48,998 nt of DNA. It comes from Polyangiaceae bacterium. Its GTDB lineage: Bacteria > Myxococcota_A > Polyangia > Polyangiales > Polyangiaceae. The position numbers and the translations under genes were made by a program. The notes beneath the pieces were generated by a model. The model had not been told where the DNA came from, did not search any database, and was given only the letters and a program-made list of their open reading frames with translations. Location of the stretch: NCBI GenBank assembly GCA_029941785.1, contig JAPYTK010000015.1:1-48998 (forward strand), written 5' to 3'. Shown piece by piece: positions 1 to 48,998 of this stretch (positions are counted from its first letter, which is position 1; every line of letters begins with the position of its first letter).

Positions 1-588
1 CACCAACGACGCTTCGACCCGCTCAGCATCCACGCAAGGAAACAGCACGTTGGCCGCACGATGTTGCGCATCGCCGCCAATCGCTGGATCGACAGCCGTG
101 ATGTCCGACAACCTACTGTGGCTACCGTGCCCAGCGAAGTTGCGGTGAGCGAAAATGAGCGCTGGATCGACGTTCACCTCGCGAGTCAAACGCTCGTCGC
201 CTACGAAGGGGCAAAACCCGTTTTCGCCACCCTCGTCTCGACCGGCCGCGGGAAAACACCCGGGCACCCCTCTGCCACGCCCAAGGGAGTACACCGCATT
301 TGGGTGAAGCTCTTGAGCAGCGTGATGGACAATCTCGAAGACGACGCCGCGTCGAATTACTACCGAATCGAGGATGTCCCCTACGTGCAATATTTTGCGA
401 AGGGCGTAGGACTGCATGCGGCGTTTTGGCATCGCTCCTTCGGCCAAGTCCGGAGTCACGGCTGCGTCAATCTCGCCCCACTCGACGCCCGCCGCCTGTT
501 CTGGTGGACGCGGCCCCATTTGCCCAGCGGCTGGACGGCTTCCTTGCCAACAGCCTACGATAAGGGAACGATCGTGGTGGTGCGATGA
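1..588 (+). CDS. L,D-transpeptidase (YkuD domain), 5' end outside window
   Basis: Catalytic domain of an L,D-transpeptidase, which forms 3-3 peptidoglycan cross-links or anchors proteins to peptidoglycan in the periplasm. The reading frame is open to base 1, so the ATG at 61 is probably internal and the true start lies upstream; 195 residues are visible. Counting from the ATG at 61, a VHLASQTLVAYEG strand opens the YkuD fold (about residues 38-50). The catalytic signature follows: His119 in GLHAAFWH and Cys135 in RSHGCVNL (codon 463-465). Such domains often follow SH3-like or other N-terminal modules, consistent with missing upstream sequence. The stop overlaps the next start by ATGA (585-588), so co-translation with the UbiB-like gene is likely. 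Family call is firm; substrate role (cross-linking or lipoprotein attachment) cannot be told. Confidence 0.88.
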   Translation, partial: HQRRFDPLSIHARKQHVGRTMLRIAANRWIDSRDVRQPTVATVPSEVAVSENERWIDVHLASQTLVAYEGAKPVFATLVSTGRGKTPGHPSATPKGVHRIWVKLLSSVMDNLEDDAASNYYRIEDVPYVQYFAKGVGLHAAFWHRSFGQVRSHGCVNLAPLDARRLFWWTRPHLPSGWTASLPTAYDKGTIVVVR

Positions 589-2288
589 TGGCATTGGTAA
601 CAGCGGTACGCGACATCGGTCGTTTGCGTGAGATTTACTCCGTATTGGCACGCCACGGCTTCGGGCAATTTGCCCAACGCTTGGGCTGGGGAGGGCCGCG
701 CTCAGCAGCGGACGAAAAAGCCCTCCCCGAGGAGGCCGCTGACCAGCAAGGCAGCGAGGAGCCGGCACGTCGACCCAAGACCGGTCAGCGTCACATCTCA
801 CGCGCCGAACGAATGCGGCTGGTGATCATGGATCTCGGTCCGTCCTTCGTGAAGCTCGGGCAAATCGCGTCGACCCGACCCGACCTCTTGCCTGTCGAAT
901 GGGTCACCGAACTCAAGAAGCTCCAAGATGACGTGCGCGCCGTCCCCTTCTCGGATATCCGCGGCGTCGTCGAGTCGTCCCTCGGTGCGCCGATCGAAGA
1001 TATCTATGAGTCTTTCGATGAAAAACCTCTCGCCGCCGCGTCCATCGCCCAGGTTCACCGGGCAACCTTGAAACACGAGGACGGCCCAAAAGATGTCGTC
1101 GTCAAAGTCCAGCGGCCCAAAATCGCCGACACCGTCGCACGGGACATCGAGATTCTGCACGGTCTCGCCCGGTTCATCGAGCGCACGATCCCCGAGTCTC
1201 ACATCTATTCGCCCTGTGCGCTCGTCGACCAATTCGACAACGCCATCACGAGTGAACTCGACTTCAACCTCGAAGCGGACAACGCCACACGCTTCGTAGA
1301 AAACTTCACCGGCCACGCCAGCGCGGCCTTCCCCACCATCTACAAACAAGCCTCGTCCAAACGCGTGCTGACGATGGAGTTTTTCGATGGCTACAAGATC
1401 TACGAAGCCATCTCCGACCACGCGCACAGCGGCAAGACAATCGCCCGCGCTGTCACCCACATCATCATCAAGATGATCTTCGAGGATGGGTTCTTTCACG
1501 CCGATCCGCACCCCGGCAACATCTTGATCTTCGGCGACCCGGAAAACCCACGGATCGGCATGATCGATCTGGGCATGGTCGGGCGATTGTCCCCGGAGAT
1601 CCGTCACAAGACGATCGACATGATGATCGCCGCCATCCGCAAGGACCACGAGGCGCTCGCCGATGTGCTGTACGCCATTGGTACGCCAACGAAGAAGGTC
1701 GACATGCGGGCCTACCGGGCCGAGGTGAGCATGCTCGCCGACCGGTACCTCAACAAACCCATTGGCGAGGTCGATCTCGCAGCAATGATCGGCGATCTCG
1801 TACGCGGCGCAACGAAATTTGGGCTCGAGATCCCAGCCGACTTCATGTTGGTGGGCAAAACCCTCATGACGCTCGAAGGCGTAGGTAAGGAAATCGATCC
1901 CACGCTCGACGTCTTCGAAGAGGCTCGACCGTACTTTTTCGATCTGCTTCGACAACGGTACGCGCCCGAACGACTGATGTCGGAAGTTTGGCGGGGGATC
2001 GAACGGCTCAGCGGCGCGGCCTACGAGCTTCCGCAACAACTACGCGAGGTGCTCGATGACCTTCGGATGGAACGTCTGACGATTCGCACGAGCAATCAGG
2101 ATCAGGTGCGCATGGTCGATCGACTCGGGCGGCGCGTGTTCTCCGGAATGCTGACGAGCACCACCTTGGTCGCGGGGCTGTGGCAGCTCGAACGATCGAC
2201 CGATTACAAGTGGGTCGGGGGCATGTTGCTGCTCATGAGCGCGAGCTGGATTTTCTGGCACATCGTCCTCGACTTCAGGCGACGTTGA
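585..2288 (+). CDS. UbiB/AarF (ABC1) family atypical kinase
   Basis: 567-aa member of the ABC1/ADCK/UbiB protein-kinase-like family, whose members support ubiquinone synthesis or other lipid handling at the membrane. Visible motifs in order: KLGQ (90-93), the Ala-rich loop AAASIAQVHRA (about 150-160), Lys174 in VVVKVQRP, ELDFNLEADNA (about 224-234), HADPHPGNIL (305-314) and the metal-binding DLG (328-330). Two hydrophobic segments at the C-terminus (about 520-565) fit the family's membrane anchor. A polar Ala/Glu/Gln/Arg-rich stretch (about 40-70) precedes the kinase fold. The start is fixed by the ATGA overlap with the transpeptidase. No ubi genes are nearby, so a role in quinone synthesis is not supported by context. 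Confidence 0.9.
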   Translation: MMALVTAVRDIGRLREIYSVLARHGFGQFAQRLGWGGPRSAADEKALPEEAADQQGSEEPARRPKTGQRHISRAERMRLVIMDLGPSFVKLGQIASTRPDLLPVEWVTELKKLQDDVRAVPFSDIRGVVESSLGAPIEDIYESFDEKPLAAASIAQVHRATLKHEDGPKDVVVKVQRPKIADTVARDIEILHGLARFIERTIPESHIYSPCALVDQFDNAITSELDFNLEADNATRFVENFTGHASAAFPTIYKQASSKRVLTMEFFDGYKIYEAISDHAHSGKTIARAVTHIIIKMIFEDGFFHADPHPGNILIFGDPENPRIGMIDLGMVGRLSPEIRHKTIDMMIAAIRKDHEALADVLYAIGTPTKKVDMRAYRAEVSMLADRYLNKPIGEVDLAAMIGDLVRGATKFGLEIPADFMLVGKTLMTLEGVGKEIDPTLDVFEEARPYFFDLLRQRYAPERLMSEVWRGIERLSGAAYELPQQLREVLDDLRMERLTIRTSNQDQVRMVDRLGRRVFSGMLTSTTLVAGLWQLERSTDYKWVGGMLLLMSASWIFWHIVLDFRRR

Positions 2289-2318
2289 CGTGAGACGGTC
2301 GGGAAGAGCGAGCTGACG

Positions 2319-5300
2319 ATGAGTCGCCTACACAAGCCCCGCTCCCGGACGGTCGGCTCACGAGGAAGCTGGGCGCGGGTTGCAACGTGGTGCCTCGCGA
2401 GCTCCGCCTGCGCTTCGCCGCCGCCTCCACAAGCGCCGACGCCCAAGGAGACGACGACGCCCCCAGCCGCGAGCGCGCCTGAGGAGTTGGCCGCTCAGGC
2501 CAGCTGGCAGTTCCATCCACGGGAAGCCGCCTACATTCACCACGAGGTGCGCCTGGACGGAGGCGCACGACTTTTCGTCGGCAATCAAGGCCAGCGGTGG
2601 TGGGCGCCGCCCGCGTCGACCTCCGCGCGGTCCAAGACGACCATCCACCGGGCTCCCGAATCGCTCCAACAAGTCCTCGCCGGCCAAGGCGGACGGTTTT
2701 TCCTGCTCGGTGAGAGCGGAGCCGTCTACGAATCGGCGAGTCCTCTTGGCCCTCTTCAGCGGGGGATCCGGGCCAAGGAACGCATCGTCCGGCTCGCGAC
2801 CAACGGAGGACAGCTGCTCGCAACCGGGGCTCTCGGCACCCTCTTCCGGAAAGAAGGTGAGCGCTGGGTCGTCGTTCCGACCCCGACGGCGTTTTACGAG
2901 ATCGCTGCACGCAACGACAGCGAGCTCATCGCCCTGTCTTTTCCCGAGCGCCTCTGGTCCAGCCGTGATGCCGGTCAAAGCTGGCAACCGCTCAGCTTGC
3001 CCCGCTTCGCCGCATTTCGCCTCAAGCCGATGGACCGCGAGCGCGTGCATGTCGAGGGATTGAGCAAGAACTTCAGCTACGACGGCAAACGACTGATCGA
3101 GGCCCAGTCGCTCACCAACGCCGCCAAGCGCTTGCCCCCGCCGCAACGTGGCCCCGACGCTCAGGCCTTGCGCGATCGACGAGCCACTATTGACGGCGTC
3201 TATTATTACGAGGCCGTCGAGGTCCAGCAAGGTCAGTGGCGGATCGCCAGTGGTCGGCTCGATGGCGAGCTGACCTTCAGCGATCCCCCGAAGCCCGCGA
3301 GAGAGTGCGACAGCGTGCGACTCGGAGGGGGGCACGGTCGCCTCGTCTACGCCTGCGTGAAACGGCAGCTCGTCCCAACGATTCGCATCCAGTTGCTAAT
3401 CTTCATCTCCCAAGACAGGGGCAAGACCTGGAACGCTGGCCCCTCGCTCAGCGCCGCAGACAGTCGGCAAGTCGCCATCGTGACTCACCCGAAGGGCTCA
3501 CTGTGGATGAGCGGCGTGTGCAGCTCCGAACCATGCAAACCGCGCGCGCCGATCGTACTCGACGCCGATTGGATCAGGGCCACCGTCGCGCCCGAACTCT
3601 TCGGGAGCGCGGGGGCGCCCGTTTTCAGCGCGGATGGGACGAGCAGCTACTTTCTTGGCGCGCGGGTCAAGGATCGCAAGATCGCATTGTTCGTTTCGAC
3701 CGACGGCAAGAGCTTCGCCTCACGACCACTCGATGTCCGGCGCAGCGACCAACCCGGTGAGCGCTGGCGCCTGCACATGAGCGAGGAGGGCGAACTTGGC
3801 CTCACGCTCAACCGTCGGGGGGGCGAGCCGATCTACGCCCTGCTCGACGACGACGGCGCGAGGTTGTCGACAGGTCGCATACCCAAGGGCGCCGTGACCG
3901 TCTCGGCCAACGGTGGGCACGTGTTCGCCGTCGGACGCGATCAGGACCAACTTCGTGGCCCGCGGCGTTTCATCGCGTGGCGCTCGCTCGACGCCGGGCG
4001 CTCGTTTTCGCCGGTCGAGTTGCCCACCGCCATCGCCTACGACGAGCTGGAGTTACCCGGCGATCTCTGGTGCAACGCGAACACGTGCGTCATCGGGCGA
4101 TCCCTCTCGCGCCTCGCCTGGCGCGCGCGCACCGAAGAGCAAGACCTGACCCTCCCTCAGGAGGCGCCTCCCACGCGAGCCAAGTCCCAGGGCCCGCCGC
4201 CCTTAGGACGCACCGTGAGCTGCCTCGTTCCGGATCACAGCCTATGGCGCACCATCGAAAAGACCTACCTTGGCAGCCTGCCGAGCGTGCAGCGCTTCAT
4301 GCAAGGTCGATCCATGTGGTCGACGCTGCGCCATGACGCAGACAAGGGGCTGGTCGAGTGGGTCAGCATGCCCCGCGACAGCGAAAAGCTCGAGCGCTTC
4401 ACCTTGCTCGACGCGCAGCCCAAACGAAGCGCGGTCGCGATCGCCATCGCACCACAAATGGAGGGGTTTGCGGCGGCGCGCATCAAGGTGGCGACAGCCC
4501 CGGGGGGCGGGTTTGGTCGCATCGACCTCGGATGGGTCAACACGCTGACCCACACGCGGGCGCGAGCGCGGCTCAAGCTCGGATCCAAACTGCTTCGACA
4601 GCGCGCCGATCTGACGCTTGGAAAACACCCGACCTACCTGCCGAGCTGGATCTCCGTTTCGCCTCACGCCCTGCTCATCCGCCCGAGCCAAGGCAGCGGT
4701 CTCACCCTCCGGGTGAACCCCGATGGCAGCTCCCAGAGGCTTGCTGATTATCCCGAATGGCCCGCCATCCCCAGCGGCTGGACGGTGCAGAGTGATGCCG
4801 TGATAACCGACAAGGTCCCGCTCGCGATGGGCATGGCTGCGCATAAACAAGGATCGAGCGTGCTGTTCGGCAAGCCTCTCGATGGGACGGATGGCGCGCT
4901 CGCTGCCACATCCCTCGCTCCGCCGAGCTCGACGCAACGACTCAGCGCCAGTCAGTGGACCTACAAAGGGGGGCGGGTCGGCGTCGCGGTGACGGTCTTC
5001 GATCGCGATTCCCGCACGAGCCGTGCCTACTTTGCGCCCTTCACCGCCGCGGCGACCATCGGCGAAGCGGAGAGGCTCCCGAGCTTCGCGCAACTCGGCC
5101 TCAGCACGCGCAGCTGCACCGAGGACGAACGAAAAACATCGACCCGCTACCTCGCGCCCGCCATCCACCAACGCCGCCACCTCTTCGCGATCGATGCGGG
5201 CAGCGGGCCGATCAAACTCGAGCTGCGGCGCGGCGTCTTTTACGGCGACGGCACATCACCGTGCGTGGCAGCCTGGCACGCGCGCACGATGGGACGTGGG

Positions 5301-5420
5301 CCCGCCCAGCACGTCATCGTGGCCGGAGACGGCAACGGTTGGCTGTTCAGAGGGCAGGGCGGTGGTTTCGCCTACCAACGGATCGTGTGCACGCTACGCG
5401 GCGAAGGGCAGGCACCATGA
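2319..5420 (+). CDS. Large secreted lipoprotein-like protein with Asp-box (BNR/sortilin-type) repeats
   Basis: 1033-aa exported protein of unknown function. The N-terminus has Arg-rich residues, a short hydrophobic run ending in LASSAC (candidate lipidated Cys31, although the -3 residue is not the usual Leu), then a Pro/Thr-rich linker (about 33-50). The body is beta-rich and carries Asp-box-like motifs: SSRDAGQSW (about 212), SQDRGKTW (about 364), STDGKSF (about 460) and SLDAGRSF (about 557). This S-x-D-x-G-x-x-W/F pattern marks the beta-hairpin turns of sialidase, sortilin and WD40-like propellers, so one or two beta-propellers are likely. I see no catalytic signature. It begins 30 bp after the UbiB-like gene and overlaps the shikimate kinase start by ATGA (5417-5420). 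The family is not recognised beyond the repeats. Confidence 0.75.
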   Translation: MSRLHKPRSRTVGSRGSWARVATWCLASSACASPPPPQAPTPKETTTPPAASAPEELAAQASWQFHPREAAYIHHEVRLDGGARLFVGNQGQRWWAPPASTSARSKTTIHRAPESLQQVLAGQGGRFFLLGESGAVYESASPLGPLQRGIRAKERIVRLATNGGQLLATGALGTLFRKEGERWVVVPTPTAFYEIAARNDSELIALSFPERLWSSRDAGQSWQPLSLPRFAAFRLKPMDRERVHVEGLSKNFSYDGKRLIEAQSLTNAAKRLPPPQRGPDAQALRDRRATIDGVYYYEAVEVQQGQWRIASGRLDGELTFSDPPKPARECDSVRLGGGHGRLVYACVKRQLVPTIRIQLLIFISQDRGKTWNAGPSLSAADSRQVAIVTHPKGSLWMSGVCSSEPCKPRAPIVLDADWIRATVAPELFGSAGAPVFSADGTSSYFLGARVKDRKIALFVSTDGKSFASRPLDVRRSDQPGERWRLHMSEEGELGLTLNRRGGEPIYALLDDDGARLSTGRIPKGAVTVSANGGHVFAVGRDQDQLRGPRRFIAWRSLDAGRSFSPVELPTAIAYDELELPGDLWCNANTCVIGRSLSRLAWRARTEEQDLTLPQEAPPTRAKSQGPPPLGRTVSCLVPDHSLWRTIEKTYLGSLPSVQRFMQGRSMWSTLRHDADKGLVEWVSMPRDSEKLERFTLLDAQPKRSAVAIAIAPQMEGFAAARIKVATAPGGGFGRIDLGWVNTLTHTRARARLKLGSKLLRQRADLTLGKHPTYLPSWISVSPHALLIRPSQGSGLTLRVNPDGSSQRLADYPEWPAIPSGWTVQSDAVITDKVPLAMGMAAHKQGSSVLFGKPLDGTDGALAATSLAPPSSTQRLSASQWTYKGGRVGVAVTVFDRDSRTSRAYFAPFTAAATIGEAERLPSFAQLGLSTRSCTEDERKTSTRYLAPAIHQRRHLFAIDAGSGPIKLELRRGVFYGDGTSPCVAAWHARTMGRGPAQHVIVAGDGNGWLFRGQGGGFAYQRIVCTLRGEGQAP

Positions 5421-5953
5421 CTCTCGCGCCACCGGACCGCCCCCTGTTGCTTCTGTGGGGCTTCATGGGCGCCGGGAAGTCGACCGTGGGCCGCTGTGTG
5501 GCCAGCCGCGCCAAGGTTGAGTTCCTCGACCTCGACCAGCACATCGAAACCCAAAGCGGCCGCCGCATCTCGCGGATTTTTGCCGACGAAGGCGAAGCGA
5601 GCTTCAGACGCCTCGAAGCGAACGCGCTGCGCGTCGAGCTCGCTCGGAAGGGACGACGCGTCATCGCGCTGGGAGGGGGCACACTGCTCGACCATGTCTT
5701 GCGCGCCGAGGCCATGGAACGAAGCTACGTGCTCACGCTCGAGGTCACGGTCGAAGAGGTGCTCGCCCGCACCGCCAAGGACGGCGCCCGACCGCTCCTG
5801 AGCGGCGCCGATCCGCGCGAAGCGGCAGAGCGACTCTTCACAGCGCGCAGCGTAGCTTATCGAAGTGTCCACGATTCGCTGCCGACCGCCCGATCGTCAG
5901 AAGCCGCCGTCGCCAGCCTCGTGCTCGAACGTTGGCGAGGCTCGCAAAGCTGA
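5417..5953 (+). CDS. aroK: Shikimate kinase
   Basis: 178-aa P-loop kinase that phosphorylates shikimate to shikimate-3-phosphate, step five of the chorismate pathway, in the cytoplasm. Motifs: Walker A GFMGAGKS (15-22), DLD (38-40) for Mg2+/shikimate, FADEGEASFRRLE (about 55-67), the GGGT loop (86-89) and Arg125 in the lid RPLL. Length is normal for AroK/AroL. The frame is open upstream of 5417, but homology starts here, and the ATG at 5417 overlaps the preceding stop as ATGA, so this start is preferred. Close coupling to a large secreted lipoprotein is odd for an amino-acid biosynthesis gene. No other aro gene is in the window. Confidence 0.93.
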   Translation: MTLAPPDRPLLLLWGFMGAGKSTVGRCVASRAKVEFLDLDQHIETQSGRRISRIFADEGEASFRRLEANALRVELARKGRRVIALGGGTLLDHVLRAEAMERSYVLTLEVTVEEVLARTAKDGARPLLSGADPREAAERLFTARSVAYRSVHDSLPTARSSEAAVASLVLERWRGSQS

Positions 5954-5964
5954 GGATGAGGATC

Positions 5965-5994
5965 TTGGCGAAAACGTCCAAGCTTCGTTACACT
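5965..5994 (+). promoter_or_regulatory. Candidate sigma70-type promoter of the 6017 lipoprotein gene
   Basis: A -35 TTGGCG (5965-5970) and a -10 TACACT (5989-5994) are separated by 18 nt. The predicted start point near 6001 is followed by the SD GGAGGA (6002-6007). Spacing and match are good, but this is read by eye only. Confidence 0.4.
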
Positions 5995-6016
5995 GTGTGG
6001 TGGAGGAATGTCCAGA

Positions 6017-6733
6017 ATGCTTCTGCCCACACGATGGCTTCGCAGCCTCGTCTTGATAGGCTTTGCCTCTTCGCTCGTAGGCTGCACGGAAAATGGCGTC
6101 TCGCTGTTCATCCAGGGCGTGCCCAGGCCCGACCCCGAAGAGGGCTGCAGCGTCGATCCCGACCCAGGCGGAAGCTTTTACGTGACTGGCAAGTTGGACA
6201 AAGCTTTCACCCCGGCTTACGTGCGATCCGTGCTCATCGGTAACCAAATTCAGGCACGCGGCGAGGCCGACACGCTCCGCCCCGAAACCTCCCAGGTGCA
6301 TTTCTACGAGGCGGAGGTGACCGTCTTCGACGAGAGCGGCAACCAACTGCTCAGCTACACGCACCCTACCTCCGGCTTCGTCTACGAGGCGACGGGCATC
6401 GCAGCCAGCTACGGCACGGCGGAAGTCACCATGATCCCCCCCGAAGTCTCGAGTGTCTTCGATACCTCGGCGCCGCCGGGCCACCAGCTCGTGTCTCGGG
6501 TGCGCGTCTTTGGCACGACCCTCGGCGGCACCGAAGTCGCCACGGGAAGTTGGGATTGGCCGATCTTCATTTGCCAAACATTATTCGGTGAGTTCAGATG
6601 CATCGGCGATTACCCGCCTGAGGATCCGACGGACGCATGCGTTAAGCCCTGTAGGCAGGGTCAGGACGAACCCCACGATTTGCGCTGGAATCCGGGCAAT
6701 TGCTGCGATCAAGGTAACTGCGCGACCGAGTGA
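6017..6733 (+). CDS. Hypothetical lipoprotein
   Basis: 238-aa predicted lipoprotein of unknown function. The signal peptide has Arg residues, a hydrophobic core and the lipobox LVGC (Cys at about residue 23). The mature part begins with a Pro/Asp-rich stretch and contains beta-type sequence plus a Cys-containing tail (CVKPC, CCDQGNC) that could form disulfides. An in-frame ATG at 6008 abuts the SD GGAGGA (6002-6007) with no spacer. The ATG at 6017 lies 9 nt from that SD and is the better start. It has its own promoter candidate and converges with the secreted-protein gene at 6822-7418. No recognised domain. Confidence 0.75.
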   Translation: MLLPTRWLRSLVLIGFASSLVGCTENGVSLFIQGVPRPDPEEGCSVDPDPGGSFYVTGKLDKAFTPAYVRSVLIGNQIQARGEADTLRPETSQVHFYEAEVTVFDESGNQLLSYTHPTSGFVYEATGIAASYGTAEVTMIPPEVSSVFDTSAPPGHQLVSRVRVFGTTLGGTEVATGSWDWPIFICQTLFGEFRCIGDYPPEDPTDACVKPCRQGQDEPHDLRWNPGNCCDQGNCATE

Positions 6734-6821
6734 ACCTTCAGCCACGTCCGACACGACCTGCCGCCGCACCCGGAGCGGCCTCGCCCGTCCGATCATGGTG
6801 CGCGCTGCCGCAAGGCGATCC

Positions 6822-7418
6822 CTATTTCCCGCTCTCGGTCGGCCCAGAAATCCAGTTCGCAAGCGCCACAACGGGCAAGCTGAGGGCCACAAAATCGAGC
6901 TGAGCGGCGATGAGAAGCGAAGTCTCATACGGCGCGCTGAGCCCTTGCCGCGCCGAGACGAGCAGCCCGGCCGCCATCCCGTAGCGTGAGTGGTAGTTGT
7001 AGCTCCGACTGCCCCAAAACAAGGACGCACTGCCCAGTGGCTGGGCGCCGTCCCCATCGATCGCCGCCAAGCCTCCGATCGAAAACACGAGCGGCAAATC
7101 CTCGTGCACGGGGGCCAGAACGCTCGCGCCTCCGCCCAACTCGAGGCGAGAAAAATCGAGCGTTCCAAGCTCGACGTAGGGTCCGTACGCGGCGTCGGAG
7201 CCGCGCTCGCGTCCAAACAGCACATCCCCTCGCGCGCCCAAGTGAAACGCCGCGTCATCCCAGAATTGCCCCTGCTGCCCGATCGCCGCGCCGCCCACCG
7301 TCAGACCGCTGCTTCCTTGTGGCTCAGCGCGCGCGGGTGCGGCCGTGATCCACACGCCGAAAAAAACAACCGCCGCGGCGAGGCACACTGCACACCGTTG
7401 GCCCCACTGTATGCACAT
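6822..7418 (-). CDS. Hypothetical secreted or outer-membrane protein
   Basis: 198-aa protein with an N-terminal signal sequence (hydrophobic core about residues 10-26, cleavage after APARA, about residue 31). The rest alternates polar and aromatic residues with Gly-rich turns (for example LGARGDVLFGRE, SARQGLSAPY) and ends in a hydrophobic stretch. This resembles a small outer-membrane beta-barrel, but no family is recognised. There is no SD before the ATG; instead a CTACCCT box ends 7 nt upstream, so the message may be leaderless. It is divergent from zapA. Confidence 0.65.
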   Translation of the reverse strand: MCIQWGQRCAVCLAAAVVFFGVWITAAPARAEPQGSSGLTVGGAAIGQQGQFWDDAAFHLGARGDVLFGRERGSDAAYGPYVELGTLDFSRLELGGGASVLAPVHEDLPLVFSIGGLAAIDGDGAQPLGSASLFWGSRSYNYHSRYGMAAGLLVSARQGLSAPYETSLLIAAQLDFVALSLPVVALANWISGPTESGK

Positions 7419-7425
7419 GAGTCAT

Positions 7426-7431
7426 AGGGTA
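7426..7431 (-). promoter_or_regulatory. Candidate -10 box of the 6822-7418 gene
   Basis: Reading on the minus strand, TACCCT within GACTACCCT ends 7 nt before the ATG (7418). No clear -35 is visible. The geometry matches the boxes before zapA, glgA, the PFKFB gene, the 37937 gene and the GT2 gene in this window. Confidence 0.35.
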
Positions 7432-7497
7432 GTCGCGTCTGCTCCAAATTCGTATCGGCTTGCGATCTGTGCTGCATCATCGGCGGACGGTTCGTGC

Positions 7498-7503
7498 TAG
7501 CTT
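7498..7503 (+). promoter_or_regulatory. Candidate extended -10 box of zapA
   Basis: TGCTAGCTT (7495-7503) reads as an extended -10 (TGnTAnnnT). The hexamer ends 8 nt before the zapA ATG at 7512, so transcription would start almost at the start codon. No convincing -35 and no SD. Confidence 0.35.
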
Positions 7504-7511
7504 GCGAAGCC

Positions 7512-7904
7512 ATGACGGACCGCGGGGTAGAGTTACATGTTGCCGGACAAAAGTGCCGCGTCGTAACCACCGCGAGTGAAGACGAGCTTCAGCAACTCGC
7601 CGACATGGTCGAAGAAAAGATCGCGGGCGTATGGCCCGAGGGTCGGCCCGTCACAACCCAAGCCTTGTTGCTCGCGGCCATCGCGCTTGCAGCAGACGTG
7701 CGCGACTCCAAAGAGCAGTCGACGCAGATCGAATCGCACGCACGCAAAGCGCTCGGTGGCTTGCTACAGCGAGTGGACGGCGCGATCGCCAGCAGCGAAG
7801 CCATCGCCCAAGAACGCGAAGGCCGGCGCAAGCGAAACAGCAACCGTGGCATCGCGGCTCATGCCCAGCCCGATCCCCCATCCGACGAGCCAAGCGACGG
7901 CTGA
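7512..7904 (+). CDS. zapA: Cell division protein ZapA
   Basis: 130-aa ZapA-family protein, a cytoplasmic FtsZ-associated factor that bundles protofilaments at the division site. The N-terminal part (about 4-30) matches the family core: the VELHVAGQKCRV beta-strand, then EDELQQLADMVEEKI. The helical middle (ALLLAAIALAADVRDSKEQ) would form the dimer coiled coil. The C-terminal 35 residues are charged and Pro/Asp-rich. An in-frame start at 7494 exists, but the family begins with M-T-D-R-G-V-E-L at 7512, just after the TGCTAGCTT box. No division genes and no sign of a 6S RNA gene sit beside it; bioF follows 42 bp downstream. Confidence 0.82.
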   Translation: MTDRGVELHVAGQKCRVVTTASEDELQQLADMVEEKIAGVWPEGRPVTTQALLLAAIALAADVRDSKEQSTQIESHARKALGGLLQRVDGAIASSEAIAQEREGRRKRNSNRGIAAHAQPDPPSDEPSDG

Positions 7905-7946
7905 TCCTTCTGTCGTCGGGGCGCAAGGCGCGTTCGATCCGGACCG

Positions 7947-9065
7947 ATGACCATCATGGATCCGCTACGTTTCGTCGCTTCCCAACTCGACGAGCTCAGC
8001 GCGCGAGGCCTCTTGCGCATGCCCCGCACCGAGCCCGAGTCACCGGATCGCTTGGTTCTCTGCTCGAACGATTACCTCGGATACGCCCAAGACCCGCCCA
8101 TGCCAGCGGACCGAACAGCATGCGGGGGCTCGGGCGCCTCACGATTGATCAGCGGCGACAGCCCGTCGCACCGACAACTCGAGGCTCAAGTCGCCGAATG
8201 GATGCACACCGAGGCCGCGCTGCTCTTTTCCTCCGGCTACGCCGCCAACGTGGGCGTCGTCAGCTCCCTGATGGGCAAAGACGACGTCATCATTTCCGAC
8301 GCGTTGAACCACGCCTCGATCATCGATGGCTGTCGGCTCAGCCGAGCGCAGGTGAAGGTCGTGCCCCACCGGGACACGGACGCCGTCGAGGACGCCCTGC
8401 TCCAGCACCAGGGTGCCCGCGCGCGACTGGTCGTGACCGATGCCTACTTCAGCATGGACGGTCATTGCCCCGACGTGACCCGCTTGCGCGAATTGTGCTC
8501 GCGACACGACGCCGCGCTGATGGTCGACGAAGCGCACGCTCTGGGCGTCTTCGGGCCGCAGGGGCGAGGTGTGTGCGCACGACAAAACGTCTCGCCCGAC
8601 ATTCTCATCGGCACGCTCGGTAAGGCGGTCGGACTTCAGGGCGCCTTCGTGGCCGCAAGCCAATCGGTCTGCCATTGGTTATGGAACCGGGCGCGCAGCT
8701 TCGTTTTTTCCACCGCTCCGAGTCCCTGGCTCGCCAGCGCGCTGAGCGCCCGGATCGCCCGCCTCGCCGCAGACGACGCCGCGCGCACCCGACTGAGCAC
8801 CATCACCGAGCGCTTCCGCACGACGCTTCTTCAACGCGGCGCGCCCATCGGCGGATCGGAAGGGCCGATCATCCCATGGCACGTTGGCGATTCTGAAAAG
8901 GCCGTTCGCTTCAGCCGTGAACTGAGCGACGCCGGGCTGTTCGTCCAAGCCATTCGCCCGCCGACGGTCGCCCCCGGCACCTCGCGCCTGAGGATCACCC
9001 TTCACGCGCGCCTGAGCGACGCCGAACTCGATCACGCCATCGCTTGTCTCAGCCGACTTCTGTAA
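7947..9065 (+). CDS. bioF: 8-amino-7-oxononanoate synthase (BioF-type alpha-oxoamine synthase)
   Basis: 372-aa PLP enzyme of the alpha-oxoamine synthase family. BioF condenses pimeloyl-ACP/CoA with alanine to 7-keto-8-aminopelargonate in biotin synthesis. Motifs: SNDYLGYA (40-47), GSGASRLISG (about 61-70), His122 in NHASIIDG (PLP stacking), SMDG (169-172), D194 in DEAHALG and the Schiff-base Lys226 in GTLGKAVG. The Glu usual in the TDGVFSMDG block reads TDAYFSMDG here. No other bio gene is in the window, so a related amino-ketone synthase is possible, but BioF is most likely from length and motifs. The start could also be the ATG at 7956. Confidence 0.85.
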   Translation: MTIMDPLRFVASQLDELSARGLLRMPRTEPESPDRLVLCSNDYLGYAQDPPMPADRTACGGSGASRLISGDSPSHRQLEAQVAEWMHTEAALLFSSGYAANVGVVSSLMGKDDVIISDALNHASIIDGCRLSRAQVKVVPHRDTDAVEDALLQHQGARARLVVTDAYFSMDGHCPDVTRLRELCSRHDAALMVDEAHALGVFGPQGRGVCARQNVSPDILIGTLGKAVGLQGAFVAASQSVCHWLWNRARSFVFSTAPSPWLASALSARIARLAADDAARTRLSTITERFRTTLLQRGAPIGGSEGPIIPWHVGDSEKAVRFSRELSDAGLFVQAIRPPTVAPGTSRLRITLHARLSDAELDHAIACLSRLL

Positions 9066-9100
9066 GCGCTGCAGCTCGGCCGGCGACGCACCACGAAGCC

Positions 9101-9154
9101 ACAAACAAAAAAACGCCGTGGGAACGCCGCGAAACAGGGTCGTGCTCCACGGCG
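9101..9154 (-). terminator. Rho-independent terminator of the winged-helix gene
   Basis: On the minus strand, CGCCGTGG (9154-9147) pairs perfectly with CCACGGCG (9121-9114) across a 25-nt loop. It is followed by a T-rich tract, TTTTTTTGTTTGT (9113-9101). It lies 20 bp past the stop of the 9175-9453 gene. On the plus strand there is no T-run, so it does not obviously serve bioF. Confidence 0.65.
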
Positions 9155-9174
9155 AGAGCCCACTGGCGCAGACA

Positions 9175-9453
9175 TCAAGCGATGAGACGCAAGATGCCCC
9201 TAGGATCGCGCTGGCTTGGCGGCGCCACCGCCGACTTTGCAGTCGGAAGCGAGGCCGCTACGGCAAGTCCCGCCAGGGTCAGCCGTACGCGATCGGCATC
9301 GACCAGCCCTGCCTGAGCAAGCTGTTCGAGTATGTGGTCGGTTCGTACACACGAAAGGCCTAGTTCTTCGGCCACCATGCTCAGATCTGCGTGCAGATCT
9401 TGACTGGCACACCTGAACACAACCTTTAGTGCAGTTCGGTGAAAGTGGTTCAT
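9175..9453 (-). CDS. Small winged-helix DNA-binding protein (putative regulator)
   Basis: 92-aa protein. An N-terminal helix (HRTALKVVFRCA) is followed by a probable helix-turn-helix (LSMVAEELGLSCVRTDHILEQLAQAGLV, about 25-52) and a wing-like strand (RVRLTLAGLAVAAS). The layout resembles Rrf2/MarR-type winged-helix regulators, but effector or Fe-S ligands are absent. The frame extends up to 9582, but the upstream part is Arg-rich and AT-rich and looks non-coding, so the ATG at 9453 is preferred. It is monocistronic, with its own terminator, between bioF and glgA. Target genes are unknown. Confidence 0.55.
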   Translation of the reverse strand: MNHFHRTALKVVFRCASQDLHADLSMVAEELGLSCVRTDHILEQLAQAGLVDADRVRLTLAGLAVAASLPTAKSAVAPPSQRDPRGILRLIA

Positions 9454-9647
9454 GAGCCCAGCATGCAAGAAACACTGAAATGTTGTCCAGTTTTCTGCAA
9501 TGCTGTTACGAAGGACGGTTTTACTCCGTAACCAGGTGAATCTACGTCGCTTTTTGTGGTTCCTGCGGAGGCGAAGAAACACACTTAGTGAAGAAAAAAA
9601 TGAATTTTTTCACGAAATAGGCCGAAATTCCGCAACAACGTTACAGC
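9454..9647. other. AT-rich intergenic region with an A/T hairpin
   Basis: This gap between glgA and the winged-helix gene is noticeably richer in A and T than its surroundings. An inverted repeat GTGAA-(G)-AAAAA..TTTTTTCAC spans 9588-9613 and could act as a weak end signal for glgA or as an operator for the small regulator. No ORF in it looks real. Confidence 0.4.
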
Positions 9648-11069
9648 TCAGGCCTTTTGCCGCAGGATTTGACGGTACAGCGTTTCATATTCCCTGGCCG
9701 CAACGTCCCAGCCCATGGGCTTGGACATGGCCGTTTGCACCATCGAATGGAACGCCTCGGGCCCCGTGTGAAACAACGTTACGGCTCTTCGTATCGCCGC
9801 GGTCAGCGCCTCGCTCGACAGCTCATCAAAGCGAAAACCATCGACCCCATCGGTCACGGTGTCACGGAGGCCTCCCACCGCGCGCACGATCGGCAAGGTG
9901 CCGTAGCGCTGACTGTACAGCTGATTCAGACCACAGGGCTCGTAGCGCGAAGGCATGATGAAAAGGTCGCAGCCGGCCTCTATACGATGCGAGAGCGGCT
10001 CATTGAAGCCCACCGTACAGGCCACGGCATCGCGCTCCGCGGCGCGCTGAGCGAGCTGTTCTTCCGCCGACGATTCGCCTGAACCAAGCACGACGAACTG
10101 CACGTCCTCGTCCGCCAACTCGTCCATCGTCTCGATGAACAAGTCGATGCCTTTTTGCTCGGCGAAACGACTGACGAGTCCGAGAAGTGGCACGTCGGCT
10201 CGCTCGGGCAAGCCGCTCTCGCGCTGCAGCGCCAGTTTGCATGCCGCCTTGCCCCTCAGGTCGTTCGCATCGTAGTTCTGCACGAGATTAACGTCGGTCT
10301 TCGGATCCCATCGCGCCTCGTCGATGCCGTTGAGAATGCCCGTCACGGACCGCGTGCTCAACGCGTCGTGCAAGCCGGCCCCTCCGGCCTCCGTCTTCAC
10401 TTCCTTCGCGTAGCTCGGCGACACGGTGGTCAACGCATCGGCCGACACGAGCCCGCCCCTCAACACGTTGATGAACTTTCCCTGAAGGACGCCCGACGCG
10501 CCCATCGCCCCAGGTTCGATACCGAGATCGACAGCAGCCGCAGCGGCGAAACGCCCCTGGTAACCCAAGTTGTGAATCGATAAAACAGTGGGCGGCGCGG
10601 AGGTCAGGGTAGAAGCGAAGACGGACGTCAATGCCGCCTGCCAGTCGTGCAGGTGAAGCAGATCGATCGGCCAATCGAGATAGTCACCGAGCGCAAGCGC
10701 GGCTCGAGACAAGAACGCGAAGCGCAGCAGATTGTCGCTAAAGTCGCCGCGATCATCGCCGTAAAGTCCGTCCCGATCGAAGAAGACGTCATGCTCGATG
10801 AGGTAGACGGGCACGGTGTCCTCGACGAAGGAGCGATAGACGGCAGCGTAACGCCCGTCTGGGCCCATGGGCACCGCAAACGGAGCCGGTAGCTTCTCGG
10901 CTGCGATGTGCTTGACCGCGCGATAGCGGGGGATCACGACCCGGACGTCGTGTCCGAGTGCGCTCAGCGCGAGGGGCAGAGCGCCCACCACATCACCTAG
11001 TCCGCCGGTCTTGATGAACGGGACGCATTCCGAAGCGACGAACAGAACCCGAAGCGGCGAGAGCGGCAC
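9648..11069 (-). CDS. glgA: Glycogen synthase (ADP-glucose type, GT5)
   Basis: 473-aa glycogen/starch synthase that transfers glucose from ADP-glucose to the non-reducing end of alpha-1,4-glucan in the cytoplasm. The N-terminal KTGGLGD loop (Lys20-Asp26) binds ADP-glucose. The C-terminal Rossmann domain has PSRYEPCGLNQLYSQRYGTLPIVRAVGGL with the catalytic Glu. Length is typical of GlgA. The start is a GTG with no SD; a TGCTATAGC box ends 6 nt upstream. No glgB, glgC or glgP is adjacent. Three genes away lies the PFKFB-type enzyme that sets fructose-2,6-bisphosphate, which may link to carbohydrate storage (inference). Confidence 0.93.
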   Translation of the reverse strand: MPLSPLRVLFVASECVPFIKTGGLGDVVGALPLALSALGHDVRVVIPRYRAVKHIAAEKLPAPFAVPMGPDGRYAAVYRSFVEDTVPVYLIEHDVFFDRDGLYGDDRGDFSDNLLRFAFLSRAALALGDYLDWPIDLLHLHDWQAALTSVFASTLTSAPPTVLSIHNLGYQGRFAAAAAVDLGIEPGAMGASGVLQGKFINVLRGGLVSADALTTVSPSYAKEVKTEAGGAGLHDALSTRSVTGILNGIDEARWDPKTDVNLVQNYDANDLRGKAACKLALQRESGLPERADVPLLGLVSRFAEQKGIDLFIETMDELADEDVQFVVLGSGESSAEEQLAQRAAERDAVACTVGFNEPLSHRIEAGCDLFIMPSRYEPCGLNQLYSQRYGTLPIVRAVGGLRDTVTDGVDGFRFDELSSEALTAAIRRAVTLFHTGPEAFHSMVQTAMSKPMGWDVAAREYETLYRQILRQKA

Positions 11070-11075
11070 CTCTCA

Positions 11076-11081
11076 GCTATA
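11076..11081 (-). promoter_or_regulatory. Candidate -10 box of glgA
   Basis: On the minus strand, TGCTATAGC includes the hexamer TATAGC (11081-11076), ending 6 nt before the GTG start of glgA. No clear -35 and no SD. It shares the short box-to-start spacing seen at other first genes here. Confidence 0.35.
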
Positions 11082-11153
11082 GCAGCGCTCATTGAAACCA
11101 CCGCGAAATGATCACCGCTTTTTGCACGCAAGCGCTACCATCGTACAGTCAAG

Positions 11154-13181
11154 ATGAGGATCACGAACACAGCCCGATGGGGCAAGGCCATGGCGATCAC
11201 CTTGGCGGGCCTGGCGACCTGCCTCTCGCTCGCCTGCTCGTCCCCGGACAACGGCACGACCAGTGGCAGCGGAGGAGCAGGTGGCGGTACGACTGGCGCT
11301 GGTGCCGCGCAAGACTGCACTCCACGTCCAGCGGTGCTTCCCGAGACGAACTTTTTCAAGGATGTCTCCGACAGCAGCCAGATCCGTGTCGCCAACCATG
11401 ATCCGACCAATCCGAACATCCCGATCAACGACCACAGCCGCCTCGCCTTCGCCGACATCAACGGCGATGGCTTCGATGATGCGGTGATGCACAGCCTCTT
11501 CCCGAATGCCCAAAACGGCATTCCTTTTGAGCATCTGGTGTTCTTGAACCAGGGGGACGGCAGCTTTTCGCACTTCAGCGACGAGTCGGGGCTGCGAGGC
11601 GTACAGGCCGGGTTTTTCGCCTTCGGTGACGTCGACAACGACGGCGATCAGGACGTCTTCGCGGGGCTGGATATGGCGAGCCTCGGCTCGTCGGGCCATC
11701 AGATCTTGCTCAACGACGGCCAGGGTCATTTCACGCCGCTGCCCGCCTCGGGCGTGGAAGGCGCCCCCGGTGGGGTGGCAAACGCCCTGTTCGCCGACTT
11801 CAACCAAGACGCCAAGCTCGATCTCTTTCTGGGCTACGGCGGAACGACATTGGCCGCGCCCGATCGTCTCTTCTTCGGACAAGGGGATGGCCACTTCACG
11901 GAGGCGGCCGGTGCGCTTCAAGGAGGGCCATCGCAGCCGAGCAACGGTTCGGTCACCTGCGACTACGACAACGATGGCGATCTCGACATCTTCGTATCCA
12001 CCTACGGCGTGAGCGTCGCCAATGGGGTCAACGCGCTGTGGCAAAACGACGGCGGGGTATTCACCAACGTCGCCTTCGAGAAGGGTTTTGCGAGCCAGGC
12101 CGGTGGCAATACCTTTCTCGCGAGCACCGGTTTCGGCGCCACCCCAGAGCCCGGCAAGGACGTCTACGGCTACATGGGAAGCAACGGCTTCGGCATCGAT
12201 TGCGACGATCTGAACAACGATGGCTTGATGGACATCTTCCTCACCACCATCTCTCATCCAGTGGACGCGGACTACTCACGCAAGTGGTCCGATCCGACGC
12301 AGGTCTTGATTAATCAAGGTCCGAGCGCCGGCTTCACTTTCGTCAACGAAGCGACTCCCCGGAAGCTCCCCTTCAACGAAGGAGATGTCGACGGCGCATC
12401 CGTTGATTTCGACAACGATGGCCGGATGGACCTGTCCATCTCTCGAGACAAGAAATACGAGAAGGGCTACACCGAGATCGATCAAAAAGCGTGGTTTGGT
12501 TTGATGTGGCAGAGCCCCGACGGGAGCTTCGCAAGCCTCGGCCCCGCGAGCGGTCTCAATCAAGTCGACGCCGTGGTCGATGCCAGCCTGACCACGTGCC
12601 AAGATGACACCGAGTGCACCGAAGGGGGCGAGAAATGCCTGCCGGTGGACAGCTCGGCACCACGATGCCGGCGCGCTTGCTCGACGGATGCCGATTGCCC
12701 AGCCGTGGACGAAATGTGCCACGCCAAGGGCTTCTGCAAGCTGTATCTTTCGATGAAGAACGCCCAGAACCACGCTTGGGCAGACATCGATCACGACGGC
12801 GATTTGGACCTGTTGGTCGGCGGCCGAGACACCGGAGGGGGCCGGCCGAACTTCCTGTTCCGCAACGAAATTGGCCACGCCAACCGATGGCTCGCGGTGC
12901 GCATCGAGGGGGACGGACAAACCATCCATCGCGACGCGATCGGGACCCGTGTCTCGCTCGTCTTTGGCAGCGAGCAGCTCACGCGCGAAAAGAAGAGCAG
13001 CCGGGGCATGTACAACTCCGAAGACACGCGGGTGCTTCATTTCGGCTTGGGCGACCGCGGCTGTGATTACACGATGAATGTGCGCTGGCCCAACGGTGAA
13101 ACGTTCGAGTTTCCAGCCGGCGCGATCGGCGAGAATCACTACCTGAAAGTCCGTTATCCAGACGGCTTGACGATCGAGTAG
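11154..13181 (+). CDS. FG-GAP/VCBS repeat lipoprotein with ASPIC/UnbV C-terminal domain
   Basis: 675-aa exported protein of the CRTAC1/UnbV type. The signal peptide ends in LSLAC (lipidated Cys about 28), followed by a Ser/Gly/Thr linker. Calcium-binding FG-GAP/VCBS motifs of the form D-x-N-x-D-G-x-x-D recur, for example FADINGDGFDDA, FGDVDNDGDQDV, FADFNQDAKLDL, CDYDNDGDLDI, CDDLNNDGLMDI, VDFDNDGRMDL and WADIDHDGDLDL, indicating an integrin-like beta-propeller. Between the last two sits a Cys-rich insert of about 50 residues (about 480-530: CQDDTEC, CRRACSTDADC). The C-terminal 110 residues match ASPIC/UnbV: NRWLAVRIEG, IGTRV, LHFGLG and VRWPNGE. Role unknown; adhesion or surface binding is the usual guess. 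Confidence 0.88.
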   Translation: MRITNTARWGKAMAITLAGLATCLSLACSSPDNGTTSGSGGAGGGTTGAGAAQDCTPRPAVLPETNFFKDVSDSSQIRVANHDPTNPNIPINDHSRLAFADINGDGFDDAVMHSLFPNAQNGIPFEHLVFLNQGDGSFSHFSDESGLRGVQAGFFAFGDVDNDGDQDVFAGLDMASLGSSGHQILLNDGQGHFTPLPASGVEGAPGGVANALFADFNQDAKLDLFLGYGGTTLAAPDRLFFGQGDGHFTEAAGALQGGPSQPSNGSVTCDYDNDGDLDIFVSTYGVSVANGVNALWQNDGGVFTNVAFEKGFASQAGGNTFLASTGFGATPEPGKDVYGYMGSNGFGIDCDDLNNDGLMDIFLTTISHPVDADYSRKWSDPTQVLINQGPSAGFTFVNEATPRKLPFNEGDVDGASVDFDNDGRMDLSISRDKKYEKGYTEIDQKAWFGLMWQSPDGSFASLGPASGLNQVDAVVDASLTTCQDDTECTEGGEKCLPVDSSAPRCRRACSTDADCPAVDEMCHAKGFCKLYLSMKNAQNHAWADIDHDGDLDLLVGGRDTGGGRPNFLFRNEIGHANRWLAVRIEGDGQTIHRDAIGTRVSLVFGSEQLTREKKSSRGMYNSEDTRVLHFGLGDRGCDYTMNVRWPNGETFEFPAGAIGENHYLKVRYPDGLTIE

Positions 13182-13216
13182 CACAGCGACCGGACGCAGC
13201 TTTACAGCCGGGGCGG

Positions 13217-13229
13217 CTCGTGCCACGAG
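13217..13229. repeat. Short palindrome before the FabV-like gene
   Basis: CTCGTG-C-CACGAG forms perfect 6-bp arms around one base, ending 9 nt before the ATG at 13239. It may be an operator or chance; no promoter hexamers were recognised. Confidence 0.3.
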
Positions 13230-13238
13230 ATCGCGGCC

Positions 13239-14345
13239 ATGGCACAATTCGAGATCTTCAAGAAACTCCCGTTGGGTGGCGTCGATCGCCGCTCCTTGGT
13301 GACCACGTTGAGCGAACGCGGAGCTTCCACAGCCAAGGCCTTGCTCGACAAACAACGAGCCGCCATCACGAGCGCCGGTGCCAAAGTCGCCGACGACATG
13401 GCGGTCGTCTTCCTCGGGGGCTCCAACGGCATCACCCGCGCCTTGGCCGCCCAGCTCGTGTTCGGCGAGAAGGCGAACGTGTTCGGCGTGCACTATGACA
13501 GCGCAAAGATGCAAATCGGTGTGCACCACACCGAAGCGATGACGACCGCGGCCAAAGCCGAGGGGTTGACCGCGGAGTTTTTTAATCGAGACGCCACACG
13601 AGACAAGACCATCGATGAGGTGGTCGATATTCTCAAGAGCCGCTACCGCGCGGTGCACTTCATCAACGGCATCGCCGCGGGCGCGACCAAGCGCTACGAG
13701 AAACACGGACCGACGACAGTGCGGGACATCGATGTGGCCTTCGATCCGGTCCTCCAGGTGCCCGACTTCTCAAAGGCCGAGAACATTCGGCAAATGGGTT
13801 TGGTCGAGGTGGGCGTCGCGAGCGAAGCGGAGATCGAGCGGACCAACAAGTTTATGGGCACCTCATCCAAACTGTGGACCGATGCCCTCGGTCGTGCGGG
13901 ATTGCTCGCTCGCGACGAGAGCATCGTGGCCTTTTGCGACTACGATTACGAGCCCGACGATCCCGTCTACGCCATGGGCCCCCTCGCTGGCGCGAAGGTG
14001 CTACAGCGCGAAACCATGGGCGAGATCAAAGCCGAACACGGCGTGCACACCGTCAAGCTCTGCTATCCCGCCATGTGCACGACCGCGCTGGGCGCCATTC
14101 CCGGCGGCACCTTGATGTTCGCCGGCACCGCACAAGTGCTGCTCTCCCACGGCAGCTACCGCGATATCCCCCAGCTCGCCTTCGATTCGATGGCGATGTT
14201 CAACGAGCCACCATCCGATGGCACCTTGAGGCTCGATGGCCATTACCAGTCGATCCTCAGCGAGTTTCACATCCTCAAAGACGGCCTGTCGCCGGACGAC
14301 GTGCCGGGTTGTTTCGACCAGCTTCTCGCCCATCACGCGAGCTGA
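13239..14345 (+). CDS. FabV/TER-like NAD(P)-dependent enoyl reductase homologue (divergent)
   Basis: 368-aa Rossmann-fold protein. A dinucleotide-binding loop LGGSNGITRALAAQL lies at about 59-73. The layout resembles the FabV/trans-2-enoyl-CoA reductase family: a segment like GVHHTEAMTTAAKAEGL, then FFNRDATRDKTIDEVVDILK and FINGIAAGATKRYEKHG. The C-terminal block KLCYPAMCTTALGAIPGG followed by LLSHGSYRDIPQLAFD parallels the VTQASxAIPxxPLY...KEKGxHEGxIEQ region of FabV. It is about 30 residues shorter than FabV. If functional it would reduce enoyl-ACP or enoyl-CoA, but the similarity is remote and catalytic Tyr/Lys positions cannot be assigned by eye. Palindrome CTCGTGCCACGAG lies just upstream. 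Alone among carbohydrate genes. Confidence 0.55.
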   Translation: MAQFEIFKKLPLGGVDRRSLVTTLSERGASTAKALLDKQRAAITSAGAKVADDMAVVFLGGSNGITRALAAQLVFGEKANVFGVHYDSAKMQIGVHHTEAMTTAAKAEGLTAEFFNRDATRDKTIDEVVDILKSRYRAVHFINGIAAGATKRYEKHGPTTVRDIDVAFDPVLQVPDFSKAENIRQMGLVEVGVASEAEIERTNKFMGTSSKLWTDALGRAGLLARDESIVAFCDYDYEPDDPVYAMGPLAGAKVLQRETMGEIKAEHGVHTVKLCYPAMCTTALGAIPGGTLMFAGTAQVLLSHGSYRDIPQLAFDSMAMFNEPPSDGTLRLDGHYQSILSEFHILKDGLSPDDVPGCFDQLLAHHAS

Positions 14346-14375
14346 GGCCGAGCCGCTGGCCACTCGACGACGCCG

Positions 14376-15620
14376 TCAACTCGAAGGCGCCGCGCGGGAA
14401 CCAGGCGCCAGTTCGGTTCGCAACTCATCACAGCCATAGGCGCGCGGCGTCAACTCGATGACCGTATGAAGCGGCACCGGCAGGAAGGGGCAACGCTCGC
14501 GCGGCTCGTCTGCGAGATACGCGTAGAGGCATCGCAACACGGCTTGGTGTGCAATGATCAGCAATGGCTCACGATGTCGCTCCACTTCGATCAAGAGGGG
14601 ATCGAGCCGCCGGATCACGTCTTCGTACGATTCCCCGCGCGGATAACGATAACGCAACTTGTCCCGCTGACGAGCCGCAAACTCACGGGGCATCGTCTCG
14701 CGGATCGCGTCGTAGCTCATGTTGTCGCACACGCCAGACGCGATCTCATCGAGCGCCTTGATCGCCATGAATCCACGTCCCAGCGTCTCGGCCGTCTGCA
14801 TCGTTCGTTGCAGCGTGCTCGACCAAACGTGAAGCGTCTCGACGTCTTGATCGGCGATGAAGGTACGCAAGGAGTTGGCGTATTGCTCGCCGGCAGCGCT
14901 GAGCGGACTGTCCCCACCGATCAGCCCCCGCGTATTGGCTTCGCTCTCACCATGACGGGTGAGCCATATCGGTCGGGGGGTGGGGTGCAGGTGCATGACG
15001 TAGTTGACGATGCGGCCCGCGAGGTGACCCACGATGCGGTTGGCGACCACCTGCCGTCCCACGTCGATGACTTTGATGAAGCTCTGAGTGTCGTCGGACA
15101 GCGGTTCGTAGGCGCGCTCATAGTGACGTAGGCGTTCACGGAAATCACGGGTGGCTTCATCCGGATCGGTGTCCCGATAATCAGGGGCGGACAGTTTCGT
15201 CTCCCGGATGTTCACGTCGATGACCGCAGGATCGTCGCAAACCGTCTCGATGAACAACACGCGCAGGCCCGCAGCCTCGCAACGCCCCCGCACGTAGGCC
15301 CGCCGCTCACGGGTACTGTTCGTGGCATCGTAAATGCCTATCTGCCCGCCCTCCTCGCACCACTGAATCAGGTCGTCGAGAGCCGCTCCTGCGACCGCCC
15401 GGCGTTGTCGCCATGCCTCCTCGTTGTTGGGGTCGAAAAACGACGGGGGCACGTGGTCTCCGTAACGCTGCCGACGATAATTCCCGACGTTGAAGACCTT
15501 GGCGCGATGGCCGAGCCAAGAGAGATAGCGACAGAGCTTGCGCGCGATGTAGGTCTTGCCACGAGCAGGCAAGCCCACCATGACGATGGCCAGTCCTTGA
15601 TGGAGCGGTAGTGCGCTCAT
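14376..15620 (-). CDS. Bifunctional 6-phosphofructo-2-kinase/fructose-2,6-bisphosphatase (PFKFB-like)
   Basis: 414-aa two-domain protein with the full eukaryotic PFKFB plan. The kinase half has Walker A GLPARGKT (16-23), KVFNVGNYRR (41-50), YDATNSTRERR (97-107) and SAPDYRD (144-150). The phosphatase half (histidine phosphatase superfamily) has the catalytic TRHGESEANTRGLIGGDSPL (His223), LDEIASGVCDNMSYDAI with acid Glu292, and AHQAVLRCLYAY (His358). Both active sites look intact. Such enzymes make and degrade fructose-2,6-bisphosphate, the glycolysis/gluconeogenesis signal of eukaryotes; bacterial versions are known but uncommon. The N-terminus lacks the long regulatory leader of animal isoforms. 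A TATAAG box ends 6 nt before the ATG. It is divergent from the O-antigen ligase gene. Confidence 0.92.
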   Translation of the reverse strand: MSALPLHQGLAIVMVGLPARGKTYIARKLCRYLSWLGHRAKVFNVGNYRRQRYGDHVPPSFFDPNNEEAWRQRRAVAGAALDDLIQWCEEGGQIGIYDATNSTRERRAYVRGRCEAAGLRVLFIETVCDDPAVIDVNIRETKLSAPDYRDTDPDEATRDFRERLRHYERAYEPLSDDTQSFIKVIDVGRQVVANRIVGHLAGRIVNYVMHLHPTPRPIWLTRHGESEANTRGLIGGDSPLSAAGEQYANSLRTFIADQDVETLHVWSSTLQRTMQTAETLGRGFMAIKALDEIASGVCDNMSYDAIRETMPREFAARQRDKLRYRYPRGESYEDVIRRLDPLLIEVERHREPLLIIAHQAVLRCLYAYLADEPRERCPFLPVPLHTVIELTPRAYGCDELRTELAPGSRAAPSS

Positions 15621-15626
15621 GCCCCT

Positions 15627-15634
15627 CTTATAGG
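15627..15634. promoter_or_regulatory. Overlapping divergent -10 boxes (PFKFB / O-antigen ligase)
   Basis: CTTATAGG reads TATAAG on the minus strand (15632-15627, 6 nt before the PFKFB ATG at 15620) and TATAGG on the plus strand (15629-15634, just before the O-antigen ligase start region). The two directions would compete for the same few bases. Confidence 0.35.
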
Positions 15635-15638
15635 TCGA

Positions 15639-18284
15639 ATGGGATGGCGAGACGAGGGAGCACCCGTTCTCAATATGAATGAGCTAGTCTCGACGTGCAT
15701 CCAAGCCCGAGAGGGTCGCAGCCGCCACCCACCTCCTTCCCACCACCACCAACCCGTGCCTCTGCTCGTCTGCCTCAGCATCATCGTCGTCGGGTCGGTG
15801 CTCGCCATCGGCGCCGTGCACCTGCCTTCCGTGGCGATCATCGCTATCCTGGCCCTGGCATGCTTCTGCCTCACGCTCCACGACGCGCGGCAGTACCCCA
15901 TGCCTCCCGTCCGGCCCGCCTGGATCTTCTTCGCGCTCGCCGGCGTCTGCGTTCTGCAAGCCGTGCCCCTGCCAGCGGGACTGGTGCGCGCCATCGCCCC
16001 AGCCAACGCCGATATCTGGACGCGCGCCATGCATCCTTTCGGCGAAGGCGCGGCCTCTTGGCTCTCACTCTCGCTCGATCCGGGCGCCACGTGGGGGGAA
16101 GCGCTGCGCTGGAGCAGTTACGGCATGGTCTTCACGGCCTCAGCCTCCTGGGCCTATCGCCGCAACGCCCGCTTTGGCGTCACCCTGGTATTCCTGTCCG
16201 CGCTCCTGGCCTCTCTGGTGACCTTGTCGCACGGCCTGGTCGGCGCCGAGCGTGTCTTCGGACTCTATGAGCCGAGCTTCAAGCCCTCCCCCTGGTATCT
16301 GGGTCCACTACTCAACCCCAATAATTTCGCCGGTTACACGAATCTCGGAGCCCTGTGTGGGCTGGGCCTGCTGCTCGCCACCAAGCCGATTGCGCCACGC
16401 TGGACCATCGCGATCGCGGTCGCTTTGATCTTGGGGATCAACGTAACTTCCGCCTCTCGTGGTGGCGTGCTGCTATTGCTCATCGGTCTGGCTTCGCTCG
16501 CGCTCACGGTCGAGTTTACTCGCCAACGGCGAGCTCAAAGCAAAGTGGCGCTGCGACGGTCCCGGATGGTGCTGAGCGCCACCGTCGCGTTCGGCGTGGC
16601 GCTGGCCACCTTGGGCGCCTCCAGACAAACCTGGTCAGCGCTGTACGACGACAAACTCGACAAGCTGATCCTGTTGCGGGACGTCGTTCCGCTCGTTCGT
16701 GATCACCCCTGGTTCGGCGTTGGTCGCGGCGCCTTCGAGAGCGCCTTTCCCGCCTATCAAAAAGCCTTCGGCGGAACCGTCTACACCCACGCGGAGAATT
16801 TTCTTGCTCAGTGGCTCGCCGAGTGGGGTCTTCCCATCACCATCATCGCCGTGATCGCATTCGCGCGCGCGTTTCGACCCTCGCGCATGGGGGTAGGGGG
16901 CAGCACCATCAACGCCGGAGCCTACATCGGTGTGATGATCCTGCTCCTGCACAACATGGTGGACTTGGGGCTCGAGATCCCAGCTCTGTGTCTAGCGGCC
17001 AGCGTGGTGCTCGGAACGCTCTGGGGAGACGCGCGGCGAATTGCATCCCTCAACACGGAACCCCAACCGCTCAGCCTGCGAAGCTTCCGTTTGGCCACCG
17101 GAGCAGCGACGATCACCGTACTGGTGGGGATCGGAATGCTCGCCCACCACGGCTGGACGGATGTTGCCGCCGATCGGCTCTCCTTGTCGGCCGACTTTCG
17201 ACGCGCAGCGAGACCCCGATCTCCCGCCGTTCGCCAAGCCCTTCGAAAAGCGATTCGACTCGCCGTTTCCCGTCATCCTGCTGAACCCTACTTCCCCCTC
17301 ATCGCCGCCTCCCTTGCGTGGCAAGAGCGCGATGCAGAGCCCATGCCCTGGATCCAACGCTCCCTCGAACGGTCCTTGGTGAACGGCAAAGCTCACTTGT
17401 TGCTCGCACATTTGCTCACGAAGCGCGGCGCGCGGTCGCAGGCTCAACTCGAGGTGCGCCTCGCCGTTTCCGCCGACCCTACCTTGGTAAGCAACGCCGC
17501 TCCCCTCGGTGCCACGCTGCTCGAGACCAAGGAAGATCTCGCGGCGCTCGTGCCGGCGGGGGAGCAGGGGACCATCTTCGTGGATCTTCTCGCCGAAACG
17601 CTCAAACAAAGAGGCGGAAACGAGAAGCTGGTCGCGCTCGTCGACAAGGACATTCTCACGCGAGACCCCATGCACGTACGCGCGCATGGACGGCGCGTCG
17701 CCGCGATGACCGCGAAAGTGAAAAATGGCAAGCCGTGTCCCAACTGTGAAGCCGACGTGGAGGGGCACCTGGCAACCATCGCTCAAATCGAGACCACGCG
17801 CTCGACGGGCGACCGCTTGAGAGCGGGCTGGCTTCTTGCCCGAGGGCAGGCCAATGCCGCCGAAAAACTGCTCGCAAAACGTTGTGAGGTCGTCGATGAC
17901 ATCATTCCATGCCTGACGAAGCGCGCAGCCATCGCCACCGAACTCGACGATCCAAAACGCTTCCTCGCAGCCTCCCGCGCGCTGCTCGCCGCTGCGTGCA
18001 TCGACGCCCCGCGCTGCGCTCACTTGGTCGGATGGATCGGCGACCTGCATCGGAAAGCGGGCCGACATGGGGCCGCGCTCACGGCCTACCGACGCGCCTG
18101 CAGAGAAGCACCCTCGCACAAGACCTGGATGCGGCTCGGCGACGCTGCCGCCGAATTTGGCATGTACGCCGAGGCGATCGAGGCTTACCGAAAGGCCCGC
18201 CGCTTTGCGACGACGGACGACCCGGACATCACCGAGCGCATCGAGAAGATGAGACGCCAACTCGGGCGCCGACTATTGCGATAA
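15639..18284 (+). CDS. O-antigen ligase/polymerase (Wzy_C) fused to a C-terminal TPR-like region
   Basis: Up to 881 aa. The first half (about 40-475) has about 10-12 hydrophobic segments and the O-antigen ligase signature: LLNPNNFAGYTNL (about 225), SASRGG (about 271) and the loop GVGRGAFESAFPAYQK with HAENFLAQWLAEWGLP (about 360-405). The second half (about 490-881) is soluble with helical TPR-like repeats, for example AHLLLAHLLTKRGARSQAQLEVRLAV and GAALTAYRRACREAPSHKTWMRLGDAAAEFGMYAEAIEAYRKARR. Such proteins join or polymerise lipid-linked glycans at the periplasmic face of the inner membrane, or glycosylate proteins. Start is ambiguous: ATG 15639 directly follows the TATAGG box, while ATG 15675 has a distant GAGGGAG. 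No glycosyltransferase genes lie directly next to it. Confidence 0.82.
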   Translation: MGWRDEGAPVLNMNELVSTCIQAREGRSRHPPPSHHHQPVPLLVCLSIIVVGSVLAIGAVHLPSVAIIAILALACFCLTLHDARQYPMPPVRPAWIFFALAGVCVLQAVPLPAGLVRAIAPANADIWTRAMHPFGEGAASWLSLSLDPGATWGEALRWSSYGMVFTASASWAYRRNARFGVTLVFLSALLASLVTLSHGLVGAERVFGLYEPSFKPSPWYLGPLLNPNNFAGYTNLGALCGLGLLLATKPIAPRWTIAIAVALILGINVTSASRGGVLLLLIGLASLALTVEFTRQRRAQSKVALRRSRMVLSATVAFGVALATLGASRQTWSALYDDKLDKLILLRDVVPLVRDHPWFGVGRGAFESAFPAYQKAFGGTVYTHAENFLAQWLAEWGLPITIIAVIAFARAFRPSRMGVGGSTINAGAYIGVMILLLHNMVDLGLEIPALCLAASVVLGTLWGDARRIASLNTEPQPLSLRSFRLATGAATITVLVGIGMLAHHGWTDVAADRLSLSADFRRAARPRSPAVRQALRKAIRLAVSRHPAEPYFPLIAASLAWQERDAEPMPWIQRSLERSLVNGKAHLLLAHLLTKRGARSQAQLEVRLAVSADPTLVSNAAPLGATLLETKEDLAALVPAGEQGTIFVDLLAETLKQRGGNEKLVALVDKDILTRDPMHVRAHGRRVAAMTAKVKNGKPCPNCEADVEGHLATIAQIETTRSTGDRLRAGWLLARGQANAAEKLLAKRCEVVDDIIPCLTKRAAIATELDDPKRFLAASRALLAAACIDAPRCAHLVGWIGDLHRKAGRHGAALTAYRRACREAPSHKTWMRLGDAAAEFGMYAEAIEAYRKARRFATTDDPDITERIEKMRRQLGRRLLR

Positions 18285-18328
18285 CCATCGTTAATTCATA
18301 TACTTGGTGGTTTTTAGCGACAGCGCTT

Positions 18329-18357
18329 TTGGCTCTCGGATGAACCCGTGAGATACA
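18329..18357 (+). promoter_or_regulatory. Candidate promoter of the 18368 gene
   Basis: TTGGCT (18329-18334), 17-nt spacer, GATACA (18352-18357), with the ATG 10 nt after the -10. It is a moderate match, suggesting that the second O-antigen polymerase and flippase form their own unit. Confidence 0.35.
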
Positions 18358-18367
18358 CACGCATCTC

Positions 18368-19600
18368 ATGAGCATGAACCGACCATCGGAGAGCCTGCTC
18401 CGCCGACTGCCAGAAGAGGTCATCGCCTTGTGCGGCGTCCTGTATCTGCTCGCAGGACGATGGTCCTACGCTCGGCTCGATCCGAGCCTCAGCATCAGCC
18501 AGCCGCTGTACGAGCCGCGCTTCATCCTCGTGCCTGCCATGTTCGCCGCGCTCATGCTGACGTGGCAGCGCGGAGCCCGGCCAGTGAACAAAGACCGCGT
18601 CACCATCAATCGGATCGCGCTCAGTCTGGTCGTGTTTCTCGGCTACATGATGACAACAGCGCTCTGGTGCCACGACGCGGACTTCGCCGTCATGAAATTC
18701 GTCGAGCTGATGATGGTCATGCTCGCCATGCTGGCTTTCGCTTGGGCTCTCTCGATATGTGATCCAGAGCGTCTCCGAGACGCCGTCTTTCGCTACTTGT
18801 TGCTACTCTGTGGCTTGCTCGCGCTGCTCGGACTGCGAACCATCGCCGACGCACGTCTCGCCGTGTTGGGCGGTGGCCCGAACGTCTACGGCCGAAACAT
18901 GTGCTTGCTGGCCGCGAGCTGCTTGTATTTCTGGCGGCGTGGCGGGCGCGCCTGGCTATGGCTTCCGGGCGTCGGCCTCGCCTTCATCCTCGTGATTCTG
19001 ACAGGATCTCGCGGTGCGCTCGTCGCGTTCTCCGCCTTGACGCTGGGATTTCTCATGATGTCGCGGCGACGCCTGCCAACCACTATTTTGTCGTTGGCGG
19101 TGCTCGCCATCGTCACCTACGTTGCTCTGGCCGACTCGATGATCTGGGACGCGGTCGAACGCACCTTCCGCTCGCGTGTGATCGAACTCACGCTGGAGAA
19201 ACGCCACGACGCCAGCCGCGGTGAGTTGTTTCAGGGCGCTCTCGATCTCGCCCTGCAAAACCCCATGCTGGGCAAAGGCTTGGCCTCCGGACGCGCGTTT
19301 CTGGGCCAATATCCCCACAACATCTTTCTCGAGACGCTCAGCGACGGTGGCCTCGTCGGCCTGAGTTTATTGGTCGCTACCTTCCTAACCGTGGCCTACT
19401 CGCTCAGCACTCATGAAGGGACCCTCGACACGACCTGCCTGGCAACCTTCGGCATGTTGCTCGCGTCGAGTCAGTTCAGCGGCGATTTCTACGACAGCCG
19501 CGGCGTCTTCTTCTTCATGCCCTTGATCGTCGTCAGGGTGACTCAATCCGACGGGGAAAAACACCCCCCTCTCGAGCCAGCAGCGGCTCCGGCGTCGTGA
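18368..19600 (+). CDS. O-antigen ligase/polymerase family membrane protein
   Basis: 410-aa polytopic inner-membrane protein (about 10 hydrophobic segments) of the O-antigen ligase/Wzy superfamily. Family marks: GGGPNVYGRNMCLL (about 172-185), LTGSRGALVAFSAL (about 213-226), then the periplasmic loop region with FRSRVIE and RGELFQGALDLALQNPMLGKGLASG, and PHNIFLETLSDGGLVGL (about 317-333). It would polymerise or ligate lipid-linked oligosaccharides. It lacks the TPR tail of the 15639 protein. The flippase gene overlaps its stop codon, so the two probably act together in glycan export. Another in-frame ATG at 18374 is possible. Confidence 0.83.
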   Translation: MSMNRPSESLLRRLPEEVIALCGVLYLLAGRWSYARLDPSLSISQPLYEPRFILVPAMFAALMLTWQRGARPVNKDRVTINRIALSLVVFLGYMMTTALWCHDADFAVMKFVELMMVMLAMLAFAWALSICDPERLRDAVFRYLLLLCGLLALLGLRTIADARLAVLGGGPNVYGRNMCLLAASCLYFWRRGGRAWLWLPGVGLAFILVILTGSRGALVAFSALTLGFLMMSRRRLPTTILSLAVLAIVTYVALADSMIWDAVERTFRSRVIELTLEKRHDASRGELFQGALDLALQNPMLGKGLASGRAFLGQYPHNIFLETLSDGGLVGLSLLVATFLTVAYSLSTHEGTLDTTCLATFGMLLASSQFSGDFYDSRGVFFFMPLIVVRVTQSDGEKHPPLEPAAAPAS

Positions 19601-20937
19601 TGACGACGACCGACACGAAGCCGTCCTTCGGTCGCGAGGTACTCGTCTCCATTGGTTTCACGGTCGTGATGACCGTGCTCGCCACGGGAAACAGCGTCGT
19701 CATCGCTCGTCTCTCCGGTCCCGAGGGGCGAGGACTGTATGCGCTGCTGGTCGCCATTCTCGCCGTCGGTCGCCCGTTTGCCACCGCCGGCCTCATCTCC
19801 GCCGTCACGTACGTCCTCGGTCGAGGCCATCCACGGAGCAGCGTGGTCTCCCTGGTCTTGATGTGGGTCGGCGGATGGGTCGTCCTCGGAGCTGCCGGCG
19901 CCGGCCTGCTGCACGTACTAAACCCGTTTTCATCGAACACACCGATCGCCATGGTCGTCCTCGCGAGCGTCCTGTCCGCTGCACCGAGCATGGCCATCGA
20001 TCTCGGCTCTGCGGTGTACCTGGGAGCTCGCCGAGTCGTGGCCTACAACCTCGTGCAGGCGTGCCACGTGACGCTCCTCGTCGTGCTGAATCTCGTGGCG
20101 CTGTCCTACGGAACCTATTGGGTCCTCATCAACTACGTCATCGCCGCAAGCCTGGTGGCCATCGTCGTACTCGCCGGACTGCTTCGCTGGACGTATCCGC
20201 TATCGAGACCAACTCCGGAATTGCGGTCGACAGCTTTTCGTTACGGTCGGGCGGCAGCGCTCGCTGAACTCGGCGACGTGGCCTTGCTTCGTCTCGACTA
20301 CGTTGTGATGACGGCCTTCCTCACGATGGACGTCATCGGTCTGTACGCGGTAGCCGACAACATCACCCATGTGCTCGCCTGGGGCGCCCTCATCGCGGGT
20401 CGGATGATGTTCATGCAGAGCGCCCATGATGAAGACGGTGCGGCCAGTCGTCGTCGTCTCGGTATCGTGGTGCGCCTGTTGATCCCCGGTAATCTCATCC
20501 TCGCGGGTATCGCGGCCTTGGTCGGACCGTGGCTGCTCCCCGGATTGTTCGGCGCGCCTTTTGCCGCAGCGTATACGGGCATGCTCATCCTGCTTCCCGC
20601 GACCCTTCTCAAGAGTCTGGTCGCGATGTTCAGCACCTACCTCTCCGGCCAAAACGATCTTAAGCCCGTGGTCCGCGCAAGCCTCGTCTCCGTCACTGTC
20701 GACGTGATCCTCGTCGTCACGCTCGTACCCGCGATCGGCTGGCATGGAGCCGCCATTGCGAAAGCCTTCGCCTACGGAGTCCAGTGTTTTGTCGTGGCGC
20801 GCGCCTACACGAAACGACTGCCCGCGGGCGAGACGATGGGATGGATCCTCACCGGCGACGACGTACGGTTCATGGTGAACTGGTTTCGATCCCTGATGGG
20901 CAAGTTTCGCCCGTCCCCCGACAGCTCAAACCCCTGA
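19600..20937 (+). CDS. Wzx-type oligosaccharide flippase (MOP superfamily)
   Basis: 445-aa protein with about 12-14 hydrophobic segments and the typical N-terminal block of polysaccharide exporters: NSVVIARLSGPEGRGLYALLVAI. The middle DYVVMTAFLTMDVIGLYAVADNI resembles the conserved helix-loop of Wzx/MviN-like proteins. It would flip lipid-linked sugar repeats to the periplasmic side of the inner membrane. Start is either GTG 19597 (GTGA overlap with the polymerase stop) or ATG 19600 (TGATG stop/start); the ATG is chosen. The C-terminal tail is short and cytoplasmic. It converges with rsmE. Confidence 0.85.
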   Translation: MTTTDTKPSFGREVLVSIGFTVVMTVLATGNSVVIARLSGPEGRGLYALLVAILAVGRPFATAGLISAVTYVLGRGHPRSSVVSLVLMWVGGWVVLGAAGAGLLHVLNPFSSNTPIAMVVLASVLSAAPSMAIDLGSAVYLGARRVVAYNLVQACHVTLLVVLNLVALSYGTYWVLINYVIAASLVAIVVLAGLLRWTYPLSRPTPELRSTAFRYGRAAALAELGDVALLRLDYVVMTAFLTMDVIGLYAVADNITHVLAWGALIAGRMMFMQSAHDEDGAASRRRLGIVVRLLIPGNLILAGIAALVGPWLLPGLFGAPFAAAYTGMLILLPATLLKSLVAMFSTYLSGQNDLKPVVRASLVSVTVDVILVVTLVPAIGWHGAAIAKAFAYGVQCFVVARAYTKRLPAGETMGWILTGDDVRFMVNWFRSLMGKFRPSPDSSNP

Positions 20938-20984
20938 ACTCGGTCGAGAACCAGTCCTCGCCATGGGCGCACCGCTCCGGCCGT

Positions 20985-21707
20985 TCAGCGAGCCGCAAGC
21001 GCGCCGAGGACCGCTGCGCAAACCGTTTCGGCCCGCAGAACGAAACCACCCAGCTTCGCCATCACGAAGCCATTCGCCACCGCCGCATCGAGTTCACGGT
21101 CGACCAACCCTCCTTCAGGGCCTATCAGCATCGCCATCGACCCATCGGGCGAGAGCTGCGCCAATCCCTCGGATACAGACATCTCGGCGCGAGGATGCAA
21201 ACACAGAGCCACGCCCCCTTCGGGTACCATACCGGGCAACACCTCCGTCAGCGAACCCCCGACAGCGATTCGCGGCACGTCACCACGACCGCACTGGCGC
21301 GCAGCTTCGATCGCGATTCGCCGCCAACGGTTTTTCTGCGCGTCGGACACCTCCCGTTTCACCGATCGCTCGGCAACCACGACGAAGATCCGCGTGGCAC
21401 CGAGCTCCGTGGCATCGCGCACGATCGCATCCACCTTGCTTCCTTTGGCCAGCGCTTGAATCACGGTCACGTTCCGCTTCGGTAGCTGCGAGGCCACGCG
21501 CAGCGGCCCCACCCTAATATCGGCTAAACGATCGGCCCTGACAACCTGAGCCTCTGCTTCCTTTACTTGTTCGGGATCAAAGACGACGAAACGATCGCCC
21601 ACCACGAGACGATGAACCCTCAGAACGTACTTGCTCGTGTCCGCGCTGAGTGTGCACTCGCCCGATTGAAGAAAGGCGATCGGTACACGTAATAACGAGC
21701 TGGTCAC
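20985..21707 (-). CDS. rsmE: 16S rRNA (uracil1498-N3)-methyltransferase
   Basis: 240-aa SPOUT-class methyltransferase that adds the N3 methyl to U1498 of 16S rRNA using SAM. Motifs: QALAKGSKVDAIVRDATELGA (about 85-105), RRIAIEAARQCGR, and the trefoil-knot SAM site LIGPEGGL with LGGFVLRAETVCAAVLG near the end. Length is normal. The start is GTG, 9 nt after the prmA stop, with a GAGG SD inside the gap. It is the last gene of the long minus-strand operon. The prmA-rsmE order is common in bacteria. Confidence 0.93.
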   Translation of the reverse strand: MTSSLLRVPIAFLQSGECTLSADTSKYVLRVHRLVVGDRFVVFDPEQVKEAEAQVVRADRLADIRVGPLRVASQLPKRNVTVIQALAKGSKVDAIVRDATELGATRIFVVVAERSVKREVSDAQKNRWRRIAIEAARQCGRGDVPRIAVGGSLTEVLPGMVPEGGVALCLHPRAEMSVSEGLAQLSPDGSMAMLIGPEGGLVDRELDAAVANGFVMAKLGGFVLRAETVCAAVLGALAAR

Positions 21708-21716
21708 GATCCGCCC

Positions 21717-22634
21717 TCAAACCCGTTTGCGCAGCACGAGCGCCACCCAGGCATCCTCTTGTCGATCGCCAGTCGCCGCAGCCCGCCGTGTCGTTTCGAC
21801 ATGATCGAAATCCCCACAATACACGTAACGCACCGCGTCCTCCTCGCTCGCTAAGATCCCGGACAGCACCAATACTCCGCCAGACCCGACAACCACCGTC
21901 AGAGCCTCTCGCTGAGCGAGCAGCACCTCGGTGCGAATGTTGGCCACGACGACGGGGTAGGACTTGTCGACGCCGTCGAGCTCGCCGCACCAAAAGCGTA
22001 CCCGCTCGGCCAGATCGTTTCGCTCGGCGTTCTCTCGGGCGGCGGAGACAGCTTCGGGATCGATATCGAATCCATCCACGCCATCTGCGCCGAGCCGAAT
22101 CGCCACCAACGCCAAGATCCCGCTTCCCGTGCCCACATCGAGCACACGCTGCCCGCCGAGAGCCGCTGCGTGTTTCACGAGCTGATCGGCAACCAACGAC
22201 GTCGTCGCGTGAAGACCGGTACCGAAGGCACGGCCCGGGTCCATGATGAGTAACTGTTCGTCTTCCGTCGCCTCGTATTTGACCCATGGGGGCACAACGG
22301 TCAGTCCATGGGTGAGTGGAAAGGGCGCAAAATACTCTTTGTACTTTTCCCGCCAGGCGTCACCAACGATCGCGCCAAGCTCGATCATCACCACCTGAGG
22401 CCAAGCATCAGCCAGTCCGCGCGAAGCGGTCTGCGCCTCCACATCGCTACCGAAGCTCGCCTCGAGCAAGACCTGGCCCTCGCCCGGGCCGCGCTCGATG
22501 GTCGAATCGTCGCGCTGCTCGACGCCTTTCGAACCCAGCTCGATGAGCGCGTAGGCGACATCATCGGCCAAGCCGTCGGGCGCGAGGACCCTCAATACAG
22601 GAAAACGCGGTTCGTCTTGTTCGGCGGGGGCCAT
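21717..22634 (-). CDS. prmA: Ribosomal protein L11 methyltransferase
   Basis: 305-aa class I SAM methyltransferase that trimethylates ribosomal protein L11. The N-terminal substrate-recognition domain (about 1-110) is followed by the conserved linker DPGRAFGTGLHATT (about 131-144). SAM motif I is VLDVGTGSGILALVA (about 163-177), motif II DIDPEAVSAARENAERN, and the catalytic-site motif reads VVANIRTEVLL, where many PrmA have VANILA. Sited 13 bp after the TPR gene and 9 bp before rsmE. Conserved pairing with rsmE supports the call. The Arg in the VANI motif is a minor deviation. Confidence 0.92.
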   Translation of the reverse strand: MAPAEQDEPRFPVLRVLAPDGLADDVAYALIELGSKGVEQRDDSTIERGPGEGQVLLEASFGSDVEAQTASRGLADAWPQVVMIELGAIVGDAWREKYKEYFAPFPLTHGLTVVPPWVKYEATEDEQLLIMDPGRAFGTGLHATTSLVADQLVKHAAALGGQRVLDVGTGSGILALVAIRLGADGVDGFDIDPEAVSAARENAERNDLAERVRFWCGELDGVDKSYPVVVANIRTEVLLAQREALTVVVGSGGVLVLSGILASEEDAVRYVYCGDFDHVETTRRAAATGDRQEDAWVALVLRKRV

Positions 22635-22647
22635 CTCCGGCTCGCTC

Positions 22648-23547
22648 TCACTCGAACACGTTGATCGTCACCGCGGAATCGGGCGCGTCTTGATTGAGCA
22701 CGATCGCAACGGGGATCACGATCGCCGCCACGACCGCCACACCAACGGGAACCCAGAGCCACGGACTCTTCAGCACGCTCGCCTTTTGTGCGACGGCGAT
22801 GCGAAGGGGCGTCTCGGAGTCACCTTTGAGGGCAACGGGCAAACCATTCTCGTCACTCGCCTCAAGGTAGTACTCGATGATCGGTGGCTTCACGGCACGA
22901 CCAGGAATATCGACACTGAACCGACGCACGGCGTAGCTCACCCGTGTCGATTTGAAACGTCCGGTCGTCCCAGTCCGGTAGTAAAGACGCACCTTGTCGA
23001 TGATGACCTCGGGATCCTCGATGGTCCCGGTAAGAGAAATTCCCGCGCCCTTGTCGACTTGAGCCGGCGGCGCGTGAACGATCTTGACCTTCTTTAGCAG
23101 ACTTGGATCGACGCCCTTCAATCCGGGCTTGCCGTCGGCCACCCATTTGTCCCGAACGCTCGAGAAGAACTCACGAAAACGAGGAGACTCGGTGTCGGGC
23201 AGGCTGTAACTCTCATCGAGCGCTAGCAAGCCCCGCACGGCGCCATCCGCTTCGTCATTCTTGCCGAGCACGATGTAGTTGAAAGCGAGCAGCTTGTACG
23301 TCGTTTGCCGGGCCGCCTTCGTCGCATCGGGGTGCAAGAGCGCTGCCGACAGGGTCTGGATCGACTCCTCGTAGCGCTGTTCGTCGAACAGATTCTGGCC
23401 TTTTGTGACCAGGGCTTTGCTCGATGATTTGCCCTTCGCCGACACCGGGGAAGGCGAGGCGGCAACGCCGACCAACGCGACGACAACGATCCACAGCAGG
23501 AGCCTGAGCCTCTTCACAGGAAGAGTTGTACCCCGTTTGCTTGGCAA
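22648..23547 (-). CDS. TPR-containing membrane-anchored protein of unknown function
   Basis: About 299 aa. N-terminal basic-hydrophobic signal or anchor (about 10-36, possible cleavage after VSAKG). A TPR-like region follows (about 48-110: GQNLFDEQRYEESIQTLSAAL and LLAFNYIVLGKNDEADGAVRGLLAL). Next comes a beta-rich domain with Ig-like character (about 150-245) and one C-terminal hydrophobic helix (about 262-285) before a 12-residue tail. TPR plus terminal transmembrane proteins next to envelope-stress genes are common in Myxococcota (family knowledge). The frame opens with TTG at 23547, which has GGGAG 8 nt upstream; a GTG at 23517 is an alternative without SD. It follows the 23575 gene by 27 bp. 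Confidence 0.68.
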   Translation of the reverse strand: MPSKRGTTLPVKRLRLLLWIVVVALVGVAASPSPVSAKGKSSSKALVTKGQNLFDEQRYEESIQTLSAALLHPDATKAARQTTYKLLAFNYIVLGKNDEADGAVRGLLALDESYSLPDTESPRFREFFSSVRDKWVADGKPGLKGVDPSLLKKVKIVHAPPAQVDKGAGISLTGTIEDPEVIIDKVRLYYRTGTTGRFKSTRVSYAVRRFSVDIPGRAVKPPIIEYYLEASDENGLPVALKGDSETPLRIAVAQKASVLKSPWLWVPVGVAVVAAIVIPVAIVLNQDAPDSAVTINVFE

Positions 23548-23574
23548 GCGCCATGCTCCCGCGAGCGAGGCTAC

Positions 23575-24090
23575 CTACTGCGTCGTCACACGGATCCCAA
23601 CCACCAAGATCCCCTTGCCATGCCGCTCGCCAGCCACAAAGAAGATGTTGCGCGGCTTCGCCTTGAACTCCCCACGAAAGAACTTCGAACCGTTCGCCTT
23701 GTCGATACGGGTCGCAAGCACGAATCGCTTGCCCTTCTTGGTCTTGGAGACAGACTTGAGCTGCAGCACAACCTTCCCCTTGTTCGGCAGGACCAGGGTG
23801 GCATCCTTGCCTTTAACCAAGTTCACCCGACCGCGGTGCAGCAAGCGATAGGAGCTGTACGCCGAGAACGGGGGTTGCTTGAGCTGGGGCATCTTACCGA
23901 TTTTCGGATCGATGCCTTTACCGTCATTGAGCGCGTGGAGCACGATGACCTCGGCCTCACTTCGCTCGGTAGCGGCTTGAGGTTGCGCCTGTGCCGCCCG
24001 CTGTTGGGGTCGCCATGTCTCTTGCGCGAGGACCGCCGAACTCATTAGCGAGACGGCGAAAAACGCCACGATGATCGTTGGCCACTTCAT
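23575..24090 (-). CDS. Hypothetical secreted protein, coupled to the anti-sigma gene
   Basis: 171-aa protein with a clear Sec signal peptide (hydrophobic core about 5-20, cleavage near VLAQE). A Gln/Ala-rich linker follows, then a basic beta-rich domain. A motif rich in Gly and Lys, HALNDGKGIDPKIGKMPQLKQPPFSAY (about 52-78), looks conserved; the C-terminal half resembles a small beta-sandwich. No known family is assigned. The ATG overlaps the stop of the putative anti-sigma gene (ATGA, 24087-24090), so the two are translationally coupled. A periplasmic partner or sensor in the sigma/anti-sigma circuit is plausible inference. Confidence 0.65.
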   Translation of the reverse strand: MKWPTIIVAFFAVSLMSSAVLAQETWRPQQRAAQAQPQAATERSEAEVIVLHALNDGKGIDPKIGKMPQLKQPPFSAYSSYRLLHRGRVNLVKGKDATLVLPNKGKVVLQLKSVSKTKKGKRFVLATRIDKANGSKFFRGEFKAKPRNIFFVAGERHGKGILVVGIRVTTQ

Positions 24091-24779
24091 AATTCTTCTT
24101 CTTCCTCGAGGTCACTGACCCACACTACCGTCGTGGCCTCTCCCGGCTCCCCGCTCGGAACATAAAACACCGATCCACTCTTGGATCCAAAATCAACCGA
24201 AGCCACTTCCACCGTCGGTTCGTATTCTTCTATCTCCGACTGAGGCGGCTCGGCAGAAGCACTCGACCACTGATCCCTGAACGCGACCTCCGCCGCCGGC
24301 TGCGTGGGCAGCGGATCGGGCGCCTCGGCCACGGGTCCAGATGAGGTCGGTGAACCGCCCCAGAAAAACATGCCAAAGGCGACGGCTGCAGCCAGACCAG
24401 CAACAGCAAATATCGCGCGCGCATTGTCGTTCGCGGACGACTTGGCTCCCAAACGCACATTCGGCATCGCCTCGGTGGGGGGGTCCGGTTCAGCACCGTC
24501 GTCGATGTTCTCGTGCGCTCCGGCCTCGATCCTCGCCATCACGGCGTCGGCGATCACGTCGCCTCGCTCGTCAGCGTCCACACACTCGCGCAAGAAGCTT
24601 CCCACCATCGCCATACTCGCGATTTTGTCCTGAGCGTTCTGATCATCCTCGACGAGGCCCTGGGCCAGCGCCAGCTCGTCGCCCTCGAGTTCACCGTCGT
24701 ACAAGCGCATCAGCAAGCCGTCGTCACCGAAGTCGGTGCCCGCAGCGTCAGCCGGGATGGTTCCGGTTTCGTCTGTCAT
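24087..24779 (-). CDS. Putative anti-sigma factor, membrane-spanning
   Basis: 230-aa protein. The N-terminal 100 residues resemble an anti-sigma domain (LLMRLYDGELEGDELALAQGL then a helical region) but lack the zinc HxxxCxxC motif. One transmembrane helix (about 121-140: AIFAVAGLAAAVAFGMFFWGG) is followed by a Pro/Ser/Glu-rich periplasmic domain ending in VVWVSDLEEEEEL. Start: an ATG overlapping the sigma stop (ATGA, 24776-24779) with an AGAGG SD; the frame extends further upstream into the sigma gene, but that start is unlikely. Position directly after the sigma gene and topology support an anti-sigma role. Inference, since no known motif fixes it. Confidence 0.68.
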   Translation of the reverse strand: MTDETGTIPADAAGTDFGDDGLLMRLYDGELEGDELALAQGLVEDDQNAQDKIASMAMVGSFLRECVDADERGDVIADAVMARIEAGAHENIDDGAEPDPPTEAMPNVRLGAKSSANDNARAIFAVAGLAAAVAFGMFFWGGSPTSSGPVAEAPDPLPTQPAAEVAFRDQWSSASAEPPQSEIEEYEPTVEVASVDFGSKSGSVFYVPSGEPGEATTVVWVSDLEEEEEL

Positions 24780-25579
24780 GACTTGTTTCCTCTCGTTTTC
24801 GGCTCGCGGCCCACATGCTCGCGATAGCAATCGCTCAGGGCCCGCTGTAGTTTTTGGCGCGCGTGATACAGGCGGCTCATGATGGTGCCTTTCGACACGC
24901 CCATCGCATCGGCCATGTCCTGGTAGCTCATGCCTTCCACCTCGCGCATGATGATGACCGTACGGTGGTAAGGGGGCAGGGCATCGAGAGCCTCCTGAAT
25001 TCGCGCAGCGAGTTGCTTGCGACGCATCGCGTCCACCGGATCGGCGCCATCGATGCGAGACACGAATGGCAGCGCCTCAGCGTTTTCGGCCCTCGAATGG
25101 CTGTCGAACAGCGCAACTTCGCGGCGCGCGGGCTTACGAATGTGGTCGATCGATAGGTTTTTGACGATACGGAACAGCCAGGTAAAGAAGGCTGAGCTGC
25201 CTTGGAACTTGTCCAAGCTCTTGAAAACACGGATGAATGCTTCTTGGACGATCTCGTTCGCGTCGTTCTCGTCGTGAACGATTCCAACCGCGACCGCGAA
25301 AGCGCGCCGCTGATGCCGCTCGACCAAACGCCGAAAGGCCGCTGTGTCTCCTTTTTGTGCATTCTCCACCAGACCACGATCGACCTCCGCTTCGCGTCGT
25401 CTTTCCGCCTGGTTGGACGCGCGTGCCGCAACAGTATTCACTGCAGGGGCTTTCGTGAACGTTGAAATCGGGCTCTTCTGCGGCTCGGCTTCCGACGGCG
25501 CTGATGGCGCGCCCTCCGCGGATCCGTCGTTTTCGGCGACAGACCTCTCCGAGAGGGAGGATGTGGGTGCGTTATCCAC
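24776..25579 (-). CDS. ECF-type sigma70-family RNA polymerase sigma factor
   Basis: About 267 aa. Region 2 spans roughly 83-150 (AFRRLVERHQRRAFAVAVGIV, DANEIVQEAFIRVFKSLDKFQ, FFTWLFRIVKNLSIDHIRK). Region 4 spans about 190-245 (IQEALDALPPYHRTVIIMREVEGMSYQDMADAMGVSKGTIMSRLYHARQKLQRAL). No region 3, as in ECF sigmas. The Ser/Ala/Glu-rich N-terminal extension of about 65 residues is unusual. The frame runs back to 25777 inside the protease gene; the GTG at 25579 is the first start after the protease stop, though it has no clear SD, so the N-terminus is uncertain. It lies between an HtrA-type protease and a putative anti-sigma, an envelope-stress arrangement. Confidence 0.85.
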   Translation of the reverse strand: MDNAPTSSLSERSVAENDGSAEGAPSAPSEAEPQKSPISTFTKAPAVNTVAARASNQAERRREAEVDRGLVENAQKGDTAAFRRLVERHQRRAFAVAVGIVHDENDANEIVQEAFIRVFKSLDKFQGSSAFFTWLFRIVKNLSIDHIRKPARREVALFDSHSRAENAEALPFVSRIDGADPVDAMRRKQLAARIQEALDALPPYHRTVIIMREVEGMSYQDMADAMGVSKGTIMSRLYHARQKLQRALSDCYREHVGREPKTRGNKS

Positions 25580-25634
25580 GGTCAAAAGAAACCCCGCCTC
25601 GCGCCGCCCGTCAAGCAGCTGTGTCGAGGAAGGC

Positions 25635-26768
25635 TCACTCAGCCTGTAGTGGATCGAGCGTGACGAACAGCTTGAACACGCGCTCACCACGCGCGAGCTC
25701 GACTTCAACCTTGCGACCAATACCGGCAATGCTCGCCAACCAACGGAGCTCGTTCGAGTTCTTGATGGCTTTACCATCGAAGCTCAGCACCACATCTCCG
25801 GTCGCGAGGCCCGCACGGTCGGCAGCACCGCCGGTCACGACGCGCGTCACCTTGGCGCCACGACGCGTACCCAGTTTCGAGGTCTTCACATCAGCCGGGC
25901 TGATGTCGTCGACCCAAATGCCGATGGCGCTTCGTTTGATCTCGCCATCACGAAGGAGCATCGGGAGCAACTTGAGGACCATCTCCATTGGGATCGCGAA
26001 CCCAATGTTGTTGGCATTGGCCCGCACGGCCGAGTTGATCCCCACCACCTGGCCGGCCAGATTGAGCAGTGGACCGCCCGAATTGCCCGGGTTGATACTC
26101 GCGTCGGTCTGCAAGAAATTGAAGTAACCGCTCGGATCGAGGCCTTTGACATCGTCGCGAGAGCGCCCTTTTGCCGAAACGATGCCGGCCGAGACCGTGT
26201 GCTCCAAGCCGAAGGGGTTGCCGATCGCAACCACCCAGTCGCCCACCTCGATCGCCCTCGAGTCACCTACGGGGAGCGCTTCGAGCGACTTGTCCGCGAC
26301 TTTGATCACCGCCACATCGGTGGGTTTATCCGATCCAACAACCGTAGCCGGAAGCTCCTTGCCGCTCGCGAAACGAGCGATGATCTCCGACGCGTCAGCA
26401 ATGACGTGGTGATTCGTCAGTAAGATGCCCGCTGCATCGTAGACAAAACCGGTCCCCACACCCTGCGCATCGAGCGTACGACGACCGAAGGCATTTTCTG
26501 TTCGCCGCCAAGCCATGATCGTCACGACCGAGGGCTTCGCTCGCTTCACGAGCGGAGCAAAGCTCAACGGCAAGCCCTTGCCGCTGGGCGAAGAGGACAG
26601 TCGTTCGCCACGCGTTGGCGACGCTGTCACCGTGGAAGCAGCTATCGGCTTTGCCGACTCGGTCGATGAGCTTGGCGTCGGCGCCGTCTCACGATGACAT
26701 CCCCCGAGCAGCACCCAGAGGAGCAGCACCCAGAGGAGCAACCCGAACGCCGTCGGGCGGCAGCTCAC
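25635..26768 (-). CDS. HtrA/DegP-family trypsin-like protease, lipoprotein, with one PDZ domain
   Basis: 377-aa periplasmic serine protease. N-terminal lipobox LGGC (Cys24) after a hydrophobic core that contains a duplicated LLLWV unit. A Ser/Thr/Pro linker (about 26-65) leads to the trypsin fold with the catalytic triad His121 (LLTNHHVIADA), Asp151 (KPTDVAVIKV) and Ser230 (NPGNSGGPL). A single PDZ domain follows (about 275-365: GAKVTRVVTGGAADRAGLATGDVVLSFDGKAI). It degrades or chaperones misfolded envelope proteins. The start is a GTG overlapping the DUF1844 stop (GTGA, 26765-26768). It is followed by the ECF sigma and its putative anti-sigma, so it may be both client and effector of that circuit. 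Confidence 0.9.
   Translation of the reverse strand: MSCRPTAFGLLLWVLLLWVLLGGCHRETAPTPSSSTESAKPIAASTVTASPTRGERLSSSPSGKGLPLSFAPLVKRAKPSVVTIMAWRRTENAFGRRTLDAQGVGTGFVYDAAGILLTNHHVIADASEIIARFASGKELPATVVGSDKPTDVAVIKVADKSLEALPVGDSRAIEVGDWVVAIGNPFGLEHTVSAGIVSAKGRSRDDVKGLDPSGYFNFLQTDASINPGNSGGPLLNLAGQVVGINSAVRANANNIGFAIPMEMVLKLLPMLLRDGEIKRSAIGIWVDDISPADVKTSKLGTRRGAKVTRVVTGGAADRAGLATGDVVLSFDGKAIKNSNELRWLASIAGIGRKVEVELARGERVFKLFVTLDPLQAE
26703..26734 (-). repeat. 15-bp tandem duplication in the HtrA signal peptide
   Basis: On the plus strand the unit GAGCAGCACCCAGAG occurs twice head to tail, with a partial third. In protein it doubles LLLWV within the lipoprotein signal core, lengthening the hydrophobic stretch without breaking the frame. 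Coordinates are approximate. Confidence 0.7.
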
Positions 26769-27073
26769 CCTTGCTCTCTGGCAGCCTCGACAAAACGCAT
26801 GCGCAAGTCGTACAGGCCTTGTTCGAGCACTCGCTCTTCCGCGCCGCTCAAATTGCCTGTCGTCTTGTCCTGCAACAAGGCAAGCAAATCGATGTCCTGC
26901 TGGGCTAAAACCAAGTTGGCATCCTGCGCGCCGCCGTCAGGGTAGGGCGCCTCACCGAGATGAACAAAGGCCGAGCCGATGATCGACATCACGAAGGTCG
27001 AAAAATCGAGATCGGGAAGCCTCGACGAAGGGGGAGCCTCGTCTCGGTCACTGGAAGAGGACTCGTCGTTCAC
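26765..27073 (-). CDS. DUF1844 family protein
   Basis: 102-aa protein of unknown function. It matches the DUF1844 layout: a polar N-terminal segment, then LDFSTFVMSIIGSAFVHLGE, NLVLAQQDIDLLALLQDKTTGNLSGAEERVLEQGLYDLRMRFVEA. Family members are small helical cytoplasmic proteins widespread in Deltaproteobacteria and relatives. Start is GTG with a strong SD (AGGGGGAG); its stop overlaps the HtrA start (GTGA). Placed between the 67-aa gene and the protease. Confidence 0.8.
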   Translation of the reverse strand: MNDESSSSDRDEAPPSSRLPDLDFSTFVMSIIGSAFVHLGEAPYPDGGAQDANLVLAQQDIDLLALLQDKTTGNLSGAEERVLEQGLYDLRMRFVEAAREQG

Positions 27074-27085
27074 GACTCCCCCTGC

Positions 27086-27289
27086 TCAGTTGAGAATGCT
27101 ATCGAGGCCGGCCGACGCCTCCGTCTCGATCTCTTCGCGAATCAACGCCGGTTGGTCGATATCAATCGCCTCGCACGCATCATTCAAATCGGGGAGTTCT
27201 TCCAACGCCGCGGTCACGTCCGCCGGATTGTCCACAAATCGGTCTCGGATGCGCTTGTCCACTTGGGCCCAATCAGTCTTCTTGCTCAT
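27086..27289 (-). CDS. Small conserved-looking hypothetical protein (67 aa)
   Basis: 67-aa acidic, mostly helical protein with no cysteine and no signal sequence (MSKKTDWAQVDKRIRDRF...). No domain is recognised. It is believable as a gene because its ATG overlaps the slyD stop as ATGA (27286-27289), it sits 12 bp before DUF1844 in the same operon, and codon use looks like its neighbours. A partner or regulator of the adjacent S1/SlyD translation-linked genes is possible but unproven. Confidence 0.6.
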   Translation of the reverse strand: MSKKTDWAQVDKRIRDRFVDNPADVTAALEELPDLNDACEAIDIDQPALIREEIETEASAGLDSILN

Positions 27290-27873
27290 GACGGATCTTT
27301 CGTAACGGGGGTCTCGCGACGCCGTATCTGAACCAAGCTTTCGGCTGGCTCGACCCCGGGGAGGTCGCTGTCATACACGATTCCGCGCTCATTGGCGATA
27401 CGCTCATCCATCTCGGCTTGCACGACATCGATCTGCTCGTCCGTCGCGGCACGCACGGTCAAGACATCAATCTCGAAGCGAACGCTCTGACCGGCGAGAG
27501 GATGATTGAGATCGACGAGCATGAGCGCTTCGGTCAAAGCGACGATCGGCATCGACACTTCGACGCCTCCGGGTCCAGACACGAGCACCTCGTCGCCTAC
27601 CTGAACATCTGCACCGCCCGGGAAGTCATGACGATCGATTTCGAGCATGGCCTCCTCGGAGCGTTCGCCAAAGGCGAGCTCGGGAGGCAGCTGCGCGACG
27701 CAGCCTTCTCCCTCCGTCACGCCGTCGACCGCCCCATCGAGTCCGGGGAGGATCTGGGCGTAGCCATGCACAAATTCGATGGGGCTCTCGGCTCGCACTT
27801 CATCGACGAGATCCCCGCTCGCATCGTAGAGGCGATAGGCCAGGCTCACCACCGTGTCGGGGCTAACCTTCAC
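27286..27873 (-). CDS. slyD: FKBP-type peptidyl-prolyl isomerase, SlyD-like
   Basis: 195-aa cytoplasmic prolyl isomerase and chaperone. The FKBP domain (about 1-70 and 130-140) is interrupted by an IF (insert-in-flap) chaperone domain (about 70-125), as in SlyD. Visible marks: the DASGDLVDE strand, EFVHGYAQILPGLDGAVDG, ELAFGERSEEAM, DFPGGADVQVGDEVLV and VDLNHPLAGQSVRFEIDVL. The His-rich C-terminal metal tail of E. coli SlyD is absent; a 50-residue polar tail is present. The start is GTG in a GTGA overlap with the S1-like gene. It likely aids folding of nascent proteins. Confidence 0.87.
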   Translation of the reverse strand: MKVSPDTVVSLAYRLYDASGDLVDEVRAESPIEFVHGYAQILPGLDGAVDGVTEGEGCVAQLPPELAFGERSEEAMLEIDRHDFPGGADVQVGDEVLVSGPGGVEVSMPIVALTEALMLVDLNHPLAGQSVRFEIDVLTVRAATDEQIDVVQAEMDERIANERGIVYDSDLPGVEPAESLVQIRRRETPVTKDPS

Positions 27874-29753
27874 GACTTCTTGTTGAGCAAATCAGCGAAG
27901 GTGCCAAAACCGCCCTTGCTCTTCACCTGTTTCTTGTAGTCGCGATACGCTTGGCGCTCGGCATCCGTCTTCATCGCCCGGACGCTCAAACGAGCCTCGC
28001 CACGACGGCGATCGACCTCGGTGATTTTCGCCACGAAGCGTTTGCCAATCGGGAATTCCTTCCGCAGATCGGCGCCGCGAGGGGTGCCGGTTTGGTTCGC
28101 AGGTAGATAGGCGCGCGCAGCACGGCCGGTCATGCCGAGGATGCGCACATTGAGACCGCTGTCGCGAATTTGGGTCACGATCGCGTTCACCACTTGATGG
28201 GGCTTGAGCTGGACGCGAGGAAGCTCGCGCTCGTCTTGTGGAGGCGCCGGATGGAGCGAGACCTTGTGCTTCGCCGCGTCGACGGACGCGACGATGACCT
28301 CGATATCCTGGCCAACCTCCACAACGTCCTTTGGGTGTTCGATCGGCGAAAAGGAGAGATCGGACACGTGGCACAAACCGTCGACACCAGGCTCGAGTTG
28401 GATGAAGGCACCGAACTCGGTGAGGCGAACCACCTTGGCCGTGTGGATGCTGCGCTGAGGATACTTTTCGCTGACGCTCGCCCAAGGATCATCGACCAAG
28501 GCCTTGCGGCTCAACCAGAGCTTGCCGCTCTCGTCGACCTTCAGCACCTGAACTTCGATCTCCCTGCCAGGCTTGAAAATCTGGTTGAGACGAGCTCCAC
28601 GATCGTGGCTCGCCTCGCTCATGTGCACGACGCCCTCGATGTCGCCAAAATCGGGCAGAGCGATGAAAGCTCCCCAGCTCGCAACATTGCGAACGACGCC
28701 TTTGCACACCATCTCCGGCTTGATCTTGTCGAGAAACTCGGCGCGTAGAGCCTTGTGCTCGTCTTCGAGCATCTTCTTGCGCGAGAAGACGACGTCTTTT
28801 CCTCGCTTGCCGTAGTGCGTGACGAAGACCATGTGCTTTTGGCCCAGGAAGTGACTTAGATCACTGCTCGGCCGAAGCTCCATTTGAGAGGCGGGCGCGA
28901 AGCCACGGATCCCCTTGTAGTCCACCTCGAGCCCTCCCTTGATGACTCCGGTGACCCACACCTCGACGGGATTGGACGCCTCGAGCGCCGCCTGAAGCTC
29001 CAGCTTCGTCTGCGTCGTGTCAAACAGCTCCGACCCCAGAATCAGCATGCCACCACGCGTGCTGTAGCTCTTCACCTTCGCGATGAACTGCTCGCCTTCT
29101 CGCGGCGGCACCTGAATGAGCTGGCTCGCGTCGTACAGGCCGAGCGCTTTGCCGCCGGCCACTTCGATGACGATCGCGTGTTCGTTCACCAGCACGACGC
29201 GGCCGAACACATCATCGCCGGCATTGAACGGCGGCTTCTCGGGGCGCACGCCTTTCTTCTTGGCCTTCGCCTCGCCGCCCGGCGTTTCCTCGGTTCCATC
29301 ACCGGCCCCCGCCTTCTTCTTGCGACGGCGACGGCGGCGCTTCTTCTTACCGGACGCTTCACCATCCGCAGAAGCGGCATGCTCCTGTGTTTCTGACCCC
29401 TCGGGCGATGCTTCCGCTGGCGCTGGCGCTTCCGCTGGCGCTTCCGCTGGCGCTTCCGCTGGCGCTGGCGCTTCCGCTGGCGCTTCCGCTGGCGCTTCGG
29501 TTGCCGCTTCCGCTGGCGCTTCCGCTGGCGCTTCCGCTGGCGCTTCGGTTGGCGCTGGCGCTTCGGTTGGCGCTTCGGTTGGCGCTGGCGCTTCGGCTGG
29601 CGCTTCCGCTGGCGCTTCCGCCGGCGCTTCGGTCGATGCTTCCGCTGGCGCTTGGGTGGCAAGCTCCGGCGTCGCGATCTTCCCCTCTGTTCCAACCACC
29701 GCTTCGGCCTCGGCCTTCTCCGTGGTTGACCCCAATGTCGTCTCTGCGCTCAT
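27870..29753 (-). CDS. S1-domain RNA-binding protein (ribosomal protein S1-like) with Ala-Pro-Glu repeat N-terminus
   Basis: 627 aa. The N-terminal 130 residues are a low-complexity run of A-P-A-E-A-type units. A basic cluster (GKKKRRRRRRKKK, about 135-147) follows, then at least four S1 OB-fold repeats (about 180-610; for example GVVRNVASWGAFIALPDFGDIEGVVHMSE, VVRLTEFGAFIQLEPGVDGLCHVSDLS, VTQIRDSGLNVRILGMTGRAARAYLPA). Related to ribosomal S1, which binds mRNA on the 30S subunit, but the long repeat and basic leader are not in classic RpsA. It may be an S1 paralogue rather than the essential copy. It overlaps slyD by GTGA and lies 30 bp after mrp. Confidence 0.82.
   Translation of the reverse strand: MSAETTLGSTTEKAEAEAVVGTEGKIATPELATQAPAEASTEAPAEAPAEAPAEAPAPTEAPTEAPAPTEAPAEAPAEAPAEAATEAPAEAPAEAPAPAEAPAEAPAEAPAPAEASPEGSETQEHAASADGEASGKKKRRRRRRKKKAGAGDGTEETPGGEAKAKKKGVRPEKPPFNAGDDVFGRVVLVNEHAIVIEVAGGKALGLYDASQLIQVPPREGEQFIAKVKSYSTRGGMLILGSELFDTTQTKLELQAALEASNPVEVWVTGVIKGGLEVDYKGIRGFAPASQMELRPSSDLSHFLGQKHMVFVTHYGKRGKDVVFSRKKMLEDEHKALRAEFLDKIKPEMVCKGVVRNVASWGAFIALPDFGDIEGVVHMSEASHDRGARLNQIFKPGREIEVQVLKVDESGKLWLSRKALVDDPWASVSEKYPQRSIHTAKVVRLTEFGAFIQLEPGVDGLCHVSDLSFSPIEHPKDVVEVGQDIEVIVASVDAAKHKVSLHPAPPQDERELPRVQLKPHQVVNAIVTQIRDSGLNVRILGMTGRAARAYLPANQTGTPRGADLRKEFPIGKRFVAKITEVDRRRGEARLSVRAMKTDAERQAYRDYKKQVKSKGGFGTFADLLNKKS
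29400..29660 (-). repeat. Low-complexity Ala-Pro-Ala-Glu repeat coding block in the S1-like gene
   Basis: On the plus strand, near-identical 12-15-nt units of the type gctggcgcttcc recur for about 240 nt. They encode Ala-Pro/Ala-Glu repeats with some Thr-Glu-Ala variants. Repeat number is likely variable between strains. Ends are approximate. Confidence 0.75.
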
Positions 29754-29783
29754 GTCGTCTCTTCGCTCTCATCCGAATCGCGG

Positions 29784-30893
29784 CTAGCGCGCGATCGGTA
29801 AGTGGCGGTTCTTCCCACCACTGCGATCAATTTCGACCTTCTTGGTGCGTGAAGCGTTCATCACGCTCGCCCGATCGGCAATCTCTTCAGCTACCTTCGT
29901 CAACGCAGCGGCCACGTCGCTGCCTGGCGCCGCCTGCACGACGGGCGTACCCGCATCGCCCCATTTGCCCACCGCGGGATCCATGGGAACCTGACCGAGC
30001 AAGGGGGCCTCGGCAAACTGTGCCACCTTCTCGCCGCCACCTTCGCCAAAAAGCTGATGCTTGGTGTCACAACCATCGCACACGAAGTAGCTCTGATTTT
30101 CGACCACACCAAGGATCGGAATGTTGACCTTCTTGAGCATCGCGATCGATTTGTAGACATCCGCGAGAGCCACGTCCTGCGGGGTCGTTACCACGACGGC
30201 GCCGGTCGTGTTCACACGCTGTGACAAGGTGATCACAATGTCGCCCGTTCCGGGTGGAAGATCGAGGACCAAGTAATCGAGCGGCCCCCATTCGACGTCC
30301 TTGATGAACTGCAGCAGCGCTCCCTGAAGCATGGGCCCGCGCCAAATCACCGCCGTCTTCTCACTCTCGATGAGAAAACCGATGCTCATCAGCTTGACAC
30401 CAAAACGCTCGAGCGGGGTTATCCGTCCGTCGGCATCGGCAGCCGGCCGGCCCATGACCCCGAGCATGGTCGGAATGCTCGGACCATACATGTCCGCATC
30501 GAGGATCCCGACGCGCGAGCCAGCCCGTTTGAGCGCGAGAGCGATGTTCGTCGCCACGGTGCTCTTTCCCACTCCGCCCTTGCCGCTCACGACGAGGATG
30601 ATGTTCTTCACCCCAGGGCAGGGATCGTCTGCTGGAATGTCGCGTGTAAGCGTCTTGACGCCCCAATCGATCTCGACCCCAGTGGCGCCGGCAGTCTCGA
30701 GCGCAGCCCGCAATTCGCTGGCGATCGCGTCGTTGTTTGAAGACGTCGATGTCATGCGATCGACACCAACCTTGACCGTGCCCCCGTCGACGCTCAGATC
30801 GCGGATCAGTCCGAGCTCGACCAATGGTTTCCCGATCTCAGGATCGAGAACCTTGGACAGCGCCTCGTGCGCCTCTTCGAGAAGGATGGACAT
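29784..30893 (-). CDS. mrp: Mrp/NBP35 (ApbC) family iron-sulfur cluster carrier ATPase
   Basis: 369-aa P-loop ATPase of the Mrp/ApbC family, which binds and delivers Fe-S clusters to apo-proteins in the cytoplasm. An N-terminal MIP18/DUF59-type domain (about 1-80: VLDPEIGKPLVELGLIRDLSVD) precedes the deviant Walker A SGKGGVGKS (103-111). LDADMYGPSIP and the cluster-binding Cys272-x-x-Cys275 (CDGC) follow. Length and motif order match the family. First gene of a minus-strand operon continuing into the S1-like gene 30 bp downstream. A -35/-10 pair lies just upstream with 9 nt from the -10 to the ATG. Confidence 0.92.
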   Translation of the reverse strand: MSILLEEAHEALSKVLDPEIGKPLVELGLIRDLSVDGGTVKVGVDRMTSTSSNNDAIASELRAALETAGATGVEIDWGVKTLTRDIPADDPCPGVKNIILVVSGKGGVGKSTVATNIALALKRAGSRVGILDADMYGPSIPTMLGVMGRPAADADGRITPLERFGVKLMSIGFLIESEKTAVIWRGPMLQGALLQFIKDVEWGPLDYLVLDLPPGTGDIVITLSQRVNTTGAVVVTTPQDVALADVYKSIAMLKKVNIPILGVVENQSYFVCDGCDTKHQLFGEGGGEKVAQFAEAPLLGQVPMDPAVGKWGDAGTPVVQAAPGSDVAAALTKVAEEIADRASVMNASRTKKVEIDRSGGKNRHLPIAR

Positions 30894-30902
30894 CGTCGTG
30901 TT

Positions 30903-30931
30903 CGTTTAAGGGCTGAACGGGTGTCGGTCAA
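30903..30931 (-). promoter_or_regulatory. Promoter candidate of the mrp operon
   Basis: On the minus strand, TTGACC (30931-30926) is a near-consensus -35. With a 17-nt spacer, TAAACG (30908-30903) is the -10, ending 9 nt before the mrp ATG (30893). The expected start point is only a few nt before the start codon, so the mRNA would have a very short leader. Confidence 0.45.
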
Positions 30932-31010
30932 GCTTGTCGAAGCAAGCAGCCCGTCGAACTCAGGCGAAATGCTGCACCACCGTTCAGCGCCGCGCGCGAT
31001 TCGCGCCGCA

Positions 31011-31053
31011 CAAAAAACAAGCCGCCCAACGAGAACATGTCCCGATGGGCGGC
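31011..31053 (-). terminator. Rho-independent terminator of the 31-Cys lipoprotein gene
   Basis: On the minus strand, GCCGCCCA (31053-31046) pairs perfectly with TGGGCGGC (31028-31021) across 17 nt. It is followed by TTGTTTTTTG (31020-31011). It lies 40 bp past the stop of the 31093-32205 gene. Confidence 0.7.
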
Positions 31054-31092
31054 AACGTCAGCTCCGAAAAAGCGGAGCGACTTGACGTCGAC

Positions 31093-32205
31093 TCAGCCGC
31101 CGGCCGAGCCACCGACAGAAGCACTCGCTTCCACCGACACGCTCACCGACACGGACGCCGAAGCAGCCGCTGAAAAGTCAGCACCAGCGGCCAGTGCAGC
31201 GCAGCCCACACTCTCGGTCGCGGCCGTGAGAACGCCTACGCCCTTGTCAGCAACGTCGATCGCCGCATCCACGAACGCCTGGCCCTTCACGTCGAAGGCC
31301 AAGAAGATCTCTCCCAAGTTGACCTGCAGGTCCGCGACGATCGCCGCGTCGAGTGAACTGACGATGACAACCTTGGGCGGTGTGCACGAAGCCTCTAGCT
31401 TCGCTTCCCCGTCGCAACCAGCAGAGCACTCGGCGTCGATGTCGCATCCGCCGAGGTCCAGCTCGCCTTCGCAGCTCGGCAACTGGAAATCGACGCTGCA
31501 GCCCCCGGTGCACTTGCCCGAGCAGCTCGCCGACGGCGCCACCACTTCGCAGGTCCCCTTGCACTCGCCGGTGCACGAGCCCTTGCAGGAACCGGTGCAG
31601 TTGCCCATGCCGTCCGAGGCGGAGCACTCACCGTCGCACGTGCCCTCGCAGGTACCGCCGCACTTGCCTTCACACGAGACGGAGCCGGTCTCGACCGTGC
31701 AAGAGCCGCTGCATTCCGCCGTACATTCACCCGACAGCTTGCCAGGTTCGCAGGCAATCTCGACCGACGGAGGCGTACAGCTTCCCGACACGTCACAGCT
31801 CGCCTCGCAGCTGAGCTGCGCGGACGCATCGATGGTGCACTCGCCACCTTCGACGGTGATCGCAAAGGTCGCATCGGCTGACACCGCTGCCGTGAGGGAT
31901 GCCGACGCGATGTTGCACGCTGACTCCAGCTCGTCATCCGTCATATCGTTGCCGGCCGGGGCCATCACGTCCATCGCACCAAGGGACTTGGCGATGTTCA
32001 CACAAGCCTCGCCCACGCTCGACTTCATGCTGGCCGAAGCGGTGGTCAGGGCAGCAACGGCATCGTTGAATGCAGTGATCCGCACCTTCACGCTGTCTTC
32101 ACACCCAAAGGGGTCGTCGCCACAGCCGGTCAAAAATCCCGGCGCAGCCAATCCAGCAAACATCAAAGGCATCAATGCCTTGCGTACACGACTTTTTTTC
32201 AACAT
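31093..32205 (-). CDS. Cys-rich lipoprotein with (G-x-C) tandem motifs, 31 Cys
   Basis: 370-aa predicted lipoprotein. Signal peptide with basic n-region and lipobox FLTGC (Cys28). A central stretch (about 130-270) packs most of the 31 cysteines in G-x-C / C-x-G-x-C units such as CGGTCEGTCDGEC and CTGECKGTCE. Regular Cys every 4-5 residues suggests a disulfide-stapled rod or metal-binding surface. The N- and C-terminal parts are Ala/Ser/Val-rich and helical or coiled (for example SASVSVSVSVEASASVGG). The frame could start at GTG 32214, but ATG 32205 lies 10-11 nt after GGGAG and fits best. Own terminator at 31011-31053. No family is recognised. Confidence 0.75.
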   Translation of the reverse strand: MLKKSRVRKALMPLMFAGLAAPGFLTGCGDDPFGCEDSVKVRITAFNDAVAALTTASASMKSSVGEACVNIAKSLGAMDVMAPAGNDMTDDELESACNIASASLTAAVSADATFAITVEGGECTIDASAQLSCEASCDVSGSCTPPSVEIACEPGKLSGECTAECSGSCTVETGSVSCEGKCGGTCEGTCDGECSASDGMGNCTGSCKGSCTGECKGTCEVVAPSASCSGKCTGGCSVDFQLPSCEGELDLGGCDIDAECSAGCDGEAKLEASCTPPKVVIVSSLDAAIVADLQVNLGEIFLAFDVKGQAFVDAAIDVADKGVGVLTAATESVGCAALAAGADFSAAASASVSVSVSVEASASVGGSAGG

Positions 32206-32214
32206 CCCGAACAC

Positions 32215-32460
32215 TTCTCCCTGTGATGCGCCATTCGTGGCGACATTATGGCGACCACGATCATCGACCGCGAACCACCAATCAAGACTTTTTCACTCCG
32301 ACCACCCCGACTGCGCATCAACCGATCCGCAGTAAGCACGACCAATCCAAAGGAAAGCATGGGGCAAGATCAGGGCGACGTCTAGGCATTCATCCATCCG
32401 AATGTACGTCGTTTCTGTGCTCGGCTGGTGGGCGAGAGCGCTTCTGCGCGCCGCTTCGCG
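32215..32460. other. Intergenic between the two Cys-rich lipoprotein genes
   Basis: 246 nt without a convincing ORF. It holds the SD-bearing leader of the 31093 gene. I found an imperfect hairpin near 32430-32457 but no T-run, so no terminator for the upstream gene is claimed. Confidence 0.35.
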
Positions 32461-34050
32461 TCAGTTGGGCTCGACGGGGATATTGGCGGGATAGCAACCG
32501 AAAGCACCGGCGTCGGCGTTGTAAGGAAAGTAGCACTTCTTGTAGACGGAGCTGCTGGGGGTCACGACCGGCTCCTTCATACAAAAGCCATTCGCGCCGC
32601 TGGGGGATTTGGGACAGTCCAGATCGATCTCGCAGCTCGTCAAGAAGAAGGGGTCGTAGCAACCTCGCACGTCGCACGCGAGGCCACTGTCCTTGTCGCC
32701 GCAGTCGAAGTCATCGACGCAATGGGAACAGAAAGAGCCTCCACCGCGGCAGCTGCCCGAGGCCGGCAAGCACGCCTTGCGGCCATCGGCCTCGACGCAG
32801 GTCTCGTCGTTCAAACAGTTGGCTTGATCGTCGCACATGCGCGCGCAGACCTTGACGTCGCCGATCGGGGCGCAAATCTCACCGGCGCCGAGAGCGCAAT
32901 CTTTGTCGGTCTCGCAGGTCGCACACTCGTCGTTGACGAGGCAGCGATTGCGCATCAGACAAAACGAACCCTCGGCGTAGCTGTTGTCATCGGCCCCAAA
33001 CACAGACGGATCCGTGCAGGGCGCCGCGACATCATCGTTCCCTGGGCACAAGTTCGACCCACCCTTTTGGCAGCTCCCATCGGACGTGCAGCTCTTCCCA
33101 TCGCGATATCCGCCAGCGCAGGTGCCGCCGGTGCATGTGCCGCCGCAAATTCGACCTTTCACCCGCTGTGTTCCGCAGTGGTAACCGGCCGGGCACGCGG
33201 CGTCCGAAGCGCAGTCGTCGATGGTACAGTAAGCGTGCGGGTCGCCCTGACCAGCGCTGTTGCACGCGAGCCCGCGGCACGCGCTGGCCGCACAGGTATT
33301 GAAGACACACGACGGTGCGCCATCCTCCGTGCCACACGATCCATAGTTGCAGGAGGCGAGGAAGGTGTCTTCATCGACGCCCGCGACCTTCGCTGCGGCA
33401 CGGCAAGCCGTTTCGTTTTGCACGCAAGCGGCTGGGTTGCCACTACAGGCGAGCAAGTCGCACTGCGCGCCGTTGGGGCAGTAGTTCGAGTAGCGGCAGT
33501 CCGCCGCCGCACAAGACGTCGCCAGGCAGGGCTGCGCGGTATCGGAACACGTTCCCCAGCCCGGCGTGGCTGGATTGGCGACGCAGATTGCGGGATTGCC
33601 GTTGCATGCAGCCGGATCGCAGAACGACCCATCGTCGACGCAATAGGCCTGACCACACGCTTGGCCGAGCGCGCATTTGGTACCGATCCCCAGCCAGCCA
33701 AAGAGGCGGCTGTAACCACGGTCGAGACACACCGTGACGTCCGCACCTGTGTCGTCCTCCTTGGCGGTCCCGCAATGCTGGCTCTCGGGAATGCACGCAC
33801 TGTGGGCGTCGCATTTGAGGCGGCAGATGTTGCTCACGCAGACGTTAGCGTCCTTGCACGCCGCTGGATCGCACTTCGGAACACAGGTCGTACCGTCGTC
33901 GAGCAGGACCCCTCCGACGCAAGGTTCGCCGGGGATCTCCTTGGTCTCTGTCGAGCACGCCACGATCGGCAACAAGCCAGCCATGGCGACGAGCACAACA
34001 CGGACTATCATGCGGAACGATATAGAAACATCAGCAAGTGAGCGACTCAT
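32461..34050 (-). CDS. Cys-rich lipoprotein, 65 Cys, Dickkopf/EGF-like spacing
   Basis: 529-aa exported protein. Start at ATG 34050 follows the SD GAGGAGAA by about 7-8 nt; an upstream in-frame start (34086) is disfavoured. Signal peptide ends in LPIVAC (lipidated Cys about 32). The mature chain has 65 Cys in total, with irregular spacing typical of secreted Cys-rich modules (CDPAAC, CGGTCTGGTC, CETDKDC, CEIDLDC, SFCSHCVDDFDC). Many repeats have the form C-x(4-6)-D-x-x-C seen in myxobacterial extracellular proteins (family knowledge). No catalytic domain seen. Two lipoprotein thioredoxins are encoded divergently, so disulfide formation or repair of this protein is a natural hypothesis. Confidence 0.78.
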   Translation of the reverse strand: MSRSLADVSISFRMIVRVVLVAMAGLLPIVACSTETKEIPGEPCVGGVLLDDGTTCVPKCDPAACKDANVCVSNICRLKCDAHSACIPESQHCGTAKEDDTGADVTVCLDRGYSRLFGWLGIGTKCALGQACGQAYCVDDGSFCDPAACNGNPAICVANPATPGWGTCSDTAQPCLATSCAAADCRYSNYCPNGAQCDLLACSGNPAACVQNETACRAAAKVAGVDEDTFLASCNYGSCGTEDGAPSCVFNTCAASACRGLACNSAGQGDPHAYCTIDDCASDAACPAGYHCGTQRVKGRICGGTCTGGTCAGGYRDGKSCTSDGSCQKGGSNLCPGNDDVAAPCTDPSVFGADDNSYAEGSFCLMRNRCLVNDECATCETDKDCALGAGEICAPIGDVKVCARMCDDQANCLNDETCVEADGRKACLPASGSCRGGGSFCSHCVDDFDCGDKDSGLACDVRGCYDPFFLTSCEIDLDCPKSPSGANGFCMKEPVVTPSSSVYKKCYFPYNADAGAFGCYPANIPVEPN

Positions 34051-34353
34051 GGGAATTCTCCTCGAGCGCCGCACACAACAACTCACGTCCGGTGCGGCTC
34101 CTCACAGAATCACTACGCGTTAACGCTGCAGTTCTCAAGGATCTCCGGTCACCTCGGCCAAACTGCAGCCTCCCTCCATCAATCCAGCGCTGCTGCTTCA
34201 GCTTGACAAGGTGGGGCAAAGCACCTCACAATTTCGCCAGCGTCCCTGCAACACTGCGTTCACCGCGACGGCGCAGCCGGGAGCGACGACTTTCTGTTTT
34301 TGCAATTGTTTCACTTTTTGCGGTTTGACCGTAGATCATCTATCGAGGGCACC
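34051..34353. promoter_or_regulatory. Divergent control region with three inverted repeats
   Basis: 303 nt without a gene. Seen: a 7-bp hairpin GCCGCAC / GTGCGGC (34068-34074, 34092-34098) in the leader of the 65-Cys gene; a 10-bp palindrome GCGTTAACGC (34117-34126); a CTGCAGTT / AACTGCAG pair (34126-34133, 34161-34168); and a plus-strand promoter candidate at 34203-34232. These are by-eye observations. Confidence 0.45.
34203..34232 (+). promoter_or_regulatory. Promoter candidate of the thioredoxin lipoprotein operon
   Basis: A perfect -35 TTGACA (34203-34208), 18-nt spacer and CACAAT (34227-34232). The start point near 34239 would give a leader of about 115 nt before the ATG at 34354. Confidence 0.5.
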
Positions 34354-35202
34354 ATGCGACTCACTTCCCCTTTCGCGCTCATTTGTATAGCGAGCCTGGC
34401 CCTAGGCGCCATCGGCTGTATCGTCGAAGAAGAGAAGATCGTCGACCACCAGGCTGGCGATTTCATTGATCAATCTAGCCAAGACGCTCTCGACCTGTCG
34501 GATGTGATCGCGTATCCGGAAGGCGCCACAGGATTCACGGTTGGCAAGCTGATGCCCAACCTCACGTTCTGGGGCTTCGCCGATTTCACCAAGACCGAGC
34601 TGCAGACCACCGAAGATCCGTCCGGCCTTATGCTTGGCACGTATCGGTTCCAAAAAATCCAGGCAGCGGATTTCTTCAACCCGGACGGCAGCGGAACGTA
34701 CGCCGCGGACTCGCCCTACGTGAAGACCCAAAGCCAAATCGAGGCGACCAAGACCCAATTCGAGGACTTGACGGGACTGTACAGCGGCTTCGATCCGACG
34801 GCGATGCCCAAGGCCGTGGCTTTCCTGGTCTCATCGGTCTGGTGCCCACCATGCAATGCTGAAGCGAAAGATGTCCTTCCGCACAAGTACGCGGAGATGC
34901 GGGCCAAGGGCGGACACATCATGTCGATCCTCTTCGACAGCAAAGATCAGGGCGTACCGGCCACGCTCGATTTCGACCTGGTCAACTGGTCGAACGCCTA
35001 CCAACCGACGTACACGATGGTGATCGATCCGAGTCGAAGCATCGACGCGATCGCGCCACCGTTTTACCCTGGCGGGATCATCGTCGATCCGCGCACGATG
35101 ACGGTCATGCACATCGGCTCGCTCACCGGCTCCAACGAAGCCACCTTCTGGGGGATCTTCGAGCAAGTCATCGCCGGGACTTACGTTCCGCCGGCCGGCT
35201 GA
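34354..35202 (+). CDS. Thioredoxin-fold lipoprotein with WCPPC
   Basis: 282-aa predicted lipoprotein (lipobox GAIGC, Cys22). The N-terminal 120 residues are acidic and beta-rich without a known domain. The C-terminal half is a thioredoxin-like fold with the redox motif SSVWCPPC (Cys164, Cys167) and a later cis-Pro region. The CPPC dipeptide (Pro-Pro) differs from the CGPC of thioredoxin and fits TlpA/ResA or DsbE-type extracytoplasmic reductases or oxidases. The ATG at 34354 has GAGG at proper spacing; an in-frame start at 34300 adds residues without SD. First gene of the plus-strand set; a second thioredoxin lipoprotein follows 13 bp downstream. Redox direction cannot be told. Confidence 0.8.
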   Translation: MRLTSPFALICIASLALGAIGCIVEEEKIVDHQAGDFIDQSSQDALDLSDVIAYPEGATGFTVGKLMPNLTFWGFADFTKTELQTTEDPSGLMLGTYRFQKIQAADFFNPDGSGTYAADSPYVKTQSQIEATKTQFEDLTGLYSGFDPTAMPKAVAFLVSSVWCPPCNAEAKDVLPHKYAEMRAKGGHIMSILFDSKDQGVPATLDFDLVNWSNAYQPTYTMVIDPSRSIDAIAPPFYPGGIIVDPRTMTVMHIGSLTGSNEATFWGIFEQVIAGTYVPPAG

Positions 35203-35215
35203 CTAGGAAGCTACC

Positions 35216-35791
35216 ATGCATCGCACCGCACCCCTGTCGGTCGTCCTGCTCTGTTGTGCCACCGCTTGCGGCCCGGCCACCACCCAAACGACGGGCGGCG
35301 CCACGGCGAATGACGCGACGAAACCGACCACTCCCGCCGAAACCAACTACGAGGAAGCGCCAGATTTCACGTTGCCGACGCTCGACGGCGACAGCGTCAC
35401 GCTCAGCGAACTGCGCGGTGACAAGGTCGTGCTCATCGACTTTTGGTCCACGACCTGCGACCCCTGTCTGCGCGAAATGCCGGAGCTAGTGAAGCTCTAC
35501 AAAGAAAAAAAGAGCAAGGGTTTCACCATCCTCGCCATCACCATCGACGGGCCCGACACGATGGCTCAGGTTGCCTCGGTCGTAAAATCCAAGAAGATGA
35601 TCTTCCCGATCCTGCTCGACGAAGAGACGGAGGTCATGGACCGCTACAATCCCAAGGGGGAACTGCCCTTCACCGCCGTCATTGACCGCAAAGGGTACAT
35701 CCGACTCAAGCGGGCAGGCTATCAAGCCGGCGACACCGCCTCGATGGATTCACTCGTCGCCGCGATCGACGAGGCGATGGCCGACAAGTAG
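35216..35791 (+). CDS. TlpA/ResA-like thioredoxin lipoprotein with CDPC
   Basis: 191-aa periplasmic thioredoxin-fold protein. N-terminal lipoprotein-like signal with Cys18 in CATAC (the -3 Ala makes lipidation less certain). Thr/Ala linker, then the TlpA/AhpC-TSA core: APDFTLPTLDGDSVTLSELRGDKVVLIDFWSTTCDPC (Cys81, Cys84). A cis-Pro in ELPFTAVID and a helix-rich end follow. The TTCDPC site resembles TlpA-type thiol-disulfide oxidoreductases. AGGAAG SD lies 5-6 nt before the ATG. It is cotranscribed with the WCPPC lipoprotein and the outer-membrane barrel candidate. One may reduce or oxidise, the other relay; this is inference. Confidence 0.83.
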   Translation: MHRTAPLSVVLLCCATACGPATTQTTGGATANDATKPTTPAETNYEEAPDFTLPTLDGDSVTLSELRGDKVVLIDFWSTTCDPCLREMPELVKLYKEKKSKGFTILAITIDGPDTMAQVASVVKSKKMIFPILLDEETEVMDRYNPKGELPFTAVIDRKGYIRLKRAGYQAGDTASMDSLVAAIDEAMADK

Positions 35792-35815
35792 GCCGCTGCA
35801 CGCGCGGAGCGGACC

Positions 35816-37885
35816 GTGGTAGAAGATCGCGTGTCCCGAGCTTGGTTGTCATCAGGAGTCGCGCTCACCGCTTTTGCGGTGGCGCTGTCAACGAGCCATA
35901 CGGCAAGCGCCGTGGATCTGCCGAAGGTCGGTGGCAAACCCGTGACGCTCGACATCAGCAACACGACGGAGCTGCTGTACCATTTCGACAATCGCAACCA
36001 CAACGAGGACCCAAACAAGCAGTCCCTGCGACCCAACAACTGGGTCGACGACAATTACGTCGAGTGGCTCAACCGGCTGTACGTCCGCTCGCACTACCGC
36101 AAGCTGTCCTTTGGCTTACGCCTCGACAGCGCAGTTTACGGCCGCACGCTGACCCGCCAACAGGTACAAGACCTCATCGTCGAAGAGCTCGGCCGCTCCG
36201 ATCTCGCCCTCGAGAACAGTTTTGCACGCGAGCTGCATGGTCGTTACACGAACCTGCTTTATCCCGCGAAACTCTGGCTGCGATTCCGACACAAGGGCTT
36301 CGAAGCCACGGTCGGTGATTTTTACGCACACGTCGGTCGGGGTCTGGTGCTCAGCGTACGAAAACTCGACGAGGTTGGGATCGACACCACGGTCCGCGGC
36401 CTCAAACTCAAGCTCAGGAAGAAGCTTGGATCCGTGCGCTTCGACGCGACCGCCTTCGCGGGCCAGCTCAACCCGATCCGCATCGACAAAGCGACAGGCC
36501 GAGTGCTGCACGGCAGTAACAACGACCTATCCAAAGCCCTGTTCTTCGGCTTTCCGCGCGTTGCCGACCTCGCGTATTATGCAACGCCAGACGCCGCCGA
36601 TCCGACGATCGAGCGCGCCAAGCCCAGCTACCTGGAAGACAACATCGTTGGACTCAGCCTGAAAGGGGGGCCCAAGGCCTTCCAGCTTGGCCTCCACGGC
36701 TCGGTACTGCTCCGACAAAGCAACAGCGAGGACAAGGTGCGGTGCATCCAGGCCATCGACACCAGCTCAAGTGCCGCGACCGCCCAAGCCGATGCATGCG
36801 CCACCGACTTTCCTTCGTTCAACGAGCCGGATGCCTCGCGGGCCCACGACCAGATCCGCAACTTCAGTGCATCGTTACGGGTGCCGACCGTCGGAGACGT
36901 CCTCGGCGGCTACGTCGAGGTCGCGGGCCAGCAACAGCTCGACGGCCGCGTGGCGGACATTCTGGCCGACGGCAGCCTTGGCCGAGAAAAGGATCTGTTC
37001 GGCTACGCCATCTATACCAATCTCAACCTCAGCGGCGGACCTCTGACGGCGACCATCGAGGGCAAGCACTACAAGAGCTTCTTTCCGATCGGCGCGAACA
37101 TAGACTTGTCGACGCGTGGTTTTGCGGCGCCAGAATACAGCGTCGTGACCTACAGTCGCCCACCGAACGCCGAGGCCATTTACACCGAGCCCATCGGCGC
37201 CCCCGATGTGTGCGTCACCGGCATGCGATCTCGCCTCGACTGGCGCCTCGGCTCTCATGCTCAGCTGTACGGTTGGTTCGGCCGCTACTCCAGCCTCTCG
37301 GAGATTGATCCACGCAACAACGAATGCGTCGACGAGGCCGCTCTGCGTACCGAAACCTGGGATGGCGCGATCGGTACCGAAATCGAATCCGCCAGCGGTC
37401 GATCGCACTACTGGGCGTGGCTAGGAGCCCGCGATGCCCGGCGCGCCGTCCCGCAGTCCTCGCTCACGAGCAGCCAAAAAAGCGACACCTTCTACCGGGA
37501 AGGGTACCTCAGATACGATCTGACCCAACACCTGCACGGCAATTTCTCGCTGAGCATGCTCGGCTACCACCGACGTCGTTTCGAACCCGATCTCTCCGCA
37601 CAAGTATGGAACGAAGGAGAGAACCTACTCGCGCTCAATTACAATCCGCGCTGGTCTTTCGTTTTTGGTTTTGAGTACCTCACCCGTGAAGGTTATGAAC
37701 CGCTGTATTTCAATGGGGGCCTGCAGTACCGCTCAAAATCGCAAGATCGCTGGTACGACAAACTCGCCGACGCCGTTCGCCTGTTCGTCGGTCAGCGCCG
37801 CTCGGCACTGAGGTGCGTGGGTGGCACCTGTAGGGTCTACCCCGCCTTCGAAGGCGCGAAGGTCGAGCTGGTCTCCCGCTTTTAG
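35816..37885 (+). CDS. Outer-membrane beta-barrel protein candidate
   Basis: 689-aa exported protein. Signal peptide with core about 10-26 (VALTAFAVALSTSHTASA). The rest is long with alternating polar/aromatic strands and short turns typical of an outer-membrane barrel, for example RLYVRSHYRKLSFGLRLDSAVYG, WLRFRHKGFEATVGDFYAHVGRG, HLHGNFSLSMLGYHRRRF and NYNPRWSFVFGFEYLTREG. No plug or TonB box was recognised, so a TonB-dependent transporter is not supported. It starts at GTG 35816 (GGAG SD); GTG 35831 is an alternative. It sits 24 bp after the TlpA-like gene. In Bacteroidetes, barrels and thioredoxin lipoproteins also co-occur, which is suggestive only. Confidence 0.68.
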   Translation: MVEDRVSRAWLSSGVALTAFAVALSTSHTASAVDLPKVGGKPVTLDISNTTELLYHFDNRNHNEDPNKQSLRPNNWVDDNYVEWLNRLYVRSHYRKLSFGLRLDSAVYGRTLTRQQVQDLIVEELGRSDLALENSFARELHGRYTNLLYPAKLWLRFRHKGFEATVGDFYAHVGRGLVLSVRKLDEVGIDTTVRGLKLKLRKKLGSVRFDATAFAGQLNPIRIDKATGRVLHGSNNDLSKALFFGFPRVADLAYYATPDAADPTIERAKPSYLEDNIVGLSLKGGPKAFQLGLHGSVLLRQSNSEDKVRCIQAIDTSSSAATAQADACATDFPSFNEPDASRAHDQIRNFSASLRVPTVGDVLGGYVEVAGQQQLDGRVADILADGSLGREKDLFGYAIYTNLNLSGGPLTATIEGKHYKSFFPIGANIDLSTRGFAAPEYSVVTYSRPPNAEAIYTEPIGAPDVCVTGMRSRLDWRLGSHAQLYGWFGRYSSLSEIDPRNNECVDEAALRTETWDGAIGTEIESASGRSHYWAWLGARDARRAVPQSSLTSSQKSDTFYREGYLRYDLTQHLHGNFSLSMLGYHRRRFEPDLSAQVWNEGENLLALNYNPRWSFVFGFEYLTREGYEPLYFNGGLQYRSKSQDRWYDKLADAVRLFVGQRRSALRCVGGTCRVYPAFEGAKVELVSRF

Positions 37886-37923
37886 CCGCTGCACGCTTTT
37901 CTGATCGGGAGGCCGCTCCGCGC

Positions 37924-37929
37924 TATACT
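37924..37929 (+). promoter_or_regulatory. Candidate -10 box of the 37937 gene
   Basis: GCTATACT carries the hexamer TATACT, ending 7 nt before the ATG at 37937. The spacing matches the other leaderless-type boxes in the window. No clear -35. Confidence 0.4.
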
Positions 37930-37936
37930 CCAATCC

Positions 37937-38707
37937 ATGCGGTGGCCTCTCGCCTTGAGCGTGTTCCTTATGACCCTCGGGGCCGCGCCCATAACGAGCG
38001 CTGTAGAGACCGCGGGCGATCTCACGACGCCCGCCGGTGGACCCTTGCCGATCGACCGGACCGCCGTTCGTTGGCATGCCCCGGCCACCGGCGGCGTGAT
38101 GCAACCGCAATTCGTCAGCGCTCGAATGCTCGCCTTCCTCGCGAGACTGGAAGCGCTCATCGGGGGAACTCCATCGGGAGCTCCGGCTTACGACTCGAAG
38201 CACGTTCGGTTGGCTCTGCAGCGGCACATCACAGAAGTCATCTTGGCAAACTTGCCCGTCGATCCAGAGCCCAAGCCGAAAGAGATCGCCGACTACGCCG
38301 AAGAAGCTCGACATGTGATCGAGAGACAAATTGCAGGCAAACAGACAACGGACGCGAAGAGGCGGTCCGAAGGGAAGGGAACCCGCAACGGCCGCCGACT
38401 CGTCGCCGCAGCAGCCGTCGCCGAGGGCATCGACGCGGAGGACCTCGATGCCCTCCTGTTGCGTCGTGCTCGGGCGAGTTGGTACTTGGATAAGATGGTC
38501 GCGCCCATGCTCGAGCCATCGACCGCCGATCTCATCGCGGTGCAGCGAAGCGGTCAAACGCCGTACACGAAAGTCAGCTTCGCGAAGGCGCGGAGTCAGC
38601 TGCACGACTGGTTTCTCGCGACGCGCTTGGCGATTGCCCTCGACCGTTACTACCGTAACGTGAGGTCAACCGTACGCGTCAAACTGATCATGCCTTCGAC
38701 GCGCTGA
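37937..38707 (+). CDS. Hypothetical secreted protein
   Basis: 256-aa protein with signal peptide (about 4-22, cleavage near TSAVE). The middle is helical and charged (YAEEARHVIERQIAGKQTTDAKRRSEGKG...) and the end is helical and basic. No domain recognised, no Cys in the mature part. It may be transcribed from its own TATACT box rather than from the upstream operon. It ends 12 bp before the convergent UPF0158 stop. Linked by position only to the redox set. Confidence 0.6.
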   Translation: MRWPLALSVFLMTLGAAPITSAVETAGDLTTPAGGPLPIDRTAVRWHAPATGGVMQPQFVSARMLAFLARLEALIGGTPSGAPAYDSKHVRLALQRHITEVILANLPVDPEPKPKEIADYAEEARHVIERQIAGKQTTDAKRRSEGKGTRNGRRLVAAAAVAEGIDAEDLDALLLRRARASWYLDKMVAPMLEPSTADLIAVQRSGQTPYTKVSFAKARSQLHDWFLATRLAIALDRYYRNVRSTVRVKLIMPSTR

Positions 38708-38719
38708 GGGCGACGATCG

Positions 38720-39544
38720 CTAGTCGCCGCCCACTGCCGCGGGCCGCGTGCCGGGAGAGGCCTCGCCGGAATCGCGTTGGTCGTCGCTTTCTGGCGCCAC
38801 GGACGGGGGCCGACTCGAAGACGCCGGCCGACTCGATGGAGGCGAGGGGGAGAAACATCCCTCATCGCTGCCGCTTTCTTCCGGGCTGCGCTGGACGAGA
38901 AAGTCTCCGAATGCAGCAAAATTCTGCAGATCTCGAGGCGACAGGTTTTCGATGATCTCACGTAGATGACGGCGCACACTCTCCGCACCGCGTGAGCGAC
39001 GAGCCGGATCGGAATGCGGCCGCTGACTCGGCGGATCGGACGACGCCGGAATGTCCAACGGTGCCCAGGCCTGGCGTTTGACGGGGTTGAGCGCGTGGGC
39101 ATTGAGCCATGCCTCCATGAAGATCCGTAGACGCTCGCTGCGAAACGCGAACCAGCTCTCGCGCTCTGGCGCATGGCTCATCAAGACATCCTTGAACCGC
39201 CGAAACGCCCCCTTGCCGTCGATGGCTTGCGTGAGATCAAGCTGAAGCTGCGGCTCCTCGACCATGGGAATGTAACGCTCCATCCAACGGTACTGCTCTC
39301 GAGAACTCACCGGATCGATCCGTAAGTAGCTGATATCCGAAGCAATCCGAGCATGCATTTGCGGATCGGCCACGCCGTCCACGATGCGGAGCACATCGCC
39401 GGTGAGGACGTGCAGATAAGAATGAACCTCAGGCGCGTTGTTCTCGAAGGCATCCTCGAGCGCCTCCCAGTCCATCGGCACATCACGTCGGGTTACACCT
39501 GACTCAGACGGGGCCGAATCAGAAGAAGCATCATCAGTAGACAT
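38720..39544 (-). CDS. UPF0158 family protein
   Basis: 274-aa cytoplasmic protein matching the UPF0158 core over about 25-155: VPMDWEALEDAFENNAP, HSYLHVLTGDVLRIVDG, SSREQYRWMERYIPMV, QLDLTQAIDGKGAFRRFKDVL and ERESWFAFRSERLRIFMEAWL. The C-terminal 100 residues are Ser/Pro/Arg-rich and probably disordered. Function of the family is unknown. The ATG at 39544 follows a near-perfect SD AAGGAGGG by 3-5 nt; an upstream in-frame start at 39577 is disfavoured. The leader upstream of the SD carries two hairpins and a 17-bp tandem repeat. Confidence 0.8.
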   Translation of the reverse strand: MSTDDASSDSAPSESGVTRRDVPMDWEALEDAFENNAPEVHSYLHVLTGDVLRIVDGVADPQMHARIASDISYLRIDPVSSREQYRWMERYIPMVEEPQLQLDLTQAIDGKGAFRRFKDVLMSHAPERESWFAFRSERLRIFMEAWLNAHALNPVKRQAWAPLDIPASSDPPSQRPHSDPARRSRGAESVRRHLREIIENLSPRDLQNFAAFGDFLVQRSPEESGSDEGCFSPSPPSSRPASSSRPPSVAPESDDQRDSGEASPGTRPAAVGGD

Positions 39545-39555
39545 ATTCCCTCCTT

Positions 39556-39612
39556 GGGGGAGCCCCCCTTCCCACAATGTGGGCTGAGTAGGACGGTGGG
39601 CTCAATAAGACG
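39556..39612 (-). promoter_or_regulatory. Unusual leader of the UPF0158 gene: two hairpins and a tandem repeat
   Basis: Upstream of the SD on the minus strand lie a G4-C4 hairpin (39556-39568), a CCCACA-x-TGTGGG hairpin (39571-39583), and two abutting 17-bp direct repeats (39579-39595 and 39596-39612) identical at 14 of 17 positions. They may be operator sites or an RNA control element. Confidence 0.5.
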
Positions 39613-39681
39613 CGTATCGCTAGATCCATAAGATTAACAAACTTTACCCTCTTCAGCTTCCACAAAACTGGAAGGTCACGC

Positions 39682-39701
39682 AAAAGGCGGGCTCGGGCCC
39701 G
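39682..39701 (-). terminator. Weak terminator candidate after glpK
   Basis: On the minus strand CGGGC-CCGA-GCCCG (39701-39688) is followed by CCTTTTG. The stem is only 5 bp and the T-run short, so this is weak. Confidence 0.3.
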
Positions 39702-39710
39702 GATCGCGGA

Positions 39711-41231
39711 TCAGTTCGTGGCGCTACTCACCGTTCGGGCTATGGCGTTTTTCCAGCCAGCACGCGAGGCCTCTCGAGCGGCTGTGGCATCCGCATCTTC
39801 ATCGGCCGGTGCCTCGAAAATCCGCTCGATTGGACTCATTTTTCCGACCGATGCCTTGTCTGGAAAGATCCCCGCGCCCAACGCCGCAAGCATGGCCGCG
39901 CCTCGCGCCGTCGTTTCCAAATCATGGGGCCGTTCGACATCGACGGACGCCACGCGGGCCTGCTCCTTCATCAACAACTCGTTCGCCGCCGCACCACCAT
40001 CGACGCGCATGCGCGTCAGCGGCTGACCCAGGTCCTCCGCCATCGAGTCGAGCAGATCGGTCACCTGGTGAACCACACCGTCGAGCGTGGCGCGCGCCAA
40101 GTGCGCCGCTGTCGTACCGCGGGTCAAGCCACAAATCGTTCCGCGAGCCTCCGCGTCCCAATACGGCGCCCCGAGACCTGCCAAAGCGGGAACGAAGTAA
40201 ACCCCATCGCTCGACTCGACCGATGCCGCCAAGGCCTCGATGTCCGAAGCCTTCTCGATGAGCCCTAGACCATCGCGCAGCCACTGAACGGCCGCGCCCG
40301 CAATGAAGGCGCTGCCCTCCAGAGCGTAAGCAACGTCGTCACCGATCTGCCAAGCCACGGTCGTGAGCAAGCCAAACTGACTGGCGATGGGCTTGTCTCC
40401 AATGTTCACGAGCACAAAGGCGCCCGTACCGTAGGTGCATTTCACATCTCCTACGCCGAAACACGCCTGTCCGAACAGAGCCGACTGTTGGTCCCCGGCG
40501 ATCCCCGAGATAGGAACGCCATCAGGCAGGCCCGGGAAACCACATGTTTGCGCGATACGCCCCGCCGAGGGAACAATCTTCGGCAAGACCTCGCGCGGCA
40601 CGCCGATCAAGCCGAGCATGTCGGGGTCCCACTGCAGCGATTCGAGATTCATCAACAGTGTTCGTGAAGCGTTGGTCACGTCGGTGACGTGCACTTTTCC
40701 GCCAGACAAGCGGTGGACCAGAAAACTGTCGACCGTGCCAAAGGCGAGTTCACCTGCCTCAGCACGCTTTCGCGCCCCTGCCACGTGGTCGAGGATCCAA
40801 GCCACCTTGGTGCCGCTGAAATAGGGGTCGAGAACCAGCCCGGTGCGCTCCTTGGTGATGCGCTGGTGACCCGCCGCTCGCAGCGTGGCGCAACGTTCAC
40901 TGGTTCGGCGATCTTGCCAGACGATGGCGCGATGAATGCACTTTCCGTTCGCGCGGTCCCAGATCAAGGTGGTCTCACGCTGATTCGTCACGCCGATCGC
41001 CGCGATGCGATCACCCTCCACACCGGCATCGCTCAAGGCACCCGCCGTCGCCTCGACCACGCTGTTCCAGATGTCCTCAGGCTCATGCTCAACCCAGCCA
41101 GGTCGTGGAAAATGTTGCGTGAATTCAACGTTCTTGCGTCCGATCGTCCGGCCAGCCGCGTCCATCACCAAGGCCGTCGATCCGGTCGTTCCCTGGTCGA
41201 GCGCAAGCAACAGTGGATGGTCGTTCGACAT
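39711..41231 (-). CDS. glpK: Glycerol kinase
   Basis: 506-aa FGGY kinase that phosphorylates glycerol to glycerol-3-phosphate in the cytoplasm. Marks: LALDQGTTGSTALVMD (8-23), VTNQRETTLIWDR (about 81-93), AIVWQDRRT (about 101-109), and the ATP-binding regions GTGAFVLVNIG and MRVDGGAAANELLM. Length is typical of GlpK. No glpF or glpD is adjacent. The intergenic gap to the divergent adenylate cyclase carries an 11-bp direct repeat. A TAACCA box ends 6 nt before the ATG. Confidence 0.94.
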   Translation of the reverse strand: MSNDHPLLLALDQGTTGSTALVMDAAGRTIGRKNVEFTQHFPRPGWVEHEPEDIWNSVVEATAGALSDAGVEGDRIAAIGVTNQRETTLIWDRANGKCIHRAIVWQDRRTSERCATLRAAGHQRITKERTGLVLDPYFSGTKVAWILDHVAGARKRAEAGELAFGTVDSFLVHRLSGGKVHVTDVTNASRTLLMNLESLQWDPDMLGLIGVPREVLPKIVPSAGRIAQTCGFPGLPDGVPISGIAGDQQSALFGQACFGVGDVKCTYGTGAFVLVNIGDKPIASQFGLLTTVAWQIGDDVAYALEGSAFIAGAAVQWLRDGLGLIEKASDIEALAASVESSDGVYFVPALAGLGAPYWDAEARGTICGLTRGTTAAHLARATLDGVVHQVTDLLDSMAEDLGQPLTRMRVDGGAAANELLMKEQARVASVDVERPHDLETTARGAAMLAALGAGIFPDKASVGKMSPIERIFEAPADEDADATAAREASRAGWKNAIARTVSSATN

Positions 41232-41238
41232 CCATCTT

Positions 41239-41302
41239 GGTTAGCCTCGACGGCGAAGAAAAGAAAGCTGGTTGAGATGCGCCCGCATGGCGGTTAGCCT
41301 CG
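41239..41302. repeat. 11-bp direct repeat between glpK and the adenylate cyclase
   Basis: GGTTAGCCTCG occurs at 41239-41249 and at 41292-41302. The first copy overlaps the minus-strand TAACCA box of glpK; the second contains TAGCCT upstream of the cyclase start. This could be an operator shared by both directions. Confidence 0.45.
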
Positions 41303-41310
41303 GACTGCGA

Positions 41311-43269
41311 ATGGCTCGAATTCACCTGACAATGCCGCAAGGTCAGAAGACCGTGGAGTTGCAAGCGAACAACTCTCTGGGCCGGCATCCGAACAACAGC
41401 ATCCAGCTGCTCGACAAGATCGTGTCGAAAGAACACTGCATCATCGAGCAGCGAGGCGCATCCTTCGTCTTGCGCGACCTAGGCAGCCTCAACGGCACCT
41501 TCATCAATCAACAGCGCGTGAACGGCGAGCAGGAACTTCGCCACGGCGACGAGATTTCGCTCGGACAAACCAAAGGGCACTTCGACGCCTCCCCCATGGC
41601 GACTGCGGCCCCTCCGCCATCGTCTTGGGTCGCGGGCCAGGGGCCAAGCAGCTTCCCAGCGAGCGCGGGGCGACCAACCGCTCCTACGCCAGCGAGCGCC
41701 CCTCCGGTCCCGGGCGGCTTCGCCCGCCAACCGCCTCCACCACGTCATCTCGCGCACGGTGGACCGAGTTCTCACACCGCACCGAATCGGCCGGTCGGGC
41801 CACCGGGACCTCCTCCTCCCCAGCCGCATCGCGCGCACAACACAGGGCTGTCAACGGCTTTCATTCCGGCTCTGGCGCACCCAACCCAGCTCAAACAAGA
41901 CGACGACGACCGCCAAATTGGAGCGGAGATCGTCGCCGTCGAGAAAGAGTTCCGCGCTTTTCACGAGCTTGAGAGCAACCCGCAACAACTGCGCGCCGAC
42001 TACGAGCGACTGCGCCTGAGCTACGAACTCACGCGCGACATCGCCGACGAAACCGACACGACCACGTTGCTCGAAAAGATTCTCAAGAGCATTTTTCGTT
42101 TCATCCCCGCGCAGCGCGGCGTTATTTTTTTGCTGAACGACGAGGGCAAGCTCAACCCCTATGCCAGTCACCGCAACGACGGCAGCAAAGAGCCGATCAG
42201 CGTGTCGACGACCATTTTGCACAAGGTCGAGACGGATCGAAAAGCGGTGCTGACACACGACGCCGCCATGGATTTTGCGGCCTCAAAGGGCAAGAGCATG
42301 ATCCTCAATCAGATTCAGTCGGCGATGGTGGCGCCCATGCTCCACAACAACCGACTGTTCGGGGTGTTGTGGCTCGACTCCCGCTCGCTCGCGCAATTTC
42401 AACCGAAGGATCTTGAGCTGGTCTGCGCCGTAGCCAACCAGGCCGCGATGTTCATCGAGATCAACATTCTCGGTAAGCAGGTGCACGATGAGATACTCAA
42501 CCGCGAACGCCTCAGCCGCTTGGTTTCACCGAAAGTTGCCGAGCAGGTCATCGCCGGGCAAATCGACCTCAAGCCCGGTGGCGCCCGGACCGAGTGCACG
42601 GTGTTCAACAGCGACATCCGGGGCTTCACGAGAATGAGCGAGAAGGCGCCCCCAGAGGTCATCGTCGAAATGCTCAACGGCTACTTCGAGCGGATGGTCG
42701 ATGTGGTGTTCCACCACGAAGGGACGCTCGACAAGTTCATGGGCGACGGAATCATGGCGTTGTGGGGCGCTCCGGTCGAACACGTCGATGACGCCTCCCG
42801 CGCCGTGGAATGCGCGTTGGCCCAAGTCGACGTCCTCGGTAGCTTCAACCGCGAACGCCTCGAACGCGACGAGCCACCTCTCGGGGTAGGATTCGGGATC
42901 CACACCGGCTCGGTGGTCGCCGGCTATATCGGCAGCAGCAAGACCTTGAGCTACACGGTCATTGGGGACGTCGCCAACACGTCCGCCCGCCTGTGCTCTC
43001 GAGCGCTGGCGGGCCAGATCATCATCTCAGCCACGACTCGGGCAAAACTCGATGGCCGCTTCGAGGTCGAGGAGCTGCCGCCAGCGAAGATGAAAGGCAA
43101 AGGAGAAGCCATGGCCATCTTCAACGTCATCGGCCGTACGACGCAGGTGGCGGTGCCCGAATCGACCGGCGTCGGGCCGTACGACTCGACGGGATCGGAG
43201 CCCGTGATCAGCAGCGGAGCCGTGAGCAAGTCCGCGGACACCTCACCGGCCGGTAACGTTGAGGCCTGA
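41311..43269 (+). CDS. FHA-GAF-class III adenylate cyclase
   Basis: 652-aa signalling enzyme. N-terminal FHA domain (about 8-95: SLGRHPNNSIQLLDKIVSKEHC, LRDLGSLNGTFINQ) binds phosphothreonine. A Pro/Ala/Ser-rich linker (about 105-200) leads to a GAF-type domain (about 230-375: RGVIFLLNDEGKLNPYASHRND, AMVAPMLHNNRLFGVLWLDSR), then a class III nucleotide cyclase (about 425-600). Metal-binding Asp435 (FNSDIRGF) and Asp479 (KFMGDG) and the adenine-type Lys475 are present, with VIGDVANTSARL holding the Asn and Arg of the transition state. It should make cAMP in response to a GAF ligand and a phosphoprotein partner. The ATG at 41311 is preferred over 41272 because the FHA begins there. Confidence 0.9.
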   Translation: MARIHLTMPQGQKTVELQANNSLGRHPNNSIQLLDKIVSKEHCIIEQRGASFVLRDLGSLNGTFINQQRVNGEQELRHGDEISLGQTKGHFDASPMATAAPPPSSWVAGQGPSSFPASAGRPTAPTPASAPPVPGGFARQPPPPRHLAHGGPSSHTAPNRPVGPPGPPPPQPHRAHNTGLSTAFIPALAHPTQLKQDDDDRQIGAEIVAVEKEFRAFHELESNPQQLRADYERLRLSYELTRDIADETDTTTLLEKILKSIFRFIPAQRGVIFLLNDEGKLNPYASHRNDGSKEPISVSTTILHKVETDRKAVLTHDAAMDFAASKGKSMILNQIQSAMVAPMLHNNRLFGVLWLDSRSLAQFQPKDLELVCAVANQAAMFIEINILGKQVHDEILNRERLSRLVSPKVAEQVIAGQIDLKPGGARTECTVFNSDIRGFTRMSEKAPPEVIVEMLNGYFERMVDVVFHHEGTLDKFMGDGIMALWGAPVEHVDDASRAVECALAQVDVLGSFNRERLERDEPPLGVGFGIHTGSVVAGYIGSSKTLSYTVIGDVANTSARLCSRALAGQIIISATTRAKLDGRFEVEELPPAKMKGKGEAMAIFNVIGRTTQVAVPESTGVGPYDSTGSEPVISSGAVSKSADTSPAGNVEA

Positions 43270-43342
43270 ACCCGTCGCGGAACGCTTGAGCCACGCCTCG
43301 CGCTCAACCGGCTGGGTAGTAGGCGCTCGTGAGAGCATGCGC

Positions 43343-43348
43343 TAGGGT
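43343..43348 (+). promoter_or_regulatory. Candidate -10 box of the GT2 gene
   Basis: GCGCTAGGGT carries TAGGGT (43343-43348), ending 7 nt before the ATG at 43356. No -35 is clear; the AGGG inside it could also act as an SD, so the two readings overlap. Confidence 0.35.
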
Positions 43349-43355
43349 GCGCCCG

Positions 43356-44405
43356 ATGCCCCCACCGGCGATAGAGCTATCGATCGTGGTGCCGATCTTC
43401 AACGAGATCGACAACATCGAGCCGCTCGTCGAGCAGCTCACCGCTTCCCTCGAAGGGACCGGACGCAGCTACGAGATATTGTGCATCGACGACGGCAGCA
43501 CGGACGGTAGTTACGAGAAGCTGAAGGAAGTCCACGATCGGGACGGCCGAGTGATCGTGGTGCGCTTCCGAAAGAACTTCGGGCAGACCGCAGCCTTTAC
43601 AGCGGGCTTTGACGCGGCCCGAGGCCGTTGGGTGATCACGATCGATGCCGACCTCCAAAACGATCCAGCAGACATTCCCAAGATGCTCGACGAAGCCGAA
43701 GCGGGGGATTGGGACATCGTCAGCGGTTGGCGCGTCAAACGAAAAGACGCTTTCCTCATGCGCAAGCTACCCTCAAAAATCGCCAACTGGCTGATCGGAC
43801 GAGTCACAGGCGTCGCGCTTCACGACTATGGCTGCTCGCTCAAAGTCTACCACCGGGACGTCGTCAAAAATATTCGCCTCTACGGCGAGCTGCATCGTTT
43901 CGTTCCGGCCGTCGCGAACAGCTTGGGGATCCGTTACACCGAAATGGAGGTCAACCATCGAGCGCGCGTCGCCGGCGAATCGAAATACAGCGGTATCATC
44001 AAGACGATCAAGCGTGCGACCAAAGTCTTCCTCGATTTGCTCACCGTCCGTTTCTTGCTGAGCTTCTCGACCCGACCCATCCACATCTTTGGTGTTCTCG
44101 GATTGCTCTGTACCGGCTCGGGCATGTGCATCGGCGGATACCTCAGCTATCTCAAGCTGTTTTACGGCGCCTCCTTGTCGGATCGTCCCTTGCTCATGTT
44201 CGCCGTCCTGCTGGTGATGGTCGGCGTTCAGTTCATCACGTTCGGACTACTCGGCGAGCTGATGATCCGCACCTACCACGAGTCGCAAAACAAGCCGATT
44301 TACGCCATACGCAACGTGTTGCGCGAGGAAACCGTCTCGCCGTCACAGCTCTCTTCCGCGCTGCCATCACTCGCGGACGGGCCCTCTAGCGCGCGACGCG
44401 TTTGA
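43356..44405 (+). CDS. Family 2 glycosyltransferase (polyprenyl-phosphate sugar synthase type)
   Basis: 349-aa membrane-bound glycosyltransferase of the GT2/DPM1-GtrB group, which moves a sugar from a nucleotide donor to polyprenyl phosphate at the cytoplasmic face. Marks: SIVVPIFNEIDNIEPLVEQL (about 9-28), CIDDGSTDGS (about 47-56), FRKNFGQTAAFTAGFDAA, IDADLQNDP with the DxD, and the helical ALHDYGCSLKVYHRDV with AGESKYSGIIKTIKR. Two C-terminal transmembrane helices (about 235-260 and 280-305). It likely supplies the lipid-linked donor for the GT39-like protein encoded convergently. ATG 43356 preferred over GTG 43329. The C-terminus overlaps the opposite gene by 20 bp. Confidence 0.9.
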   Translation: MPPPAIELSIVVPIFNEIDNIEPLVEQLTASLEGTGRSYEILCIDDGSTDGSYEKLKEVHDRDGRVIVVRFRKNFGQTAAFTAGFDAARGRWVITIDADLQNDPADIPKMLDEAEAGDWDIVSGWRVKRKDAFLMRKLPSKIANWLIGRVTGVALHDYGCSLKVYHRDVVKNIRLYGELHRFVPAVANSLGIRYTEMEVNHRARVAGESKYSGIIKTIKRATKVFLDLLTVRFLLSFSTRPIHIFGVLGLLCTGSGMCIGGYLSYLKLFYGASLSDRPLLMFAVLLVMVGVQFITFGLLGELMIRTYHESQNKPIYAIRNVLREETVSPSQLSSALPSLADGPSSARRV

Positions 44406-46863
44406 GATAAAGTTCGAAGCGCTTGCGTTTGGTCATGGTGTCAAAGCGCGCCAAAGCCTTCCGTTTGGCGTGCTTCTTTTGGCACCGCCTTTGGATGACG
44501 AGAAAGCCCGCTCGCTTGGCCAGCTCGTCGTCATTGCTCTTGGTGAGTTTCTCGTAGGCGTCCTTCAAACGGAAACGACCCGGCCCAAAACTCGGCACGT
44601 GCACATCGCGCAACTTGTGCAAACCGCTCTGGTGTCCCTTGCAGCCGAGAAACAAGACATCGTCATTGAACGCCTCCGTCTCGCTGACAGGGACCTTGCG
44701 GGCGGGCGCCACCATCATGCCCCCTACTTTGCGAGGAGGACCGAGATAGCGATGCGCGTAGAGCCGAAACAGAAGATCCCCAGCAAGAGAGTCGTAGCCT
44801 CGACTCTTTCCTGTCTTCCATACGACGTGACTGACTCCAAAGCTCCGCAAGCGAGCGTCGACCTTGGACGGCGTTCCCAACGCGCCATAGTTGATTCCCG
44901 CTTGCCAGGAGACCCAGTCGTGTACCGCTTGTCGCTGCAAACCGAGGTGCGGGTGCGACTCGTGGATCAACACGCGGGCATCGGGAGGCAGAGCCGCGGC
45001 GACTTTTTCCCAGTTGAATGAGGCGAAACGGCGGTCGTATTTTTTTTGGTAACCGCGTGTGACCAGATCCATGGACGCCTTGGCAGGGACCTTCGTGTAA
45101 GCATGACTCGGTATGAAGTAGACGTCGCTACCCCACGCCAATTGAAACGTGACCAACACCACCAAGGCGGCTCGCACCCATCGGCCTTTACGCCACAGCA
45201 GCACCATCGCCGCCGCCGTGGCAGCGGCCATCCAGGGGACCAAGGTCTGCAGGTAACGGTCCTGATGATTGGTCCACCACCACACCATCACCCCCACGTG
45301 GACCGCGGCAAAGGTCGCCCATAAACGCACCCGCTTGCCGAGCCATGGCAAGGTGAGCAAGGTGAGCGTGAACAGCGACCCGAACACCGGCACGCGCCCA
45401 TGAAAACGCTTCCAGTCGTGCGGCTCGAAGGAGAAGGTGAACAGCACCTTAAGGCTGTTTAAAACGGTATCGAGACTCAGCTCCTTGGGCTTCCAATGTT
45501 GCGTTCGATACGAGTGCTGATAGAGCCACGCCGCATCGCTATCCCAGGGCCGCGCCGGAAAATACTTGTGAAGCAATGGGTAGAGCGGGTCGCCGTACCA
45601 AATCCAGTTCTTCAACCAAAGCTGGCTGGTGATGACTGCCCCCACGCCGATGCAACACAAGGGACCCCAAAGCCACAGACCGCGCAGGCGATCGTCTTGC
45701 CGGTGACGAGCTCGTTTTACGCCAAACCACAACGAGCGCGCCCCGATCACCACGACTGGGAACAGGATGACGGAAAAAGCCGCAGAGTATTTCGTGAGGA
45801 TCAGCCCAGCGAGCGCGAAGGCCATCAAGCTTGCATGACGGGGGCACAGTCGTGGCCAAAAACGCAACAGGCCAAGCAAGACCGGGGCCACGAAGAACGC
45901 GGCGACATGATCGGCGCCCCCGCCGAGGCTCGAGTCGTAAACGAACACGCCAGGAAACAAGAAACGCGTGGCCCAGCTCGAGGCGGAGCGCACATTCGGA
46001 ACGAGACGTCGGACCAGGGCCGGGATGCCGAGCAGCGAAAAAGCGAAGCCCACAAACTCCAGGTGCGCAGCCAGCTCGACCCGATCGAAGAACTTCCCGA
46101 CCGGAAGAAGGAATGCCCAAGTGTACATTCGCGCCGCCAACTGCGGGGCGCTCGCGGCCACCCAACCCTCTGGAAACCGCTCGATGGATCCGGCCGCAAC
46201 ATAGTGCTGTGCGAGCGCGAGGTGCTTCCATCTGGCGTCGAAAGCGATGTTCTTGGGAGTGATGATCGAAAAGTAGATCAACGCCAAGGCGCCGATCCCA
46301 AAGACGATGGCGAGGCCGTCGATCCACGTCAGACCGCGCTGCCAGCCTCCCATCCGAGACACGCCACCACAGTAGCGCCGTAGATAGCGCCACGTGGGAC
46401 GCCCGCCTGCGGCCAGCAGGAGCAGGGGCGTCCCAACGAAAGCCATGCCGTTCATCAGGCCGATAAAACCGAATAAATTCAGTACAGTAGTGAACCACAC
46501 CAAGCCTACGGCAAAGGCGACGACGAGCTGTTCGATAAAGGGCAGGGTCCGGCCACCGAGTACCCGCTTGACCGTGACGTGGCCGGCGCAGACGCACGAC
46601 GCCAACCAGACGAGGGACGCGAAGCCATAACCCGCGTAGCGCCAGAACAGCCACTTCTCGATGGGGTAATGCGGGTGAAGGTAGCTGCCCATCAGGGCGC
46701 AGCCGGCCAACAGCAAGAGTGCGAGAGACAGGGTACTGGCCCACCTGAGCCACGCAGCGCGGCGCTCCTTCCAAGCCGTCACGGCGTCACCCGGCATCCC
46801 CGGGAAGCGCGAACGAACCTGCGAGGTTCGGAGCGGACACGATGGAGCGACACGGCGAACCAT
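44386..46863 (-). CDS. Polytopic membrane protein, GT39/ArnT-like glycosyltransferase candidate
   Basis: About 825-aa membrane protein with at least ten hydrophobic helices from about residue 30 to 600, followed by a soluble 200-residue C-terminal domain. The layout (charged first loop; later WYGDPLYPLLHKYFPARPW and NHQDRYLQTLVPW near the end of the membrane part) fits the GT-C class of PMT/ArnT/GT39 enzymes that use polyprenyl-linked sugars, but the catalytic acidic motif in the first loop is not certain by eye. The ATG at 46863 has weak SD; 46797 is an alternative, and the frame upstream to 47148 is unlikely coding since it faces the DUF2079 gene. The stop lies inside the GT2 gene end (44386-44405). 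Confidence 0.7.
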   Translation of the reverse strand: MVRRVAPSCPLRTSQVRSRFPGMPGDAVTAWKERRAAWLRWASTLSLALLLLAGCALMGSYLHPHYPIEKWLFWRYAGYGFASLVWLASCVCAGHVTVKRVLGGRTLPFIEQLVVAFAVGLVWFTTVLNLFGFIGLMNGMAFVGTPLLLLAAGGRPTWRYLRRYCGGVSRMGGWQRGLTWIDGLAIVFGIGALALIYFSIITPKNIAFDARWKHLALAQHYVAAGSIERFPEGWVAASAPQLAARMYTWAFLLPVGKFFDRVELAAHLEFVGFAFSLLGIPALVRRLVPNVRSASSWATRFLFPGVFVYDSSLGGGADHVAAFFVAPVLLGLLRFWPRLCPRHASLMAFALAGLILTKYSAAFSVILFPVVVIGARSLWFGVKRARHRQDDRLRGLWLWGPLCCIGVGAVITSQLWLKNWIWYGDPLYPLLHKYFPARPWDSDAAWLYQHSYRTQHWKPKELSLDTVLNSLKVLFTFSFEPHDWKRFHGRVPVFGSLFTLTLLTLPWLGKRVRLWATFAAVHVGVMVWWWTNHQDRYLQTLVPWMAAATAAAMVLLWRKGRWVRAALVVLVTFQLAWGSDVYFIPSHAYTKVPAKASMDLVTRGYQKKYDRRFASFNWEKVAAALPPDARVLIHESHPHLGLQRQAVHDWVSWQAGINYGALGTPSKVDARLRSFGVSHVVWKTGKSRGYDSLAGDLLFRLYAHRYLGPPRKVGGMMVAPARKVPVSETEAFNDDVLFLGCKGHQSGLHKLRDVHVPSFGPGRFRLKDAYEKLTKSNDDELAKRAGFLVIQRRCQKKHAKRKALARFDTMTKRKRFELYLKRVAR

Positions 46864-46941
46864 CCTACATGCGACGGTCGTGAATGCAACTCCTCGGTGC
46901 CCAACTGGCACCACGAGCCGGTTGCCAGTATGCCCCATGCC

Positions 46942-48998
46942 ATGTCCGAGCCAGGAATCGTCAGGCGAAGCTTCGCCCGCGCTGCGTCCGCCGTGCGGTG
47001 GACAGGTTCGCGCCTCGCGGTCCTCGGCTCCGCTGTCGATCTGACGATCTGGCCCGCGGTGTACGCGGTGGCGATCGGAGTGTCGCTGTGGCTCATTAGC
47101 CAAAAGGACGGCATCCTCAAGTCGTACCTCGCCAACAAGGTCCCCCATGAGGGGCGGCTGCAGACGGCGATGTGGGTCGGCGGGAGCTTCCTTGCGATCC
47201 TGCTCATCTACTTCGCCGTGGTGGTGATCGACCGCTGGCGCAAGGGCCGCTTCGACAACCGCGCCGTGTTCGAGCGTCTCAATACGTGGCTACGTGGTCT
47301 GCTCGCCCTGCCCATCGTCATGGTCCTCGCGCAAGTAGGAGTCGAGAAGAGCGACCCCCTGTGGACGATGTTTCTAGCCACCCTGGCAGGCGTGCTCATC
47401 GCCGCGAGCGCATACAGTTGGCCGTTGTCCGAGAAACGACGGTTCGACAGCCCTCGCGCAGAGACCATTCGCCGGCTGATGACCGGCCTTCTTCTTGTCG
47501 GCCTGTGGGCGGGCTACGGCTACCTCTTGACTCGGCTCGCGATCAGCCACCACCACGCGCTCAACACGCGTACGGCCGACCTCGGTTACTACGACAATAT
47601 CTTCTATCAATCGCTTCACGGCCGACCCCTTGGATGCAGCTTCGTCAAGGGTGGAAACCATGCCTCGGCCCACTTCGACCCGATCCTGGTCCTGCTGTCA
47701 CCGCTGTATCTGATCTACGATCACGCCGAGACGCTGCTCACGCTGCAATCGGTCTGGCTCGGTGCGGGCGTGATCCCCATCTACCTGATCGCCAAGCGCA
47801 AACTCGAGAGCCGAAGCGCGGGCCTGACGCTCGCCTTCGTCTACACGATGTACCCGGCGCTGCACGGCACCAACCTGTACGAGTTTCATTCCCTGACGCT
47901 CATCACGCCCCTGGTTCTGTGGGCCGTGTACTTCTTGGAAGAAGGACACATCAAGCGTTACGCCGTCACGATCCTGCTGCTCTTGCTATGTCGCGAAGAC
48001 GTCCCTCTGATGGTGTGCTTCATCGGTGCTTACGCATTCATCTCGGGGGACAAGAAGCTCAGGCGGGTTGCGATCCCGACGATCGTGGTGGCCTTTCTCT
48101 ACTTCGTGGTGGTCAAGGTCTTCGTCATGCCGGGCAGCGGAATGATGAATGAGGGTTCCAAGCAGGCGTACTCGTATCAGTATTACTTCCGGGACATGAT
48201 CCCGCAGCGCAAGGGGATCACGGGTCTCGGCCTCACCCTCCTGAGCAACCCGATGTTCGTGCTCCGCAAGACCTTGGGCAATCCCCAAAAGATCCTGTAC
48301 CTCTTGCAGCTCTTCGTTCCCTTGGCCCTGTTCCCCCTCGTCGCCAAGCGGGCCCGGGTCATGATGGTTTACGGATTGCTCGTGGCCATGTTGGCTTCAC
48401 GCAAGCCGGTGTTTCAAATTCATTTTCAGTACGCCGCCATGGTCTTCCCCTTTGCCTTCGCCATCACGCCAAGGGGCATGCAGCGGCTACGCGACAGCGA
48501 TAGATTGTCCGCCCTGGGTATCGACAGTCGGCGCTTCATGCGGGCATGCTTGATCTTCATGCTCGTCGGCACGGCGATCATTTCCTGGAAGTTTGGGGCT
48601 TTGGTGGACAACACGTCCTTCAGGGGAGGCTTCATGCGTCTCGCGCGCCCCCCGCTCAGCCAAGGGACGCAAAAGCGCTGGCAACACATCAAGAAGATGG
48701 TCGACCGCATTCCCCCTGGCGCTCGAGTCGCGGTGACGGGTCGCACCGGACCGCAAGTCTCCAACCGCCAACACGTGTATTTCTTGCGGCAACGAAAACG
48801 GGCAGACTACGTGTTCGTCGACGAGCGGCAGATCAAGAAGAAAACCAAGAAACTTCACGACCGACGCAAGCAGAGCAAGGAGCTGATCGAGCTCGATCGT
48901 TACCGAACCTACGCGTTGTTTCGGGTCGATCCTAGCAAACGCGCCGCAACCAAGAAGCTCGCATCAAAAGCCAAGAAGGCCGCCAAGAAAAAGGCCGC
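46942..48998 (+). CDS. DUF2079 family membrane protein, 3' end beyond window
   Basis: At least 685 residues, open to the last base. Repeated hydrophobic helices; the DUF2079 hallmark block is YYDNIFYQSLHGRPLGC, then GGNHASAHFDPILVLLSPLYLIYDHAE and QSVWLGAGVIPIYLIAKRKL. Later FHSLTLITPLVLWAVYFLE and CREDVPLMV follow the family order. DUF2079 proteins resemble GT-C glycosyltransferases. The visible C-terminus becomes Lys/Ala-rich (from about residue 655), which is odd for a membrane enzyme and suggests a basic tail. Start: ATG 46942 (or in-frame ATG 46930 or GTG 46897), none with a good SD. Divergent from the GT39-like gene. Confidence 0.8.
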   Translation, partial: MSEPGIVRRSFARAASAVRWTGSRLAVLGSAVDLTIWPAVYAVAIGVSLWLISQKDGILKSYLANKVPHEGRLQTAMWVGGSFLAILLIYFAVVVIDRWRKGRFDNRAVFERLNTWLRGLLALPIVMVLAQVGVEKSDPLWTMFLATLAGVLIAASAYSWPLSEKRRFDSPRAETIRRLMTGLLLVGLWAGYGYLLTRLAISHHHALNTRTADLGYYDNIFYQSLHGRPLGCSFVKGGNHASAHFDPILVLLSPLYLIYDHAETLLTLQSVWLGAGVIPIYLIAKRKLESRSAGLTLAFVYTMYPALHGTNLYEFHSLTLITPLVLWAVYFLEEGHIKRYAVTILLLLLCREDVPLMVCFIGAYAFISGDKKLRRVAIPTIVVAFLYFVVVKVFVMPGSGMMNEGSKQAYSYQYYFRDMIPQRKGITGLGLTLLSNPMFVLRKTLGNPQKILYLLQLFVPLALFPLVAKRARVMMVYGLLVAMLASRKPVFQIHFQYAAMVFPFAFAITPRGMQRLRDSDRLSALGIDSRRFMRACLIFMLVGTAIISWKFGALVDNTSFRGGFMRLARPPLSQGTQKRWQHIKKMVDRIPPGARVAVTGRTGPQVSNRQHVYFLRQRKRADYVFVDERQIKKKTKKLHDRRKQSKELIELDRYRTYALFRVDPSKRAATKKLASKAKKAAKKKA

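Follow-up and report, generated by a model that had tools for sequence, protein, structure and literature searches.

A candidate DUF6029 outer-membrane barrel and its thioredoxin-like neighbours as a possible surface thiol-disulfide module with local cysteine-rich clients

The known bacterial disulfide systems Dsb, TlpA and ScsBCD act between cytoplasm and periplasm. Thioredoxins have also been described at the cell surface, HBP35 being one, and how disulfides are formed, repaired or reduced there is an open question. The window analysed here, 48,998 nt of a Polyangiaceae bacterium, contains a locus that raises this question: two Cys-rich lipoproteins on the minus strand face a plus-strand set made of two thioredoxin-like lipoproteins, a candidate outer-membrane barrel and a further secreted protein (Table 1). 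Do these genes belong together and, if so, what might they do? The first-pass annotation took all six for a dedicated redox pathway for surface Cys-rich proteins, possibly with export or metal handling through the barrel, and knew of no described system of this composition; our literature search likewise found no paper describing the module, only passing mentions.

The genes of the locus

Table 1. Features of the locus (positions in the window).
Feature	Positions	Strand	Remarks
P0001, Cys-rich lipoprotein	31093..32205	-	370 aa; signal peptide and lipobox LTGC
P0002, Cys-rich lipoprotein, candidate client	32461..34050	-	529 aa; signal peptide and lipobox IVAC
Divergent intergenic region	34051..34353		303 nt, between P0002 and P0003
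P0003, probable thioredoxin-fold lipoprotein	34354..35202	+	282 aa; lipobox AIGC; WCPPC at 34840-34854
P0004, TlpA/ResA-like thiol oxidoreductase lipoprotein	35216..35791	+	191 aa; lipobox ATAC; CDPC at 35456-35467
P0005, DUF6029 candidate outer-membrane barrel	35816..37885	+	689 aa; Pfam DUF6029
Conserved DUF6029 segment GDFYxxxGRGLxLSxRKxDExGxDTTxRG	36314..36400	+	probable in-folded loop
Invariant CX4C (CVGGTC)	37814..37831	+	before last barrel strand
P0006, secreted protein without Cys	37937..38707	+	outside conserved module

The composition first described was borne out, both for the two secreted minus-strand lipoproteins, which contain 31 (P0001) and 65 (P0002) Cys residues, 30 and 64 of them in the mature proteins, and for the plus-strand WCPPC, CDPC and barrel-candidate proteins. 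P0001, the core of which is CxxxC-spaced, gave no match in a Pfam profile search; it belongs to a multi-copy family within the window's order (Polyangiales), whose members are mostly encoded away from the module locus. The possibility that P0001 is a radical-SAM system target (TIGR04114, tSAM_targ_Cxxx) was rejected, the score being 14.6 bits for a curated cut-off of 20. No solved structure was matched by sequence for P0002. Among P0002-type proteins with a recognized lipobox, the mature Cys count is even in 16 of 17, and many Cys are fully conserved, a pattern that fits disulfides. The count is also even in all seven proteins of the CYS12 type, a separate type of Cys-rich lipoprotein, and is mixed (six even, four odd) in P0001-type proteins with a lipobox.

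On the plus strand, the spacing is operon-like (13 nt between P0003 and P0004, 24 nt between P0004 and P0005). P0003 scored 25.9 bits against Pfam AhpC-TSA (cut-off 26; E 9.9e-6), with WCPPC in place, and matched no solved structure by sequence. With the surface thioredoxin-fold proteins Omp28/HBP35 of Bacteroidota (PF11551; PDB 2r2c, 5y1a; PMC2907840), which are secreted proteins or lipoproteins, it has in common a CxxC and a probable thioredoxin-like character, but it gave no PF11551 match at E up to 1 in the Pfam profile search, and its profile-profile match to Omp28 spans 82 columns only (59%). P0004 has a TlpA/ResA-like domain, as judged from AhpC-TSA (93.1 bits) and Redoxin (81.8 bits) matches in Pfam together with CDPC, and scores below the NCBIfam curated cut-offs for ResA (96.3 vs 170 bits), StoA (61 vs 210) and DsbE (27 vs 123). 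While it shares domain and CxxC with the TlpA/ResA/CcmG oxidoreductases, it is a lipoprotein, its CDPC lacks the usual Trp, and it is linked to an outer-membrane barrel rather than to cytochrome c genes. Most paralogous thioredoxin lipoproteins elsewhere lack a Cys-rich neighbour; locus L257 is one of the exceptions. The genome also encodes a VKOR oxidase as well as a DsbD-type reductant importer.

The length of the divergent gap is correct provided that P0002 starts at the ATG at 34050. The gap had been described as full of inverted repeats; just one weak 9-nt pair (34125-34133/34161-34169) was found, which is not above chance, and neither is the one sigma-70-like match, on the plus strand at 34203-34232. 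Terminator-like matches numbered 10, with 6.8 expected, and regulation through inverted repeats in the gap was rejected.

Conservation of the gene neighbourhood

Five of the six genes belong together. Within 6 kb of the DUF6029 gene, a thioredoxin gene was found in 36, a TlpA gene in 31 and a Cys-rich gene in 28 of the 40 loci from the window's order. In relatives, Cys-rich genes fill 29 of the 81 positions immediately adjoining the thioredoxin/TlpA/DUF6029 core, as compared with 7 of 309 farther genes (p = 4e-16, kinship ignored). The usual order in Myxococcota is thioredoxin lipoprotein, TlpA, DUF6029, and linkage is kept despite rearrangement: in relatives, the P0002-type gene is divergent from the thioredoxin operon, the CYS12-type gene lies on the same strand, TlpA is found upstream or downstream, and at four loci (L098, L099, L102 and L104) the module is split into convergent halves. 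P0006, which had been included in the unit, fell out of it: a Pfam search gave no family match, and its relatives lie near the locus in three close relatives only, in varying position and orientation.

Cys-rich lipoproteins of the P0002 or CYS12 type stand beside the module in the window's order and in a few relatives of its class. In other classes, a Cys-rich neighbour is absent from many DUF6029 loci, and a thioredoxin lipoprotein from some. A further 75 loci from Bacteroidota, Chlorobiota and Kapabacteria were collected, 68 of them testable for neighbours. TlpA lies directly upstream of DUF6029 in 59 of these 68, and Omp28, a thioredoxin-like lipoprotein family, directly downstream in 67; in Bacteroidota, Omp28 follows TlpA-DUF6029, whereas P0003 precedes TlpA. 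The gene ahead of TlpA encodes a T9SS surface-sorting tail in 21 of 47 cases, and some such genes have Omp28 (9) or AhpC-TSA (8) domains. The Omp28 profile matches the solved structure of HBP35 (5y1a, E 6.9e-5), a surface protein of P. gingivalis for which thioredoxin activity has been measured and shown to depend on CxxC (PMC2907840). The core set of TlpA, thioredoxin-fold lipoprotein and DUF6029 is much older than its association with Cys-rich genes, which were added locally, and is present in their absence in other Myxococcota classes and in Bacteroidota, Chlorobiota and Kapabacteria.

The predicted DUF6029 barrel

P0005 is a member of DUF6029 (PF19494; 46.5 bits, E 2.8e-12, cut-off 27), a family to which Pfam assigns no function, and shares its conserved GDFY segment and CX4C tail. 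This was the sole Pfam match at E up to 1. The peptide used as bait was composed as a DUF6029-like motif rather than taken from a database, and scored 119.7 bits against PF19494. The Myxococcota and Bacteroidota groups are homologous over their full length (hhalign, 99.8%), and the CxGGxCR Cys pair just ahead of the last strand occurs in all 78 Myxococcota proteins and in all 71 complete proteins from the Bacteroidota side; in 15 and 35 of these, respectively, it provides the only two Cys.

The DUF6029 profile matched solved structures at chance level only (E 0.93). L213, a Bacteroidota member, is predicted as a barrel of ~24 strands (pLDDT 94.1), which in its dimensions and shape most resembles the translocation pores of ushers: the best match was FimD (3ohn, Z 18.5, rmsd 4.5 A over 376 residues). 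FimD is also the top match of P0005's own weak model (pLDDT 55.7), which was built on Bacteroidota rows. By strand parity, the CX4C hairpin would lie in the last loop, on the outer side.

A possible surface thiol-disulfide module

We tentatively read the locus, at slightly less than even confidence, as an outer-membrane or surface thiol-disulfide module with disulfide-rich lipoproteins as local clients. This reading draws on gene linkage, the invariant CX4C, the CxxC motifs and the even mature Cys counts of P0002-type proteins and, for the barrel fold, on the predicted structure of one family member; from these we infer surface side, topology, CX4C redox activity, electron direction and client relation. 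P0004 and P0003 would be anchored at the outer membrane, the Bacteroidota counterpart of P0003 being the Omp28 lipoprotein, and would swap dithiol and disulfide both mutually and with the barrel's CX4C. If the hairpin faces outwards, disulfide control would therefore reach as far as the outer leaflet or the surface. In the window's order, the clients would be P0002 and probably P0001, with many bonds to form, shuffle or keep correct. The mostly distant genes and mixed Cys parity of the P0001 type speak against the reading, as do the loci of other classes that lack Cys-rich or thioredoxin neighbours and the poor model of the window's own barrel. The dedicated redox pathway first proposed, tied to Cys-rich surface proteins and a barrel, gains strong support from the gene linkage, and the Cys pair of the barrel adds an unexpected molecular link, but the Cys-rich genes joined the core locally. 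An Omp28-type outer-membrane protein of Paraprevotella clara, 00502, is required for recruitment and degradation of trypsin (PMC9477747), a disulfide-rich substrate, although the link to disulfides is our own inference.

A bolder form, in which DUF6029 is the first outer-membrane thiol-disulfide conduit, a large barrel whose redox-active CX4C hairpin couples periplasmic TlpA to surface thioredoxins (thioredoxin lipoproteins, Omp28/HBP35 type), is doubtful. Export through the barrel, as first suggested, is possible, since the predicted fold is nearest usher pores. DUF6029 would then be a protein-export pore that takes the thioredoxin lipoprotein and/or disulfide-rich lipoproteins to the surface, with TlpA and thioredoxin setting the thiol state of the cargo and CX4C serving as lid or gate. 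Cargo-like lipoproteins do adjoin the barrel gene, and ushers export subunits with disulfide bonds. Nevertheless, with Occ porins close behind at Z 17.5, little separates the usher from the porin matches; DUF6029 has neither sequence relation to FimD and PapC nor usher domains, and Pfam found no usher, chaperone or pilin family in P0005 or the scanned flanking genes. In addition, many Bacteroidota neighbours carry T9SS tails and hence use another exporter. We regard a pore of this kind as unlikely.

The invariant CX4C could also be merely a structural disulfide, with TlpA and thioredoxin/Omp28 folding the barrel as DsbA and DsbC do LptD, and with the barrel in an unrelated role such as glycan or nutrient transport. 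Invariance and operon linkage fit folding factors as well, and porin-like fold matches agree, as does PMC9603273, which mentions in passing DUF6029-like Wzi-type barrels near polysaccharide-export genes. Surface-sorted thioredoxin/Omp28 proteins and Cys-rich neighbours would, however, be superfluous for folding one barrel, and no polysaccharide-export family was among the listed Pfam matches of the scanned Bacteroidota neighbours; this explanation appears unlikely. Metal or heme acquisition, with Cys-rich lipoproteins binding metal, thioredoxins keeping thiols reduced and the barrel importing the ligand, is very improbable: HBP35 binds hemin (PMC2907840) and TonB-receptor barrels are among the Foldseek matches, but the Cys pattern of P0002-type proteins fits disulfides, P0005 has no TonB-receptor or plug match in Pfam, and the neighbours scanned in Bacteroidota show no recurrent metal-transport family. 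Metal handling finds no support here.

The surface thiol-disulfide reading gives DUF6029, a family without known function, a functional hypothesis, and the TlpA-DUF6029-thioredoxin/Omp28 operon with its invariant Cys pair makes the question of surface disulfides testable in tractable Bacteroidota. For myxobacteria-like organisms, it points to their abundant, unexplained Cys-rich surface lipoproteins as clients. Should the conduit form be true, several phyla would possess envelope-spanning control of cell-surface disulfides.

Genes of the window locus

All six reading frames proposed in the first-pass annotation were found at their positions, and are summarized in the table below.

Genes of the locus under study; coordinates refer to the window and to the likeliest start of each gene
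Gene	Position	Strand	Product	Features
P0001	31093-32205	minus	Cys-rich lipoprotein	370 aa, 31 Cys, lipobox
P0002	32461-34050	minus	Cys-rich lipoprotein	529 aa, 65 Cys, lipobox
P0003	34354-35202	plus	Trx-fold lipoprotein	lipobox
P0004	35216-35791	plus	TlpA-like protein	lipobox
P0005	35816-37885	plus	DUF6029 protein, predicted barrel	
P0006	37937-38707	plus	secreted protein without Cys	

The lipid anchor takes one cysteine from each lipoprotein, leaving 30 in P0001 and 64 in P0002. The gap between P0002 and P0003 does measure 303 nt; it had been described as full of inverted repeats, of which a single one of 9 nt was detected, and this repeat and one sigma-70-like match are at chance level. Just past P0006 lie an unrelated minus-strand UPF0158 protein (window 38720-39577) and then glycerol kinase.

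Judged by its Pfam match to AhpC-TSA (93.1 bits), P0004 is a TlpA/ResA-like thioredoxin, scoring under the cut-offs of the named equivalogs. P0003 contains WCPPC and is a borderline match to the same family (25.9 bits, cut-off 26), while P0005 belongs to DUF6029 (PF19494, 46.5 bits). The Pfam scan returned no match for P0001, P0002 and P0006.

Gene order within the Polyangiales

Relatives of P0005 and P0003 are present in 40 and 31, respectively, of the 59 genomes of the order, and stay together in the nearest kin of the genome. Gene order was read from gene calling in 40 fetched loci. Across the order set of 40 DUF6029 loci, a Trx lipoprotein, a TlpA and a Cys-rich gene were located within 6 kb of DUF6029 in 36/40, 31/40 and 28/40 cases. 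In most members of the window genome's family, the P0002 family is divergent from Trx-TlpA-DUF6029, and P0001-type genes follow beyond the P0002-type gene in about ten. Elsewhere in the order, other families encode a separate type of Cys-rich lipoprotein (CYS12, 28-32 mature Cys) on the same strand, directly 5' of Trx and barrel; it has at most a short repeat region in common with the P0002 type (hhalign 76%, 74 columns). Rearranged loci keep the parts linked, with TlpA 3' of the barrel or with a P0002-Trx-TlpA half convergent with a DUF6029-Trx half (L098, L099, L102 and L104, the DUF6029 half having its own Trx paralog). Cys-rich genes account for 29/81 immediate neighbours of the Trx-TlpA-DUF6029 core versus 7/309 more distant genes (p = 4e-16, the related genomes not being independent). 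At another locus, L257, which has no DUF6029, a Trx lipoprotein paralog lies between genes for small proteins that contain 41, 22 and 21 Cys.

Because relatives of P0001 occur in 56/59 genomes of the order, mostly in several copies located elsewhere, P0001 is less tightly associated with the module than P0002; its near-universal, often multicopy family is without a Pfam entry. P0006, proposed as a sixth member, is excluded from the module, since only three close relatives of the genome carry a P0006-type gene in the vicinity of the locus, with variable orientation.

Where a lipobox was recognized, the mature cysteine number was even in 16/17 P0002-type, 7/7 CYS12-type and 6/10 P0001-type proteins, and about 30 Cys columns of the P0002 family show full conservation. 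These even counts and conserved columns favour disulfides rather than free thiols or metal sites, a clear preference for P0002 and a weaker one for P0001.

The module beyond the order and the cysteine pair of DUF6029

DUF6029 is present in 71/189 Myxococcota genomes. In 40 further Myxococcota loci, TlpA is usually 5' of DUF6029, with or without the Trx lipoprotein and mostly without a Cys-rich gene. A gene of about 450-470 aa, read in L131 (8950-10314) as an NtrC-like sigma-54 response regulator, is divergent from TlpA-DUF6029 there and at similar positions in L142, L148, L149, L152, L157, L163, L167 and L169, from other Myxococcota classes; it is often followed by a protein of about 330-350 aa, and is possibly a regulator of the module. 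Large lipoproteins with Trx-like domains, one Big_2-fused and one with 14 Cys, were seen near Trx-TlpA-DUF6029 in L143 (11221-12834) and L135 (1666-3036).

For other phyla, the bait was a composed 72-residue DUF6029-like peptide, which in a prior check scored 119.7 bits against PF19494. It retrieved 80 loci, belonging to Bacteroidota, Chlorobiota, Ignavibacteria and Kapabacteria, 75 of them with a recognized DUF6029 gene. A TlpA-like gene lies immediately upstream of DUF6029 in 59 of the 68 loci that were not truncated there by a contig end, usually at a spacing of a few tens of bases. The gene that follows DUF6029 downstream is a match to Omp28 (PF11551) in 67/68 cases. The genes 5' of TlpA (n = 47), with a T9SS sorting tail in 21, an Omp28 domain in 9 and an AhpC-TSA domain in 8, appear to encode surface-directed thioredoxin-fold proteins.

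DUF6029 carries a C-terminal motif, CxGGxCRxxP, with the looser form C-x-[GSA]-G-x-C in Myxococcota. Its CX4C is kept in 78/78 Myxococcota proteins, and the motif in 71/71 complete Bacteroidota-side proteins, the four exceptions being without the C-terminus. Six of the 20 invariant columns of the mixed alignment fall inside it (P0005 C667, G669, G670, C672, R673 and P676), and 35 Bacteroidota-side proteins and 15 from Myxococcota have no cysteines other than the CX4C pair. This invariant pair gives immediate molecular grounds for linking the barrel to thioredoxins.

Barrel fold and possible function

A PDB sequence search with DUF6029 found no relative. The model of a Bacteroidota member (L213:5119-6768), built from 63 sequences (pLDDT 94.1, pTM 0.87), has about 24 long strands; the loop preceding the last of them contains a short hairpin (524-528/531-535) with CX4C at its tip. 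Counting strands from a periplasmic N-terminus would place this loop and the conserved GDFY/GNFY loop on the outside. The closest solved fold by VIA-align 2 is FimD (3ohn, Z 18.5, rmsd 4.5 Å, 376 aligned), followed by PapC (2vqi, Z 17.6) and Occ porins (Z 17.5, rmsd 5.8); Foldseek by itself matched many barrels, MtrB and TonB receptors among them. P0005 itself gave a poor model (pLDDT 55.7), its top match likewise being FimD. The one paper found to mention DUF6029 describes a resemblance to Wzi barrels encoded close to polysaccharide-export genes (PMC9603273).

The Omp28 profile reaches HBP35 of P. gingivalis (5y1a, E 6.9e-5), a surface-located protein that reduces insulin via CxxC (PMC2907840). 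In Paraprevotella clara, trypsin recruitment and degradation require an Omp28-related protein (PMC9477747); that the disulfides of trypsin are reduced in this process is our speculation. The genome encodes VKOR and DsbD-type proteins and gave no match for DsbB, so oxidizing and reducing power can both reach the periplasm.

Our tentative preference is for an outer-membrane module that handles thiols and disulfides. The analysis shows the linkage, the invariance, the motif and the fold; the redox activity and its direction, the topology and the relation to clients we infer. An export pore with thiol helpers is rather unlikely, and can overlap with the thiol-disulfide module, as a redox-gated exporter would fit both. 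That the pair is a structural disulfide formed with the help of folding factors is also improbable, and metal acquisition very much so.

Because the TlpA-DUF6029-Omp28 linkage recurs in Bacteroidota-side loci, the set of two thioredoxins and a barrel is an old, cross-phylum module. The first-pass proposal described one local form of this module.
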